From Candidatus Caldarchaeum subterraneum (GTDB taxonomy: Archaea > Thermoproteota > Nitrososphaeria_A > Caldarchaeales > Caldarchaeaceae), in NCBI GenBank assembly GCA_937934305.1, contig CALHAG010000015.1, positions 1 through 41,765 on the forward strand: DNA of 41,765 nucleotides, read 5' to 3'. Positions 1 to 41,765 of this stretch are shown piece by piece; within the stretch, counting starts at the first letter, position 1; every line of letters starts with the position of its first letter. Both the position numbers and the translations under genes were made by a program. Under the pieces are notes generated by a model, which had not been told where the DNA came from, did not search any database, and saw only the letters and a list, made by a program, of their open reading frames with translations.

Positions 1-1146
1 GATTGGATGGCTGATTGGGAGAAGGGCAAACCCTCCAAAAAAGCAGCTCTCCTGTATGGGCCAGCTGGGGTGGGGAAAACCTCTCTGGTACATGCCTATG
101 CATCAGAGAGGGGGTATGAGGTGATAGAGACAAACGCAAGCGACTTCCGGACACGGGAAAACATCGAGAGAATTGTGGGAGCCGCGTCGGGGATGGCTTC
201 GCTTACCATGGGCCAGCGAAAAATCATACTCGTCGACGAGGTCGACGGCATAGACGCGAGAGCGGATGCGGGCGCTGTCACAAGCCTTGTAGACATCATA
301 TCCAAAACACATGTTCCCCTTGTTCTTGTCGCAAACGACCCATGGGACCCACGGCTGGCCCCGCTTAGAGACGCGTGCGTGATGATACAGTTTAGGAGAA
401 TTCCCAAGCCATCGGTGTCCGCGCATCTCAAGAAAATAGCGGCGGCCGAGAATGTAAGAGTCCCCGAGGATGTTCTAAGAAGAATTGTGGAGAACTCTGA
501 AGGAGACCTAAGGTCCGCGATAAACGATTTGCAGATGGCTTCGGCTGCTCTCGAGATGGGGTTGGTGACGGGGCCAAGGGATAGAAAGGATGAGATTTTC
601 ACAGCACTGGCAACAATCTTCAACGCAAAATCCTACAACACCGCTCAGGAGGCGGCGCGTAACATCGACATCGACCACATGGAGCTGATGCAGTGGATAC
701 TTGAGAACGCTCCTCAGCAGCTCTCGCCAACCGACTTGGCCGAGGCCCTTGAAAACCTCGCCAAAGCAGACCTCTATCTCCAAAGGATAAACACGCGGCA
801 AAACTGGCAGTTTCTCCGCTACGCCGTGCCGATGATGACCGCGGGCGTCGCACTATCCCGAAAAACATCACCATCCAAATTCGTCAAATTCACCTACCCT
901 GACGCAATCAAGTTTCTAGGCCGAACAAAGTCCATGCGTGAAACACTAAACAGCATATCGGAAAAAGTAGGGAAAAAGCTTCACATGTCTGCGCGGAAAG
1001 CGAGAACCGAGATGATACCATACCTAAAAATAATCATGTCCCATGATGGGGAAGAGCTGGCAGAGTATTTCGAATTGTCTCCCGCGGAGGCTCAGTTTCT
1101 TCGCGGCGGCGAGGTCAAGAAGAGCCGTGTTAAAGGCCGTGGCTGA
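1..1146 (+). CDS. rfcL: Replication factor C large subunit (5' truncated by the window)
   Basis: This is the large subunit of the archaeal clamp loader, which opens the PCNA ring and loads it on primed DNA. The frame is open from base 1, and the first ATG (base 7) lies inside the protein because the usual N-terminal lead-in before the P-loop is missing, so the true start is outside the window. Counting from base 7, Walker A GPAGVGKT is at about residues 18-25, Walker B ILVDEVDG near 74, the sensor-1 region VANDPWD near 107 and the sensor-2 motif GDLRSAINDLQ near 166, followed by the helical lid and collar. The C-terminus ends in a short basic tail (KKSRVKGRG), and I see no PIP-box there, although many archaeal RfcL proteins have one. 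The gene converges on orc1/cdc6 and their 3' ends overlap by 17 bases. Confidence 0.95.
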   Translation, partial: DWMADWEKGKPSKKAALLYGPAGVGKTSLVHAYASERGYEVIETNASDFRTRENIERIVGAASGMASLTMGQRKIILVDEVDGIDARADAGAVTSLVDIISKTHVPLVLVANDPWDPRLAPLRDACVMIQFRRIPKPSVSAHLKKIAAAENVRVPEDVLRRIVENSEGDLRSAINDLQMASAALEMGLVTGPRDRKDEIFTALATIFNAKSYNTAQEAARNIDIDHMELMQWILENAPQQLSPTDLAEALENLAKADLYLQRINTRQNWQFLRYAVPMMTAGVALSRKTSPSKFVKFTYPDAIKFLGRTKSMRETLNSISEKVGKKLHMSARKARTEMIPYLKIIMSHDGEELAEYFELSPAEAQFLRGGEVKKSRVKGRG

Positions 1147-2287
1147 GGCCTTTGACGAGCTCCTGCTCCAAAAGCTGGGCCGGTATACCGGGGAGATAGA
1201 CATAGGTTTTCCTGCCATGAGCGCCCTCGCTTTTCACCGAGAGCCGTAGAAACCCGAGGTCTTGCAGCTGCTGAAGAATCTCCCAGAAGCTTGTGTAGCC
1301 TTTCGCCTCCTGCCCAAGCTCCTCGCAGACCAGCTTGTATGTCTCGTAAACATCATGCGAAGTAACGCTGGCCTTGTTTCCCAGCATGCTCCGAGCCGTC
1401 GAAAGCAGCACAAGCCTCTCGTCTGGCCTGAGGTATGCGAGGTTTTCTCGACGTATGGTCGGATACACGCTTGCGAGGGCCTTTCTCACATGTTCAGCAG
1501 TCACCGTCGGGCTGCCTTCAGCCTCAGCATATTTCCCAGACCTCCACAAAAGGTCGATGGCGTATCTCGCATCCTTCCTCTCAGCAGCTACCTCAGCCAA
1601 AAAATCAAGCACCTCATCGCTGATAGCGTTCTTGACGAACGCTTCTGAAGCCCTGTAGCGGAGAATCTCGAAGAGCTGGTCGCGGCTGTATTCCTCGAGG
1701 TGAATGCTGTTGCCACCCATCCCACTCAGCGTCTGTCCGTCAAGCCTCTCGAAAAAATCTGCTCCACGGAAAACTAGGATGAGGGAGAGAAGCGCTCCCG
1801 CCTCGATGTCTTCGCCGCTCCTCGTGAGAAGATAGATTGGCCCAGACCCCTCCTCAGCGATGAGTGCCTCTACTTCGTCAAGACAGAGGATAAGCCGCGT
1901 CCTGTTGAAGCGGAGAAAGTTGACAATAATCTCGAGTATCTCCTCGTCGGAGTAGCCTCTTCTCGGAATCTCTAATCCTAACGCATCAGCGGTTTTTCGT
2001 AGAATTGTGTAAAGAGACTTGTGTATGCGACAGTTTACGTGAACAAACCTGATTTTCCGGCCTACGCCGAGGGCCCGGCGCTCAATCTCCTGGCCAAAGA
2101 GCTTGGCTAAGCTCGTCTTCCCGGTCCCCACCGCACCCAACAAAAACACTCTCACATGAAACGGCTTCTCATCCCTCAAGAGCGACGAGAAAAAAGAGAA
2201 AAGAAGTTCCAGCTCCCTCTCACGGAAAAGAAGCCTATCAGGCACATACTCGGGCGAAAGCTTCTCCTCATGGCTGAAAACAGACAT
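1130..2287 (-). CDS. cdc6: Orc1/Cdc6 origin-recognition AAA+ ATPase
   Basis: This is an archaeal replication initiator that binds origins and helps load MCM. Walker A GAVGTGKTSL lies near residues 49-58 and Walker B LCLDEVEAL near 130-138; the last ~95 residues have the winged-helix character of Orc1 proteins. I chose the ATG at 2285-2287 (385 aa), giving MSVFSHEEKLSPEYVPD, because family members usually begin 10-20 residues before the SPEYVP/HRE-like lead-in. A GTG at 2333-2335 would add 16 residues with no family support. The 3' end overlaps rfcL by 17 bases in convergent orientation. A tRNA-Val gene lies just upstream on the same strand. Confidence 0.93.
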   Translation of the reverse strand: MSVFSHEEKLSPEYVPDRLLFRERELELLFSFFSSLLRDEKPFHVRVFLLGAVGTGKTSLAKLFGQEIERRALGVGRKIRFVHVNCRIHKSLYTILRKTADALGLEIPRRGYSDEEILEIIVNFLRFNRTRLILCLDEVEALIAEEGSGPIYLLTRSGEDIEAGALLSLILVFRGADFFERLDGQTLSGMGGNSIHLEEYSRDQLFEILRYRASEAFVKNAISDEVLDFLAEVAAERKDARYAIDLLWRSGKYAEAEGSPTVTAEHVRKALASVYPTIRRENLAYLRPDERLVLLSTARSMLGNKASVTSHDVYETYKLVCEELGQEAKGYTSFWEILQQLQDLGFLRLSVKSEGAHGRKTYVYLPGIPAQLLEQELVKGLSHGL

Positions 2288-2358
2288 ACCCAAAAACTCT
2301 TTCAAAGCAGCCGAAATAAAAACAGATACGAGCACCTCTTACGTGCAGCTGCTGAACG

Positions 2359-2363
2359 AAAAA
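2359..2363 (-). terminator. Oligo-T tract downstream of tRNA-Val
   Basis: Five consecutive T residues on the minus strand lie about 22 bases past the 3' end of tRNA-Val. Short oligo-T tracts are enough to stop archaeal RNA polymerase, so this is a plausible terminator. It is short, so the call is tentative. Confidence 0.35.
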
Positions 2364-2385
2364 GGTGCCCAAACAACTCATGGCA

Positions 2386-2459
2386 TGGGCCGGGGCGGAC
2401 TTGAACCGCCGACCTCCGCCGTGTGAGGGCGGCGTCCTACCAGGCTAGACCACCGGCCC
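2386..2459 (-). tRNA. tRNA-Val (anticodon CAC)
   Basis: The minus strand folds as a complete cloverleaf of 73 bases plus discriminator A. The acceptor stem GGGCCGG pairs with CCGGCCC, the D stem is GTCT/GGAC, the anticodon stem CCGCC/GGCGG encloses loop CTCACAC (anticodon CAC, reading GUG), and the T stem GGCGG/CCGCC encloses TTCAAGT. The variable region is short (AGGTC). There is no intron, and CCA is not encoded. Confidence 0.96.
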
Positions 2460-2478
2460 TTTTAATCAAGGCTCACGG

Positions 2479-2488
2479 TAAAGCTTTA
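2479..2488. promoter_or_regulatory. Symmetric TATA element shared by tRNA-Val (minus) and tatA (plus)
   Basis: The palindrome TAAAGCTTTA is centred about 30 bases before the tatA start codon and about 24 bases before the first base of tRNA-Val on the other strand. Archaeal TATA boxes sit near -26 and this is the only A/T-rich element in the 54-base gap, so it probably directs TBP for both genes. Confidence 0.5.
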
Positions 2489-2513
2489 AGTCTTACCTTG
2501 CAGAGGAAAAACC

Positions 2514-2747
2514 ATGGCAATTTCACTGACAGAGATTGCGATAATCGCCGCGATTATCTTGGTTGCCATCTATATTCTGCCCGGTAAGCTTCCGAAGCTT
2601 GCGAAGTCTCTGGGCGAGGCGAAGCGGGAGTTTGAGAAAGCATCTAAGAGAGAAGAAGTTTTGGAAAGGGCTCGTGAACTTGGTATAGATGTGACGGGTA
2701 AAACGCTTGAGGAGATTGAGGAGGAGATACGGCGGCACGGTCGTTAA
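2514..2747 (+). CDS. tatA: Twin-arginine translocase component TatA/TatB
   Basis: This 77-residue protein has the TatA/B layout: a short N-terminal membrane helix (about residues 5-22, ending IYILPGKLPKL), then an amphipathic helix (KSLGEAKREFEKA) and a charged tail. TatA forms the variable pore through which folded twin-arginine substrates cross the cytoplasmic membrane. The LPGKLPKL hinge stands where bacterial proteins have FGPKKLPEL. No tatC is in the window. The transcript is probably leaderless from the TATA palindrome at 2479-2488. The stop overlaps that of the convergent MazG-like gene (shared TTAA). Confidence 0.88.
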   Translation: MAISLTEIAIIAAIILVAIYILPGKLPKLAKSLGEAKREFEKASKREEVLERARELGIDVTGKTLEEIEEEIRRHGR

Positions 2748-3037
2748 AGAAGTGGGCACAGACATGGAATAGACCTGCATCGTGGACATCCTCTCCCATA
2801 CTTGTTCGTGAATGCTTTCTCAAGGTCTATGGAGGCGACGTTGCAGAAGCTGAGAAGCCACGCCAAGACGTCTGCGGCTTCTTCATCCAACTGTCCCGGG
2901 CCCTTGTTTTTTATGTAGGCATCTGAAAGCTCCCCCATCTCCGATACAAGCCAGAGAAAAGTACGCTCAACTCCGCGGGCCCTATCACGTTCGCCGTAAA
3001 CCTTGTCGAGATGCTGCTGAGCCTCTCCTATCTTCAT
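2744..3037 (-). CDS. MazG-like nucleotide pyrophosphohydrolase with Cys-rich tail
   Basis: A 97-residue protein of the all-alpha NTP pyrophosphohydrolase superfamily (MazG/dUTPase-like), which hydrolyses NTPs to NMP and pyrophosphate and removes non-canonical or excess nucleotides. The metal-binding acidic residues are visible in EMGELSDAY and DEEAADVLAW. The C-terminus adds CPRCRSIPCLC, a compact cysteine cluster that could bind a metal. The ATG at 3035-3037 is about 25 bases from a minus-strand reading of the TATA at 3059-3067, fitting a leaderless message. It converges on tatA with a 4-base overlap. Confidence 0.82.
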   Translation of the reverse strand: MKIGEAQQHLDKVYGERDRARGVERTFLWLVSEMGELSDAYIKNKGPGQLDEEAADVLAWLLSFCNVASIDLEKAFTNKYGRGCPRCRSIPCLCPLL

Positions 3038-3058
3038 GGCTTAGGGTTTTTCTGGAAA

Positions 3059-3067
3059 AATTTATAC
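3059..3067. promoter_or_regulatory. Bidirectional TATA element between MazG-like and SEC59-like genes
   Basis: The sequence AATTTATAC reads GTATAAATT on the minus strand. Its centre is about 29 bases from the plus-strand ATG at 3092 and about 26 from the minus-strand ATG ending at 3037. It is the only TATA-like element in the 54-base divergent spacer. The same nine bases recur as the promoter of the carbamoyltransferase at 37505-37513. Confidence 0.55.
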
Positions 3068-3091
3068 ATCAGCGAAAATTTTTACAGCCAC

Positions 3092-3763
3092 ATGTTTACT
3101 TTGCCCACTCTCGAGGAGACAGCGTTAACCCTCGTTCTCTTCATCTGGATACTTTTTGTGACGTCTTTTGTTACGCGTAGGATATACAATTGGATGATTG
3201 GGAGAGGGATGGCTCATCACGTAGCGGTCTACTACAACCGTAAAATCATACATGTTTTGGCCGGAGCTGTTGCAGCCATAGTAGTTGCCTACTATTTGAA
3301 GAGCTATTTGCCTGTGATTGTTCTCGTCGCGGTCTTAGCCGTGGGTAACTATCTACCTCATAAACGAGGCAGGCTGATGTACTGGTATCAGGTGGAGGAT
3401 AACATGTTCGAGGTTCATTTCGTCATCATGTGGGGACTGATAATGGGGCTGGGATTCTATCTTGGAGACGTGAGGCTTGGTTTGCTGCCAATCCTGTTCA
3501 TGAGCGTGGGAGATGGTGTTACTGGGTTTGTCCGAAACATGCTTTACAGGAGAAGAACGAAGTCGTGGTGGGGTAACTTGGCGATGGCCCTTTTCTGCAT
3601 ACCTGTTGGTTTCCTATTGTATGGATTTTTGGGAATAGTGGCGGGGGTCGCCGCCTCTTTAATCGAACGGTTTGAGTTCGGAAAAATTGACGACAACATA
3701 ACTGTGCCGCTGGTCTCCTTCGCTTTTCTAAAAGCTTTGCCTCTTATGGGAGTTACTATATAA
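3092..3763 (+). CDS. Dolichol/phytol kinase-like (SEC59 family) membrane protein
   Basis: A 223-residue, multi-pass membrane protein of the CTP-dependent polyprenol/phytol kinase family (COG0170). The family signatures are RKIIHVLAGA after the first membrane segments, and GDGVTGFVRNML followed by TKSWWGNLAM, matching the GD...G...K(T/S)..GN.A pattern of phytol kinases. Such enzymes phosphorylate long isoprenoid alcohols for glycan carriers, lipids or quinone side chains. The ATG at 3092 was chosen because a TATA element lies 29 bases upstream; the open frame begins at 3011, but those codons lie upstream of the promoter. The exact substrate cannot be told from sequence. Confidence 0.78.
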   Translation: MFTLPTLEETALTLVLFIWILFVTSFVTRRIYNWMIGRGMAHHVAVYYNRKIIHVLAGAVAAIVVAYYLKSYLPVIVLVAVLAVGNYLPHKRGRLMYWYQVEDNMFEVHFVIMWGLIMGLGFYLGDVRLGLLPILFMSVGDGVTGFVRNMLYRRRTKSWWGNLAMALFCIPVGFLLYGFLGIVAGVAASLIERFEFGKIDDNITVPLVSFAFLKALPLMGVTI

Positions 3764-3765
3764 TG

Positions 3766-3775
3766 CTTATATTTT
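3766..3775 (+). promoter_or_regulatory. TATA box for the molybdenum hydroxylase large subunit
   Basis: CTTATATTTT is centred about 25 bases before the ATG at 3795, directly after the stop codon of the preceding gene. It supports ATG 3795 as start, with a leaderless message, over the TTG at 3777. Confidence 0.45.
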
Positions 3776-3794
3776 ATTGAAATCTGTCAGATTC

Positions 3795-6170
3795 ATGGCC
3801 GTTACACGTCTTTTTGGAGCTAAGGTTAAGAGGCGTGAGGACCCTCGGTTTTTGACTGGACGCGGCAGATACACCCACAACCTGAGTCTGCCCGGCATGG
3901 TTTATGCTTGCTTTGTCAGGAGTCCGCATGCTCACGCGAAGATTCTCAGAGTTGATGCCTCGGCTGCTGAGAAGTCTTCGGGTGTGTTAGGTGTTTTCAC
4001 GGGTGCAGAGTTGGCTGACAAGCTTGGGCCTATACCGTGTGCGTGGCAGATTCCCAACTCAGACATCAAGGTTCCCCGCTACATGCCTCTCGCCGTGGAT
4101 AAGGTGAGATTTGTAGGCGACCCTGTCGCGGTTGTCGTCGCCACATCCTATGCAGAGGCCCTTGACGCGGCCTCACTCGTTGAGGTTGAGTATGAGAAGC
4201 TGCCGGCTGTAACAAGTCCAGAGGAAGCTGTGAAAGCTGGTGCGCCTCAGCTCTATGACGACGTCCCAAACAACACCGCCTTTGTCTGGCGTGCATCTGG
4301 GGGAGATGTTGAGAAGGCTTTCGACGGAGCGGATGTGGTGGTTTCGCAGAGGCTTGTCAACAGCAGGCTTCAGCCAACTCCCATGGAGACAAGGGCTGTC
4401 CTCGCAGACTACAACCCTATAACGGATGAGGCGACGGTTTACCTAACGAGCCAGAACCCGCATGTCCACAGGCTTCTCCTCTCACTCGTCACAGGCCATC
4501 CCGAGCATAGGCTACGAGTTGTTTCATACGATGTTGGCGGAGGCTTCGGGGCTAAGATTCATCTCTATTCTCCAGAGGTTGTTTTGCTGCATCTCGCAAA
4601 AACTCTGAGGAAGCCTGTTAAGTGGATGGAGACAAGGATGGAGAACTTCACAGCAACCATCCATGGAAGAGACCATATACAGTATGTTGACCTCGCCGCC
4701 GACCGCAACGGGCTAGTTCTCGGGCTACGTGTCAAATCATATGCCAACATGGGTGCATATCTTTCAACCGCCGCCCCAGGCATACCAACCATTCTCTTCG
4801 GCCCCATGCTGAGCGGCCCATACCGCATACCCGCAATATCTGTCGAGGTGGTCGGGGCTTTGACAAACACGGCTCCCGTGGATGCTTACCGTGGAGCAGG
4901 CAGGCCTGAGGCAACCTACATCCTTGAAAGAATGATGGATATTCTTGCGCGGCGGCTTGGCAAGGACCCTGCCGAGGTGAGGCTGAAGAACTTCATCAAG
5001 AAAGAGATGTTTCCCTACACCGCGATGCCCATCGGACTCGTCTATGACAGCGGCGACTATGAAAAGGCTTTCATGAAAGCTCTTGAACTCTCGCGATACT
5101 CTGAGTGGAGGAAGAAACAGGAGGAGACTCGGGCTAAGGGAAAGCTCATCGGCATAGGCATCAGCAGCTACATCGAGATATGCGGTCTGGGCCCATCCTC
5201 CGTTGCGAGAGCCACAGGATTCGGACTCGGGCTATGGGAAAGCACCATCATCCGAGTGCATCCAACGGGAAAAGTCTCGGTCTACATAGGCGGCCACCCC
5301 CATGGACAGGGCGAGGAAACAACTTTCGCACAGATAGTGGCGGACAGGCTCCAGATACCTATCGAGGATGTGGAGATTCTTCACGGCGACACAGCCATGA
5401 TTCCCTTCGGCATGGGAACCTACGGAAGCAGGACAACACCCGTGGCCGGAGCATCCGTGGCAATTGGATGCGATAGAATTCTAGAGAAGGCCCGAAAAAT
5501 CGCGGCACATCTCCTCGAGGCAGGTGAGAAAGACATCGAATACATTGGTGGAAAATTCTATGTCAGGGAAATGCCTGAGAAGAGCAAGAGCTTCGCGGAA
5601 GTCGCTTACGCAGCCTATGGAGCTGGAGCGAATGAGCTGCCGCAGGGCCTTGAACCAGGTCTCGAGACAACAGTATTCTTCGACCCACCCAACTTCACAT
5701 TCCCCTTCGGCACACACATCTGCATAACCGAGGTTGACCCGGAGACAGGGAAGGTCAAGGTTCTAGAATACTATGCGGTGGATGACTGCGGCAACCGCAT
5801 CAACCCGATGATTGTCGAGGGACAGGTTCACGGCGGAATAGCTCAGGGGCTTGCACAGGCCCTTTACGAGGAAGCCAGCTACGATAGCGATGGCCAGCTT
5901 TTGACGAGTGATTTAACAGAGTATCTGGTGCCGACGGCCGTGGAGATTCCGCGAATAGAGACTGCCGAAACAGTCACACCTTCGCCGGTTAACCCGTTAG
6001 GTGTGAAGGGCATAGGTGAAGCGGGAACCATAGCATCCACGCCCGCAGTCGTCAACTCCGTCCTCGACGCTCTTGCACACCTCGGCCTCCTGCACATCGA
6101 CATGCCCCTAAAACCAGAGAAAATCCTCAACAACCTCAGGCAGACTAACCCAGGCAGCAAAACGTTTTAA
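3795..6170 (+). CDS. Molybdenum hydroxylase large subunit, CoxL form II-like
   Basis: A 791-residue molybdopterin-cytosine-dinucleotide subunit of the xanthine oxidase/CO dehydrogenase family. An N-terminal hammerhead domain (RREDPRFLTGRGRY) precedes the Mo-binding region with GGGFGAK near residue 248, active-site loop AYRGAGRP near 364-371 and the catalytic Glu in GIGEAG near 740. The loop is the AYRGAGR type of so-called form II enzymes, not AYxCSFR of true CO dehydrogenase, so the substrate is more likely an aldehyde or heteroaromatic compound. No [2Fe-2S] or FAD subunit gene is adjacent; the only such genes in the window belong to another set at 38-41.7 kb. The ATG at 3795 is preferred over TTG 3777 because of the TATA at 3766-3775. 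Confidence 0.88.
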   Translation: MAVTRLFGAKVKRREDPRFLTGRGRYTHNLSLPGMVYACFVRSPHAHAKILRVDASAAEKSSGVLGVFTGAELADKLGPIPCAWQIPNSDIKVPRYMPLAVDKVRFVGDPVAVVVATSYAEALDAASLVEVEYEKLPAVTSPEEAVKAGAPQLYDDVPNNTAFVWRASGGDVEKAFDGADVVVSQRLVNSRLQPTPMETRAVLADYNPITDEATVYLTSQNPHVHRLLLSLVTGHPEHRLRVVSYDVGGGFGAKIHLYSPEVVLLHLAKTLRKPVKWMETRMENFTATIHGRDHIQYVDLAADRNGLVLGLRVKSYANMGAYLSTAAPGIPTILFGPMLSGPYRIPAISVEVVGALTNTAPVDAYRGAGRPEATYILERMMDILARRLGKDPAEVRLKNFIKKEMFPYTAMPIGLVYDSGDYEKAFMKALELSRYSEWRKKQEETRAKGKLIGIGISSYIEICGLGPSSVARATGFGLGLWESTIIRVHPTGKVSVYIGGHPHGQGEETTFAQIVADRLQIPIEDVEILHGDTAMIPFGMGTYGSRTTPVAGASVAIGCDRILEKARKIAAHLLEAGEKDIEYIGGKFYVREMPEKSKSFAEVAYAAYGAGANELPQGLEPGLETTVFFDPPNFTFPFGTHICITEVDPETGKVKVLEYYAVDDCGNRINPMIVEGQVHGGIAQGLAQALYEEASYDSDGQLLTSDLTEYLVPTAVEIPRIETAETVTPSPVNPLGVKGIGEAGTIASTPAVVNSVLDALAHLGLLHIDMPLKPEKILNNLRQTNPGSKTF

Positions 6171-6198
6171 TGCAGCCAACCCAAAAACGTCAGTGAAA

Positions 6199-6618
6199 AT
6201 GTCATCCATCCCGCGTGGAAAACTTGTCGGAATGCAGGTATACTCTCCTGACGGCTCGCTTGTCGGAGTGGTTCAAGACATAGAGCTGCCCATAGGAGGA
6301 GGCGATATCGGGCTGCAAATTCTCTCAAAATACAACGTCGTTGAACATGTCCCGTGGAGCATGGTGGCAGCGGCGGGAGACATAATAATCCTAAAGGAGA
6401 AAATTGAGCTGAAGCAGCCTGAGACACCGCCTGTCCAGCAGTTTGTGGCTCAACCTCAGGTTCAGCCTCAGCAGAGGGGAGGAATTATCTCAGGTGTAGC
6501 ATCTAAACTGCCTTTCGGCAGACGTGAGAAGAATCCCTGCCCAACATGCGGCAGAGAGCTTACTTGGATTGAGCAGTATCAACGCTGGTATTGCTACAAC
6601 TGCGGAAAATATGTCTAA
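6199..6618 (+). CDS. PRC-barrel protein with C-terminal zinc ribbon
   Basis: A 139-residue soluble protein. Residues ~5-70 form a PRC-barrel (RGKLVGMQVYSPDGSLVGVV through HVPWSMV), a small beta-barrel found in photosynthetic reaction-centre H subunits and RimM and common in archaea. A Gln/Pro-rich linker follows, then a zinc ribbon with CPTC at 114-117 and CYNC at 132-135. The ATG at 6199 is used; a GTG two codons upstream (6193) is possible. The function is unknown; the ribbon suggests RNA or protein contacts. Its stop overlaps that of the convergent membrane protein (shared CTAA). Confidence 0.75.
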   Translation: MSSIPRGKLVGMQVYSPDGSLVGVVQDIELPIGGGDIGLQILSKYNVVEHVPWSMVAAAGDIIILKEKIELKQPETPPVQQFVAQPQVQPQQRGGIISGVASKLPFGRREKNPCPTCGRELTWIEQYQRWYCYNCGKYV

Positions 6619-7778
6619 AGAGGCTTCTGCGTCAGCAGGCCTTCCATCTCCAGGCGCCGCACAACTTTCCAAAGATGTTTGTTGACTGAGAACTTTAGGT
6701 AGAGATAGGTTGAGGTCATGGAGACCGTGAACAATAGATGCACGATGAAGGCTAGCAGTATCAGTGCGAGTACAAGGTCGCCGTCGGCAACGGAGAATGT
6801 TAACCCTATAGGGGAAAAGATGAAGGTATAGATTTCAATCATCTCGTCGGCGAGGCTGTGGATTTTCGGCTCCGTCAAAATCTTCCTCACCGGGTTAAAG
6901 ACCCGGATGCCACAGTCCTCGAAAAGCCATAAAACAGGCCCCACATACAGCGAGCCGAGAGCAATCGCCAATATGGATATGAATGCAGCGTTTGCCGATG
7001 CTGAGAACGGGTCTTCGCCGAAGAGGTTTATCCCAAGCAGGTCGAGAACACTCGCCACCGTCGTAGTTACACCAAGGCCGAAAGCCATGGGATAGTAGCT
7101 GCGGGAAGCGACGTTGAATATTGTGGTCTCCTCTGTTTTCGGAGGCTCCGCCGCCACCAGTATTGCTCCAGCTACTGCTTGCCGCTTCAACAACCATGTG
7201 CTGAGCTTGTCGGCGAAAAGGTGCCAGACAAGCCATGTTACGGCAACGGGAAGGACATACCTAAGATAGAAGTTGAGGTTGGTGACCAAAGTGATGAAAG
7301 GCAGGTAGAGAGCCAGTATGAGGACGACATCCATCTCATCCTCGTGCATGTTTCTCTGCAAAACTATCCCAGCCTTCGAGACCCTGCGGTTAATCACAAT
7401 AGATGCCACGACGGCTGAAAGAACTAGAGAAGGCCCAACGCTCCAGGCAAGAGTCATCATCAACTGTTGATATGACCAAATCTCCTGATTAAGCGGCATA
7501 GACCATGAGGCGGCGAACCCTGCCGCCGATATCACAACTCCGGCGATAAGCGAGTAGAGATACCATTTTCTCAACGGATGCAGGGCGCTAATAATCCATC
7601 CGAGGCCGAACGCGGCCAAAGCGGGGCCTGCGTCAAACATGAAAACAAACCCCACTGGCACAAGCCACAAGATTCCATGCACAAAAAGTGAAAGCATGTA
7701 GCCTAGCAACGCTATCAAGACGCCTGTGCCCAGAAGAGCTACACCAGTTCTAACAGAAGGCTCCGCCAAACTCTTCAC
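6615..7778 (-). CDS. Multi-pass membrane protein of unknown function
   Basis: A 387-residue hydrophobic protein with about ten membrane segments and a soluble loop (AAEPPKTEETTIFN) in the middle. I do not recognise a family. It is translationally coupled to the upstream gene: its start overlaps the end of the 440-residue exported protein by four bases (7775-7778). The two very likely act together at the cell surface, with this protein possibly the membrane base of a complex. It converges on the PRC-barrel gene with a 4-base overlap. Confidence 0.6.
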   Translation of the reverse strand: MKSLAEPSVRTGVALLGTGVLIALLGYMLSLFVHGILWLVPVGFVFMFDAGPALAAFGLGWIISALHPLRKWYLYSLIAGVVISAAGFAASWSMPLNQEIWSYQQLMMTLAWSVGPSLVLSAVVASIVINRRVSKAGIVLQRNMHEDEMDVVLILALYLPFITLVTNLNFYLRYVLPVAVTWLVWHLFADKLSTWLLKRQAVAGAILVAAEPPKTEETTIFNVASRSYYPMAFGLGVTTTVASVLDLLGINLFGEDPFSASANAAFISILAIALGSLYVGPVLWLFEDCGIRVFNPVRKILTEPKIHSLADEMIEIYTFIFSPIGLTFSVADGDLVLALILLAFIVHLLFTVSMTSTYLYLKFSVNKHLWKVVRRLEMEGLLTQKPL

Positions 7779-9097
7779 CCCCGCTTGTAAAGCACACCCA
7801 CCCTGTTAAGCAACGCAAGCAACACAAGAACAATCAAAACCCCGGTCGAAACCGGCGAGCTAGACACAAACCTCTCCAAGGCAAGGTTTCTAACCTCGGC
7901 GGCGGGCTTTCTCTCAAACACAAGAATTGTGGAGAAGAGGCTGCTTCGGAGGAAACGGTTTACATACTCCTCTGATAAAGCCGCTCCACTTTCAAACAGC
8001 GGATAGTATCCCTTCGCCGTGGAAAGCTTAGTTACAACAACTTCAAGAGAATTTGACTGCATTGAAGCAAGTTTTCTAAGTCTGGCGAGGGCGGTGGGAT
8101 AGATCATGTTTATGGCTGATGTTTTCTGTTGAGCCGCGGTGAAAACCTGCTCGGCCGTGGCCGCGGGATCGTACAGAAGCAAATCAATAAGCCGGGTTTC
8201 AACCATGAGCAGCCGGTCTCCGACCCTGTAGAGACCCTCCATCCGCTGCGAAAGATTCATCGCGACATCCAAAGCCATGGAGGCATAGCGGCCGTGGCGT
8301 GTTTCTGCGGCTTCAACCAGAGCTAGAAGCGCCCTGCTGGCCAATTCAAAATCTTGTCCCGGGTTTTTGACAACAGTGAAATTCCCTACGTACTCGATGT
8401 GAACCATCCAGAGCGCTGCTAGTTCGTCGGGCATCTCGATGTTTGCCTCATGGGCCACGGACAAAAGACTTGAAAGAGCCGACAACGATTGTATGAGTTG
8501 GGCGTCGTTCTGGGTTGAAAAGGCGACTATCTCCTGGAAATGTTCTGCGTAGCTGTTTACAGCATACTGCGCCTCCTCTCTGTTAACAGAGCCTCCTGTC
8601 ATCAATGAAACCCAGTTGGCTTGGACAAGCATCGCAGCCCTCGAGTAAACAGGTGTCCAGCCCAAGAATTTCTCAAGGCTCTCGCCTAAAATATCCACCA
8701 TTTCCCTGCTCCGCTGATTCTGTGTCAACCCATAATGCATCGCGGCGAAATACACTGTCTGCAGATGGGTGAGAAGATTCTCGGCTGCTGGGATTTTCCC
8801 CGTGAACCCTATGTCCAGCCCCTCTCCCCGCAAAACTCTTGTGCCCACCTGCTCAGCTATTTTGTTGAGAAAGTTGAGCGACTCGGCGTCGCCGAGACCC
8901 ATGTGAATGGAGGCTGCGAAAATACCATGTAAAGCCATGGCCCTGAGGCTCACATCCCCGTCTCCAGAAACCTGCTCCACCACGTCACGCAAATACTCAT
9001 AGTCACTTCGCAGAGCATCCTTAACACTTGATAACTCGAAGCCGTTGACAGGGATAACCAGAGCAGCCAAAAGAAGGAGGACAAGGATTTTCCTCAA
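7775..9097 (-). CDS. Exported, C-terminally anchored helical protein of unknown function
   Basis: A 440-residue protein with an N-terminal signal peptide (MRKILVLLLLAALVIPVNGF), a long alpha-helical extracellular part, and a C-terminal membrane anchor (VLIVLVLLALL) ending in a short basic tail (YKRG). No catalytic motif or metal-binding pattern is evident; the helical stretches might be repeats. It is the first gene of a two-gene operon with the membrane protein at 6615-7778 and is divergent from the glycosyltransferase at 9171, leaving a 73-base promoter region. Confidence 0.6.
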   Translation of the reverse strand: MRKILVLLLLAALVIPVNGFELSSVKDALRSDYEYLRDVVEQVSGDGDVSLRAMALHGIFAASIHMGLGDAESLNFLNKIAEQVGTRVLRGEGLDIGFTGKIPAAENLLTHLQTVYFAAMHYGLTQNQRSREMVDILGESLEKFLGWTPVYSRAAMLVQANWVSLMTGGSVNREEAQYAVNSYAEHFQEIVAFSTQNDAQLIQSLSALSSLLSVAHEANIEMPDELAALWMVHIEYVGNFTVVKNPGQDFELASRALLALVEAAETRHGRYASMALDVAMNLSQRMEGLYRVGDRLLMVETRLIDLLLYDPAATAEQVFTAAQQKTSAINMIYPTALARLRKLASMQSNSLEVVVTKLSTAKGYYPLFESGAALSEEYVNRFLRSSLFSTILVFERKPAAEVRNLALERFVSSSPVSTGVLIVLVLLALLNRVGVLYKRG

Positions 9098-9170
9098 ACT
9101 TTTTTCACAGGCATCTTTCTATAAGATAAACATATCCTTAAAACCGTCGACGGAATCAATCATCTCAAGC

Positions 9171-10709
9171 ATGCAGATTGCCGAGAGGAAAATCACGCTA
9201 AAGTTAGTTGTAGCTTCTTTAGCCGTCTTCCTGCTCGGTGTCTTGGTTTTTCTTCCTCCGGCGTTGGTGAATGAGGCTCCTTTTTGGGATGATAAGGCCT
9301 ACATTAACAACGCTTTGATAGCGAGTGGTAGGCTGAACCCGAGGGATGCTCGTGGGCCTTTCGCGGAGGAGCGGCCGCCGCTTTTCTGGTGGATGCTCAC
9401 AGGCATTTACCTGCTCAACACACCGGTTGAATACTCCCGTCTTCTCTCCCCTCTTTTAACAGCCGCAGCAACAGTCGTCATGTTTCTTCTTGTCTCAAAG
9501 CTCTTCAACAGCCTCTTGGCAGGTCTTTTGTCAGCAATTTTCACCATAGCCCTCAACTACTTTGTCCAGACCACTTCATACATCTTGACAGACGCCTCTG
9601 GCTCGATGTTGGCTTTCCTCGCTTTGCTCAGCTTCAGCCTCGGGCTCAGGTATGGGCCTTTTCTCTGGGTCTCGGGAGGGTTGACCGCTGTCTCCATACT
9701 TGCCCGTGACCAAAACCTTCTCCTGCTTCCCGTTATGCTGCTCTCCATGGTTTGGATAGCCCGCATCTCCAAGAAGATGAAATTGTTATACCTGGCGTTG
9801 ATGGGCGTCGTGGCTGCTGCCGCGGTGTGGATGAGGCAGGAGGTTTTCCTACAGATGCTTTCAGACACTCTGACGCCCCTTGTCACAGACCCTGTCTACG
9901 TCCCGCTCCTGATTGTTTTCACCATAGCCACCCTAATAGCTGTCTACAAGATTCATCAGCAGAAAAACCTCTTATCAAGAAGGCCGAGTGTCGAGGAGAG
10001 AGCGTTCGACCTTTTGCTGGGCCTCGCCATAATGCTGTTCATCATGCATCCGTTTTTCCTCGACAACGTGAGGCTGGGAGAAGAGTTTCAAATCGCGGGA
10101 CGCGGTATTCTATCGAGGCCGGTGGCGCACTCGATCATGGTTAGAGACGACATAGCCCGCAGCGGCTTAACATTTCTGGAAAGGGTTCAGTTCTGGGTTT
10201 CAGCTTTCCCAAGCCTGCTCACCGTTCCGCTTCTCACCGCAGCCGTGGCAGGAGCGTTACTAGCCCTGAAAAACCGTATCGAGGCAGCCAAACCCCTCAT
10301 ACTCTGGTTCGCACTCACAGTAGCATACATAATCCTTTTCACCCACATCGAATACAGGTTTCTGGCACCATCAGTCCAGCCCGCAGCAGCCCTCGCAGCA
10401 TACGCCATCATACAGCTTAGAAAGAAGTGGCTAGCCCTCATAGCGGCGGGAGCCATATTGGTGTATGTTGTTTTCCCCACACAGTTGTATGGGGTTGTGC
10501 CGGAGTTTAGGGAACCTGTTACGGTTTCAGGGTGGAGGACGATGATAGAGGGCGGTTCTGGTGGATGGCTGACGGATTATGCAGCTTATCTAAGAGATGT
10601 TCAGAACCCGCCCCAGCTCAAAATGCCTATAACCCATCTATTGGCCGCGTGGACAACCTTGCCTCTTCTTCTTGCAGCAATCTACGTCGGTGTCAGAAAT
10701 CCGCTTTGA
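9171..10709 (+). CDS. GT-C glycosyltransferase, PMT/ArnT-like (PMT_2)
   Basis: A 512-residue polytopic membrane protein of the dolichyl-phosphate-sugar-dependent glycosyltransferase group. The first extracytoplasmic loop has the acidic pair in APFWDDKAYINNA and then EERPPLFWW, typical of PMT_2/ArnT-type enzymes; ARDQNLLLLP follows a later helix. It probably transfers a sugar from a polyprenyl-phosphate donor to a surface lipid or protein. ATG 9171 was chosen because the longer frame from 9045 would run through the divergent gene and its promoter; CCTTAAAA lies about 30 bases upstream. Its 3' end overlaps the convergent thiamine-diphosphate enzyme by 17 bases. Confidence 0.78.
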   Translation: MQIAERKITLKLVVASLAVFLLGVLVFLPPALVNEAPFWDDKAYINNALIASGRLNPRDARGPFAEERPPLFWWMLTGIYLLNTPVEYSRLLSPLLTAAATVVMFLLVSKLFNSLLAGLLSAIFTIALNYFVQTTSYILTDASGSMLAFLALLSFSLGLRYGPFLWVSGGLTAVSILARDQNLLLLPVMLLSMVWIARISKKMKLLYLALMGVVAAAAVWMRQEVFLQMLSDTLTPLVTDPVYVPLLIVFTIATLIAVYKIHQQKNLLSRRPSVEERAFDLLLGLAIMLFIMHPFFLDNVRLGEEFQIAGRGILSRPVAHSIMVRDDIARSGLTFLERVQFWVSAFPSLLTVPLLTAAVAGALLALKNRIEAAKPLILWFALTVAYIILFTHIEYRFLAPSVQPAAALAAYAIIQLRKKWLALIAAGAILVYVVFPTQLYGVVPEFREPVTVSGWRTMIEGGSGGWLTDYAAYLRDVQNPPQLKMPITHLLAAWTTLPLLLAAIYVGVRNPL

Positions 10710-12435
10710 CCCTCAAGTCGACGAGGGCGGAGACCCCCTTCAACACGTCCGCAACCGCCTTTCCCAAAGCCTCAACGGCATCCTCAGGCTTTTCCGCAAC
10801 ATATGATGAGAAGCCCATACCTCGTCCCATGCTATAGACGTCGAGAGGCTCGGGAAAATCGACTCCCTCAACTTTTTTCTCAAACTCTGAGAAGCCCATG
10901 TCAGCCAAGCTCTTTTTCACATCCCACCAGCATCCATCGTTGAAGACAACCATCAAAAAAGGCAGTCGATACCATCTGGACAAAGCCGCTCCAGAGACGG
11001 GGTTGTTGAAGACAAAGCTGCCGTCGCCGAGAACCACGGATACAAATGCCTCTGGTTTAGCCAGTTTTATCCCAAGCGCTGCACCAAGTCCCCACCCCAG
11101 AGAACCGCCCGGAGGCTCCCCGAAATAGGTTCCAGGCTTATCGAAGAAAAGATAATCAGGCCTCAGAGAATACTCGTTGACTATGATGGAGTTTTCTGGT
11201 AGGGCTTCGCCTAGAAGATGTGAGGCCAGACGCTTCGTCAACAGTCCTCTGCTTTTGTCCTGCCTGAGGCCTTCTTCAAGGTCTCTCCGCCATCTTCGCC
11301 AGTCACTCTCCGCTAATGCTCGTCTCTCCTCGAGCAAATCCTTTCCAACCTTGACGGAGCCGCTGTCAAATAGATGTAGAAGCATCTCTAGAAACTGGGA
11401 TGCCTCCGAGTAGACCGCTTCATCGAACCCATACCCCCAAACATTCATCCTTGTCATCAGCGGGTCAAGTCCAACCGAAACCCTGTAAACATCCGTGGGC
11501 CACTCCTCCGCAGGCAGCCAGGGAACGTCAGACTCCAGCACAACTATGCAGTCAGCTCTCCTCAGCTCAGCGGGCGCGGAGAAAATGCTAGTGTTGGGAA
11601 AGTTGACGTAGTCGGCGACAGCATAGTTAACGCGCACACACAGCCTCTCCGCCAAGCTCTTCAACAAGTGAAAAGACTTGGCGTTTCTTCCAGCAGACCT
11701 CGTCAAGATAACTGGGTAATTGGAGGAGGCGAGCTTTTCGGCTATTTTTTTGACGCTTGAGGGATTTGGTGAAGGGGGTTGGGAAACTATGGGCGGACGT
11801 TGATCAACCATTTTCTCCAGGTTGGCCATAAAATGCTCCCTGTGAATTCCTATGTAGACAGGGCCCTGTGGAGGTGACATGGCCACCTCAACAGCCCTTG
11901 ACACCGTTTCGGGAATCTCAGCTGCCTCGGTGACCACATAATCCCATTTAACAAACTGCCTAACCAAATCACGTATATCCCTGACATCCTGGCCCCAGTG
12001 TACACGGATTTTACGCGACCCCCTGAGCCCTCTGGATGAGTATGATGTGAGGCCTGAGATAAGGATGATGGGTATGCTTGCCGTGTGTGCGTTGAAGAGG
12101 TTGGGCAACGCGTTAGCCACGCCCGGGACGGTGTGAACCATGACGGCTGATGCATTTTCACTCATGAGGCTGTATCCGTATGCAGCCGCGGCAGCAGTGG
12201 TCTCGCTCAGGCAGACAATCATCTCCGGCCTCTGCGAAGGGTTCAGATGCATGTAGTCAAGCAGAAGACCCGAGTACTCTGTTCCGGAGTTGATGAAGAA
12301 CCTCTCGACACCGGCTTTCTTCAGCGAAACAAGCAGTAGACCCCCACCCGACAACATCTGCATCCAGAAAGCCTTCACGGCATCAAAAAGCTTTCGAAAA
12401 ATTGGAATAACGTATAAAACACGCCCTTTAGACAT
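10693..12435 (-). CDS. Thiamine diphosphate-dependent enzyme (acetolactate synthase/decarboxylase superfamily)
   Basis: A 580-residue protein with the three-domain layout of acetolactate synthase, benzoylformate decarboxylase and related enzymes. The catalytic Glu is E78 (VCLSETTAAAAAYG), the middle domain carries an incomplete Rossmann-like region, and the ThDP/Mg motif is LGDGSFVFNNP near residue 467, followed by VVFNDG. The first 25 residues (MSKGRVLYVIPIFRKLFDAV...) are extra to the family; starting at M26 or M28 would give a normal N-terminus. A good TATA (GTTTTATACG on the minus strand, about 12412-12420) lies between the two choices, which favours the shorter form. No small regulatory subunit or ilvC is nearby, so valine synthesis is unlikely. 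The substrate is unknown. Confidence 0.82.
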   Translation of the reverse strand: MSKGRVLYVIPIFRKLFDAVKAFWMQMLSGGGLLLVSLKKAGVERFFINSGTEYSGLLLDYMHLNPSQRPEMIVCLSETTAAAAAYGYSLMSENASAVMVHTVPGVANALPNLFNAHTASIPIILISGLTSYSSRGLRGSRKIRVHWGQDVRDIRDLVRQFVKWDYVVTEAAEIPETVSRAVEVAMSPPQGPVYIGIHREHFMANLEKMVDQRPPIVSQPPSPNPSSVKKIAEKLASSNYPVILTRSAGRNAKSFHLLKSLAERLCVRVNYAVADYVNFPNTSIFSAPAELRRADCIVVLESDVPWLPAEEWPTDVYRVSVGLDPLMTRMNVWGYGFDEAVYSEASQFLEMLLHLFDSGSVKVGKDLLEERRALAESDWRRWRRDLEEGLRQDKSRGLLTKRLASHLLGEALPENSIIVNEYSLRPDYLFFDKPGTYFGEPPGGSLGWGLGAALGIKLAKPEAFVSVVLGDGSFVFNNPVSGAALSRWYRLPFLMVVFNDGCWWDVKKSLADMGFSEFEKKVEGVDFPEPLDVYSMGRGMGFSSYVAEKPEDAVEALGKAVADVLKGVSALVDLRVKADF

Positions 12436-12454
12436 CGTGCCGGGTTAAACAAGT

Positions 12455-15250
12455 TTGGTGTCGCCTAGAAGCGGTCGCGGGAGACGTTTCAGCTACTTCA
12501 TCGCTGTTTTACTTGTCCTGCTTCTATTCACGGGTCTCTTCATCGGCTCGTTCATCAACGTCTGGCTGAATGTCATGGAGTTCGGAGACCTCTTCATACG
12601 GCCTTTCTACTTCTCGCTAATCGGCGGCGTGACTCTCTCGTTTATCGCCCTTTTCCGCCTTGACTTTGTCTCACGCAAATCTCTTATCATCTGGTCTCTG
12701 CGCACGGCCCTTGTCCTCATGCGGGGAGGCTTCGCCCCCAGAATTCTGGACTTTGATAGGTTTAGGCTCTCTCTCCAGACATTTCTTGCCTGGCAGTTCA
12801 CGAAACTGCTCGTAGGAACATTCATCTTCTCCAACAGCATATTCGGGATGGCGGTGACCGCCTCTCTGAACGGTTGGTCCATGGGTTTGGAGAACCTGCC
12901 GAAGATACTGGCCCTGCCTTTCACATCATTTGGTCCAGGAGATATCAGGGGCGCAGAAGCGGTAATCGACGCATCACCAGCCCTCATCATTCTCCTCCCA
13001 CCGATTCTTTCAGCCTTTGGCACACGGCTGTTTCTCCTCATAGGGTTGACAAACTTGGTTAAGGTGATGGCGAAAGCCCTCGTCTCCTACGCAGAGACGG
13101 GCACGATTACGATAAGGGCCTCGACAATCGAGTTTCTCGCCAGCCTCGGGCTCGCCTGGACAGGGTTCAACCTCTTCTTTCCATCATCGATAGACTATAA
13201 CACAAAGGTCTTGATAATAGCGGCTTTCGCTGCCTCGGCCGTGCTTGCCTTCTACGGCTATCTCGACCTACGTGGAAAACGTTTCCTCAACAACATCTGG
13301 CTAAGACTGGGCCTGCTTGTAATAATCGGTTTGTTGACAGCGTCTGTGGTAACTGTGCAGAACACCATAGCCGACGCCCAGAAAATAGAGTACAAAGGCC
13401 CCTACGTTCTTCAGGAAATTCATGTAAACCGTTATCTCGCCGACCTCAAATTCAAGATTCTGCCCTATAACTTCAGCAAGACAACCGTTTCGGCAGCCAA
13501 CGCATCATCGATAGTGGCCGCGAATAAAGACATCTTGAGTCGAGCGAGGCTGTGGGACTGGGATGCGGCGTTCGCCAAACTGAGGCCAGAGATTGGGCTG
13601 ATACCCTATGTTGATTTTGAGGACTCAGACATTCTCAGGTTCAACGGAACCCTTTACTGGAGCGCGTCGATGAAGCCTGTTCTTCCTCCTACAGTCACTC
13701 CAGCCGATGCATGGTACAACCGCCACCTCGTCTACACCCACATCCCCCAAGGATTTCTGATGCTTGATGCACACACGGGTGAGATAGTGGACAGCTCAAA
13801 ATTCTTCAATGAAAGGAAAATATACTACGGCGAAGGAGGGCCACGTAGCCTTTTCTCAAGCGACTGGGCAGCGGTCATAGTGGGAAAAGATGTTTCGGAC
13901 GAGATTGGAGGCGCAAGATACAGCGGCTCGGGAGGAGTTAAGATAGGGCCTCCGCTGAGCTGGCTCTATGACGTAACCTTTTTCCTCAGCTACCCCGACA
14001 AAGAAATCCTCCTCCTAAGGTACCGCGACGTTCATGATAGAGTTCAGCTTCTCTTCCCATATTTCGCATACATCTACAATGGCGAGTATGTCGACATGTT
14101 CCCTGTCACAGATGGAACAAGAACCTACTGGATGATGCCGTTGATAGCCATCCTTCCCACCGAAAACGTGCCATGGTCGATGGGCAATCCATTTGTTCGC
14201 TTCGTGGGACTGGCTCTCGTAGACGTCTACAATGGCGAAATAAGCTTGATTGTTCTGGGAGACGACATGTTTACGAAACTGTTTGAAGCCGTTTACGCCG
14301 ACAAGGTTAGCAGGGATGTGCCAAATTGGCTTCACAACCAAATCAGATACCCTGCCGAGCTATTCGACTATCAGACGAGGATGTTCTCGCTCTATCACAT
14401 CGATGACCCGGCCATCTTCATACAGGCCCGCCAATTCTATGAAATACCTTCAGGTGTCCAGGTCTATTTCGTGGTAACTAGACTCCCCAACCATAACCAG
14501 CTAGAGTTCGTGGGGATACTTTCACTAGAGCTTAGAGGGGCGAGAGGACTCAACCTCGCCGGATACGCGGTGGTTAGAAACGATTATCCATACACTGGTG
14601 AGATGTATTTCTACAGAGTCGCGGAGGATTCCCCGATTAAGCTTCTCGGCCCCTCAGCGGCTCTTCAAGCTCTGCAGAGAGACCCTGACTTCCGGACGCT
14701 CAGCACTCTTCTCGCCTCGCCGAGGATAGGTGAAACCATCTTTTATGAGGTGGGAGACCATCCCGTCTACATCATCCCCGTTTACACGGCGAGAGAAGGT
14801 GAGGGAGTTGTGACACAGCTGGGAACCGTTGCTGTAGTGGGTGCGGCCTTCACCGGGTTATACTACGTGGGCCTTGGTCAAACAGTGGAAGAGGCGTTTA
14901 GAAACTATCTCCTCAAACTGGCCGGCGAATCCGCTCCACCCGTCTCAACTGTCGACACACGGGAAAACAGGCTAAACAGGCTCAAAACCCTGCTTCAGGA
15001 ACTCGGCCTCACAGCGGAAACCCCTGAGCAGATAAACGCAAACATCGTCTACAAAACCAAAACCCTGAACTACACCTCGGAAAAAGACTTCGAACAAATT
15101 AAAACAGAGCTTACAGAGTTTGTGGAATATTGGAAACAATACGGAGCTATTCTTGTCCACTGGGTTTCTGGAGATAGCTTATATTTAGGAGCAATCTATC
15201 AGCAGTCGGGAATAATCACGATGAGATACGTGATGGTGGTGATCAAGTAA
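12455..15250 (+). CDS. UPF0182-family large membrane protein
   Basis: A 931-residue protein of the UPF0182 family (COG1615), found in actinobacteria, cyanobacteria and some archaea and still without an agreed function. About seven membrane segments occupy the first ~310 residues. The large exported part has the family's landmarks: YNRHLVYTH, RKIYYGEGG, and GGVKIGPPLSWLYD followed by FFLSYPDKEILLLRYRDV. TTG 12455 and GTG 12458 are both possible starts; neither has a clear Shine-Dalgarno site. The stop codon is immediately followed by the ATG of the next gene, so the two are cotranscribed. Confidence 0.82.
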   Translation: MVSPRSGRGRRFSYFIAVLLVLLLFTGLFIGSFINVWLNVMEFGDLFIRPFYFSLIGGVTLSFIALFRLDFVSRKSLIIWSLRTALVLMRGGFAPRILDFDRFRLSLQTFLAWQFTKLLVGTFIFSNSIFGMAVTASLNGWSMGLENLPKILALPFTSFGPGDIRGAEAVIDASPALIILLPPILSAFGTRLFLLIGLTNLVKVMAKALVSYAETGTITIRASTIEFLASLGLAWTGFNLFFPSSIDYNTKVLIIAAFAASAVLAFYGYLDLRGKRFLNNIWLRLGLLVIIGLLTASVVTVQNTIADAQKIEYKGPYVLQEIHVNRYLADLKFKILPYNFSKTTVSAANASSIVAANKDILSRARLWDWDAAFAKLRPEIGLIPYVDFEDSDILRFNGTLYWSASMKPVLPPTVTPADAWYNRHLVYTHIPQGFLMLDAHTGEIVDSSKFFNERKIYYGEGGPRSLFSSDWAAVIVGKDVSDEIGGARYSGSGGVKIGPPLSWLYDVTFFLSYPDKEILLLRYRDVHDRVQLLFPYFAYIYNGEYVDMFPVTDGTRTYWMMPLIAILPTENVPWSMGNPFVRFVGLALVDVYNGEISLIVLGDDMFTKLFEAVYADKVSRDVPNWLHNQIRYPAELFDYQTRMFSLYHIDDPAIFIQARQFYEIPSGVQVYFVVTRLPNHNQLEFVGILSLELRGARGLNLAGYAVVRNDYPYTGEMYFYRVAEDSPIKLLGPSAALQALQRDPDFRTLSTLLASPRIGETIFYEVGDHPVYIIPVYTAREGEGVVTQLGTVAVVGAAFTGLYYVGLGQTVEEAFRNYLLKLAGESAPPVSTVDTRENRLNRLKTLLQELGLTAETPEQINANIVYKTKTLNYTSEKDFEQIKTELTEFVEYWKQYGAILVHWVSGDSLYLGAIYQQSGIITMRYVMVVIK

Positions 15251-15688
15251 ATGCAGCAAAACCGAAACCAGGGAAGGTTCTCTGGCTTCTGGATACTGAT
15301 GATGCTGCTCATCGCCGTCGCGGCTGCATCCTTCTTCATACGCCTATCACCCGGTATCCTCGGCCTCGCTCTCGCAGCCATGGCCGTTCTCCTCACACTC
15401 TACTGGGCAAGGGCTGTGAAGACCAGCCTAGGCTCCTCTGCATGGGATGATTATCTGCTGGAGCTTCGTCAAGAGGGAGATGTGGTGGATGTCACCGCTC
15501 AGGTGCCGGGGCCTGAGACGAAGGTTCGTGTAGAGCTTCTCGGGAGGAAGCTGATTCTAATTGGCGGGATGGGGTTCAGGCGGACTGTCAAACTACCATT
15601 CGAAGCGATGCTGCGGGAGCTAAGATACGTCAACGGCATTCTCACAGCGAGACTGGTTAAAAGAACCGCGTCGGCGACTACTGGCTGA
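15251..15688 (+). CDS. Membrane-anchored Hsp20/alpha-crystallin-like protein
   Basis: A 145-residue protein with two close membrane helices (about residues 13-32 and 35-52) and a soluble C-terminal domain that reads like an alpha-crystallin sandwich: DVTAQVPGPETKVRVELLG, KLILIGG, RTVKLPF and the late strand YVNGILTARLVK, matching the ...NGVL.v.lpK pattern of small heat-shock proteins. The ATG begins right after the UPF0182 stop codon, so it is translated from the same message and may assist folding or assembly of that protein. The Hsp20 assignment rests on pattern alone. Its 3' end overlaps the convergent HTH regulator by 11 bases. Confidence 0.65.
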   Translation: MQQNRNQGRFSGFWILMMLLIAVAAASFFIRLSPGILGLALAAMAVLLTLYWARAVKTSLGSSAWDDYLLELRQEGDVVDVTAQVPGPETKVRVELLGRKLILIGGMGFRRTVKLPFEAMLRELRYVNGILTARLVKRTASATTG

Positions 15689-16394
15689 GGCTCGCCAAAA
15701 CATCTTCAACAGTTTGGTGAAGCGACAAGACATAGGGTAGACGCTCTCTTTTCGCCAGCTCAACAGCCATCGCGTCCACGTTTTCAACACGCCTCGGCCC
15801 ATGTATGGCTATGAGCCGCGGCCTCAGCGGAAAAATTTTAGCAGCAATAATCGGCGAGCGGCCCCTCTCCACATTCGTGAACACAACCACTCTCTCCGTG
15901 CTTGCTCCGAGGAGTCTGAAGAAATCATAGGGCCCGAGCCTCTTGATGGCCTCTATGCTGTCGACAACTGTGTAGCCAAAAATCAGAGAATTCTGCTGCT
16001 CCTGTCCAGCCAGCCACACACCTTTCAACAGCTTCACTACATCGGCCATGGTTTTGGGAGTAGTGTATTCCGACATCCCCAGAACCACGTCTGAAAGGGT
16101 CTGAACATCCGATGCAAACTCCCTTATCTTCACACCTCCCCTTTTCTCGTCAAGCCTGATAAGTGCCTCGACGTATCTCCGGATGAAATCGGTTCCCGGC
16201 GACTTTCGCCTACTCTTCTCATAATCGCTCAAAACGCTTGAAGAGATATCCATCTCCCTGGCGATGCTTTTCTGACTCAGCTCAAACAACGTGCGCCACT
16301 TCCTCAAAACCTCGCCAGGCCTTTTTGAAAACACCACTTCACCCGCGATGATGTTCTTCAGGTTCCTCTTCCTCGCATCATCCACTTCTGACAA
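15678..16394 (-). CDS. Archaeal XRE-type HTH transcriptional regulator (COG1709-like)
   Basis: A 238-residue regulator. An N-terminal helix-turn-helix of the XRE class spans about residues 28-65 (LRKWRTLFELSQKSIAREMD, then SSSVLSDYEKSRR), followed by ~150 residues of alpha/beta sensor domain with no recognisable ligand motif. TTG 16394 is the first start; GTG 16385 also fits. A minus-strand TATA (CTTTTAAATT, about 16421-16430) lies some 30 bases upstream. It is downstream of tRNA-Trp on the same strand and convergent with the UPF0182 operon, which it may or may not control. Confidence 0.8.
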   Translation of the reverse strand: MSEVDDARKRNLKNIIAGEVVFSKRPGEVLRKWRTLFELSQKSIAREMDISSSVLSDYEKSRRKSPGTDFIRRYVEALIRLDEKRGGVKIREFASDVQTLSDVVLGMSEYTTPKTMADVVKLLKGVWLAGQEQQNSLIFGYTVVDSIEAIKRLGPYDFFRLLGASTERVVVFTNVERGRSPIIAAKIFPLRPRLIAIHGPRRVENVDAMAVELAKRERLPYVLSLHQTVEDVLASLSQ

Positions 16395-16441
16395 TTACTG
16401 ACGTGTTAATGGTTTTTCTGAATTTAAAAGTTACAGATAGG

Positions 16442-16542
16442 TGGGGGCGGTGGGACTTGAACCCACGGTCTTCGGGTTACGCCTCGTGACCAGCTATTAC
16501 GACCTGGAGCCCGACGCCTTGGCCTTGCTCGGCTACGCCCCC
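16442..16542 (-). tRNA. tRNA-Trp (anticodon CCA) with a 26-base intron
   Basis: The acceptor GGGGGCG pairs with CGCCCCC, the D arm GCC...GGC is normal, anticodon stem TCGGG/CCCGA encloses CTCCAG + A (anticodon CCA) after intron removal, and T arm GTGGG/CCCAC encloses TTCAAGT. The variable region is only five bases (AGACC). Exon 1 is 16504-16542 and exon 2 is 16442-16477 with discriminator A. The mature tRNA is 75 bases; CCA is not encoded. Confidence 0.93.
16478..16503 (-). other. tRNA-Trp intron at 37/38 with BHB splice motif
   Basis: The intron lies at the canonical position one base 3' of the anticodon. A bulge-helix-bulge can be drawn: outer helix is the anticodon stem, three-base bulges AGG (cut AG^G) and TAA (cut TA^A), a central four-pair helix CTCC/GGCG with one mismatch, and inner stem TCGT/ACGA. 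At 26 bases it is too short to hold the box C/D guide RNA that many archaeal tRNA-Trp introns carry. Confidence 0.85.
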
Positions 16543-16582
16543 TCAATAGAGCCGCGTTCCACTTCCTTAAGATGATTACGGT

Positions 16583-17314
16583 TCAGGCTCCGAGACTCAG
16601 GTAGAGACCCAACGAGATGAGTATTAACGCAATGGCCCGTTTCACGGCTGTTTGGGAGAAACGTTTGGCGCCGGTGTATGAGCCGAGCTGAGCGGTTAGC
16701 AAGATGATGGGGATGGCTGCGAATATTATCGGGTTAGGCAGCAGTGTCTGGAGCCTCGGTAGCCGGGCCAATATACCTGTCAACGAGTTCAGCAGAATTA
16801 ATGTGGTTGTCGTGGCTGCTGTCGTCTTCGGGTTCGCGATACCCAGCATGATGAGCAGAGGGGCGAGATAAACTCCTCCACCTATACCTGTCACGCCTGC
16901 GAGAAACCCGATACCGCATCCCACAAGAACCCTAACAGGTCTTGCCAAGTAGACTTTTTTGAGCTTGAACGTCGCTGTCAAGACCGTGAAGCCACCCACC
17001 AGAATAGCCGCACCCATGACCCGTCGCAGCAGCTCGTCGGGAACAAACATCAGCCCGCCGACAAAAGCCATGGGGACGGAGCCTGCCAAAAACCAAAGCA
17101 TCTCCCTTGAAAAGTGAACACGCCACCTGAGAATAGAGCTTGACGTGGAGACGGTGTTGAAGACAAGCCCAGCTAGAGCCGCTTGACCAGCGGGAACGTT
17201 TGCCGTCAATAAGATAGCTATGAAGACCGAGCCACCCGCGAACCCGCCCAACGTGTAGAAGAAAGCAGCGGCCCCAAGCAAAACAACGACAACAATAACT
17301 GACCCATCAGCCAT
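16583..17314 (-). CDS. TSUP/TauE-SafE family membrane transporter
   Basis: A 243-residue protein of about eight membrane helices in two repeats, with GGFAGGSVFIAILLTANVPA in the first and the parallel GIGFLAGVTGIGGGVYLAPL in the second, as in the TauE/SafE/YfcA (TSUP) family. Members export sulfite, sulfoacetate or other organosulfur anions, or import sulfate. A TATA-like GTTTAAATTC (about 17341-17350, minus strand) sits about 28 bases before the ATG, just downstream of the 5S gene on the same strand. No sulfur-metabolism gene adjoins it, so the substrate is open. Confidence 0.85.
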   Translation of the reverse strand: MADGSVIVVVVLLGAAAFFYTLGGFAGGSVFIAILLTANVPAGQAALAGLVFNTVSTSSSILRWRVHFSREMLWFLAGSVPMAFVGGLMFVPDELLRRVMGAAILVGGFTVLTATFKLKKVYLARPVRVLVGCGIGFLAGVTGIGGGVYLAPLLIMLGIANPKTTAATTTTLILLNSLTGILARLPRLQTLLPNPIIFAAIPIILLTAQLGSYTGAKRFSQTAVKRAIALILISLGLYLSLGA

Positions 17315-17364
17315 TTACATCAGAAGCATGTGAGATGGCGTGAATTTAAACAGAAACAAATTTG

Positions 17365-17480
17365 GCCGCCGGTACGCGGCTTTCGCGAGGGGTCTCCCAC
17401 CTCACTAATGCCGCGCGGATGGGGCTTAGCTTCCAGGTTCGGCTGAGTCTGGGCGTTTCCCCCATCCTATGACCGGCGCC
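17365..17480 (-). rRNA. rrf: 5S ribosomal RNA
   Basis: On the minus strand the conserved core CCGAACCTGGAAGCTAAGC, matching the loop B/helix III consensus of archaeal 5S rRNA, lies at the right distance from the ends. The terminal stem pairs CGCCGGT (plus positions 17472-17478) with ACCGGCG (17367-17373), giving a length of about 112-118 bases; the exact ends are estimated. The 3' end is followed by a T-rich stretch (TTTGTTTCTGTTT) that may terminate transcription. It is not in an operon with 16S, which lies 1 kb away on the other strand. Confidence 0.88.
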
Positions 17481-17501
17481 GATTTTCTCCTAGTTTCGGG
17501 T

Positions 17502-17513
17502 CTTATTTTAAGC
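17502..17513 (-). promoter_or_regulatory. TATA region of the 5S gene
   Basis: On the minus strand GCTTAAAATAAG is centred about 28 bases before the estimated 5S start. It overlaps the stop codon of the small membrane protein at 17508-17657. Confidence 0.45.
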
Positions 17514-17657
17514 TATGCCGAGTAGATTCGGCGTCTGCATCAAAGCCATCGCAAGCCCGACAACTGCCACCATCGTCAACAAGAAAGCAAGAATGTATGC
17601 AAAGGAGGAGAAGACGTCCCAGAACCTCGTCTTGCTCAGCTTGACCATGTTCTTCAT
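17508..17657 (-). CDS. Small single-helix membrane protein (49 aa)
   Basis: A 49-codon frame starting MKNMVKLSKTRFWDVF, with one clear membrane helix (YILAFLLTMVAVVGLAMALM) and a short tail. It lies 28 bases downstream of the YbaK-type gene on the same strand and stops inside the 5S promoter, so it may be the second gene of that transcript. A second ATG three codons in (17648) is an equally good start. An overlapping plus-strand frame of 76 codons lacks protein-like character. The family is unknown. Confidence 0.5.
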   Translation of the reverse strand: MKNMVKLSKTRFWDVFSSFAYILAFLLTMVAVVGLAMALMQTPNLLGIA

Positions 17658-17685
17658 TGTTTACTGGGAGGTCAAAAGCCTTTCT

Positions 17686-18156
17686 CTACCGCGAGACGTC
17701 GACGATGTTGGCGCCAAAATGGTTGAGCAGTGTGTCGACGCTTAGTTTGAGCAGGTAGTTGTCGCTGCCGCCTGACGCGTAGACAATCTTGTGTCTTAGA
17801 AGCGATGTGTCGATGAATGTTTTGAGCGGTCTAATGTGGCCGAAGGGGGGTACAGCTCCGACGGGGTAGCCTGTCTCGGAGAGGACTTCATCGGGTTTCG
17901 CAAGACGTACAGGCTCACCCACAACTTTGCTGAACCTTTTCAAATCTATACGCCTGTCACCCGCCAACACAACCACATACGTTCGCGAACCCTTCAACAC
18001 GATACTTTTAGCAATCTGCCCCAGCTCACATCCCACAGCGTTTGCGGCAGACTCGGATGTTCTCGCCTGCTCAGGCGGAAGCTCCACAAACTCACCAACC
18101 AACCCACCAGCCTCCATGAACCTGCGAAGCCTCTCAGACAAACCGCACAACACCAC
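17686..18156 (-). CDS. YbaK/ProX-type aminoacyl-tRNA deacylase
   Basis: A 156-residue stand-alone editing domain of the YbaK/EbsC/ProXp family, which hydrolyses mischarged Cys- or Ala-tRNA(Pro) and similar products. Visible landmarks are ELGQIAKSIVLKG, VVVLAGDRRIDLKRFSKVVG and ETGYPVGAVPPFGH, the last being the conserved substrate loop, plus IVYASGGSDNYLLKL near the end. The start is a GTG preceded by an AT-rich stretch (GCAATAAAAATA on the minus strand) about 24 bases upstream. It is divergent from the 16S gene. Confidence 0.88.
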   Translation of the reverse strand: MVLCGLSERLRRFMEAGGLVGEFVELPPEQARTSESAANAVGCELGQIAKSIVLKGSRTYVVVLAGDRRIDLKRFSKVVGEPVRLAKPDEVLSETGYPVGAVPPFGHIRPLKTFIDTSLLRHKIVYASGGSDNYLLKLSVDTLLNHFGANIVDVSR

Positions 18157-18203
18157 CGCACAGCTGGAAAAATATTTTTATTGCATTCCCCAACACTCAA
18201 CGC

Positions 18204-18214
18204 AATATTTATAA
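18204..18214 (+). promoter_or_regulatory. TATA box of the 16S rRNA transcript
   Basis: AATATTTATAA with a purine/C-rich BRE-like stretch upstream is the strongest TATA in the divergent region before 16S. Transcription would start near 18235-18240, giving a leader of about 175 bases. Confidence 0.6.
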
Positions 18215-18235
18215 GAACACAAGTAGATGTATAAC

Positions 18236-18410
18236 TTGCCCCGGTCGTGAAGGCGGCTCCGACCGGACCGACAAAGGGAGAGACACTCCCACGGGTTGAT
18301 GGCTCGGCCTCCTACCAGGGGCACAAGATGAGGACCTGATACAATCACGATCAGGTCTTAACACGGGCCAAGCCCCCACAAAATCCTCCGCAGCCGTAAC
18401 CCCAGGCACG
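18236..18410 (+). other. Structured 5' leader of the 16S rRNA transcript
   Basis: No gene is seen here. The leader contains three hairpins: CCGGTCG/CGACCGG (18241-18247 with 18260-18266), GGGAG/CTCCC (18276-18280 with 18286-18290), and the perfect GACCTGAT/ATCAGGTC (18333-18340 with 18350-18357). The last is enclosed by a longer pairing GGCTCGGCC/GGCCAAGCC (18301-18309 with 18366-18374, one mismatch). The 3' part forms the left arm of the 16S processing stem. Confidence 0.6.
18383..18408 (+). repeat. Left arm of the 16S processing stem
   Basis: ATCCTCC (18383-18389) and CCCAGGCA (18401-18408) are exact complements of GGAGGAT (20567-20573) and TGCCTGGG (20551-20558) after the 16S gene. Between them AACC can pair with GGTT, giving a bulged middle reminiscent of the BHB motif cut by archaeal splicing endonuclease. 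The inner arm ends only two bases before the likely 16S 5' end. Confidence 0.7.
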
Positions 18411-18748
18411 ACTCCGGTTGATCCTGCCGGACCTCACTGCTATCGGGGGGAGACTAAGCCATGCAAGTCTAGGCCCATAGCCACCTGTGGGCCTGGCGTA
18501 CGGCTCAGTAACACGTGGCCAACCTACCCTGAGGAGGCGGATAACACCGGGAAACTGGTGCATAAACCGCCATAGGTGAGAGGATCTGGAACGATCTCTC
18601 GCCGAAAGATGTACACGGGGATGCCTGTGTACATGCCTCAGGATGGGGCTGCGGCCCATCAGGTAGTTGGTGGGGTAACGGCCCACCAAGCCTATAACGG
18701 GTACGGGCCCTGAGAGGGGGAGCCCGGAGATGGACTCTGAGACAAGAG

Positions 18749-18792
<44 letters not shown>

Positions 18793-19292
18793 GCTCACGC
18801 GTGACGGGGTCACCCCGAGTGCCACCCTCGTGGTGGCTTTTGCGCAGTGTAAAAAGCTGCGCGAATAAGCGGGGGGCAAGACGGGTGTCAGCCGCCGCGG
18901 TAATACCCGCTCCGCGAGTGGTGAGGACTATTACTGGGCTTAAAGCGTCCGTAGCCGGCTCGGCGTGCTCCGCGTTAAATCCAGCAGCCTAACTGCTGGG
19001 CCGCGCGGATGACTGCCGGGCTTGGGGGTGGGAGAGGGCAGCGGTATTCCCGGGGTAGGGGTAAAATCCACTGATCCCGGGAGGACCACCAGTGGCGAAG
19101 GCGGCTGCCCAGAACACGCCCGACGGTGAGGGACGAAAGCTGGGGGAGCGATCGGGATTAGATACCCCGGTAGTCCCAGCCGTAAACGATGCGGGCTTGG
19201 CGTCGGAGCGGCTACGAGCCGTTCCGGTGCAGAAGGGAAACCATTAAGCCCGCCGCCTGGGGAGTACGGCCGCAAGGCTGAAACTTAAAGGA

Positions 19293-19957
<665 letters not shown>

Positions 19958-20550
19958 CGTTGCGGCTTAATTGGAGTCAACGCCGGAAACCTTACCGGGG
20001 GCGACAGCAGGATGATGGCCAGGTTAAAGGCCTTGCCGGACGAGCTGAGAGGAGGTGCATGGCCGTCGCCAGTGCGTGCCGTGAGGTGTCCTGTTAATTC
20101 AGGCAACGGACGAGACCCGCGCCTCCAGTTGCGACCGGGCCGAAAGGCGCCGAGCACTCTGGAGGGACTGCCCCGGAAACGGGGAGGAAGGAGCGGGCTA
20201 CGGCAGGTCAGTATGCCCCGAATCCCCCGGGCCGCACGCGACGTTCAATGGTGGGGACAGTGGGCTGCGACCCCGAAAGGGGAAGCCAATCCCTAAACCC
20301 CACCTCAGTAGGGATCGAGGGTTGCAACTCGCCCTCGTGAACGCGGAATCCCTAGTAACCGCCCGTTACCACCGGGCGGTGAATACGTCCCCGCTCCTTG
20401 CACACACTGCCCGTCGCTGCACCCGAGCTGGAACTGGGCGAGGGCCCGTCTTGTTGGCGGGTTCGAGCCCGGTTCTGGTGAGGGGGCAGAAGTCGTAACA
20501 AGGTGGCCGCACGGGAACGTGTGGCCGGATCACCTCCTGTACCGTACTCC

Positions 20551-20573
20551 TGCCTGGGTGGTTGTTGGAGGAT
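20551..20573 (+). repeat. Right arm of the 16S processing stem
   Basis: TGCCTGGG (20551-20558), GGTT and GGAGGAT (20567-20573) pair with the arm at 18383-18408. A T5 tract at 20602-20606 follows and could end the rRNA transcript. Confidence 0.7.
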
Positions 20574-20641
20574 GTGGAATGGGCTTGGCTCGTGTTGTTT
20601 GTTTTTATGTCGGCTGTTTTGGTATAGTGTGGGGTGTTTGG

Positions 20642-21679
20642 TTGAGGGCTGCTGTTTTCCATGGGCCTGGCAACCTTCGTGTGATGGATGTTGGGAGGCC
20701 TTCGCCCGGTAGAGGTGAGGTGTTGGTTAGGACGTTTGTGACGCTTACTTGTGGAACGGATTTGAAGATGTTTCTCCGTGGTCATCCCTATGCGAGGCCT
20801 CCTGTGATAATGGGGCATGAGTTCGCGGGCGTGGTTGTCGAGGTGGGTGAGGAGGTTGACTGGGTGAATGTCGGTGAAGAGGTTGTCGCAGCCAACTCCG
20901 CGCCATGTGGCTACTGCATCTACTGCAAGCTCGGCCGCTTCAACCTCTGCGAAAACCTCGGTGAAACAATAATCGGGTTCAGCGTCGACGGAGCATACGC
21001 GGAATACATCAAGCTTCCCCGCCGCATCGTAACCTTCAACCTATACAGGCTGCCCAAAGGCCTTGAGCCGCGTGTCGCGGCTTTGCTTGAGCCTCTCGCC
21101 TGTGTGGTGAGGGGCCAGCGGCTGATACACATCGATGTGGGAGACGCTGTGGCTGTTGTTGGAGCCGGGCCCATCGGGTTGCTTCACATGTTGTTGTCCC
21201 GGTTATCGGGTGCGAGGAAGGTGATTGTTCTCGACGTAAACTGGAACAGGCTACGCTTCGCCTCGGAGCTGGGGGCAGACATCGTGGTCAACAGCGGTGA
21301 AGAGGATGCGAGGAAACGTGTCCTCGAGGAGACGGGAGGCATCGGTGCAGATGTTGTGATAGAGGCTGTGGGTCTTCCGGAGACGTGGGAAACAGCGTTG
21401 ACACTTGTTCGGAAAGGGGGCACCGTTCTCTTCTTCGGCGGCCCACCCGGAGGCACAAAGCTCACAGCCGACACCCACACCATCCACTACGGCGAGCTCA
21501 GCCTACACGGCTCCTTCCACCACACACCCCAAGACGTTGTAAGGGCTCTGAGACTTCTCGAGTCAAAGAAGCTGCCCTTTGAAAAACTCATAACAGGCGA
21601 AGCACGTCTCGAGGATATTCACAGGGTTTTCGAGGACCTTAGACAGGGAAAACACATCAAGGTCGCCATCAAAAGCTAA
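20642..21679 (+). CDS. Zinc-dependent alcohol/polyol dehydrogenase (MDR superfamily)
   Basis: A 345-residue medium-chain dehydrogenase/reductase oxidising an alcohol or polyol with NAD(P). It shows the catalytic zinc ligands in LTCGTDLKMF and GHEFAG, four structural-zinc cysteines in CGYCIYCKLGRFNLC, a conserved Glu in LLEPLACVVRG, and the Rossmann motif VGAGPIG. It is closest in appearance to threonine/sorbitol dehydrogenases. The TTG at 20642 was chosen because the product then starts MRAAVFHGPG, the usual beginning; GTG 20627 is possible, and the longer open frame runs back into the 16S gene. Its stop overlaps that of the convergent second dehydrogenase (shared CTAA). Confidence 0.88.
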   Translation: MRAAVFHGPGNLRVMDVGRPSPGRGEVLVRTFVTLTCGTDLKMFLRGHPYARPPVIMGHEFAGVVVEVGEEVDWVNVGEEVVAANSAPCGYCIYCKLGRFNLCENLGETIIGFSVDGAYAEYIKLPRRIVTFNLYRLPKGLEPRVAALLEPLACVVRGQRLIHIDVGDAVAVVGAGPIGLLHMLLSRLSGARKVIVLDVNWNRLRFASELGADIVVNSGEEDARKRVLEETGGIGADVVIEAVGLPETWETALTLVRKGGTVLFFGGPPGGTKLTADTHTIHYGELSLHGSFHHTPQDVVRALRLLESKKLPFEKLITGEARLEDIHRVFEDLRQGKHIKVAIKS

Positions 21680-22695
21680 CTGGTCAACACAACCTTGAGG
21701 CTTGTGTTTGGGTCGCGGGCCTTCTGAAACGCTTCTTCCGCTTTTTCAAGAGAGTAGGTGTGTGTGATGAGTTGTTTTAGTGTGAAAACTTTCTTCGTGA
21801 GCATGTTGAGGACCATGTTTGTCTCGGTCTCTGTGGTGGAGTAGCTGGTCACGATGTTTTTCTCCTCGATGAAGAGCTTACTGAAATCCACCTCCGTTTT
21901 CTCGCCTTTCTCGGGCGCTCCGAATAATAGCAGTGTTCCGCCTCTGCGTAGGCTGTCGAGGGCTGTTGAGAGTGGTTTGGCGGCGGGTGTTGCGAGGACG
22001 GCTATGTCGACGCCGAGTCCATCGGTCAACTCCCTGCATTTTTTCGCAAAATCTTCGTTCAACGGGTCCACCGCGGCATCCGCTCCGTTTTCCAGAGCCA
22101 TATCTCGTCTAAACCCGGAGAGCTCCGAGACAGCGACCACGGGCGCTCCGAAGGCCTTAGCCATCACTATAAAGATGGAGCCGGTTGGCCCCGCTCCAAC
22201 GAGTGAGAGAGTTTTTCCAGCCCTGAATCCCGCTCTCCTCAACGCTCTCAAGACACATGCAGCAGGCTCGATGAACACGGCCTCACCCCAATCCAGCTCA
22301 TCCGGCAAACGTAGCACCGCACCCCTCTCCACGTTGACACGGGGAACTCTGAAAAATTCGGCGAATCCACATGGTTCTATGCTTGTCTGCAAAAAAAGCG
22401 GACACATGGTCGGAGACCCTTCTCTGCAGTAGTAGCATTTTCCGCAGGTAACATGGTGATGAACGAAGACTTTGTCACCTTTTTCAAACCCTTCAGCACG
22501 GGACTCGGCCACAACTCCCACAACCTCGTGGCCCAGCATCGGCGGTGTCAAAGGTCTGCCGAATGCTTTCTCAAGGTCTGTGCCGTCCACACCGCACATC
22601 TTCATCTCGACAAGCAGCTCACCCTCCCTGATCTCGGGAAGATCAATCTCGACAACCTCTACGCCTCCACCGACTCTAACCCGCACCGCTTTCAT
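21676..22695 (-). CDS. Zinc-dependent alcohol dehydrogenase (MDR superfamily), second copy
   Basis: A 339-residue zinc dehydrogenase, distinct from its convergent neighbour. The catalytic zinc region is MCGVDGTDLE and GHEVVG, structural-zinc cysteines are in CGKCYYCREGSPTMC, the conserved Glu is in FIEPAACVLRAL, and the dinucleotide motif is VGAGPTG. ATG 22695 gives the normal start MKAVRVRVGGG; the frame begins 13 codons earlier, but a TATA-like AAAAGATTTA lies about 27 bases before 22695, inside the end of the upstream permease gene. The substrate is unknown. Confidence 0.87.
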   Translation of the reverse strand: MKAVRVRVGGGVEVVEIDLPEIREGELLVEMKMCGVDGTDLEKAFGRPLTPPMLGHEVVGVVAESRAEGFEKGDKVFVHHHVTCGKCYYCREGSPTMCPLFLQTSIEPCGFAEFFRVPRVNVERGAVLRLPDELDWGEAVFIEPAACVLRALRRAGFRAGKTLSLVGAGPTGSIFIVMAKAFGAPVVAVSELSGFRRDMALENGADAAVDPLNEDFAKKCRELTDGLGVDIAVLATPAAKPLSTALDSLRRGGTLLLFGAPEKGEKTEVDFSKLFIEEKNIVTSYSTTETETNMVLNMLTKKVFTLKQLITHTYSLEKAEEAFQKARDPNTSLKVVLTS

Positions 22696-22727
22696 GCCAA
22701 GTAAACCATGTCGAGCGGCTAAATCTT

Positions 22728-23567
22728 TTACCACCAGCCAATCTTGTCGAGAAGGCCTTTGGCCCGTGCGCGTCCGACGGCTCGTTTAAAGACAAAGTAT
22801 CCGAGAGCAGCCCAGAAAATGGATGCGAGGTAGGCGGCGGCTGTGTTGTGTGGTGTTGGAAGGCCGAGGGCGTTGCGGAGTGTGTTGAGGGCTTGGTTCG
22901 TGGGAAGAATGTAGGCAAGCGGCTCGGCGAGGGGGCTTAGGCTTTGCACGGGAAAGATGATGTCGCCCAGCAGATAGAGAAGACCGAGGAAATAGTAGGT
23001 CAGGCTCCACTGTAGCTTATTGGTTAACAGGTTTATGGACGGCAGGATGTAGAAGAAGGCGAAGGAGCCGATGTACATCGCCCCGAGAGCCAGAAAAACA
23101 TCCAACAAATTTTCCAGAACAAGCGGCATACTGTAGCCAATCCCCCAAACGATTAACGCATACGCGGCCGCGAATGAGCTGAGGGTCGAGAATAGTGAGA
23201 TGCCCGCTATTGCAAGGAACCTGCCGAGGAAGTAGATGCTGAGCGACGAGGTGGTGATGTATATGCTTTTCATGACACCGTAGCGTTCTCTGTCCTGTGA
23301 AACGATTGTGCCCCCTGTCTCCGCCGCGAAGATGTAGGGTGTGAAGAAAGCTGTTCCGACAAAGATGTAGCTTAGATAGATTGGGTCCACGGCTTGTCCG
23401 GTAAAGTTCATGCCGACGAGATATAGCAGCGGAAAGAGCAGCGTAGATGCCAGCGGCCTTATCACCTGAAGCCCGATAAAGATGAAAGGCTCGGTCCAGT
23501 TGCTCTCAACCTCCCAGCCCACCCATGCAGAGGACCACAGCGCCCTAACCAGTTTTTTCACATCCAT
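22728..23567 (-). CDS. ABC-2 type transporter permease
   Basis: A 279-residue, six-helix ABC-2 permease. It begins with a cytoplasmic amphipathic stretch, includes the coupling-helix region around SQDRERYGVMKS, and ends in a basic tail. It overlaps the preceding permease gene by 10 bases and is the third gene of an ATPase-permease-permease operon. Such exporters move lipids, drugs, polysaccharides or peptides outward; nothing in the operon fixes the cargo. Confidence 0.85.
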   Translation of the reverse strand: MDVKKLVRALWSSAWVGWEVESNWTEPFIFIGLQVIRPLASTLLFPLLYLVGMNFTGQAVDPIYLSYIFVGTAFFTPYIFAAETGGTIVSQDRERYGVMKSIYITTSSLSIYFLGRFLAIAGISLFSTLSSFAAAYALIVWGIGYSMPLVLENLLDVFLALGAMYIGSFAFFYILPSINLLTNKLQWSLTYYFLGLLYLLGDIIFPVQSLSPLAEPLAYILPTNQALNTLRNALGLPTPHNTAAAYLASIFWAALGYFVFKRAVGRARAKGLLDKIGWW

Positions 23568-24409
23568 CTCAGACTCAGCCTCCCCTCTCTTCTGCCGAGG
23601 TTCTCCATGAAAATCAGGACACGCCAGGCCAAGGGTATCAAAGCCACGGTCAAGGCGAGCAGCACATAGATATGGAGCATGATTTGCTCCACACCCTGTC
23701 CCAGTATGATTGTCCGTCTAAGGCCATCAATCCCAAACGTGAGAGGAATCAGAGATACGAGGAACTGGACAATCGCTGGGAAGGGTGAGTATCGGCCTAT
23801 GGTTGGGAAATAGAGTCCTGAGAGGAGATAGATAGGCTCGCTGAGGATGTCGTTGAGCTGGTAGGCTCCTCTGCCGTAGAGCATGTAGAGAGATGACATG
23901 AGCATGCCGAGGCCATACAAGGCTGTGAGAGTGAGTGTGAAGACGAGGAAAACGGCCAACGGGTCAGCAATGTTCACCGGTACGCGGAGCACAAAGGCGG
24001 CGAGGAGAAATATGAGCAGCGCTCTGATGGATGTGTTGATTATCGAGCCGAGGGACATGCCGAGGAGGATGGACATTTTCGAGACGGGTGCGATGATGTA
24101 GAGGTCGAGGTTTCCGCTCTCCTTTTCCCAGTAGAACTGGCTCGCCATCAGCCAGAGGACGTTGTCCCAGAAAGCCATCATCGCCCCACCAAGGACGGCG
24201 AAGCCCGCCAGCTGCTCACTTCCTGAGACGCGATAAAGTGTCGCGGCGGCGAAGACGATCAGCAAAGGAATCACTGACTCGGTTAAAACCCACTCCGGCT
24301 CCCTGAACTGGCTTCTGACGCGAACATAGGTCCGTGCGTATACTGCCTTTAGGTTATGCCTCAAATTCTGAAACAACTTCACCGCCTCCCACCAGTTTGA
24401 CGTAAACAT
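23558..24409 (-). CDS. ABC-2 type transporter permease
   Basis: A 283-residue, six-helix permease that pairs with the one downstream. The helix-loop region WEKESGNLDLYIIAPVSKM is the typical ABC-2 element in contact with the ATPase. ATG 24409 overlaps the ATPase gene by 56 bases; GTG 24382 (MKLFQNLRHN) would shorten the overlap to 29 bases and matches the usual family length, so the exact start is uncertain. Confidence 0.85.
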   Translation of the reverse strand: MFTSNWWEAVKLFQNLRHNLKAVYARTYVRVRSQFREPEWVLTESVIPLLIVFAAATLYRVSGSEQLAGFAVLGGAMMAFWDNVLWLMASQFYWEKESGNLDLYIIAPVSKMSILLGMSLGSIINTSIRALLIFLLAAFVLRVPVNIADPLAVFLVFTLTLTALYGLGMLMSSLYMLYGRGAYQLNDILSEPIYLLSGLYFPTIGRYSPFPAIVQFLVSLIPLTFGIDGLRRTIILGQGVEQIMLHIYVLLALTVALIPLAWRVLIFMENLGRREGRLSLRWM

Positions 24410-25331
24410 CTTCGAAGGAGGGCATGGCTTTTACGAGGGAGAGCACTTTGCCGCCGCGTGAGGTTATGTGTTCGACGATGTTCGCGGTTTCGTCCCAGTT
24501 GTTGACAACTACGCGGATGCGGTAGATGTTGGTCGCGGGGTCATGTGTTTTATAGGCGGCCTCCAGCATGTCCAACACACGGTCAGCATCCGTCGGCAGC
24601 CACACCTCCATCACAGCCACCGTCTTTCCCGCGACAAGGCTTCGCAGCTCAGCCGGTGTTCCCTCAGCAACAACGCGGCCCTTATTGAGCACAGCAACCC
24701 TCGCACACATTTCCTCAACCTCCGCCATATAGTGGCTGGTGAGAATAACGGTCCGGCCGCTGTCACCTTTCACCCAATCCTTGATTAGTTTCCTGATTTT
24801 GCGGGCTGAAACAGCGTCAAGGCCTATGGTTGGCTCATCGAGAAAAAGCACCGAAGGCTCGTTGACAAGGCCTCTGGCGAGGTTCATCCTCTGCCTGTAA
24901 CCTGTTGAGAGGTTGCGGAGAAGCTCGTTCTCAACATCCTTCAACCCGACCTCCTCTATCAACCTGTTAATCCTCTCCCTCGCAGTCTCCTTGTCCAAGC
25001 CGTAGAGCATCGAGTAGAACCAGAGGTTTTCCCTCACCGTAATCAGGCCATAGCCCGGTGTATCGGCTCCCGAGACAAGGTTGATCAGCGGCCTTATTTT
25101 CGACGCTTCTTTGGCCACGTTATAGCCATAGACATATGCCTCGCCAGTGGTGGGGAGAAGAAGCGTAGTGAGGATTTTGACGAGGGTTGTTTTGCCAGCG
25201 CCGTTAGGCCCCAGCAACCCATATATCTGCCCCGTCTCTATCCTGAGGTTAACGTTCTCCAGAGCCTGCACAACCGAGCCACGGTTCCTGAAAACTCTCC
25301 CGAGATTAACCGTCTCAGCAGCCAATCCCAC
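24354..25331 (-). CDS. ABC transporter ATP-binding protein (DrrA/CcmA type)
   Basis: A 325-residue ABC ATPase. Walker A is LLGPNGAGKTTL, the signature is LSTGYRQRMNLARG, Walker B is VLFLDEPTIGLD, and the switch His is in ILTSHYMAEVEEM. About 100 residues beyond the core form the C-terminal domain common in DrrA-type drug and lipid exporters. The start is GTG 25331 with a TATA-like GAATATTG about 20-25 bases upstream. It powers the two permeases that follow. Confidence 0.93.
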   Translation of the reverse strand: MGLAAETVNLGRVFRNRGSVVQALENVNLRIETGQIYGLLGPNGAGKTTLVKILTTLLLPTTGEAYVYGYNVAKEASKIRPLINLVSGADTPGYGLITVRENLWFYSMLYGLDKETARERINRLIEEVGLKDVENELLRNLSTGYRQRMNLARGLVNEPSVLFLDEPTIGLDAVSARKIRKLIKDWVKGDSGRTVILTSHYMAEVEEMCARVAVLNKGRVVAEGTPAELRSLVAGKTVAVMEVWLPTDADRVLDMLEAAYKTHDPATNIYRIRVVVNNWDETANIVEHITSRGGKVLSLVKAMPSFEDVYVKLVGGGEVVSEFEA

Positions 25332-25398
25332 GACACATCACCATCAATATTCACACGAGCCGAGTATTCAACCTAGGGCTGGCACCATCTTGGAATGA

Positions 25399-25408
25399 GT
25401 TTAAATAA
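25399..25408 (+). promoter_or_regulatory. TATA box of atpA-atpB
   Basis: GTTTAAATAA is centred about 30 bases before the atpA start codon, with no Shine-Dalgarno site between, consistent with a leaderless or very short leader transcript. Confidence 0.6.
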
Positions 25409-25433
25409 TTAGATGAAGTAGCTGGTCTCAAAC

Positions 25434-27224
25434 ATGAACACTGTTAGAGGTAAGATTGTCTGGGTTGCTGGGCCCGCTGTGAAGGCCGACGGCATGATGG
25501 GTGCGAAGATGTATGAAACGGTGTATGTTGGCGAGGAGAGGCTGATTGGTGAGATTATCAAGCTCACGGGAGATGTCGCGTTTATACAGGTTTACGAGAA
25601 CACGAGCGGACTGAGGCCCGGCGAGCCCGTGGAATCAACAGGTTCGCCGCTGTCTGTTTCTCTGGGCCCGGGCATGCTTGGCAGCATTTACGACGGTGTA
25701 CAGAGGCCTCTCGACGCAATAGGAAGAATCTCAACAGGCTTCATCAAGAGAGGAATCAAAGTGGACCCTCTGCCGCGGGACAAAAAGTGGAAGTTCACGC
25801 CGGTTGTGAAGAAGGGTGAAGAGGTTGGGCCCGGCGACATCATAGGAGAGGTGCCTGAAACACCGTTGGTCGTCTCCAAGATCATGGTGCCACCCAACGC
25901 GAAGCGCGGCAAACTAACCTACGTCGCTCCGGAAGGCGAGTACACCATCGAGGACACCGTGGCGACTCTCGAGACCAAAGAGGGGTCAACAGACCTAAGG
26001 CTCTATCATAATTGGCCAGTTAGGAGAGCGAGGCCTTTCAGCAGGAGGCTTGACCCCGAAGTCCCCACCATAACTGGTCAGCGTGTTCTCGACACCTTCT
26101 TCCCAATATCCAAGGGAGGAACGGCCTGCATACCGGGGGCATTCGGCACAGGAAAAACAGTTACGCTTCACCAGCTCGCAAAATGGAGCGATACAAGAGT
26201 CATCTTCCATGTCGGTTGCGGAGAACGTGGCAACGAGGAGTCGGAGGTTTTGACCGAGTTCCCACACCTCAAAGACCCGGCGACAGGTAGGCCGCTCATG
26301 GAGAGAACAGTCCTCATCGCCAACACAAGCAACATGCCTGTAGCGGCCCGCGAAGCCAGCATCTACACCGGTGTAACCATGGCGGAATACTTCAGAGACA
26401 TGGGCTATGATGTCTTGCTCGTAGCGGACTCCACCAGCCGCTGGGCCGAGGCCCTCCGCGAAATCAGCGGAAGACTCGAGGAGATGCCGGCGGAGGAGGG
26501 TTACCCCAGCTACCTTGCCAGCAGGCTGGCCGAGTTCTATGAACGAGCTGGACGTGTGGTGACGCTCGGAAACCCTGAGAGAATCGGGAGCGTCACTCTT
26601 GTGGGTGCCGTGAGCCCGCCTGGCGGAGACTTCACCGAGCCCGTTACAACACACACCATGAGGTTTATCAGAACCTTCTGGGCCCTCGACGCAAACCTCG
26701 CATATACACGCCACTACCCGGCAATTAACTGGATTACCAGCTACTCTGGATATGTGGAGACGGTGCGGAAATGGTGGGCTGAAAACGTTACGGTGGACTG
26801 GTATGAGCAGCGTTACCAGGCCTACCGGCTTCTACAGAGGGAGGCTGACTTGCTCGAGCTTGTGAGACTGCTTGGGCCCGAGGCTTTGCCTGATGAGGAG
26901 AAGCTCATCATAGACGTGGCGCGGATGATTCGCGAGGGTTTCCTGCAGCAGAGCGCCTACGACGAGGTTGACGCCTACTGCCCGCCGCTGAAACAATACA
27001 AGCTGCTCAGACTCTTCGTCATGTTCCACAAACTCGCTGAAGAAGCGCTGAGAAAAGGTGTCGCTCTCAAAGACATACGCTCTTTACCCATAATCTCGAA
27101 GCTCATTAGAGCAAAGTATGAGGTTCCCAATGATAGGCTTGAGCTTTTGGATGAGCTTGAGAGGGCTATGGTTGATACGTTTGAGAAGCTGGCATATGGG
27201 GAGAAGGTGGAGGTGAAGGCTTGA
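25434..27224 (+). CDS. atpA: A-type ATP synthase catalytic subunit A
   Basis: The 596-residue catalytic subunit of the archaeal A1Ao ATP synthase. The N-terminal beta-barrel ([16 protein letters not shown]) is followed by the A-type-specific bulge domain (about residues 115-190), then the P-loop GAFGTGKT near 235-242, the catalytic-Glu region around [12 protein letters not shown], Walker [21 protein letters not shown], and the C-terminal helical bundle. Length and motifs are normal and there is no intein. The stop overlaps the start of atpB by one base. Confidence 0.97.
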
Positions 27225-28621
27225 TGTCGACCGGGAGAAGCGGTGTAGAGTACCTCTCTATTCAGGAGATTAAGGGACCGTTGATGGTTGTCGGCGGAGT
27301 TTCGGGGGTGGGCTATGATGAGCTGGTCGAGGTTGAGACCGTTGACGGCGAGCGGAGACTCGGCAGAGTAATTGAGGTGAGCGAGGGCCGCGCCGTTGTC
27401 CAGGTCTTCGAAGGTACACAGGGCCTCGGAATCGCTGGGACAAAAGCCCGTTTCCTCGGCAGAACCATGGAGACACCTGTCTCCACCGAGATGCTTGGCC
27501 GAGTTTTCGACGGATTGGGCAGACCCATCGACGGCCTACCCGACCCCATAGCAGAGGACGTGCTCGACGTCAACGGCGAGCCAATCAACCCCGAGCAACG
27601 CGAATACCCGTCCGACTTCATCCAGACAGGGATATCGGCTATAGACGGAATGAACAGCCTTGTCCGCGGCCAGAAGCTACCCATCTTCTCGGGAGCTGGG
27701 CTACCTCATAACATGCTCGCAGCCCAGATAGCGAGGCAGGCAACCGTCCCAGGTAAAGAGGAGGAGTTCGCTGTAATCTTCGCGGCAGTAGGAGTCCAGA
27801 ACGACGAAGCCCGCTACTTTAGAAGAAGTCTCGAGGAAAGCGGAGCCATCAAGCGGAGCGCCCTCTTTCTAAACCTCGCCGACGACCCAGCCATCGAGAG
27901 AATAGTCACACCCCGTATAGCTCTCACCTTAGCCGAGTATCTAGCGTTTAAGCAGGGCTACCATGTTCTCGTCATCATCACAGACATTACAAACTATGCG
28001 GAGGCTTTGCGTGAGGTCAGCGCGGCGCGTGAGGAGGTTCCTGGGCGAAAAGGTTATCCAGGCTACATGTACACCGACCTTGCGTCGCTGTATGAGAGGG
28101 CTGGGAGGATTAAGGGTCTTAAGGGCAGCCTCACTCAGATGCCCATTCTCAGCATGCCCAGCGACGACATCACGCATCCAATCCCTGACCTAACCGGCTA
28201 CATCACAGAGGGACAGATAGTTCTTTCACGCGACCTTTACAGGAAGGGCATTTACCCACCTATCAACGTCTTGATGAGCCTCAGCAGGCTGATGGGACCC
28301 GGTATCATCTCGCAGAAAAAGACACGACCTGACCATGGAGACGTCAGCAACCAGCTCTATGCAGCATATGCAAGAGCCGTCCAGCTACGCTCCCTCGCAG
28401 AAATCGTTGGAAAATCAGGCCTCTCCGAAACAGACCTCAAGTATCTCGAGTTCGGCGACCTGTTTGAGCAACGTTTCCTCCGCCAAGGCTCCAACGAAAA
28501 CCGCACCCTTGACCAGTCGCTTGAAATCGCGTGGGACATTCTCTCAAGTTTGCCAGAGACGGAGCTGACCAAAATCAAGGAGGAACACATCCGTAAACAC
28601 TATCGTAAAAGGACATCTTAG
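27224..28621 (+). CDS. atpB: A-type ATP synthase regulatory subunit B
   Basis: The 465-residue non-catalytic B subunit. It has the F1-like fold but lacks a P-loop: the equivalent segment reads [29 protein letters not shown] and [20 protein letters not shown] are characteristic of subunit B. ATG 27224 overlaps the atpA stop (TGATG), giving coupled translation and the 3:3 ratio. Normal operons continue with subunit D, but here an MFS transporter follows after one base. Confidence 0.97.
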
Positions 28622-28622
28622 G

Positions 28623-29765
28623 TTGCCCCGCGACAGGAGATGGCTGCTTCTTTCATGGTTGTTTGTCGACCGAATAGTCTACACCCTTAACTGGCTCGCA
28701 ATCTCTCCGGCCCAGCCCTTTCTCGCAACAGAATTCAACATAGGTTTAAGCGCGCTCGGAATACTTGGAGCAGTTTTTCTCCTCGGTGTAGCCCTTTTCC
28801 AGCTTCCTGCGGCGATTTTGGCTGCACGTTATGGGGCCAAGAAGATAGCGTTGCTCGGCTTGTTTCTCTCCTCATTTTTCGCAGGTTTGTGTGGTCTGGC
28901 TCCCGCCTTCGAGTATCTTCTGGTTCTCCGTTTCCTGACGGGGGTTTTTCTCAGTTTCTTCTTCGGACCCGGCATCACCTTCTTCACCCCGTTGTTCAAC
29001 ACACGCGAGAGAGGAACCGCTGTCGGCGTCTATAACGCGGGGTTTCACACAGGTACGCTTGTTACGCTGGGTGTATGGCCAACCATAATGAGCTTGTATG
29101 GTTGGAGGCTTGGTTTACTTGTTCCCGGCGTGGCTGGTGTGTTGCTGGCTTTCGCCACCTACTGGGTGTCGAGATGGGTGGAGGACCCGGTTGACCCGCG
29201 TGGAGTTCATGTGTCAACCATTGGGAACAGGCTTGTTCTCTACTCTGCTCTCGGACTCGGGTTCGCTGGTGCTGCTTGGTATCCGTTGACACAGTTCGGC
29301 ATCCTTTACCTAACCAGCGAAGCTAAGCTCGACGTCGGCATCGCTGGGGCTATGGTGTCTGTTTTGTCGCTGGGCAGTGTTGTGGGTGCGCCTCTGTCCG
29401 GCAGGCTCTATGATAGGGCCCGTGACCGGAAACGCCTCCTCTACCTTCTTAACCTCCTCAACTCAGTCTCCCTTGCAGCCTTCTCTATCAGCCCCGTTCA
29501 AGCCATCATCCCGATTGTTTTCATGACAGGCCTCTTCTACACAGCGTCAAACAACCTCTACTACGTCACGCCTATGATGGTTGTCAGCCAGTCGGAAATC
29601 GCGGTGACAGTTGCGACCGTTAACATGGTGCATCTTCTCGCGGCATCGGCTATTCCCTACGTGTTTTCGGCCGTGGCGGAGAGCTGGGGATATTTCGCGG
29701 GATGGATGATGATGGTTTTTGTTAGTTTGTTGGCTGTTTTGTGTGTTTGGCGGATGAGGTTTTAA
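28623..29765 (+). CDS. Major facilitator superfamily transporter
   Basis: A 380-residue MFS transporter with twelve predicted membrane helices. The loop 2-3 motif reads AARYGAKKIALLGLFLSS, resembling the family's GxxxDRxGRR box, and GRLYDRARDRKRLLYL repeats it between helices 8 and 9. The start is TTG 28623, one base after the atpB stop. No neighbour points to a substrate; nitrate or organic-anion transport are guesses. Confidence 0.85.
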   Translation: MPRDRRWLLLSWLFVDRIVYTLNWLAISPAQPFLATEFNIGLSALGILGAVFLLGVALFQLPAAILAARYGAKKIALLGLFLSSFFAGLCGLAPAFEYLLVLRFLTGVFLSFFFGPGITFFTPLFNTRERGTAVGVYNAGFHTGTLVTLGVWPTIMSLYGWRLGLLVPGVAGVLLAFATYWVSRWVEDPVDPRGVHVSTIGNRLVLYSALGLGFAGAAWYPLTQFGILYLTSEAKLDVGIAGAMVSVLSLGSVVGAPLSGRLYDRARDRKRLLYLLNLLNSVSLAAFSISPVQAIIPIVFMTGLFYTASNNLYYVTPMMVVSQSEIAVTVATVNMVHLLAASAIPYVFSAVAESWGYFAGWMMMVFVSLLAVLCVWRMRF

Positions 29766-29797
29766 CCACTCTGTAGTGGTGAAATGGTTAAATAAAA
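29761..29797 (+). promoter_or_regulatory. Nested inverted repeats overlapping the TATA of the flavoprotein-UbiA operon
   Basis: Two inverted repeats are nested: TTTAACCA (29761-29768) with TGGTTAAA (29785-29792), and ACCACT (29765-29770) with AGTGGT (29775-29780). The right half-site merges with the TATA GTTAAATAAAA (29787-29797), about 25 bases before the ATG at 29817. This could be an operator that blocks TBP, or the hairpin could end the MFS transcript; sequence alone cannot decide. Confidence 0.5.
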
Positions 29798-29816
29798 ACA
29801 ACAACATAAACCAGAC

Positions 29817-30290
29817 ATGAACGTTTTCGAGGAAGCCGAGGAGATAATGGAGAACGCCTTGGTCTCCTCCCTTAGCGTAGTAACTCCCTCGGGAGAGGTT
29901 TTGACAAACCCCATGCTTCCACTCTACAGCCGCGAACGCAAAAAACTCTACATGACATCCAGCATACTCTTCAGCAAGAAAATCAACTACATCAAACAGA
30001 ACCCGCGTGTTGGCGTGCTTTTCAGCGGCCGACCATTCATCAAAACGCCGCGATATTCCGCACTACACGTCAAAGGCGACGCGAAAATCTACGAGGAAAA
30101 CCTTCACAGCGGCTGGGAGTGGCTTGTCGACTTGTGGCGCGCGAAGGAGCCCTACATAGAGGCCTTCATCAAGCAAAGGGTTGCTCTACCACTTTTCTGG
30201 GAAAGAGCAGTGATTGAGATTGAGCCGAGAGAATTGCTACTGTGGCCCGGTGGCGATTTTTCAAGGGAGCCGCTGAGGTGGAGGGCATGA
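29817..30290 (+). CDS. Pyridoxamine 5'-phosphate oxidase-like flavin-binding protein
   Basis: A 157-residue split-barrel protein of the PNPOx-like FMN/F420-binding superfamily. The core runs ALVSSLSVVTPSGEVLTNPM, KLYMTSSILFSKKINYIKQN and PRVGVLFSG, matching the strands that contact the cofactor phosphate. It is expressed from a leaderless promoter and overlaps the next gene by four bases (ATGA). The N-terminus of that next gene is a second PNPOx-like domain, so the two may pair as a heterodimeric flavoprotein attached to the prenyltransferase. Confidence 0.8.
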   Translation: MNVFEEAEEIMENALVSSLSVVTPSGEVLTNPMLPLYSRERKKLYMTSSILFSKKINYIKQNPRVGVLFSGRPFIKTPRYSALHVKGDAKIYEENLHSGWEWLVDLWRAKEPYIEAFIKQRVALPLFWERAVIEIEPRELLLWPGGDFSREPLRWRA

Positions 30291-31612
30291 GCATCGCGGC
30301 CGAGATAGAGAAATACAGCGACGTGGTCGTCTCATACCTCGACCGGGACGGCTATCCCATCAGCTTCTCCACAACCATGAGATACAGCGAAGGCAAACTC
30401 ATCATCGAAAAACCGCCATATCTCAACCCACCCAAGAAAATAACCGTCCTCCTGAACCACATAACCCCACTACCCACAGGAGGATACACCGACAGAAGAT
30501 ACTTGATGATGAAGGGCGAAGCCTTGACAGAGGGCAACACCATTATCTTCAAACCATTCAAGCAATATGGATGGGACGAGAAAACCAAACCATTCTTCCA
30601 ATACTGTGAAGAAAGAGTTCCGCAGGCGAAAAGCTATGTGACAAGGTTGAGCAAGGCTTTGGGCAGGCAGGTTAAACCGCGTCTTCCAACGCTTCAACTC
30701 CTCTTCAGAGCAACAAGGTTCCCATTCCTCACAGCAACCGCCGCACCCGTCCTTATCGGAGTAGGCACAGCCGCCTACCTAGGCTACTTCGACCCGCTGC
30801 TCTTCATCCTTACACTGGTAGGCGCGAGCCTGATACATCTCGCCCTCAACATGACAAACGACTACTACGACACAAAACTCGGAGCAGACCCTGCAAACAT
30901 CACGCCAACACCTTTCAGCGGAGGCTCACGAATACTACACTACGGTCTAATGACACCTAAGCAACTGCTGTCGCTAATTGTGCTCTTCTACGGCGTCGGC
31001 ATAGCGATAGGCCTCTACCTCGCTTTTCTCAGGGGCCTCATACCGATACTGGCGGTGATGACCACAGGTGTCTTGATAAGTATCTTCTACACTGCTCCGC
31101 CTCTCAAGCTTGCCTACAGAGGGTTGGGTGAGTTAGCTGTGGGTATAGGCTTCGGCCCAATCATCGTTCTCGGAAGCCACTACGTCCAGACACAGTTTTT
31201 CTCCCTCGAGGCCCTCGTCGCCTCTATACCCATAGGCATACTCATAATGCTCATTCTCTATGTCAACGAGATACCTGACGCACCCTACGACAAAGCAGCA
31301 GGGAAACTAACACTGGTCACACGTCTCTCAAGAGAAAACGTGCTCAAGGGATACAAGCTATCTCTCGCAGCCACCTACGCCGTGATAGTGGCCGCTGTGG
31401 CTCTGAGACTGGCTCCGCCGACTACACTGATAGCCCTCGCCACAATCCCAAAAGCCATCTCAACAGTTAGAAACGTCGCCCAGACATACGGCAACCCCTA
31501 CCTAATGATTCCAGCCCTCGCGTCCAACATCAACGTCGCAACCCTCACAGGACTGCTGCACGCCGCAGGCTTCTTCCTCTGGGCCCTAATTTCATTCACA
31601 ATAAATCTATAA
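30287..31612 (+). CDS. Fusion of a PNPOx-like flavin domain with a UbiA prenyltransferase
   Basis: A 441-residue protein. Residues 1 to ~130 resemble a PNPOx-like split barrel (VVVSYLDRDGYPISFSTTMR, KITVLLNHI, YLMMKGEA), and residues ~145-441 form a UbiA-type membrane prenyltransferase. The two Asp-rich motifs are NMTNDYYDTKLGAD near 188-201 and NEIPDAPYDKAAGK near 326-339. UbiA enzymes of the MenA group attach an isoprenoid tail to an aromatic ring in menaquinone synthesis. I chose ATG 30287, which overlaps the upstream stop by four bases; the frame begins at 30242. A soluble flavin domain joined to UbiA is unusual; a local redox step on the ring before or after prenylation is one possibility. 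Confidence 0.82.
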   Translation: MSIAAEIEKYSDVVVSYLDRDGYPISFSTTMRYSEGKLIIEKPPYLNPPKKITVLLNHITPLPTGGYTDRRYLMMKGEALTEGNTIIFKPFKQYGWDEKTKPFFQYCEERVPQAKSYVTRLSKALGRQVKPRLPTLQLLFRATRFPFLTATAAPVLIGVGTAAYLGYFDPLLFILTLVGASLIHLALNMTNDYYDTKLGADPANITPTPFSGGSRILHYGLMTPKQLLSLIVLFYGVGIAIGLYLAFLRGLIPILAVMTTGVLISIFYTAPPLKLAYRGLGELAVGIGFGPIIVLGSHYVQTQFFSLEALVASIPIGILIMLILYVNEIPDAPYDKAAGKLTLVTRLSRENVLKGYKLSLAATYAVIVAAVALRLAPPTTLIALATIPKAISTVRNVAQTYGNPYLMIPALASNINVATLTGLLHAAGFFLWALISFTINL

Positions 31613-31615
31613 ATC
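31607..31615 (+). promoter_or_regulatory. TATA box of the carbamoyltransferase operon
   Basis: CTATAAATC is centred 27 bases before the ATG at 31638 and overlaps the stop codon of the UbiA fusion. It marks the start of a separate transcription unit and a leaderless first gene. Confidence 0.6.
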
Positions 31616-31637
31616 ATGTCAGATGTAACCATTTTTC

Positions 31638-32714
31638 ATGGCTAAGAAAACTAAAGCAGGAAAACCCTCTTACGTAGGTGCTCTTCGTGGAAAAGATTTC
31701 CTTAACACAAACGACTTCAGCCAAGAAGAGATAAGCACCATTCTCAAGGCTGCACGAGACCTTCGCGAAAAATTCCGTGCACGCAAACCCACAGAGTATC
31801 TCAAAGGCCAGACGCTTTTCATGCTTTTCTACAACCGCTCACTACGCACCCGAAACAGCTTTGAAGCCGGAATCTACCAGCTCGGTGGACATGCACATTT
31901 CCTCAGCCCTTCAGACGTCTATACACCAACGCTTCCCGAGGACATGATACCTTACCAGACCGAATCCATAGCTGACGTGGCACGTGTTCTCAGCACATAC
32001 GGAGACGCGATAGCTGTCAGGATTTATGGTGACGCGGCGAAGTGGCACATCGGCAGAGGCCACAGGGTCATTCAAGAATTTGCGAAATGGGCCACCATCC
32101 CTGTCCTCAACATGGAGGACGACATCTACCACCCGTTCCAAGCCCTCGCAGACATGATGGCTATACAGGATGTAGCACCCAAGCCCCGCGGCAAGAAATT
32201 CGTCGTCTCCTACGCATATTCTGGAGGGTTGAAGCCCCTCGCCGTTCCCCAGAGCTGCATACTCATAGGAACACAGTTCGGCATGGATGTTGTCCTAGCG
32301 CATCCACCGGGCTTTGAACTCGAGGACCATGTCATAGAAGCATGCAGGAAAAACGTGGAGCAGTATGGTGGCTCATTCACCATCACAAACGACATGAAAG
32401 AAGCCTTCGAAGGAGCGGACTTTGTCTATCCAAAAGCATGGTCGCCGAAGAAATTCTTCCCACCATACAACTCGACCGTTGACAAGGAAGGTGCTATGAA
32501 ATATCAGGACCAGTTCAAAAACTGGATAACCACCCCCGAGTTGATGGATTTGACAAACAGAGGCAAGTACATGCACTGCGGCCCAGCCGACAGAGGTCAG
32601 GAGGTTGTCGACGAGGTGATAGACAGCCCACGCTACTCGCTCTACTTCCAGCAGGCTGAGAACAGGCTGCATGTGCAGAAAGCTGTTATGTCGATGACGA
32701 TGGGGAGAAGATGA
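31638..32714 (+). CDS. Knotted carbamoyltransferase, YgeW/N-acetylornithine carbamoyltransferase-like
   Basis: A 358-residue transcarbamylase. The carbamoyl-phosphate loop SLRTR is at 68-72 in FYNRSLRTRNSFEAG, HPFQ at 165-168, and a proline-rich segment LKPLAVPQS near 198-206 fits the extra loop that knots the acetylornithine/succinylornithine carbamoyltransferases and YgeW. FVYPKAWSP and AENRLHVQKAVM also recall that group rather than true OTCase. The HCLP motif reads HCGP (313-316), a Leu-to-Gly change in the substrate pocket. The next gene's ATG overlaps the stop by four bases. The substrate is probably not ornithine; direction (breakdown or synthesis) is unknown, but a carbamate kinase in the same operon points to carbamoyl phosphate as fuel. 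Confidence 0.82.
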   Translation: MAKKTKAGKPSYVGALRGKDFLNTNDFSQEEISTILKAARDLREKFRARKPTEYLKGQTLFMLFYNRSLRTRNSFEAGIYQLGGHAHFLSPSDVYTPTLPEDMIPYQTESIADVARVLSTYGDAIAVRIYGDAAKWHIGRGHRVIQEFAKWATIPVLNMEDDIYHPFQALADMMAIQDVAPKPRGKKFVVSYAYSGGLKPLAVPQSCILIGTQFGMDVVLAHPPGFELEDHVIEACRKNVEQYGGSFTITNDMKEAFEGADFVYPKAWSPKKFFPPYNSTVDKEGAMKYQDQFKNWITTPELMDLTNRGKYMHCGPADRGQEVVDEVIDSPRYSLYFQQAENRLHVQKAVMSMTMGRR

Positions 32715-33739
32715 GAACCGGGGAAGACATCCTCGACCTCATAGGCAACACACCATTGCTCAGGCTACGAAATATTGAGAAACAACATGGAGTAGAGGCG
32801 GAGATATGGGCTAAGCTCGAGTTCTACAACCCCTCGGGCAGCCTAAAAGACCGCATATACCGCGAAATGATAACAAGGGCCATCGAGAGGGGCGACCTCA
32901 GACCCGGGATGGAGATTCTCGAAGTCTCGACGGGCAACGCGGGCATAGCATGCACCTTCGTCGGAACACATCTAGGCTACAGAGTCACCATTGTAATGCC
33001 CGAGGGAATGAGCGAGGAGCGTAAACAGCTGATAAAGGCTTTCGGCGGCAACCTCGTCTTCACACCGGGGGCGGAGTCTGATGTAGACCTCAGCCTAAGA
33101 AAAGCCGAGGAAATGATGAGGCAAAACCCGGGCAAATACTGGTTCCCCAACCAGTTCACCAACCCCGACAACATCCAAGCTCACATCAAAACCACGGGGC
33201 CCGAGATATGGGAGCAGACAAAAGGCAAAGTGGACGCCTTCGTGATGTCGCAGGGCTCAGGAGGAACAGTCAGCGGAGTTGGAAAATTTCTCAAGGAAAA
33301 GAACCCGAGCGTGAAGATATACACAGTCGAGCCCAGCGAAGCCCCCATCATCAGCGAAGGCAAATGGGGTTCACACAAAATCGAGGGCATAGGCGACGGC
33401 TTCATACCCCGCAACCTCGACCTCGGCGTATGCGACGGAGTCGTGACAACAACCTCCGACGAGTCAATCGCGATGGCTAGACAGCTCGCACGTCTCGAGG
33501 GAATATTCGGCGGAATATCCTCGGGATGCAACGTCGCCGCCGCCGTCAAAGTCGCCAAAAAACATCCAAGCCTCCGAAAGATAGTGACCCTGATATGCGA
33601 CTCGGGAAACAGATATCTCTCCACGGAGCTGTATGGCGAGGGTAAGAAAACCACCGTCCCCGAGCGTGAGCACCCCCTCGACGAATACACAAAAACCATC
33701 AGAGAGAAGCATTTACCGCGGCTTGAGATAATCAGGTGA
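32711..33739 (+). CDS. Cysteine synthase-like PLP enzyme (fold type II)
   Basis: A 342-residue beta-replacing/lyase-type PLP enzyme. The PLP lysine is K46 in NPSGSLKDRIY, the phosphate-binding loop reads GSGGTVSGVG, and EGIGDGFIPRNLD and GGISSGCNVAAAV follow the O-acetylserine sulfhydrylase pattern. The substrate loop, normally TSGNTG, reads STGNAG (73-78), which may signal a different amino-acid substrate. The gene is translationally coupled (ATGA) to the carbamoyltransferase, so a role in the same pathway is more likely than general cysteine synthesis. Confidence 0.82.
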   Translation: MRTGEDILDLIGNTPLLRLRNIEKQHGVEAEIWAKLEFYNPSGSLKDRIYREMITRAIERGDLRPGMEILEVSTGNAGIACTFVGTHLGYRVTIVMPEGMSEERKQLIKAFGGNLVFTPGAESDVDLSLRKAEEMMRQNPGKYWFPNQFTNPDNIQAHIKTTGPEIWEQTKGKVDAFVMSQGSGGTVSGVGKFLKEKNPSVKIYTVEPSEAPIISEGKWGSHKIEGIGDGFIPRNLDLGVCDGVVTTTSDESIAMARQLARLEGIFGGISSGCNVAAAVKVAKKHPSLRKIVTLICDSGNRYLSTELYGEGKKTTVPEREHPLDEYTKTIREKHLPRLEIIR

Positions 33740-33815
33740 GAAGGATATAGCGGGGTTCGAATACGACGACGAGCATGGAATTGTCAAGGACCCTTTACTT
33801 GGCGGCAGAGTATTA
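33732..33815 (+). other. In-frame, protein-like extension upstream of the V4R gene without a standard start
   Basis: The frame is open from 33732 and encodes a protein-like stretch (GFEYDDEHGIVKDPLLGGRV) that resembles the N-terminus of V4R proteins, yet has no ATG, GTG or TTG before 33816. AGGTGA at 33734-33739, a match to the 16S 3' end, lies seven bases before an ATA at 33747; the same site and spacing precede the carbamate kinase ATG. An AUA start would give a 165-residue protein. Confidence 0.45.
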
Positions 33816-34244
33816 ATGCTATCCGGGAGGCTTTTTACAGAGATGAGAACTCTCCTCTCAGAGTCTATGTCAAGGCCCGCTGTAGACACGCTGCTGTGGC
33901 ACATGGGTAACAAGTATGGTTTGGCGTTGGGAAGGCGGACGAAAAAGATGGCGAAGACACGGGGAGAGGCTGTTGAGCTTCTGGCAAATGCTGCGCAGAG
34001 GTCTGGCTGGGGAAAAATAACAATCAGCGATGGCTTCGAGACAACCGGGAAAATGGTGGTGGTTTTCGAGAATTGTGTTTTCTGCGAAGGTCTGATAAGT
34101 GAGAAAACATCTGCGTGTAGTTTTCTCTCGGGGATTCTGGCCGGAATAGCTGAGTCGCTCTACGACAAAGGTGTGAGTATTCAGGAGGAGCTTTGCAGAG
34201 CAGCTGGTGGAGGGGTCTGCAGATTCAACATTCAAACGGTGTAG
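33816..34244 (+). CDS. V4R-domain (4-vinyl reductase) small-molecule-binding protein
   Basis: At least 142 residues of a V4R domain, a fold of the NO-signalling/heme-binding HNOB relatives that binds hydrocarbons or other small hydrophobic ligands. The Cys-rich end VVFENCVFCEGL ... TSACSFLSGILAGI ... CRAAGGGVCRFNI is typical. ATG 33816 is the first standard start, but the upstream frame suggests a longer protein. It sits between two PLP enzymes, so it may be a sensor or carrier for the pathway. A regulator role is conjecture. Confidence 0.8.
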   Translation: MLSGRLFTEMRTLLSESMSRPAVDTLLWHMGNKYGLALGRRTKKMAKTRGEAVELLANAAQRSGWGKITISDGFETTGKMVVVFENCVFCEGLISEKTSACSFLSGILAGIAESLYDKGVSIQEELCRAAGGGVCRFNIQTV

Positions 34245-34263
34245 CCGCTTGTTTGTCGAAAAA

Positions 34264-35493
34264 ATGGTCTGCTCACGATGTCGAACAGAATACAATCCAT
34301 TGAGCAACCCGATTCTCTGCAGAAACAATGACAACGGCCGCCTGGACATTGTTTATGACTATGACCGCGTAGCCGAGTCTTTTTCAAAGTCCTCCATTGA
34401 GAAGCGTGTTCCAAGAGGTGTTTGGCGTTACTGGGAGCTTATCCCCGTTGACCAGCGTTACGCCTCTCCACTAGGTGAGGGCAACACGCCTCTGCTTCAT
34501 GCTCAGCGGCTTGGCGGGGAACTTGGTGTCAGGAGGCTTTTTCTCAAGGATGAGACGCGTAACCCGACGGCCTCGTTCAAGGACCGTGCGATGGCTGTGG
34601 GTGCGGCGAAGGCTGTTGAAATGGGTAGGAAGGATGTGGTCATAGCATCGAGCGGTAACGCTGCATCCTCTCTGGCCGCTTACAGCGCATCCCTCGGTCT
34701 AAGGTGCACGGCCTTTGTTCCAGAGGACGTTGCGATAGGGAAGGCTTCGCAGCTTCTGCTCTATGGTGCAAGGGTTCTCCGCGTCAAGCAGGTCGAAGAG
34801 GGCCGCGACCCAACGGTTGACCTGATGATGCAGACTGTAAAGGAGCTGGGCTGGTATCCCTGCCCAAGCTTCGGACCCTTCAACCCCTACCAAGTCGAGG
34901 GCCCCAAAACCATCATCTATGAGATGGTTGAGCAGATGGGCTGGAGTGTTCCCGACTTTGTCTTCATACCCACGGGCTCGGGCTGCCTGGCAACAGGAAT
35001 ATGGAAAGCGTTGAAAGAGCTGCGTCTACTCGGATTAATCGAGAATTATCCAAAGATGGTGCCTGTCCAGCCCAGTGGAAACATGCCTCTCGTCAGAGCA
35101 ATTCTTCAGGGTAAAAGTTTTGAGGAGGTCGAGCCGGAGAAATGGCCCAAATCCATAGCATCAGGTCTTCTCGACCCATATCCATGGGACGGTGACGCTG
35201 CGATTGAGGGTGTGAGAACAACGGGTGGAACAGCTGTCGCTGTTGAAGAGGAAGAGATTAGAGACGCTGTAAAGAAGCTGGCGCGTCTTGAAGGAGTTTT
35301 CGCCGAGCCATCCGGCGCAGTCGGAGTGGCCGCTGTCCAGAAACTCCTAGAACAAGGTGTTTTAGATGCCTCGGACACCGTGGTTGTTCTGGTGACGGCT
35401 TCGGGGCTTAAAGAACCGGAAAAAATAGCCTCCACAGCCGAGCTTCCACTGATACAGCCTGCCCTGAGTGAGCTGATGAGGTATTTATCTTAG
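34264..35493 (+). CDS. thrC: Threonine synthase-like PLP enzyme with N-terminal Cys motif
   Basis: A 409-residue PLP enzyme of the threonine synthase group, which converts O-phosphohomoserine to threonine. A small N-terminal Cys motif (CSRC at 3-6, C19) recalls the zinc ribbon of archaeal ThrC but shows only three cysteines. The PLP lysine is K106 in NPTASFKDRAMA, the loop is SSGNAASS, and VTASGLKEP near the C-terminus replaces the usual TGHGLKDP. ATG 34264 begins right before the ribbon and lies 19 bases after the V4R stop; the frame runs back to 34207 inside that gene. It could be real threonine synthase or a paralogue acting in the carbamoyl pathway. Confidence 0.8.
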   Translation: MVCSRCRTEYNPLSNPILCRNNDNGRLDIVYDYDRVAESFSKSSIEKRVPRGVWRYWELIPVDQRYASPLGEGNTPLLHAQRLGGELGVRRLFLKDETRNPTASFKDRAMAVGAAKAVEMGRKDVVIASSGNAASSLAAYSASLGLRCTAFVPEDVAIGKASQLLLYGARVLRVKQVEEGRDPTVDLMMQTVKELGWYPCPSFGPFNPYQVEGPKTIIYEMVEQMGWSVPDFVFIPTGSGCLATGIWKALKELRLLGLIENYPKMVPVQPSGNMPLVRAILQGKSFEEVEPEKWPKSIASGLLDPYPWDGDAAIEGVRTTGGTAVAVEEEEIRDAVKKLARLEGVFAEPSGAVGVAAVQKLLEQGVLDASDTVVVLVTASGLKEPEKIASTAELPLIQPALSELMRYLS

Positions 35494-35497
35494 AAAA

Positions 35498-35503
35498 AGG
35501 TGA
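35498..35503 (+). promoter_or_regulatory. Shine-Dalgarno site of carbamate kinase
   Basis: AGGTGA matches the complement of the 16S 3' end and lies seven bases before the ATG at 35511. It shows that internal genes of this operon use SD-led initiation while the first gene is leaderless. Confidence 0.7.
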
Positions 35504-35510
35504 AGCCTAC

Positions 35511-36467
35511 ATGGATAGAAGCGAGCTCATCGTTGTGGCTCTTGGAGGCAACGCGCTTCTGAGACGAGGTGACAAGGGGTCTTTTGAAGAGCAGTACAGG
35601 AACGTGGGCGACGCGGCTAAGTATCTCGCCGACATAGTTGAAGCTGGTCATCGGCTTGTCATTACCCACGGCAACGGCCCACAGGTCGGTGCCACGCTTC
35701 TGCGTCATGACGCTGGCCAAAAGCTACACAGCATCCCGGCTTTTCCCATGGATGCCTGCGGAGCCGAGACACAGGGCTTCATAGGCTACATCATTCAGCA
35801 AAACCTTCGCAACGAGCTCAAGAGACGCGGCATCGACAAATACGTGATAACAGTCGTGACACGGGTAATCGTTGATAAAAACGACCCGGCGTTCAGCAAC
35901 CCAACTAAACCCATCGGCCCATTCTACACAAAAGAAGAGATGGAGAAAATCAAGGCGGAGCATCCCGAGTATGTTTTCGTGGAGGACAAGGCCCGAGGAG
36001 GCTGGAGAAGAGTTGTGCCGTCCCCCGACCCAAAAATCATCGCCGAGAGACATGCGATAAGGAAGCTTGTTGACGAAGGGTTCATAGTTGTGGCAAGCGG
36101 CGGAGGCGGGATACCGATAGTTGAAGAAAACGGCAGAGCATATGGGGTGGAGGCAGTAATCGACAAAGACCTCGCAGGTGAGAAGCTCGCCGAATTGATC
36201 GGGGCAGACCGTTTCATCATTCTGACAGATGTCGACGGAGCCTACTTAAACTATGGAAAACCTGACCAGAAGAAGCTGGAGAAAGTGTCAGCGGCTGAGG
36301 CGAGGCGCTACCTGGAGCAAGGACATTTCGGCTCAGGCTCGATGCTTCCCAAGGTGTTGGCATGCATAAGGTTTATCGAGGCAGGCGGCAAAGAGGCAGT
36401 GATCGCCGAGCTTTCTCAATTTAAGGAAGCTTTGGCAGGCTCGGCGGGAACCCACTTTACTCCCTAA
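35511..36467 (+). CDS. arcC: Carbamate kinase
   Basis: A 318-residue carbamate kinase of the amino-acid-kinase fold, forming ATP from ADP and carbamoyl phosphate. The N-terminal VVALGGNALLRRGDKG, THGNGPQVG, DACGAETQGFIGY, VVASGGGGIPIV, IDKDLAGEKLA, LTDVDGAYLNYG and FGSGSMLPKV are all family landmarks and length is normal. It is the last gene of the five-gene operon and converges on the second carbamoyltransferase with a shared CTAA stop. Its presence argues that the carbamoyltransferases run toward carbamoyl phosphate and that ATP is conserved. Confidence 0.96.
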   Translation: MDRSELIVVALGGNALLRRGDKGSFEEQYRNVGDAAKYLADIVEAGHRLVITHGNGPQVGATLLRHDAGQKLHSIPAFPMDACGAETQGFIGYIIQQNLRNELKRRGIDKYVITVVTRVIVDKNDPAFSNPTKPIGPFYTKEEMEKIKAEHPEYVFVEDKARGGWRRVVPSPDPKIIAERHAIRKLVDEGFIVVASGGGGIPIVEENGRAYGVEAVIDKDLAGEKLAELIGADRFIILTDVDGAYLNYGKPDQKKLEKVSAAEARRYLEQGHFGSGSMLPKVLACIRFIEAGGKEAVIAELSQFKEALAGSAGTHFTP

Positions 36468-37483
36468 ATTTTTCCAGCCACCAAAGCCAGTATAGCCGCT
36501 CTCACATAGAGCAGGTTCTCAGCCTGGTCGTATATCACGCTTCGCGGACCGTCCATAACATCGTCATCCGCCTCCTGTCCACGGAACACTGGAAGCACAT
36601 GCGTCACTATACCATGCCTTGACATGAGGTCTGTCAACTCGCGTGTAAGCTTCCAATCCCTGTATTTGTTGTGCAGCTCGATTTCTTTTTCGCGGCCGAA
36701 CCTGTTCATGCCTGTGATTACACATTCGTGGCTAGCCCAGCTTCTCGGAAAAACCGCGTCAGCGTTTTCGAGAGCCTCTCTGTAGCTGTGGCTGATGGTC
36801 AGGGAGCCGCCGCTCTCCTCCGCGTTCTTTTTCGCCAGCTTCACAAGGTTTTCGTCTATGTCGAAGCCGGGGGGATAAGCGAGAACTACATCCATGCCAT
36901 AGCGGGTGGCTATCAGCATCTCATCCTGTATGCTTCCCCAGCTGCGAACCTTGTCGCTATAAGCCCACATCAAAACATACTTTTTCTTCTCAACCCTTCC
37001 AAGCTTCTCCCGCAGTGTGTAGAGGTCTGTGATGGCTTGGCTTGGGTGAAACATGTCATCAGCCATGTTGATGACAGGGATTTTCGCGTGCTCTGCATAC
37101 TCTCTAACAACCGCGTTCCCCCTTCCATAGACATAGTCCACAGCCGACTCTAGTATCCGGACGCCGAGGACATGCCCTAGCCTCTCATACATCTTGGCTA
37201 TGTCCTTGACCGACTCGCCCTCTGCGCCGCGGGTGGTTGCGAAGTCGATGAACTGTGCGTGTCCTCCGAGCATGGTTGCGGCTGCTTCGAAGCTCGCTCT
37301 TGTCCTTGTGCTGGTGTTGTAGAAGAGCATGAACATGGTTCTGTTTTTAAAAAGCTCGGGAACGTTTCCAGAGGCCCTGGCAATCTTCAAGCTTCGCGCC
37401 AAATCCATCGCTGCATCAATTTCCTCAACACTCCAATCCTGTGAAGAAATCAGGTCCCTGCCAAATAGCTCCGTCAGAGTCAT
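36464..37483 (-). CDS. Second knotted-type carbamoyltransferase
   Basis: A 339-residue paralogue of the carbamoyltransferase at 31638. The carbamoyl-phosphate loop is STRTR at 58-62 (FYNTSTRTRASFEAA) and HPSQ is at 146-149. The loop corresponding to LKPLAVPQ reads SDKVRSWGSIQDE and lacks the prolines, and HCLP reads HVLP (295-298), changing the Cys. AENLLYVRAAILALVAG matches the acetylornithine-type C-terminus. A strong TATA (37505-37513) is 26 bases upstream. Different substitutions in the two copies suggest two substrates. It could also be this organism's biosynthetic ornithine enzyme, but the missing DxxxSMG motif argues against that. Confidence 0.82.
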   Translation of the reverse strand: MTLTELFGRDLISSQDWSVEEIDAAMDLARSLKIARASGNVPELFKNRTMFMLFYNTSTRTRASFEAAATMLGGHAQFIDFATTRGAEGESVKDIAKMYERLGHVLGVRILESAVDYVYGRGNAVVREYAEHAKIPVINMADDMFHPSQAITDLYTLREKLGRVEKKKYVLMWAYSDKVRSWGSIQDEMLIATRYGMDVVLAYPPGFDIDENLVKLAKKNAEESGGSLTISHSYREALENADAVFPRSWASHECVITGMNRFGREKEIELHNKYRDWKLTRELTDLMSRHGIVTHVLPVFRGQEADDDVMDGPRSVIYDQAENLLYVRAAILALVAGKI

Positions 37484-37504
37484 GTTCGTATCAATTTTAG
37501 CGGC

Positions 37505-37513
37505 AATTTATAC
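37505..37513 (-). promoter_or_regulatory. TATA box of the second carbamoyltransferase
   Basis: On the minus strand GTATAAATT is centred 26 bases before the start codon, implying a leaderless message. The nine bases are identical to the element at 3059-3067. Confidence 0.6.
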
Positions 37514-37550
37514 ATCACGTTAAAAACCCAATTAAACTTCATTCTTTCTC

Positions 37551-37928
37551 TCACGTGGTTGGTTTGTTGAGAAAAATTCCTAACTCATCCTTTATGACTA
37601 CACCTGTCCGCATCGTCTCCTCAGCCAAAGGTGTCTTCAGTCTTTTCTGCCTCTCAAACTCTCGAAGCGTCAAGGGTATTATCTCGAGGCTTGGAAACTT
37701 TTTCAAAACCTCAGCGACCTGCTCAAACCTGTCGAGAGGATTTGGCGCGAATCCTGGAGACACCACAAGTAGGTCAACATCGCTCCACTGGTTAAAGTCC
37801 CCTCTCGCATATGAGCCTATCAAAGCAGCCGAAACAGAGCCCACAATCATTTCCACCAACTTAACCGCTTCAGCAGCAGCCTCAGTAGCGGCCTTTCTCA
37901 TCAACCTTCTTTCCTCAACAATTCCCAT
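37551..37928 (-). CDS. Minimal nucleotidyltransferase (MNT family)
   Basis: A 125-residue small nucleotidyltransferase with the signature GSYARGDFNQWSDVDLLVVS (GS..RG.....SD.DL.V). Such MNT proteins are usually the antitoxin of HEPN-MNT pairs and inactivate the HEPN RNase by AMPylation. ATG 37928 gives MGIVEERRL; TTG 37943 would add five residues. It overlaps a 36-codon HEPN remnant on the same strand, so its partner seems to be lost here. Confidence 0.83.
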   Translation of the reverse strand: MGIVEERRLMRKAATEAAAEAVKLVEMIVGSVSAALIGSYARGDFNQWSDVDLLVVSPGFAPNPLDRFEQVAEVLKKFPSLEIIPLTLREFERQKRLKTPLAEETMRTGVVIKDELGIFLNKPTT

Positions 37929-38011
37929 CTCGACCTCACCCAATCCAAAACATTTTCAGCTCTTTTAATGGCCTCTGCCGCCTCACTTTCAGAAAAATAT
38001 TCTTCTGGCAT
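37901..38011 (-). pseudogene. C-terminal remnant of a HEPN-domain gene
   Basis: A 36-codon frame (MPEEYFSESEAAEAIKRAEN, then a helix with VLDWVRSRW) matches the last ~35 residues of HEPN-domain proteins, which typically end in PEEYYSEEDAEEAI-like text. The N-terminal helices and the RNase motif are absent; upstream lies the end of the xanthine-dehydrogenase-type gene only 32 bases away. It overlaps the MNT gene by 28 bases, as genuine HEPN-MNT pairs often do. It is probably a decayed toxin rather than a functional peptide. Confidence 0.6.
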
Positions 38012-38043
38012 GCCCGACTCCACGACATCGTGTTGCTGGTTTT

Positions 38044-40368
38044 TTATTGTCTGGATTTGTGGAGCTCTTCAAGCACCCGTTGAGGTGTGAGAGGTAGCTC
38101 CCGTATGTAGATGCCTGTGGCGTTTGCAACGGCTGCGGCTATCGATGCCGCGGGTAGGACGACAGGTATCTCTCCCATGGCTTTGGCTCCGAATACACCC
38201 ATGCTGCCCTTGACCTCGACGATGATGCTGCGGATTTCGTCGGGAGTGTCTGAAGCGGTCGGGATGACGTATGTGTGCAGGTTTGGGTTGATGACGACAC
38301 CGTCATCATGCACAATTTTCTCCATCAACGCGTATCCCTGGCCCATGATGCTTCCACCCTCATAGACAGCGACCAGCCCAAGCGGGTTTATCGCCCGTCC
38401 CACGTCGTATGCGGCGGTCAGCCTATCAACCTTGACTACTCCAGTCTCGGTGTCGACCGTCACCTCGGCAACGAGGGCTCCGTAGGTGTACTGGTTGTAG
38501 GGGGCTCCCTGCCCCGTCTCCGGGTCCCATTTGGTCGGAGGAGCTATGTAGTAGCCAACTACGCGGAGAGAAATGTTCTCCTCGAAACACTGGTTCACCA
38601 CTTCATTCCAGGTTACCGTCCTCCCATTAGCCTTCACCAGCCCATCTCTAAACTCCAAATCCGCGGGATTGGCTGAGAGCATCTTGGCAGCCACCTGCGC
38701 AACCGTGGCCCTTATCTTGAGGGCGGCGTCGAGCGCTGCCTGGCCTCCTATGACTGTTGTCCGGGATGCGACGGTGGGCCCTGCGTTGGGGACGGCTGCT
38801 GTGTCGGGTCTCTCGAGTTTGACCATGGATAGCGGAAGGCCGAGTGTTTCTGCTGTAACTATTGCGAGAGAGGTCAGGGCCCCGGTTCCATATTCTGTTA
38901 AACCTGTCTGGACAACGACTTTTCCGTCTCTCTCGACGTAGGTGATTACTGTTGCGAAATCGTCTCCCTCCGGTCCGAGAGTGTTGCCATGGTAAAGCAT
39001 CGCTATCCCAATACCTTTTTTCAAGACCTTATTTGCTCTGTTGAATTCTCTAATTTCTCTCACCCGCTTCTCCCACTCGCTTGCCTCGACAGCTCTCTGG
39101 TAACATTTGAGAAGGCCGTCGTCCTCGATTTTCTGGCTTGTGGCTGTGAGCGACCCGGGGCGTAGCATGTTTATCTCACGTATCTCCAGAGGTGAGAGGC
39201 CCAGCTCCTCGGCGAGCTCGTTCAACACCATCTCGGCCGCGAAATGTGCCTGCGGTGCCCCGAAGCCACGTGTTGACCCGGCCATAGTGTTGTTGGTGAG
39301 GACGCAGTATCCGTCGGCCCAGACATTCGGGACCTCGTAGGGTCCTGTGCAGTGGAAGGTGGCGCGGCCGATGACGAGGTGACCCTTTGAAATGTATGCG
39401 CCCGTGTCCTCTATGAGCGTCGACCGCCAAGCCAATAGCTTTCCATCATTTCTCGCCCCGACCATGTTGGTTATCTCGAATGGGTGGCGCTTACACTGAA
39501 CCGTCATCGCCTCGCTTCTGCTGAATGCCGCGAGAGCAGGCTTTCCGGTGAAATATGTGGCTAGACATGCATATGCTGCGACGTCTATCGGTGTCTCGTC
39601 GCTTTTCGGCCCGAAGCCTCCTCCCGTAGCCGCCTGAATAACGCGAAGCTTTTCCCCCGGAACCCCGAGTATCTTGACCACCTTGTTGTAGACATCGTAG
39701 AGGTTCTGGGTTGAGACTATGCATGTAATCCTTCCTCCCTCCTCCAGGAAAGAGTACGCTATCTCGGTCTCGAGAGGTAGTCCTGTGATAAACTGTGTGC
39801 GGTATGTCCTTTCGATGACGACGTCGGATTCTTTGAACCCTTTCTCCACGTCGCCTTTCCTTATCTTGAAGTGTGTTACTATGTTGTCCCTGTCTTGTAT
39901 ACGGGGTGCGCCGGGCTTCATGGCGTCGCGTGGGTTGGTCACCACCGGAAGAGGGTCATAGTCAACCTCTACATGGTCGGCCGCTTCCTCAGCGGCCTCC
40001 AGGCTTTCCCCGACCACGAGAGCAACCGCTTCCCCGATGTGTCTAACCTTCTCATAAGCCAGCAGAGGTCTATCGCTTATCAGACTCCCGGCATCGTTTA
40101 CACCGGGTATGTCTCGATGTGTAAGCACTTTGACGATACCTTGCCGGGAAGCCGCCGGAGAGGTGTCTATTTTTCTGATGTAGCCGTGGGGTATCTTGGA
40201 GCGCACCGCTTTGACGTAGAGTGTTTTGCCTGAGACGAGGTCGGCTGTGTATAGTGGTTTGCCGAGAACGGCGTCAAGGGCGTCGACACGTGCAACCTTT
40301 TTCCCGACTATGAGGAATTCACGGGCCTCGAGAATTTCCCTGAACCGCCGCGCTATTTCCTCGCTCAT
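38044..40368 (-). CDS. Xanthine dehydrogenase-type molybdenum-binding large subunit
   Basis: The 774-residue Mo-cofactor subunit of a xanthine dehydrogenase-family hydroxylase. GGGFGPKSDE lies near residue 251, STRGFGAPQAHFAAEM near 360 and the catalytic Glu in KAMGEIPVVLPAA near 730. The TRGFGAPQ loop and GEIP resemble purine/nicotinate hydroxylases (FRGFG.PQ, GEPP) rather than CO dehydrogenase. It is the last gene of a medium-small-large operon and its start overlaps the small-subunit stop by four bases. The substrate could be hypoxanthine/xanthine or another N-heterocycle or aldehyde. Confidence 0.9.
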   Translation of the reverse strand: MSEEIARRFREILEAREFLIVGKKVARVDALDAVLGKPLYTADLVSGKTLYVKAVRSKIPHGYIRKIDTSPAASRQGIVKVLTHRDIPGVNDAGSLISDRPLLAYEKVRHIGEAVALVVGESLEAAEEAADHVEVDYDPLPVVTNPRDAMKPGAPRIQDRDNIVTHFKIRKGDVEKGFKESDVVIERTYRTQFITGLPLETEIAYSFLEEGGRITCIVSTQNLYDVYNKVVKILGVPGEKLRVIQAATGGGFGPKSDETPIDVAAYACLATYFTGKPALAAFSRSEAMTVQCKRHPFEITNMVGARNDGKLLAWRSTLIEDTGAYISKGHLVIGRATFHCTGPYEVPNVWADGYCVLTNNTMAGSTRGFGAPQAHFAAEMVLNELAEELGLSPLEIREINMLRPGSLTATSQKIEDDGLLKCYQRAVEASEWEKRVREIREFNRANKVLKKGIGIAMLYHGNTLGPEGDDFATVITYVERDGKVVVQTGLTEYGTGALTSLAIVTAETLGLPLSMVKLERPDTAAVPNAGPTVASRTTVIGGQAALDAALKIRATVAQVAAKMLSANPADLEFRDGLVKANGRTVTWNEVVNQCFEENISLRVVGYYIAPPTKWDPETGQGAPYNQYTYGALVAEVTVDTETGVVKVDRLTAAYDVGRAINPLGLVAVYEGGSIMGQGYALMEKIVHDDGVVINPNLHTYVIPTASDTPDEIRSIIVEVKGSMGVFGAKAMGEIPVVLPAASIAAAVANATGIYIRELPLTPQRVLEELHKSRQ

Positions 40369-40820
40369 CGCCTGCTCACCTGTTTGAAGGCTTCTTCAAA
40401 CCGTATATAGCTGCCGCATCTACACAGCACGCTTCTGAGAGCATGTCTAACCTCCTCCCTGTCGGCGTCAGGCTTTGTGTCGTGGAGGTGTTTGAGGACT
40501 AGCAGAGCAGCTGGGATGCAGAAGCCGCACTGGACTGCGCCAACGTCTATGAAGGCTTGCTGTAGCGGGTGGAGTCGTGTGCCGTCGCCCATGCCCTCCA
40601 CGGTTGTAATCCTATGCCCCGACGCTTGATAGGCAAGCATCAGACAAGAGTTGACGGGTTTCCCGTCAAGCAAAACTATACAGAGGCCGCAGTCGCCTAC
40701 GCCGCAGCCCTCCTTCACGCTTACAAACCCCAGCTTTCTTCGGAGAACATCGCTCAGCCTCTCATTAGGCTCAACCTCGACCACGTACTTTACATCATTA
40801 ACCATGAACTCGGCCTTCAT
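40365..40820 (-). CDS. Molybdenum hydroxylase [2Fe-2S] small subunit
   Basis: A 151-residue iron-sulfur subunit passing electrons from the Mo site to FAD. The plant-ferredoxin cluster ligands are C39, C44, C47 and C59 (EGCGVGDCGLC ... NSC), and the second cluster uses C98, C101, C133 and C135 (QCGFC, LCRCG). All eight ligands are present. It lies between the FAD subunit and large subunit genes with a 6-base gap and a 4-base overlap. Confidence 0.95.
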   Translation of the reverse strand: MKAEFMVNDVKYVVEVEPNERLSDVLRRKLGFVSVKEGCGVGDCGLCIVLLDGKPVNSCLMLAYQASGHRITTVEGMGDGTRLHPLQQAFIDVGAVQCGFCIPAALLVLKHLHDTKPDADREEVRHALRSVLCRCGSYIRFEEAFKQVSRR

Positions 40821-40826
40821 CCTTCC

Positions 40827-41660
40827 TCATCTCCTCAAGTTTTGAAGAAGCCGCTTAAGCAAAACACCCGCTACCCTCCGCCGATACCATGAAGACGCTA
40901 AAACATCCGACTCCGGGTTTATTGAATCCATCATCAACCGTGAAGCCTTCTCAACAACTTCTTCCGACAACACATGTGTGGATAGAAACTTCTCCACCGT
41001 TGCTACACGGCCCGGCGTTGATCCATCCTTGTGCGAAACCGCTACACGCACCCCATTATCCCCCTCACTTGAGACAGCGACGGAGATAAGGGGAATACGT
41101 GACACACCCATCCAAAGCTTATCGAAGAAACATGAACCGTTTAGCTTGAAGGAGATAGTTTGAAGCAACCCTCTCCCACCAAATCCTCCGGCTAGAAAAG
41201 CTGTAAGCGGAACATTCTTCACACCCTCTGGGGTGGCAAAGGACAGCTCAGCGTCGAGTGTCAACAATATCGGGATCAAGTCTTCGCCTGCGGAGCGAAG
41301 CATGATGCTTCCGCCTACGGTGGCTCTGTTGGCCACGGCTGGTGAGGAGTATTTTTGGAGAAAGGTTGTGAATGCGGGGACGTGGTTAATTAAGGTTGAT
41401 GCGAGTTCTTGGTGCGTGACGAGGGAGCCGACTGTTGCCACCCCTTTGTGGTGGGAGATTTTGCGGAGATGGTGAAGGTTGTTTATGTCGATGTATTTGC
41501 GGGTGCGCTTGGCTCCGAGCGTGAGCTGCGTTATGATATGTGTTCCAGCGGCAAGTATCTCCGCGTCTGGATGAGTTTGCAGCAGGTTCAATGCCTCCTC
41601 GACGCTGCTGGGAATCATCACCTCAATCCTGGGAATACCTAGATATCCCTGCATGCTCAT
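40827..41660 (-). CDS. Molybdenum hydroxylase FAD-binding medium subunit
   Basis: A 277-residue FAD subunit of the CoxM/XdhB type. The pyrophosphate loop reads ILAAGTHIITQ, where AGGTDL is usual, and the second FAD loop reads NRATVGGSIML followed by AGEDLIPILL. The C-terminal CO_deh_flav_C-like domain is present and length is normal. Its start follows the stop of a partial upstream gene by one base, so at least four genes are cotranscribed. Confidence 0.92.
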   Translation of the reverse strand: MSMQGYLGIPRIEVMIPSSVEEALNLLQTHPDAEILAAGTHIITQLTLGAKRTRKYIDINNLHHLRKISHHKGVATVGSLVTHQELASTLINHVPAFTTFLQKYSSPAVANRATVGGSIMLRSAGEDLIPILLTLDAELSFATPEGVKNVPLTAFLAGGFGGRGLLQTISFKLNGSCFFDKLWMGVSRIPLISVAVSSEGDNGVRVAVSHKDGSTPGRVATVEKFLSTHVLSEEVVEKASRLMMDSINPESDVLASSWYRRRVAGVLLKRLLQNLRR

Positions 41661-41661
41661 T

Positions 41662-41765
41662 TTACATCAACCTCAGCGGCTCAACAGCTTCTCCCGGCTC
41701 CTCGCCCAACCTACTCCACAGACGTTCCACGGTTTTCAAGATTCTCTCCTCAGCCCTCTCCTTGT
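41662..41765 (-). CDS. C-terminal end of an unidentified protein (truncated by the window)
   Basis: The frame enters from outside the window and ends at TAA 41662-41664, encoding a charged, helical tail (KERAEERILKTVERLWSRLG and 13 more residues). It is one base upstream of the FAD subunit gene on the same strand, hence the same operon. There is too little sequence to name it. Confidence 0.55.
   Translation of the reverse strand, partial: KERAEERILKTVERLWSRLGEEPGEAVEPLRLM

Follow-up and report, generated by a model that had tools for sequence, protein, structure and literature searches.

A split-barrel protein and a split-barrel–UbiA prenyltransferase fusion encoded side by side in Caldarchaeales and in several bacterial groups

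RESULTS

Organization of the locus

The window (the whole stretch of 41,765 nucleotides analyzed here, from Candidatus Caldarchaeum subterraneum) carries two overlapping genes that encode a free split-barrel protein, ORF1, and a fusion of a second split barrel with a MenA-type UbiA prenyltransferase, ORF2 (Table 1). A reading of the sequence alone (hereafter the sequence-only reading) had described two PNPOx-like split barrels, one fused to an enzyme of the MenA/UbiA type and the other translationally coupled to it. Both reading frames were found where it had placed them, and they overlap as ATGA. The listed start of ORF2, GTG at 30242, gives a protein of 456 aa with 15 extra residues; we used the conserved ATG at 30287, at which the alignment of relatives begins. 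The TATA-box-like TTAAATAAAA lies at a distance from the ORF1 start codon that, by the spacing rule we assume, would fit a leaderless archaeal promoter, and a scan for bacterial-type promoters at ORF1 found nothing above chance. The window comes from a genome (G000) of 1.56 Mb that is 97% complete and belongs to the same genus as G001 and G003.

Table 1. Features of the split-barrel/UbiA gene pair, in window coordinates
Feature	Position	Strand	Basis
ORF1, free-standing split barrel (PNPOx/FDOR-B class), 157 aa	29817..30290	+	ORF, Pfam/NCBIfam, model of relative L036
ORF2, fusion of split barrel and MenA-type UbiA, 441 aa	30287..31612	+	ORF and alignment of relatives
ATGA shared by the ORF1 stop and the ORF2 start codon, translational coupling	30287..30290	+	Sequence
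Putative TATA-box-like element TTAAATAAAA, about 25 bp 5ʹ of the ORF1 ATG	29788..29797	+	Sequence, inference only
ORF1 residues 47–63, TSSILFSKKINYIKQNP, strand end and helix	29955..30005	+	Alignment
Degenerate split-barrel N-domain of ORF2, residues 1–130	30287..30676	+	Profile comparison, predicted fold, structure matches
N-domain core motif NHITPLPTGGYTDRRY, residues 57–72	30455..30502	+	Alignment
UbiA-family membrane prenyltransferase domain, MenA/UBIAD1 subtype	30677..31609	+	Pfam, NCBIfam, model of relative L036
First Asp-rich motif NDYYDTKLGAD, residues 191–201	30857..30889	+	Sequence
Second Asp-rich motif NEIPDAPYD, residues 327–335	31265..31291	+	Sequence

The upstream protein ORF1

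The Pfam model PF01243 (PNPOx_N) matched all 39 ORF1 proteins scanned (E ≤ 0.01), the window's own ORF1 weakly (E 7.1e-5, 23.6 bits, below the gathering score of 28.1). An F420-dependent Rv1155-type model matched 38 of the 39 at the same threshold, with the window's ORF1 far under the cut-off (TIGR03618, 17 against 79.05). In the joint model of the pair from the relative L036 (pLDDT 89.8), residues 1–157 of ORF1 adopt the split-barrel fold and match Rv2074, MSMEG_6526 and others, the nearest structure being Rv2074 with F420 (Z 14.7, 129 residues aligned, rmsd 2.4). PDB sequence searches returned no convincing relative of either barrel, the best hit of the ORF1 profile being a PNP oxidase at E 0.0068. 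Residues 47–63, which we take to be the cofactor-phosphate site of split-barrel proteins, include five positions (S48, L51, F52, S53 and K55) that are invariant in 52/52 rows.

ORF1 shares its fold and its matches to F420-dependent PPOX models with the FDOR-B/PNPOx oxidoreductases (Rv1155, Rv2074, MSMEG_6526), but differs from them in its place directly before a membrane prenyltransferase, at 52 of the 52 loci checked, and in a conserved KEP...PLFxER C-terminal part. The mycobacterial split barrels of the Ddn type reduce quinones with F420H2 (PMC3567243, PMC8498797), and the Ddn/Fqr menaquinone reductases of the FDOR-A class show this fold at work on quinones (PMC3567243). ORF1 lies off that branch, since PF04075 matched only one of the 39 ORF1 proteins (E 0.0021); and whereas ORF1 is linked to a prenyltransferase, the word "prenyltransferase" occurs 0 times in the review PMC8498797.

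The N-terminal barrel of the fusion

The window's N-domain (130 aa) had zero Pfam matches at E ≤ 1, and PNPOx_N reached that threshold in just three of the 41 N-domains scanned (best E 0.0034). That the Pfam miss meant a domain other than a split barrel was considered and rejected on the predicted fold and the structure matches. The presence of the fold in structure prediction was the point on which the sequence-only reading had staked itself, and on this point it held: the AlphaFold model of the N-domain is a beta barrel with pLDDT 93.9. Its best structure match (Z 9.7, 99 residues aligned, rmsd 3.3) stands moderately over the stated background of 7 to 8, and the matches listed by Foldseek and VIA are, judged by their titles, F420, FMN, FAD or heme split barrels. 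Comparison of the N-domain profile with that of ORF1 gave E 4.5e-6 and a probability of 86.6.

In ORF1-type barrels, the helix after the fourth strand is the usual seat of the cofactor phosphate. The N-domain model has no helix between strands 37–41 and 51–61, where the ORF1 of L036 has one at residues 55–62. By its predicted fold, then, the N-domain is a split barrel without the phosphate-binding helix, and flavin binding by it is unproven: of the tandem flavin domains that had been proposed, both barrels stand as folds, the word "flavin" being putative for the N-domain. Twelve of its residues are invariant across the 52 rows (G22, P24, P61, G66, Y67, R70, R71, W96, E98, F103, E108 and Y117), of which P61, G66, Y67, R70 and R71 belong to the core motif.

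The lost helix, together with the presence of regulatory or heme-binding barrels (such as GluTR-binding protein, HupZ and HutZ) among the fold matches, would suit a sensor or scaffold, in which the N-barrel detects the cofactor or the heme/redox state and controls the prenyltransferase without being a catalyst itself. We hold such a role to be decidedly unlikely, as drift would be expected in a pure regulator, whereas the twelve N-domain residues and those of the ORF1 cofactor site do not vary in any of the 52 rows, which range from archaea to Actinomycetota.

The UbiA domain

PF01040 matched the C-terminal two thirds of ORF2 with E 9.1e-27 (94.4 bits, gathering score 34.2). Both Asp-rich motifs are present, and N191, D192, D195 and D201 of the first and N327, D331 and D335 of the second are conserved in 52/52. 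In the L036 model, which is that of a relative and not of the window protein, this part has the UbiA helical membrane fold, closest to UBIAD1 (Z 27.4, 272 residues aligned, rmsd 3.0), with the A. pernix UbiA at Z 24.5. The fusion thus shares the fold, both Asp-rich motifs and its best NCBIfam and solved-structure matches with MenA/UBIAD1, but carries a split barrel at its N-terminus, is coupled to a partner and stays under every MenA cut-off (NF004751, 171.3 against 264; TIGR00751, 98.7 against 102.15).

Assignment as a DGGGP synthase of archaeal lipid synthesis was rejected, as no such model was among the NCBIfam matches of ORF2 and the pair is also bacterial; solved DGGGP synthases rank fourth to fifth by fold against the L036 UbiA part, so that fold alone does not decide. 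A heme O synthase model was likewise absent from the 14 NCBIfam matches of ORF2 at E ≤ 0.1. The presence of heme split barrels among the N-domain fold matches would suit a UbiA that makes a prenylated heme or porphyrin, with barrels that handle heme in a HugZ-like manner. This is very improbable, as the UbiA part groups with MenA by sequence models, the heme O synthase model is missing from those 14 matches, and a bacterial gene run described below includes a UbiE gene.

Distribution and origin of the pair

The scan of named genomes yielded 237 relatives, and the 80 best loci were retained. Among 57 loci plus the window examined, the N-domain was present in 51 and the window. At all 52 loci checked, which do not include L074 and L078 at or near contig ends, ORF1 lies directly upstream of the fusion; the gap ranges from −8 to +7 bp at 41 of them and from 16 to 113 bp at ten, and is unreliable at L076. 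ORF1 was surveyed at UbiA loci only. Row set A3 consisted of six read-through rows and 39 single rows, A4 of 41 of the 52 fusion rows and A5 of 39 of the 52 ORF1 rows; the L076 fusion row, which has no in-frame start codon, is outside A3 and A4 and inside the counts of 52.

The survey of domain architectures that had been suggested placed the fusion in two families of one archaeal order (Caldarchaeales-type archaea), in Actinomycetota (Thermoleophilia, Acidimicrobiia and Frankiales), in Chloroflexota including Thermoflexus, and in one Acidobacteriota. The N-domain profile was run on two phyla: in that of the window it matched 18 of 300 genomes, all within two families of the window's order, and in that of the Thermoleophilia locus 15 of 396, including one weak match. 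The matches in these 696 genomes fell in frames of at least 436 aa, long enough for the fusion, save G026 (contig edge) and G596 (weak); the UbiA part was checked in all except nine survey genomes of the Thermoleophilia phylum. Most other members of the window's order have an unfused UbiA only (about 29–40% identity) or no match.

The pair and the fusion are conserved in both Archaea and Bacteria, at identities as low as about 40%, which argues against chance. An artefact of assembly or start-codon choice was ruled out, as 52 loci from many assemblies are all fused. The sequence-only reading had called the fusion unusual; our literature search found no report of a split-barrel/UbiA prenyltransferase fusion, and the pair proved to be a widespread conserved unit rather than a local oddity.

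In a tree of 98 UbiA domains, rooted by midpoint only, the fused proteins formed one clade of 54 rows (two of them cut) with support 100/98, split into an archaeal part of 19 rows (99/94) and a bacterial part of 35 rows (100/92). Its neighbor is a group of six Chloroflexota rows with a different N-terminal extension, the joint fork having 100/95. One gene is in the tree twice (L028 and L161), and L110, titled an archaeon, was counted as a bacterium. Either a single fusion event with an old transfer or common ancestry may account for this.

Gene neighborhoods

In the Thermoleophilia locus L047, seven genes form one head-to-tail series, in which neighbors overlap or are no more than 26 bp apart: a Rieske gene, a cytochrome b6-type gene, a cytochrome b C-terminus gene with an extra weak cytochrome c match, a UbiE/MenG methyltransferase gene over its cut-off (209 bits), a gene of the polyprenyl-diphosphate-synthase family for which no model was over its cut-off, ORF1 and the fusion. 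Gene clustering showed the same order in L057, and L054 has the last three genes of the run, synthase type, ORF1 and fusion, without UbiE. As this Thermoleophilia pair follows genes of the cytochrome bc, UbiE and polyprenyl-diphosphate-synthase types, a quinone role of the pair is likely. Of the two substrates that had been suggested, a quinone or a heme precursor, these neighbors and the closeness to MenA/UBIAD1 favor the former.

A point against such a role is that UbiE and/or polyprenyl-diphosphate-synthase-type neighbors were found at only three of the 52 loci, the neighbors of most other loci being known as clusters only (genes were called with a codon-scored caller and then clustered). 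A further neighbor conserved across bacteria was looked for and rejected; besides the pair, neighbors are lineage-local only. The neighbors in the window's branch are unrelated, and around the window's pair lie genes for an MFS protein, a carbamoyltransferase, a cysteine synthase and, by eye, an A-type ATPase. An MFS gene is directly upstream of the pair at six loci of the window's branch (L031–L035 and the window), genes of the ABC-transporter type (as clusters) are divergent upstream at nine Chloroflexota loci, and by gene clustering of the loci no transporter family is common to all fusion lineages. Among unfused relatives, the next gene belongs to this polyprenyl-synthase cluster at seven Omnitrophota loci and at one locus of Clostridia; in L096 these genes come after Nqr/Rnf-type genes.

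Quinone pathway markers

The four pathway markers MenB, MenD, MqnA/D and HPPD were sought in 60 genomes, of which 44 (17 archaeal, 27 bacterial) carry the fusion and 16 lack it, 31 being archaeal in total; HPPD is taken by us as the marker of the homogentisate route, and MqnC/MqnE, UbiC and UbiD lay outside the set. In contrast to classical MenA systems, MenB and MenD were over cut-off in none of the 60 genomes, the best MenB scores being 331 (G079) and 241 (G084) against 342.7 bits. MqnA/D (PF02621) was found in two genomes, both fusion-bearing bacteria (G063 and G068), in which the fusion may have a futalosine-pathway (MqnP) role, and in none of the 31 archaea. HPPD was found in 15 of the 27 fusion-bearing bacteria, which tyrosine breakdown would also explain, and again in 0/31 archaea. 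In 14 named control genomes, MenB and MenD were each over cut-off in seven, MqnA/D in four and HPPD in one.

Counting G079 as MenB-positive and G084 as negative, 28 of the 44 fusion genomes had none of the four markers, including all 17 archaea. Absence in single genomes is weak evidence because the assemblies are incomplete; absence across the 17 fusion-bearing archaea is firmer, and it is there that the rejection of a place of the fusion in the classical, futalosine or homogentisate pathway is on firmer ground. All UbiE-type methyltransferases in the 31 archaea were under cut-off. Within the window's family (eight genomes, two of them about 80% complete), no MenA-like match besides the fusion reached E ≤ 1e-15 in any genome. 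Further MenA-like genes occur in three of the 17 fusion-bearing archaea and 14 of the 27 bacteria, so the fusion need not be the main quinone enzyme of those hosts.

According to Zhi et al. (2014, PMC3914697), a complete menaquinone pathway occurs in only 28 of 97 archaea, and the futalosine pathway was reported in some Thaumarchaeota. Two archaea with the fusion, P. maunauluense (L035) and C. fumarioli (L038), have cytochrome c oxidase genes (PMC10547907) and should therefore need a quinone or like carrier. The quinone ring of the fusion-bearing archaea surveyed is untraceable by the four markers, though two of them encode this oxidase. A precedent for a pathway gap that hid a new quinone in respiring microbes is the methyl-plastoquinone of Nitrospira (PMC12324825); the present case differs in that the homogentisate marker HPPD is absent from 31/31 archaea.

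The marker gap could also mean that an outside naphthoquinone or DHNA-like ring is taken up, reduced by the split barrel and prenylated. UBIAD1, the closest solved structure to the UbiA part, turns menadione into MK-4; the 17 archaea lack MenD over cut-off and MqnA/D, yet keep a MenA-type prenyltransferase; and transporter genes are often near, as at the six MFS and nine ABC-type loci. The transporter family, however, differs between lineages, and retention of the pair in two archaeal families and several bacterial groups would be odd for an enzyme that depends on neighbors. We consider such salvage unlikely.

DISCUSSION

The simplest reading of the pair would be that reduction is coupled to prenylation. 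The sequence-only reading, by which the pair could bring FMN or F420 redox chemistry to the membrane site of prenylation, is partly supported. As a tentative proposal, possible though short of probable, we suggest a membrane-bound quinone-tail transferase with its own reductase, at work in an undescribed or a salvage route, in which ORF1 and the N-terminal barrel form a heterodimer with one site. Split-barrel oxidoreductases are dimers that hold the cofactor between their halves, and a degenerate barrel on a membrane enzyme with an intact barrel encoded just before it suggests such a heterodimer with one working site. In this proposal, the UbiA domain would act like MenA and UBIAD1 and transfer a polyprenyl chain onto the aromatic precursor of a quinone. 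ORF1, with its phosphate-binding segment of the F420/FMN class, would dock on the N-terminal barrel of the fusion, which, having lost the phosphate-binding helix, would be the permanent second half of the dimer. With F420H2 or reduced FMN, ORF1 may then keep the acceptor or the fresh prenylated product as hydroquinone. UBIAD1-type prenylation acts on reduced rings, and the hydroquinone form would be needed for prenylation and for later methylation of the UbiE type. The pair would tie prenylation of the quinone type to a redox module, and its product would be a direct handle on the quinone question of the hosts.

As to the cofactor, the F420 gene cofD was found in 37 of the 44 fusion genomes (among which G003 has a below-cut-off fragment) and in seven of the 16 others, with a Fisher p of 0.006 computed over related genomes that are not independent. 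It was missing from seven of the 27 fusion-bearing bacterial assemblies, which leaves FMN possible.

A second pairing of this kind bears on the proposal. In L058, two genes upstream of the pair, a 665-aa protein combines an F420-class oxidoreductase of the luciferase-like type, whose fold is unrelated to the split barrel, with a further MenA-like UbiA. Full-length homologues (62–63%) were found in two more of the 32 genomes searched, both Frankiales, which also carry the split-barrel fusion and in which the luciferase-like UbiA fusion adjoins a UbiE gene over cut-off. In the 98-row tree, the luciferase-fused UbiAs form a separate clade, grouped with archaeal unfused UbiAs, and at five of 11 archaeal unfused-UbiA loci a luciferase-like gene and an Rce1-like membrane protein gene adjoin (identified by BLAST or clustering, with Pfam checks on some). 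All eight genomes with a luciferase-like pairing (G008, G014, G018, G024, G039, G069, G077 and G086) have cofD. The pairing of an F420-class fold with a MenA-like UbiA arose more than once, which suggests that the coupling itself is under selection.

There is a real chance that the pair marks an undescribed quinone route. In its full form, namely a route common to Caldarchaeales and to parts of Chloroflexota and of Actinomycetota that physically couples prenylation to F420H2- or FMN-dependent reduction and for which two unrelated folds, the split barrel and the luciferase-like TIM barrel, were each recruited to MenA-type enzymes, we regard it as rather unlikely.

The barrels might instead act after prenylation and reduce polyprenyl double bonds, giving partly saturated quinones, to which we assign a small probability. 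Elsewhere this saturation is the work of geranylgeranyl reductases, and why it should be located on the prenyltransferase is not obvious. In favor of it, F420-class enzymes reduce activated alkenes (PMC8498797), and an FAD reductase gene adjoins the luciferase-fused UbiA in Frankiales. The latter belongs to Pfam FAD_binding_3 (L157 by scan, L158 by clustering) and by eye resembles geranylgeranyl reductases.

Genes near the split-barrel fusion and its UbiA relatives

An MFS gene immediately precedes the pair formed by the free split-barrel protein and the split-barrel/UbiA fusion, and the same arrangement was found in the window's close relatives (L031-L035). At nine Chloroflexota loci (L052, L064-L067, L069, L072, L082, L108), divergent genes of the ABC-transporter type were located upstream of the pair. 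Elsewhere in the window, genes of the cysteine-synthase and threonine-synthase types sit between two carbamoyltransferase genes, both of which scored under all curated cut-offs listed. The small V4R-domain protein had a weak match to MsvR and no DNA-binding Pfam match.

Placed next to the split-barrel fusion clade were Chloroflexota UbiAs of 480-515 aa (L081, L084, L085, L086, L089, L094), which carry a different N-terminal extension of ~185 aa that lacked a Pfam match in the three scanned (L081, L085, L089).

In a second MenA-like UbiA, which forms a clade apart, the fused oxidoreductase half was Mer-type and F420-class at L058 and in two Frankiales genomes (G077, G086). The gene for an Rce1-like membrane protein comes next after all three fusions, and UbiE genes adjoin two of them. 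Luciferase-like and Rce1-like genes adjoin the unfused form at L147, L148, L150, L151 and L152, which come from five different genomes within the window's order; L148 additionally carries genes for a flavoprotein resembling UbiX (PF02441) and for a fusion of COX1 with COX3.

Locations of the genes and regions discussed
Feature	Location	Strand	Remark
MFS transporter gene	window 28623-29765	+	directly upstream of pair
Carbamoyltransferase	window 31638-32714	+	ornithine/acetylornithine-type
Small V4R-domain protein	window 33816-34244		PF02830, 47 bits
Carbamoyltransferase	window 36464-37483	-	ornithine/acetylornithine-type
Omnitrophota MenA-like UbiA region	L096:8-5499		Nqr/Rnf-type genes on one side, polyprenyl-diphosphate-synthase cluster gene on the other
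Luciferase-like + MenA-like UbiA fusion	L058:2647-4644		
Luciferase-like + MenA-like UbiA fusion	G077:C196:2122-4074		L142, L157
Luciferase-like + MenA-like UbiA fusion	G086:C258:3320-5266		L143, L158

Follow-up and report, generated by a model that had tools for sequence, protein, structure and literature searches.

A conserved archaeal gene cluster with two transcarbamylases and a carbamate kinase probably encodes the lower half of a reductive purine degradation pathway

At the downstream end of the window (the whole 41,765-nucleotide stretch of DNA that was analysed, from the hot-spring archaeon Caldarchaeum), a run of plus-strand genes meets, on the minus strand, a second transcarbamylase gene and the operon of a xanthine-dehydrogenase-type enzyme. 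All the genes named in the preliminary description are intact open reading frames at the positions claimed. The run opens with CT1 (31638..32714, +), a YgeW-like transcarbamylase with OTCace domains, and continues with CYS (32711..33739, +; TIGR01139, 365 bits), a fold-type II PLP enzyme of the cysteine-synthase family, a V4R-domain protein that is a probable sensor or regulator (33747..34244, +; PF02830, 46.6 bits), the threonine-synthase-like PLP enzyme THR (34264..35493, +; PRK08197, 322 bits) and the carbamate kinase CK (35511..36467, +; TIGR00746, 431 bits for a cut-off of 358). On the opposite strand lie CT2, the second transcarbamylase (36464..37483, −), and the three subunits of the XDH-type enzyme: the molybdopterin subunit XDHA (38044..40368, −; best NCBIfam match XdhA, 508 bits, below the cut-off of 780), the [2Fe-2S] subunit XDHC (40365..40820, −; NF043084, 153 bits; Fer2 and Fer2_2) and the FAD subunit XDHB (40827..41660, −; FAD_binding_5). 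XDHB is the last gene before the contig end, 105 bases further on, and the neighbourhood extends beyond the window.

The plus-strand genes are tightly packed. CT1 and CYS overlap by 4 bases, and the gaps of at most about 20 bases announced for the remaining junctions, with V4R starting at an AUA, were measured as 7 bases (from the CYS stop at 33739 to the in-frame ATA at 33747), 19 bases (from the V4R stop at 34244 to the THR ATG at 34264) and 17 bases (from THR to CK). The early V4R start, probably at the AUA, is credible, though not proven, because four relatives share the N-terminal residues encoded ahead of the first ATG at 33816 (LGGRVL...). CK and CT2 are convergent and overlap by 4 bases. 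A TATA-like box lies 22–30 bases 5' of the CT1 start codon and is kept in the family despite differing flanking bases.

The preliminary description had cautioned that both transcarbamylases might be ordinary ornithine enzymes. As judged from sequence, they are not: a role as ordinary ornithine (OTC) or aspartate (ATC) carbamoyltransferase was rejected for CT1 and CT2 on account of their motifs, their position in the tree and the true OTC and ATC of the genome, which score above cut-off and lie on other contigs. Indeed, both proteins lack the DxxxSMG motif of OTC (YPKAWSP and FPRSWAS are found there instead) as well as the RxQ motif of ATC, and their scores against the OTC model (234 and 204 bits for CT1 and CT2, respectively) do not reach its cut-off of 281. 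CT1 is characterized by SLRT, HPFQ, a KPLAVPQ loop, YPKAW and HCGP, the latter in place of HxLP. It falls in the same supported tree group as E. coli YgeW, apart from OTC, ATC and AOTC, and shares with YgeW the KPLxVPQ loop and the YPKxW motif. Its AlphaFold model (pLDDT 91) finds the knotted N-acetylornithine transcarbamylase as best PDB match; the cut-off for that family (288 bits) is reached neither by CT1 (286.7, just below) nor by CT2 (223.5), and the tree separates both from it. CT2, with STRT, HPSQ, RSWGSIQ, FPRSW and HVLP, belongs to its own supported clade (23 rows, support 99), together with partners of CT1 from Bipolaricaulota, Thorarchaeota, Elusimicrobia and Chloroflexi; row A2 (L060), a spurious open reading frame, was left out of the alignment. 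The CT2 fold model is of modest confidence (pLDDT 79.5), and in its case OTC and AOTC could not be told apart by comparing folds. Both proteins score 150 bits against the YgeW equivalog TIGR03316, whose cut-off is 500 bits. In a HyuA-coupled assay, the 2-ureido group is phosphorolysed by YgeW of E. coli (PMC12507026). The prediction for CT1 is that it carries out phosphorolysis on the same ureido group as the E. coli enzyme.

A carbamate kinase next to extra transcarbamylases is also the classical layout of arginine/citrulline or agmatine fermentation, where CT1 or CT2 would be a catabolic ornithine/putrescine carbamoyltransferase feeding CK, and both proteins have substantial HMM scores to the OTC and PTC models. 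We nevertheless consider such a fermentation improbable: arginine deiminase (PF02274) and agmatine deiminase (PF04371) are both absent from the genome, which led us to discard the two deiminase routes, DxxxSMG is missing and both CTs stand outside the OTC tree group.

The neighbourhood is conserved in the seven other genomes of the family (loci L043–L049), CT1, CYS, THR, CK, CT2 and XDH thus being found together in 8/8 genomes, a gene order far from chance. The V4R gene occurs in about half of them and is not a core member; in the order, CK is present in 14 of the 16 genomes that have CT1. In the complete genome of the same genus (G002, L043), the cluster runs on into SsnA, an F420-type (LLM) oxidoreductase and adenine deaminase. 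The genome under study has its own copies of these three genes, which open another contig (G000:C23:2-4135) and are followed there by a Bmp/PnrA-type (purine-nucleoside-type) ABC transporter. This gene set is also found in Chloroflexota, Actinomycetota, Gammaproteobacteria and other archaea; the bacterial locus L134, for instance, combines PALP, THR, CT, CT, CK, XDH, SsnA and the F420 enzyme in a single gene run, the F420 enzyme being 57% identical. Across the Chloroflexota loci L134 and L142, the identity of this enzyme is 57–58%. The locus had been taken for an independently built counterpart of the bacterial island. That part of the preliminary description is not supported: because CT1 groups with E. 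coli YgeW, down to the KPLxVPQ loop, and because the same set is widespread in other phyla, the locus is a branch of one widespread module.

This recurrence also bears on whether the genes are chance neighbours, with CYS and THR making amino acids, the XDH acting as a CO or aldehyde dehydrogenase and CT1, CT2 and CK serving something else. CYS does pass the cysteine-synthase cut-off and THR the threonine-synthase cut-off, and published annotations list CoxL-type enzymes of the order as aerobic CO dehydrogenases (PMC10547907). However, the genes stay together as a set in different archaeal families and bacterial phyla, and in G014, which lacks CT1 at this place, CYS still adjoins the orthologous XDH operon. 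Moreover, other ThrC and CysM genes are present in the genome, so CYS and THR are not its sole cysteine and threonine synthases: CYS is an additional paralogue (another cysteine synthase lies on contig C1), branches apart from the CysM of the genome in the tree and has its nearest outside relative (59%) in a Chloroflexota purine cluster, while THR is accompanied by two further ThrC-like genes and has relatives beside CT, CK and SsnA in Chloroflexota, Gammaproteobacteria and Actinomycetota. Chance association is therefore the least probable of the explanations that we considered. CYS and THR occupy other branches of the PLP family than YgeX and neither is closely related to it; THR is a candidate for the terminal diaminopropionate step, as the counterpart of YgeX.

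No hydantoinase had been seen in the window. This is correct, but one is present in the genome: a D-hydantoinase at G000:C4 (TIGR02033, 463 bits for a cut-off of 393), unlinked to the window and oriented divergently to a second XDH operon. Some relatives have a cyclic amidohydrolase at their CT1 loci: in L057 it separates CT1 from CT2, in L058 it is adjacent to CT1, and in L052 and L053 it is found in the vicinity of CT1, together with THR, SsnA and the F420 enzyme. The archaeal SsnA has SsnA as its best NCBIfam family with a score (329 bits) below the cut-off of 444; its assignment comes from phylogeny, which places the archaeal clade nearest to bacterial SsnA and not to guanine deaminase. 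The apparent SsnA proteins of L057 and L058 were dropped, as the tree puts them on the guanine/adenosine-deaminase side. The F420 luciferase-family enzyme beside SsnA matches PF00296 with 243 bits; a PreA/UacX-type gene was not found in the genome. XDHA keeps the catalytic glutamate in GAKAMGE. It does not qualify as an XdhD-type uric acid reductase by the Glu606 marker: the XdhD insertion with this residue, which has been proposed to act in uric acid reduction, is found neither in XDHA nor in the other XDHs of the genome that were examined. Note that the insertion is also absent from several bacterial clusters, including the XDHs of YgfK–SsnA clusters, so the marker may lack generality.

Reductive pyrimidine degradation was rejected for this genome, which has no PreA-type gene and only a quinone-type PyrD. 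Separately, two related archaea carry PreT–PreA–hydantoinase–CT operons, which are candidates for the long-sought beta-alanine transcarbamylase, a catabolic enzyme listed as unproven in a 2015 review (PMC4581275).

An oxidative purine route of the allantoate/ureidoglycine type, in which CT1 and CT2 would be ureidoglycine/oxalurate-type transcarbamylases acting after uricase and allantoinase, could draw on an allantoinase-scoring amidohydrolase encoded on C1 beside two XDH-type genes (TIGR03178, 359 bits for a cut-off of 358) and on the ureidoglycine transcarbamylase known from Rubrobacter (PMC4016543). As such a route has no place for SsnA or the F420 enzyme, we think it quite unlikely, if marginally less so than the fermentation discussed above.

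In E. coli, one carbamoyl phosphate is obtained via YgeW and the other ureido group is hydrolysed by YgeY (Li 2025, PMC12507026). Searching the genome for a YgeY-like peptidase, as had been suggested, returned only distant M20 proteins, whose identity to cluster YgeYs does not exceed 29% across the greater part of their length, whereas the cluster YgeYs are 36–60% identical among themselves. Among relatives, YgeY was found at 0/13 loci with two CTs and 19/31 loci with one (Fisher p=1.2e-4, kinship ignored; YgeY was sought near the CTs only in most genomes). A tree-corrected test was not significant, with only 4–5 independent pairs, all differing ones being in the expected direction. Two unrelated types of protein occur as second CT, either CT2 or a pseudo-ATCase with HSLP. 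The second ureido group, which YgeY hydrolyses in E. coli, is predicted to be phosphorolysed by CT2 instead. Neither such a replacement of YgeW and YgeY by two CTs nor the family-wide absence of carbamoyl-phosphate synthetase (CPS) had been foreseen.

The CarA and CarB domains of CPS are indeed missing from 8/8 family genomes, including the complete G002, and were detected in 14/14 control genomes. Since the whole family is devoid of CPS, the module may also supply carbamoyl phosphate. It could even be above all a carbamoyl-phosphate source for pyrimidines and arginine, through ureide phosphorolysis by CT1 and CT2 or through reversed carbamate kinase. The retention of true OTC and ATC speaks for this, as does the association in the order of CK presence with CPS absence (16/19 vs 8/25, p=7.7e-4, uncorrected for kinship), and there is a precedent in the CPS-less Thermococcus kodakarensis, which takes carbamoyl phosphate from arginine through OTC (PMC13260591). 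However, CT1 is not associated with CPS loss in the order (p=0.21): five relatives have both CT1 and CPS, genus g9 has CK but neither CT1 nor CPS, and genus g11 lacks both CT1 and CPS. CK is, moreover, dispensable in T. kodakarensis (PMC13260591). We regard supply as the main function as possible but unlikely; it is in any case compatible with a catabolic function and does not exclude it.

Taken together, these data make it probable that the locus represents the lower half of a pathway for the reductive degradation of purines (uric acid) in archaea. Both the connection to purines and the gain of ATP from carbamoyl phosphate, as proposed earlier, find support in the conserved neighbourhood, the hydantoinase, SsnA, adenine deaminase and the PnrA-type transporter. 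Purines would enter via this ABC transporter and adenine deaminase, XDH-type enzymes would set the oxidation state of the ring, and the F420-dependent luciferase-family reductase would remove its aromaticity. SsnA and D-hydantoinase would then open the two rings to give a diureido acid (2,3-diureidopropionate in E. coli), from which CT1 and CT2 would each cleave one ureido group with phosphate, releasing two carbamoyl phosphates. Carbamate kinase would convert carbamoyl phosphate and ADP into ATP and carbamate, with a yield of up to two ATP per purine ring, and a PLP enzyme (THR or CYS) would break diaminopropionate down to pyruvate and ammonia. What the genes are, their conservation, their link to purine genes, the distinctness of CT1 and CT2 from OTC and ATC and the lack of YgeY are observations; the substrates, the direction in which the CTs work, the allotment of the ureido groups to CT1 and CT2, the ATP yield and the part played by the PLP enzymes are inferred. 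Several features speak against this pathway: the missing Glu606 insertion of XDHA, the sub-threshold score of SsnA, the unlinked position of the hydantoinase, the distance of both PLP enzymes from YgeX, the HCGP of CT1 and the loss of significance of the YgeY pattern upon tree correction. A bolder proposal, to which we give little credence at present, is that Caldarchaeum and its family phosphorolyse both ureido groups of a dearomatised purine by a dedicated CT pair, that the resulting carbamoyl phosphate is, CPS being missing, their main or only supply for pyrimidines and arginine, and that a sister archaeal lineage does likewise with pyrimidines via a catabolic beta-alanine transcarbamylase.

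A two-transcarbamylase version of the pathway would double the substrate-level ATP gained from ureide cleavage and explain why two unassigned transcarbamylases are paired with carbamate kinase in many uncultured lineages. The work also provides a testable answer to how the family lives without CPS and singles out particular operons in which to look for the catabolic beta-alanine transcarbamylase. Some XDH-type genes of these organisms that have traditionally been interpreted as CO dehydrogenases may have their place in purine breakdown.

The literature searched holds no description of the reductive uric acid pathway, in which uric acid is degraded anaerobically, for archaea, the 2025 description being confined to bacteria. 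The E. coli/Clostridioides difficile pathway (XdhD, YgfK/UacX, SsnA, HyuA, YgeW/UacY, YgeY, YgeX, YqeA; Li et al. 2025, PMC12507026) has in common with the archaeal genes SsnA, a hydantoinase, a YgeW-type transcarbamylase, carbamate kinase, an XDH-type enzyme and a fold-type II PLP enzyme. By contrast, the archaeal locus has two transcarbamylases and no YgeY, an F420-type reductase in place of YgfK/UacX, PLP enzymes of the threonine-synthase/cysteine-synthase type instead of YgeX, and an XDH without the XdhD glutamate. Chloroflexota uricolytic clusters, in which YgfK is replaced by a luciferase-family F420 enzyme, likewise have this enzyme beside SsnA, with XDH, CT and CK (PMC12507026), but their second CT, if present, is mostly a pseudo-ATCase and not CT2, and most of them use YgeY. 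N-acetylornithine transcarbamylase (knotted, Xanthomonas) is closest to CT1 among solved folds and in sequence, yet forms a separate tree group with other loop motifs. The ureidoglycine transcarbamylase route of Rubrobacter xylanophilus likewise breaks down purines through an amidohydrolase followed by a reversed transcarbamylase and carbamate kinase, but with an enzyme of the ATCase branch and in an oxidative, uricase-based pathway (PMC4016543). Finally, the arginine synthetase pathway of T. kodakarensis resembles the present system as that of a CPS-less archaeon in which transcarbamylase phosphorolysis serves as carbamoyl-phosphate source alongside carbamate kinase, and differs from it by its citrulline/arginine substrate and its true OTC (PMC13260591).

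The genes named in the preliminary description were all recovered as open reading frames where it had placed them, the window being one entire contig (C15) of a 1.56-Mb genome that is 97% complete. A transcarbamylase, CT1 (31638..32714, plus strand), opens a five-gene run on that strand, continued by a cysteine-synthase-family PLP enzyme (CYS, 32711..33739), a V4R-domain protein, a threonine-synthase-like PLP enzyme (THR, 34264..35493) and carbamate kinase (CK, 35511..36467); a second transcarbamylase, CT2 (36464..37483, minus strand), converges on it. The junctions in the run measure -4, 7, 19 and 17 bases, the value of 7 holding only if the V4R gene (33747-34244) starts at the ATA codon at 33747. 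To judge from sequence comparison, it seems to do so: conservation among relatives of the N-terminus encoded 5' of the first ATG favours the early start, and no in-frame ATG, GTG or TTG precedes this conserved segment in the window or in G002, a complete genome of the same genus (one contig, 1,680,938 bases). A TATA-like box lies immediately 5' of CT1 and recurs across the Caldarchaeum family. Just upstream (28623-31612) are MFS transporter, PNPOx-like and UbiA-like genes, whose order is kept in the family only and which show no evident purine link.

The alternative that both transcarbamylases are ordinary ornithine enzymes, raised in the preliminary description, does not hold: neither reaches the ornithine (OTC) or aspartate (ATC) transcarbamylase equivalog cut-off, the genome's own OTC (contig C21) and ATC (contig C5) both exceed them, and the DxxxSMG and RxQ motifs are found in neither CT1 nor CT2. 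CT1 carries a YgeW-like loop, KPLxVPQ, together with YPKxW, and CT2 carries RSWxSxQ and FPRxWAS. The predicted structure of CT1 (pLDDT 91) most closely matches a knotted N-acetylornithine transcarbamylase. In a tree of 120 sequences (quick search, no bootstrap), CT1 and CT2 fall into separate clades (33 and 23 rows, support 99 each) inside a 95-row group (support 95), which they share with E. coli YgeW and with transcarbamylases of Chloroflexota clusters and which stands apart from the N-acetylornithine transcarbamylase-like enzymes, OTCs and ATCs. The gene set is real and conserved and the earlier reading was close, but its proposal of an independently built counterpart is not supported, since CT1 shares one tree group with YgeW.

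Conservation, which the preliminary description had proposed to look for in related genomes, is complete in the family: CT1, CYS, THR, CK, CT2 and the xanthine dehydrogenase-type (XDH) operon XDHA-XDHC-XDHB (38044..41660, minus strand) occur together in 7/7 other genomes. CT1 orthologues of 79-98% identity are shared by the family and by some genera belonging to two other families within the order; at 56-63% identity they extend to two more genomes of that order and to a single genome from the same phylum. Past the XDH operon, where the window's contig ends, G002 continues with SsnA, an F420-type (LLM, Mer-like) oxidoreductase and adenine deaminase. The same three genes open contig C23 of the genome under study; the genes after them encode a substrate-binding protein of the Bmp/PnrA type, an ABC ATPase and two permeases. 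The hydantoinase sought elsewhere in the genome was also found, as a D-hydantoinase above the curated cut-off on contig C4, divergent from another XDH operon.

A further XDH large subunit is apparently split between the end of contig C4 (G000:C4:38040-42774) and the start of contig C28 (G000:C28:1-4407). After it come another SsnA-like amidohydrolase, another F420-type oxidoreductase and a gene resembling deoxyadenosine deaminase, possibly a second purine-type cluster. On contig C1 (L075:9334-15306), an amidohydrolase at the allantoinase cut-off (359 vs 358 bits) is divergent from two XDH-type large subunits.

A GTDB genome scan placed CT1 relatives in Desulfurococcales, Thermogladius, Thorarchaeota, Bipolaricaulota, Chloroflexota, Elusimicrobia, Actinomycetota and others, with THR-like and other PLP enzymes, CK, SsnA, hydantoinase, XDH, adenine deaminase, YgeY and the F420 enzyme recurring around them. 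An unclassified bacterium (L134) has THR, two transcarbamylases, CK, XDH, SsnA and the F420 enzyme in a single gene run; in a Desulfurococcales locus (L091) the genes after CT1 are CK, SsnA and one resembling PreA/UacX, and genome G040 (L057) has CT1 and CT2 with a cyclic amidohydrolase between them.

In E. coli, uric acid is reduced to yanthine and then dearomatised, SsnA and HyuA open the ring product to 2,3-diureidopropionate, YgeW phosphorolyses one ureido group, and YgeY and YgeX finish (Li et al. 2025, PMC12507026). The archaeal parts match this scheme stepwise, with CT1 in the predicted role of YgeW and CT2 in the predicted place of YgeY. We lean towards reading the cluster as a new variant, archaeal and with two transcarbamylases, of the reductive uric acid pathway; in the open-access literature searched, we found no account of it for archaea. 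The XDH step is uncertain because Glu606 of XdhD is missing. The PLP step is the least certain assignment: THR recurs as a cluster partner across phyla, and CYS stands where other loci have a 490-residue PLP enzyme, which it seems to replace in archaea. The latter family (PALP, ~490 residues; L096:5134-6612 and 17 relatives) lies beside transcarbamylase/CK loci in many phyla and has no strong NCBIfam match.

In the set of loci carrying one or more pathway markers, YgeY is present in 0/13 two-transcarbamylase loci vs 19/31 one-transcarbamylase loci (Fisher p=1.2e-4, kinship ignored); tree correction, with only 4-5 independent pairs, leaves no significant association. Some lineages have CT2 as their second transcarbamylase and others a pseudo-ATCase with HSLP, so that the pattern does not stem from one inherited event, and none of the M20 proteins of the genome is closely similar to cluster YgeYs. 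The simplest reading is that the second transcarbamylase takes over the job of YgeY by phosphorolysis. In purine clusters of Chloroflexota and Actinomycetota (L129, L134-L137, L140), the pseudo-ATCase, with HSLP and VxP motifs, likewise sits where YgeY is absent; the HSLP type is listed as group 3 in PMC4016543.

Two genomes of the same phylum (G056 and G063; L065:3482-17291 and L064:1559-8170) carry a PreT-PreA-dihydropyrimidinase-transcarbamylase operon, with PreA at 532 bits (cut-off 335) and D-hydantoinase at 521 bits (cut-off 393). A class III aminotransferase lies near both operons, and an NCS1-like nucleobase symporter in L065. This transcarbamylase is a candidate for a catabolic beta-alanine transcarbamylase, an activity so far unproven, which would convert N-carbamoyl-beta-alanine and phosphate to beta-alanine and carbamoyl phosphate.

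CarA and CarB domains of carbamoyl-phosphate synthetase are absent in 8/8 family genomes, the complete G002 included, and in three CK-bearing genera from a different family within the order; most relatives without CK have them. Absence of the synthetase goes with presence of CK and not with CT1, in statistics that ignore kinship. In that other family, the synthetase is missing in genera g9, g11, g13 and g14, g9 having CK without CT1 and g11 neither CK nor synthetase. The genome under study nevertheless retains OTC, ATC and dihydroorotate dehydrogenase. In Thermococcus kodakarensis, which likewise lacks the synthetase, carbamoyl phosphate is drawn from arginine by transcarbamylase phosphorolysis (PMC13260591). 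Given this precedent, the missing synthetase and the retained OTC and ATC, the cluster may have an anabolic role besides an energetic one.

Compared with the reductive uric acid pathway of E. coli, which has YgeW and YgeY, the archaeal cluster has two transcarbamylases. With the uricolytic clusters of Chloroflexota it has the F420 enzyme in common, a luciferase-family enzyme noted there by Li et al. (2025), who do not mention archaea (PMC12507026).
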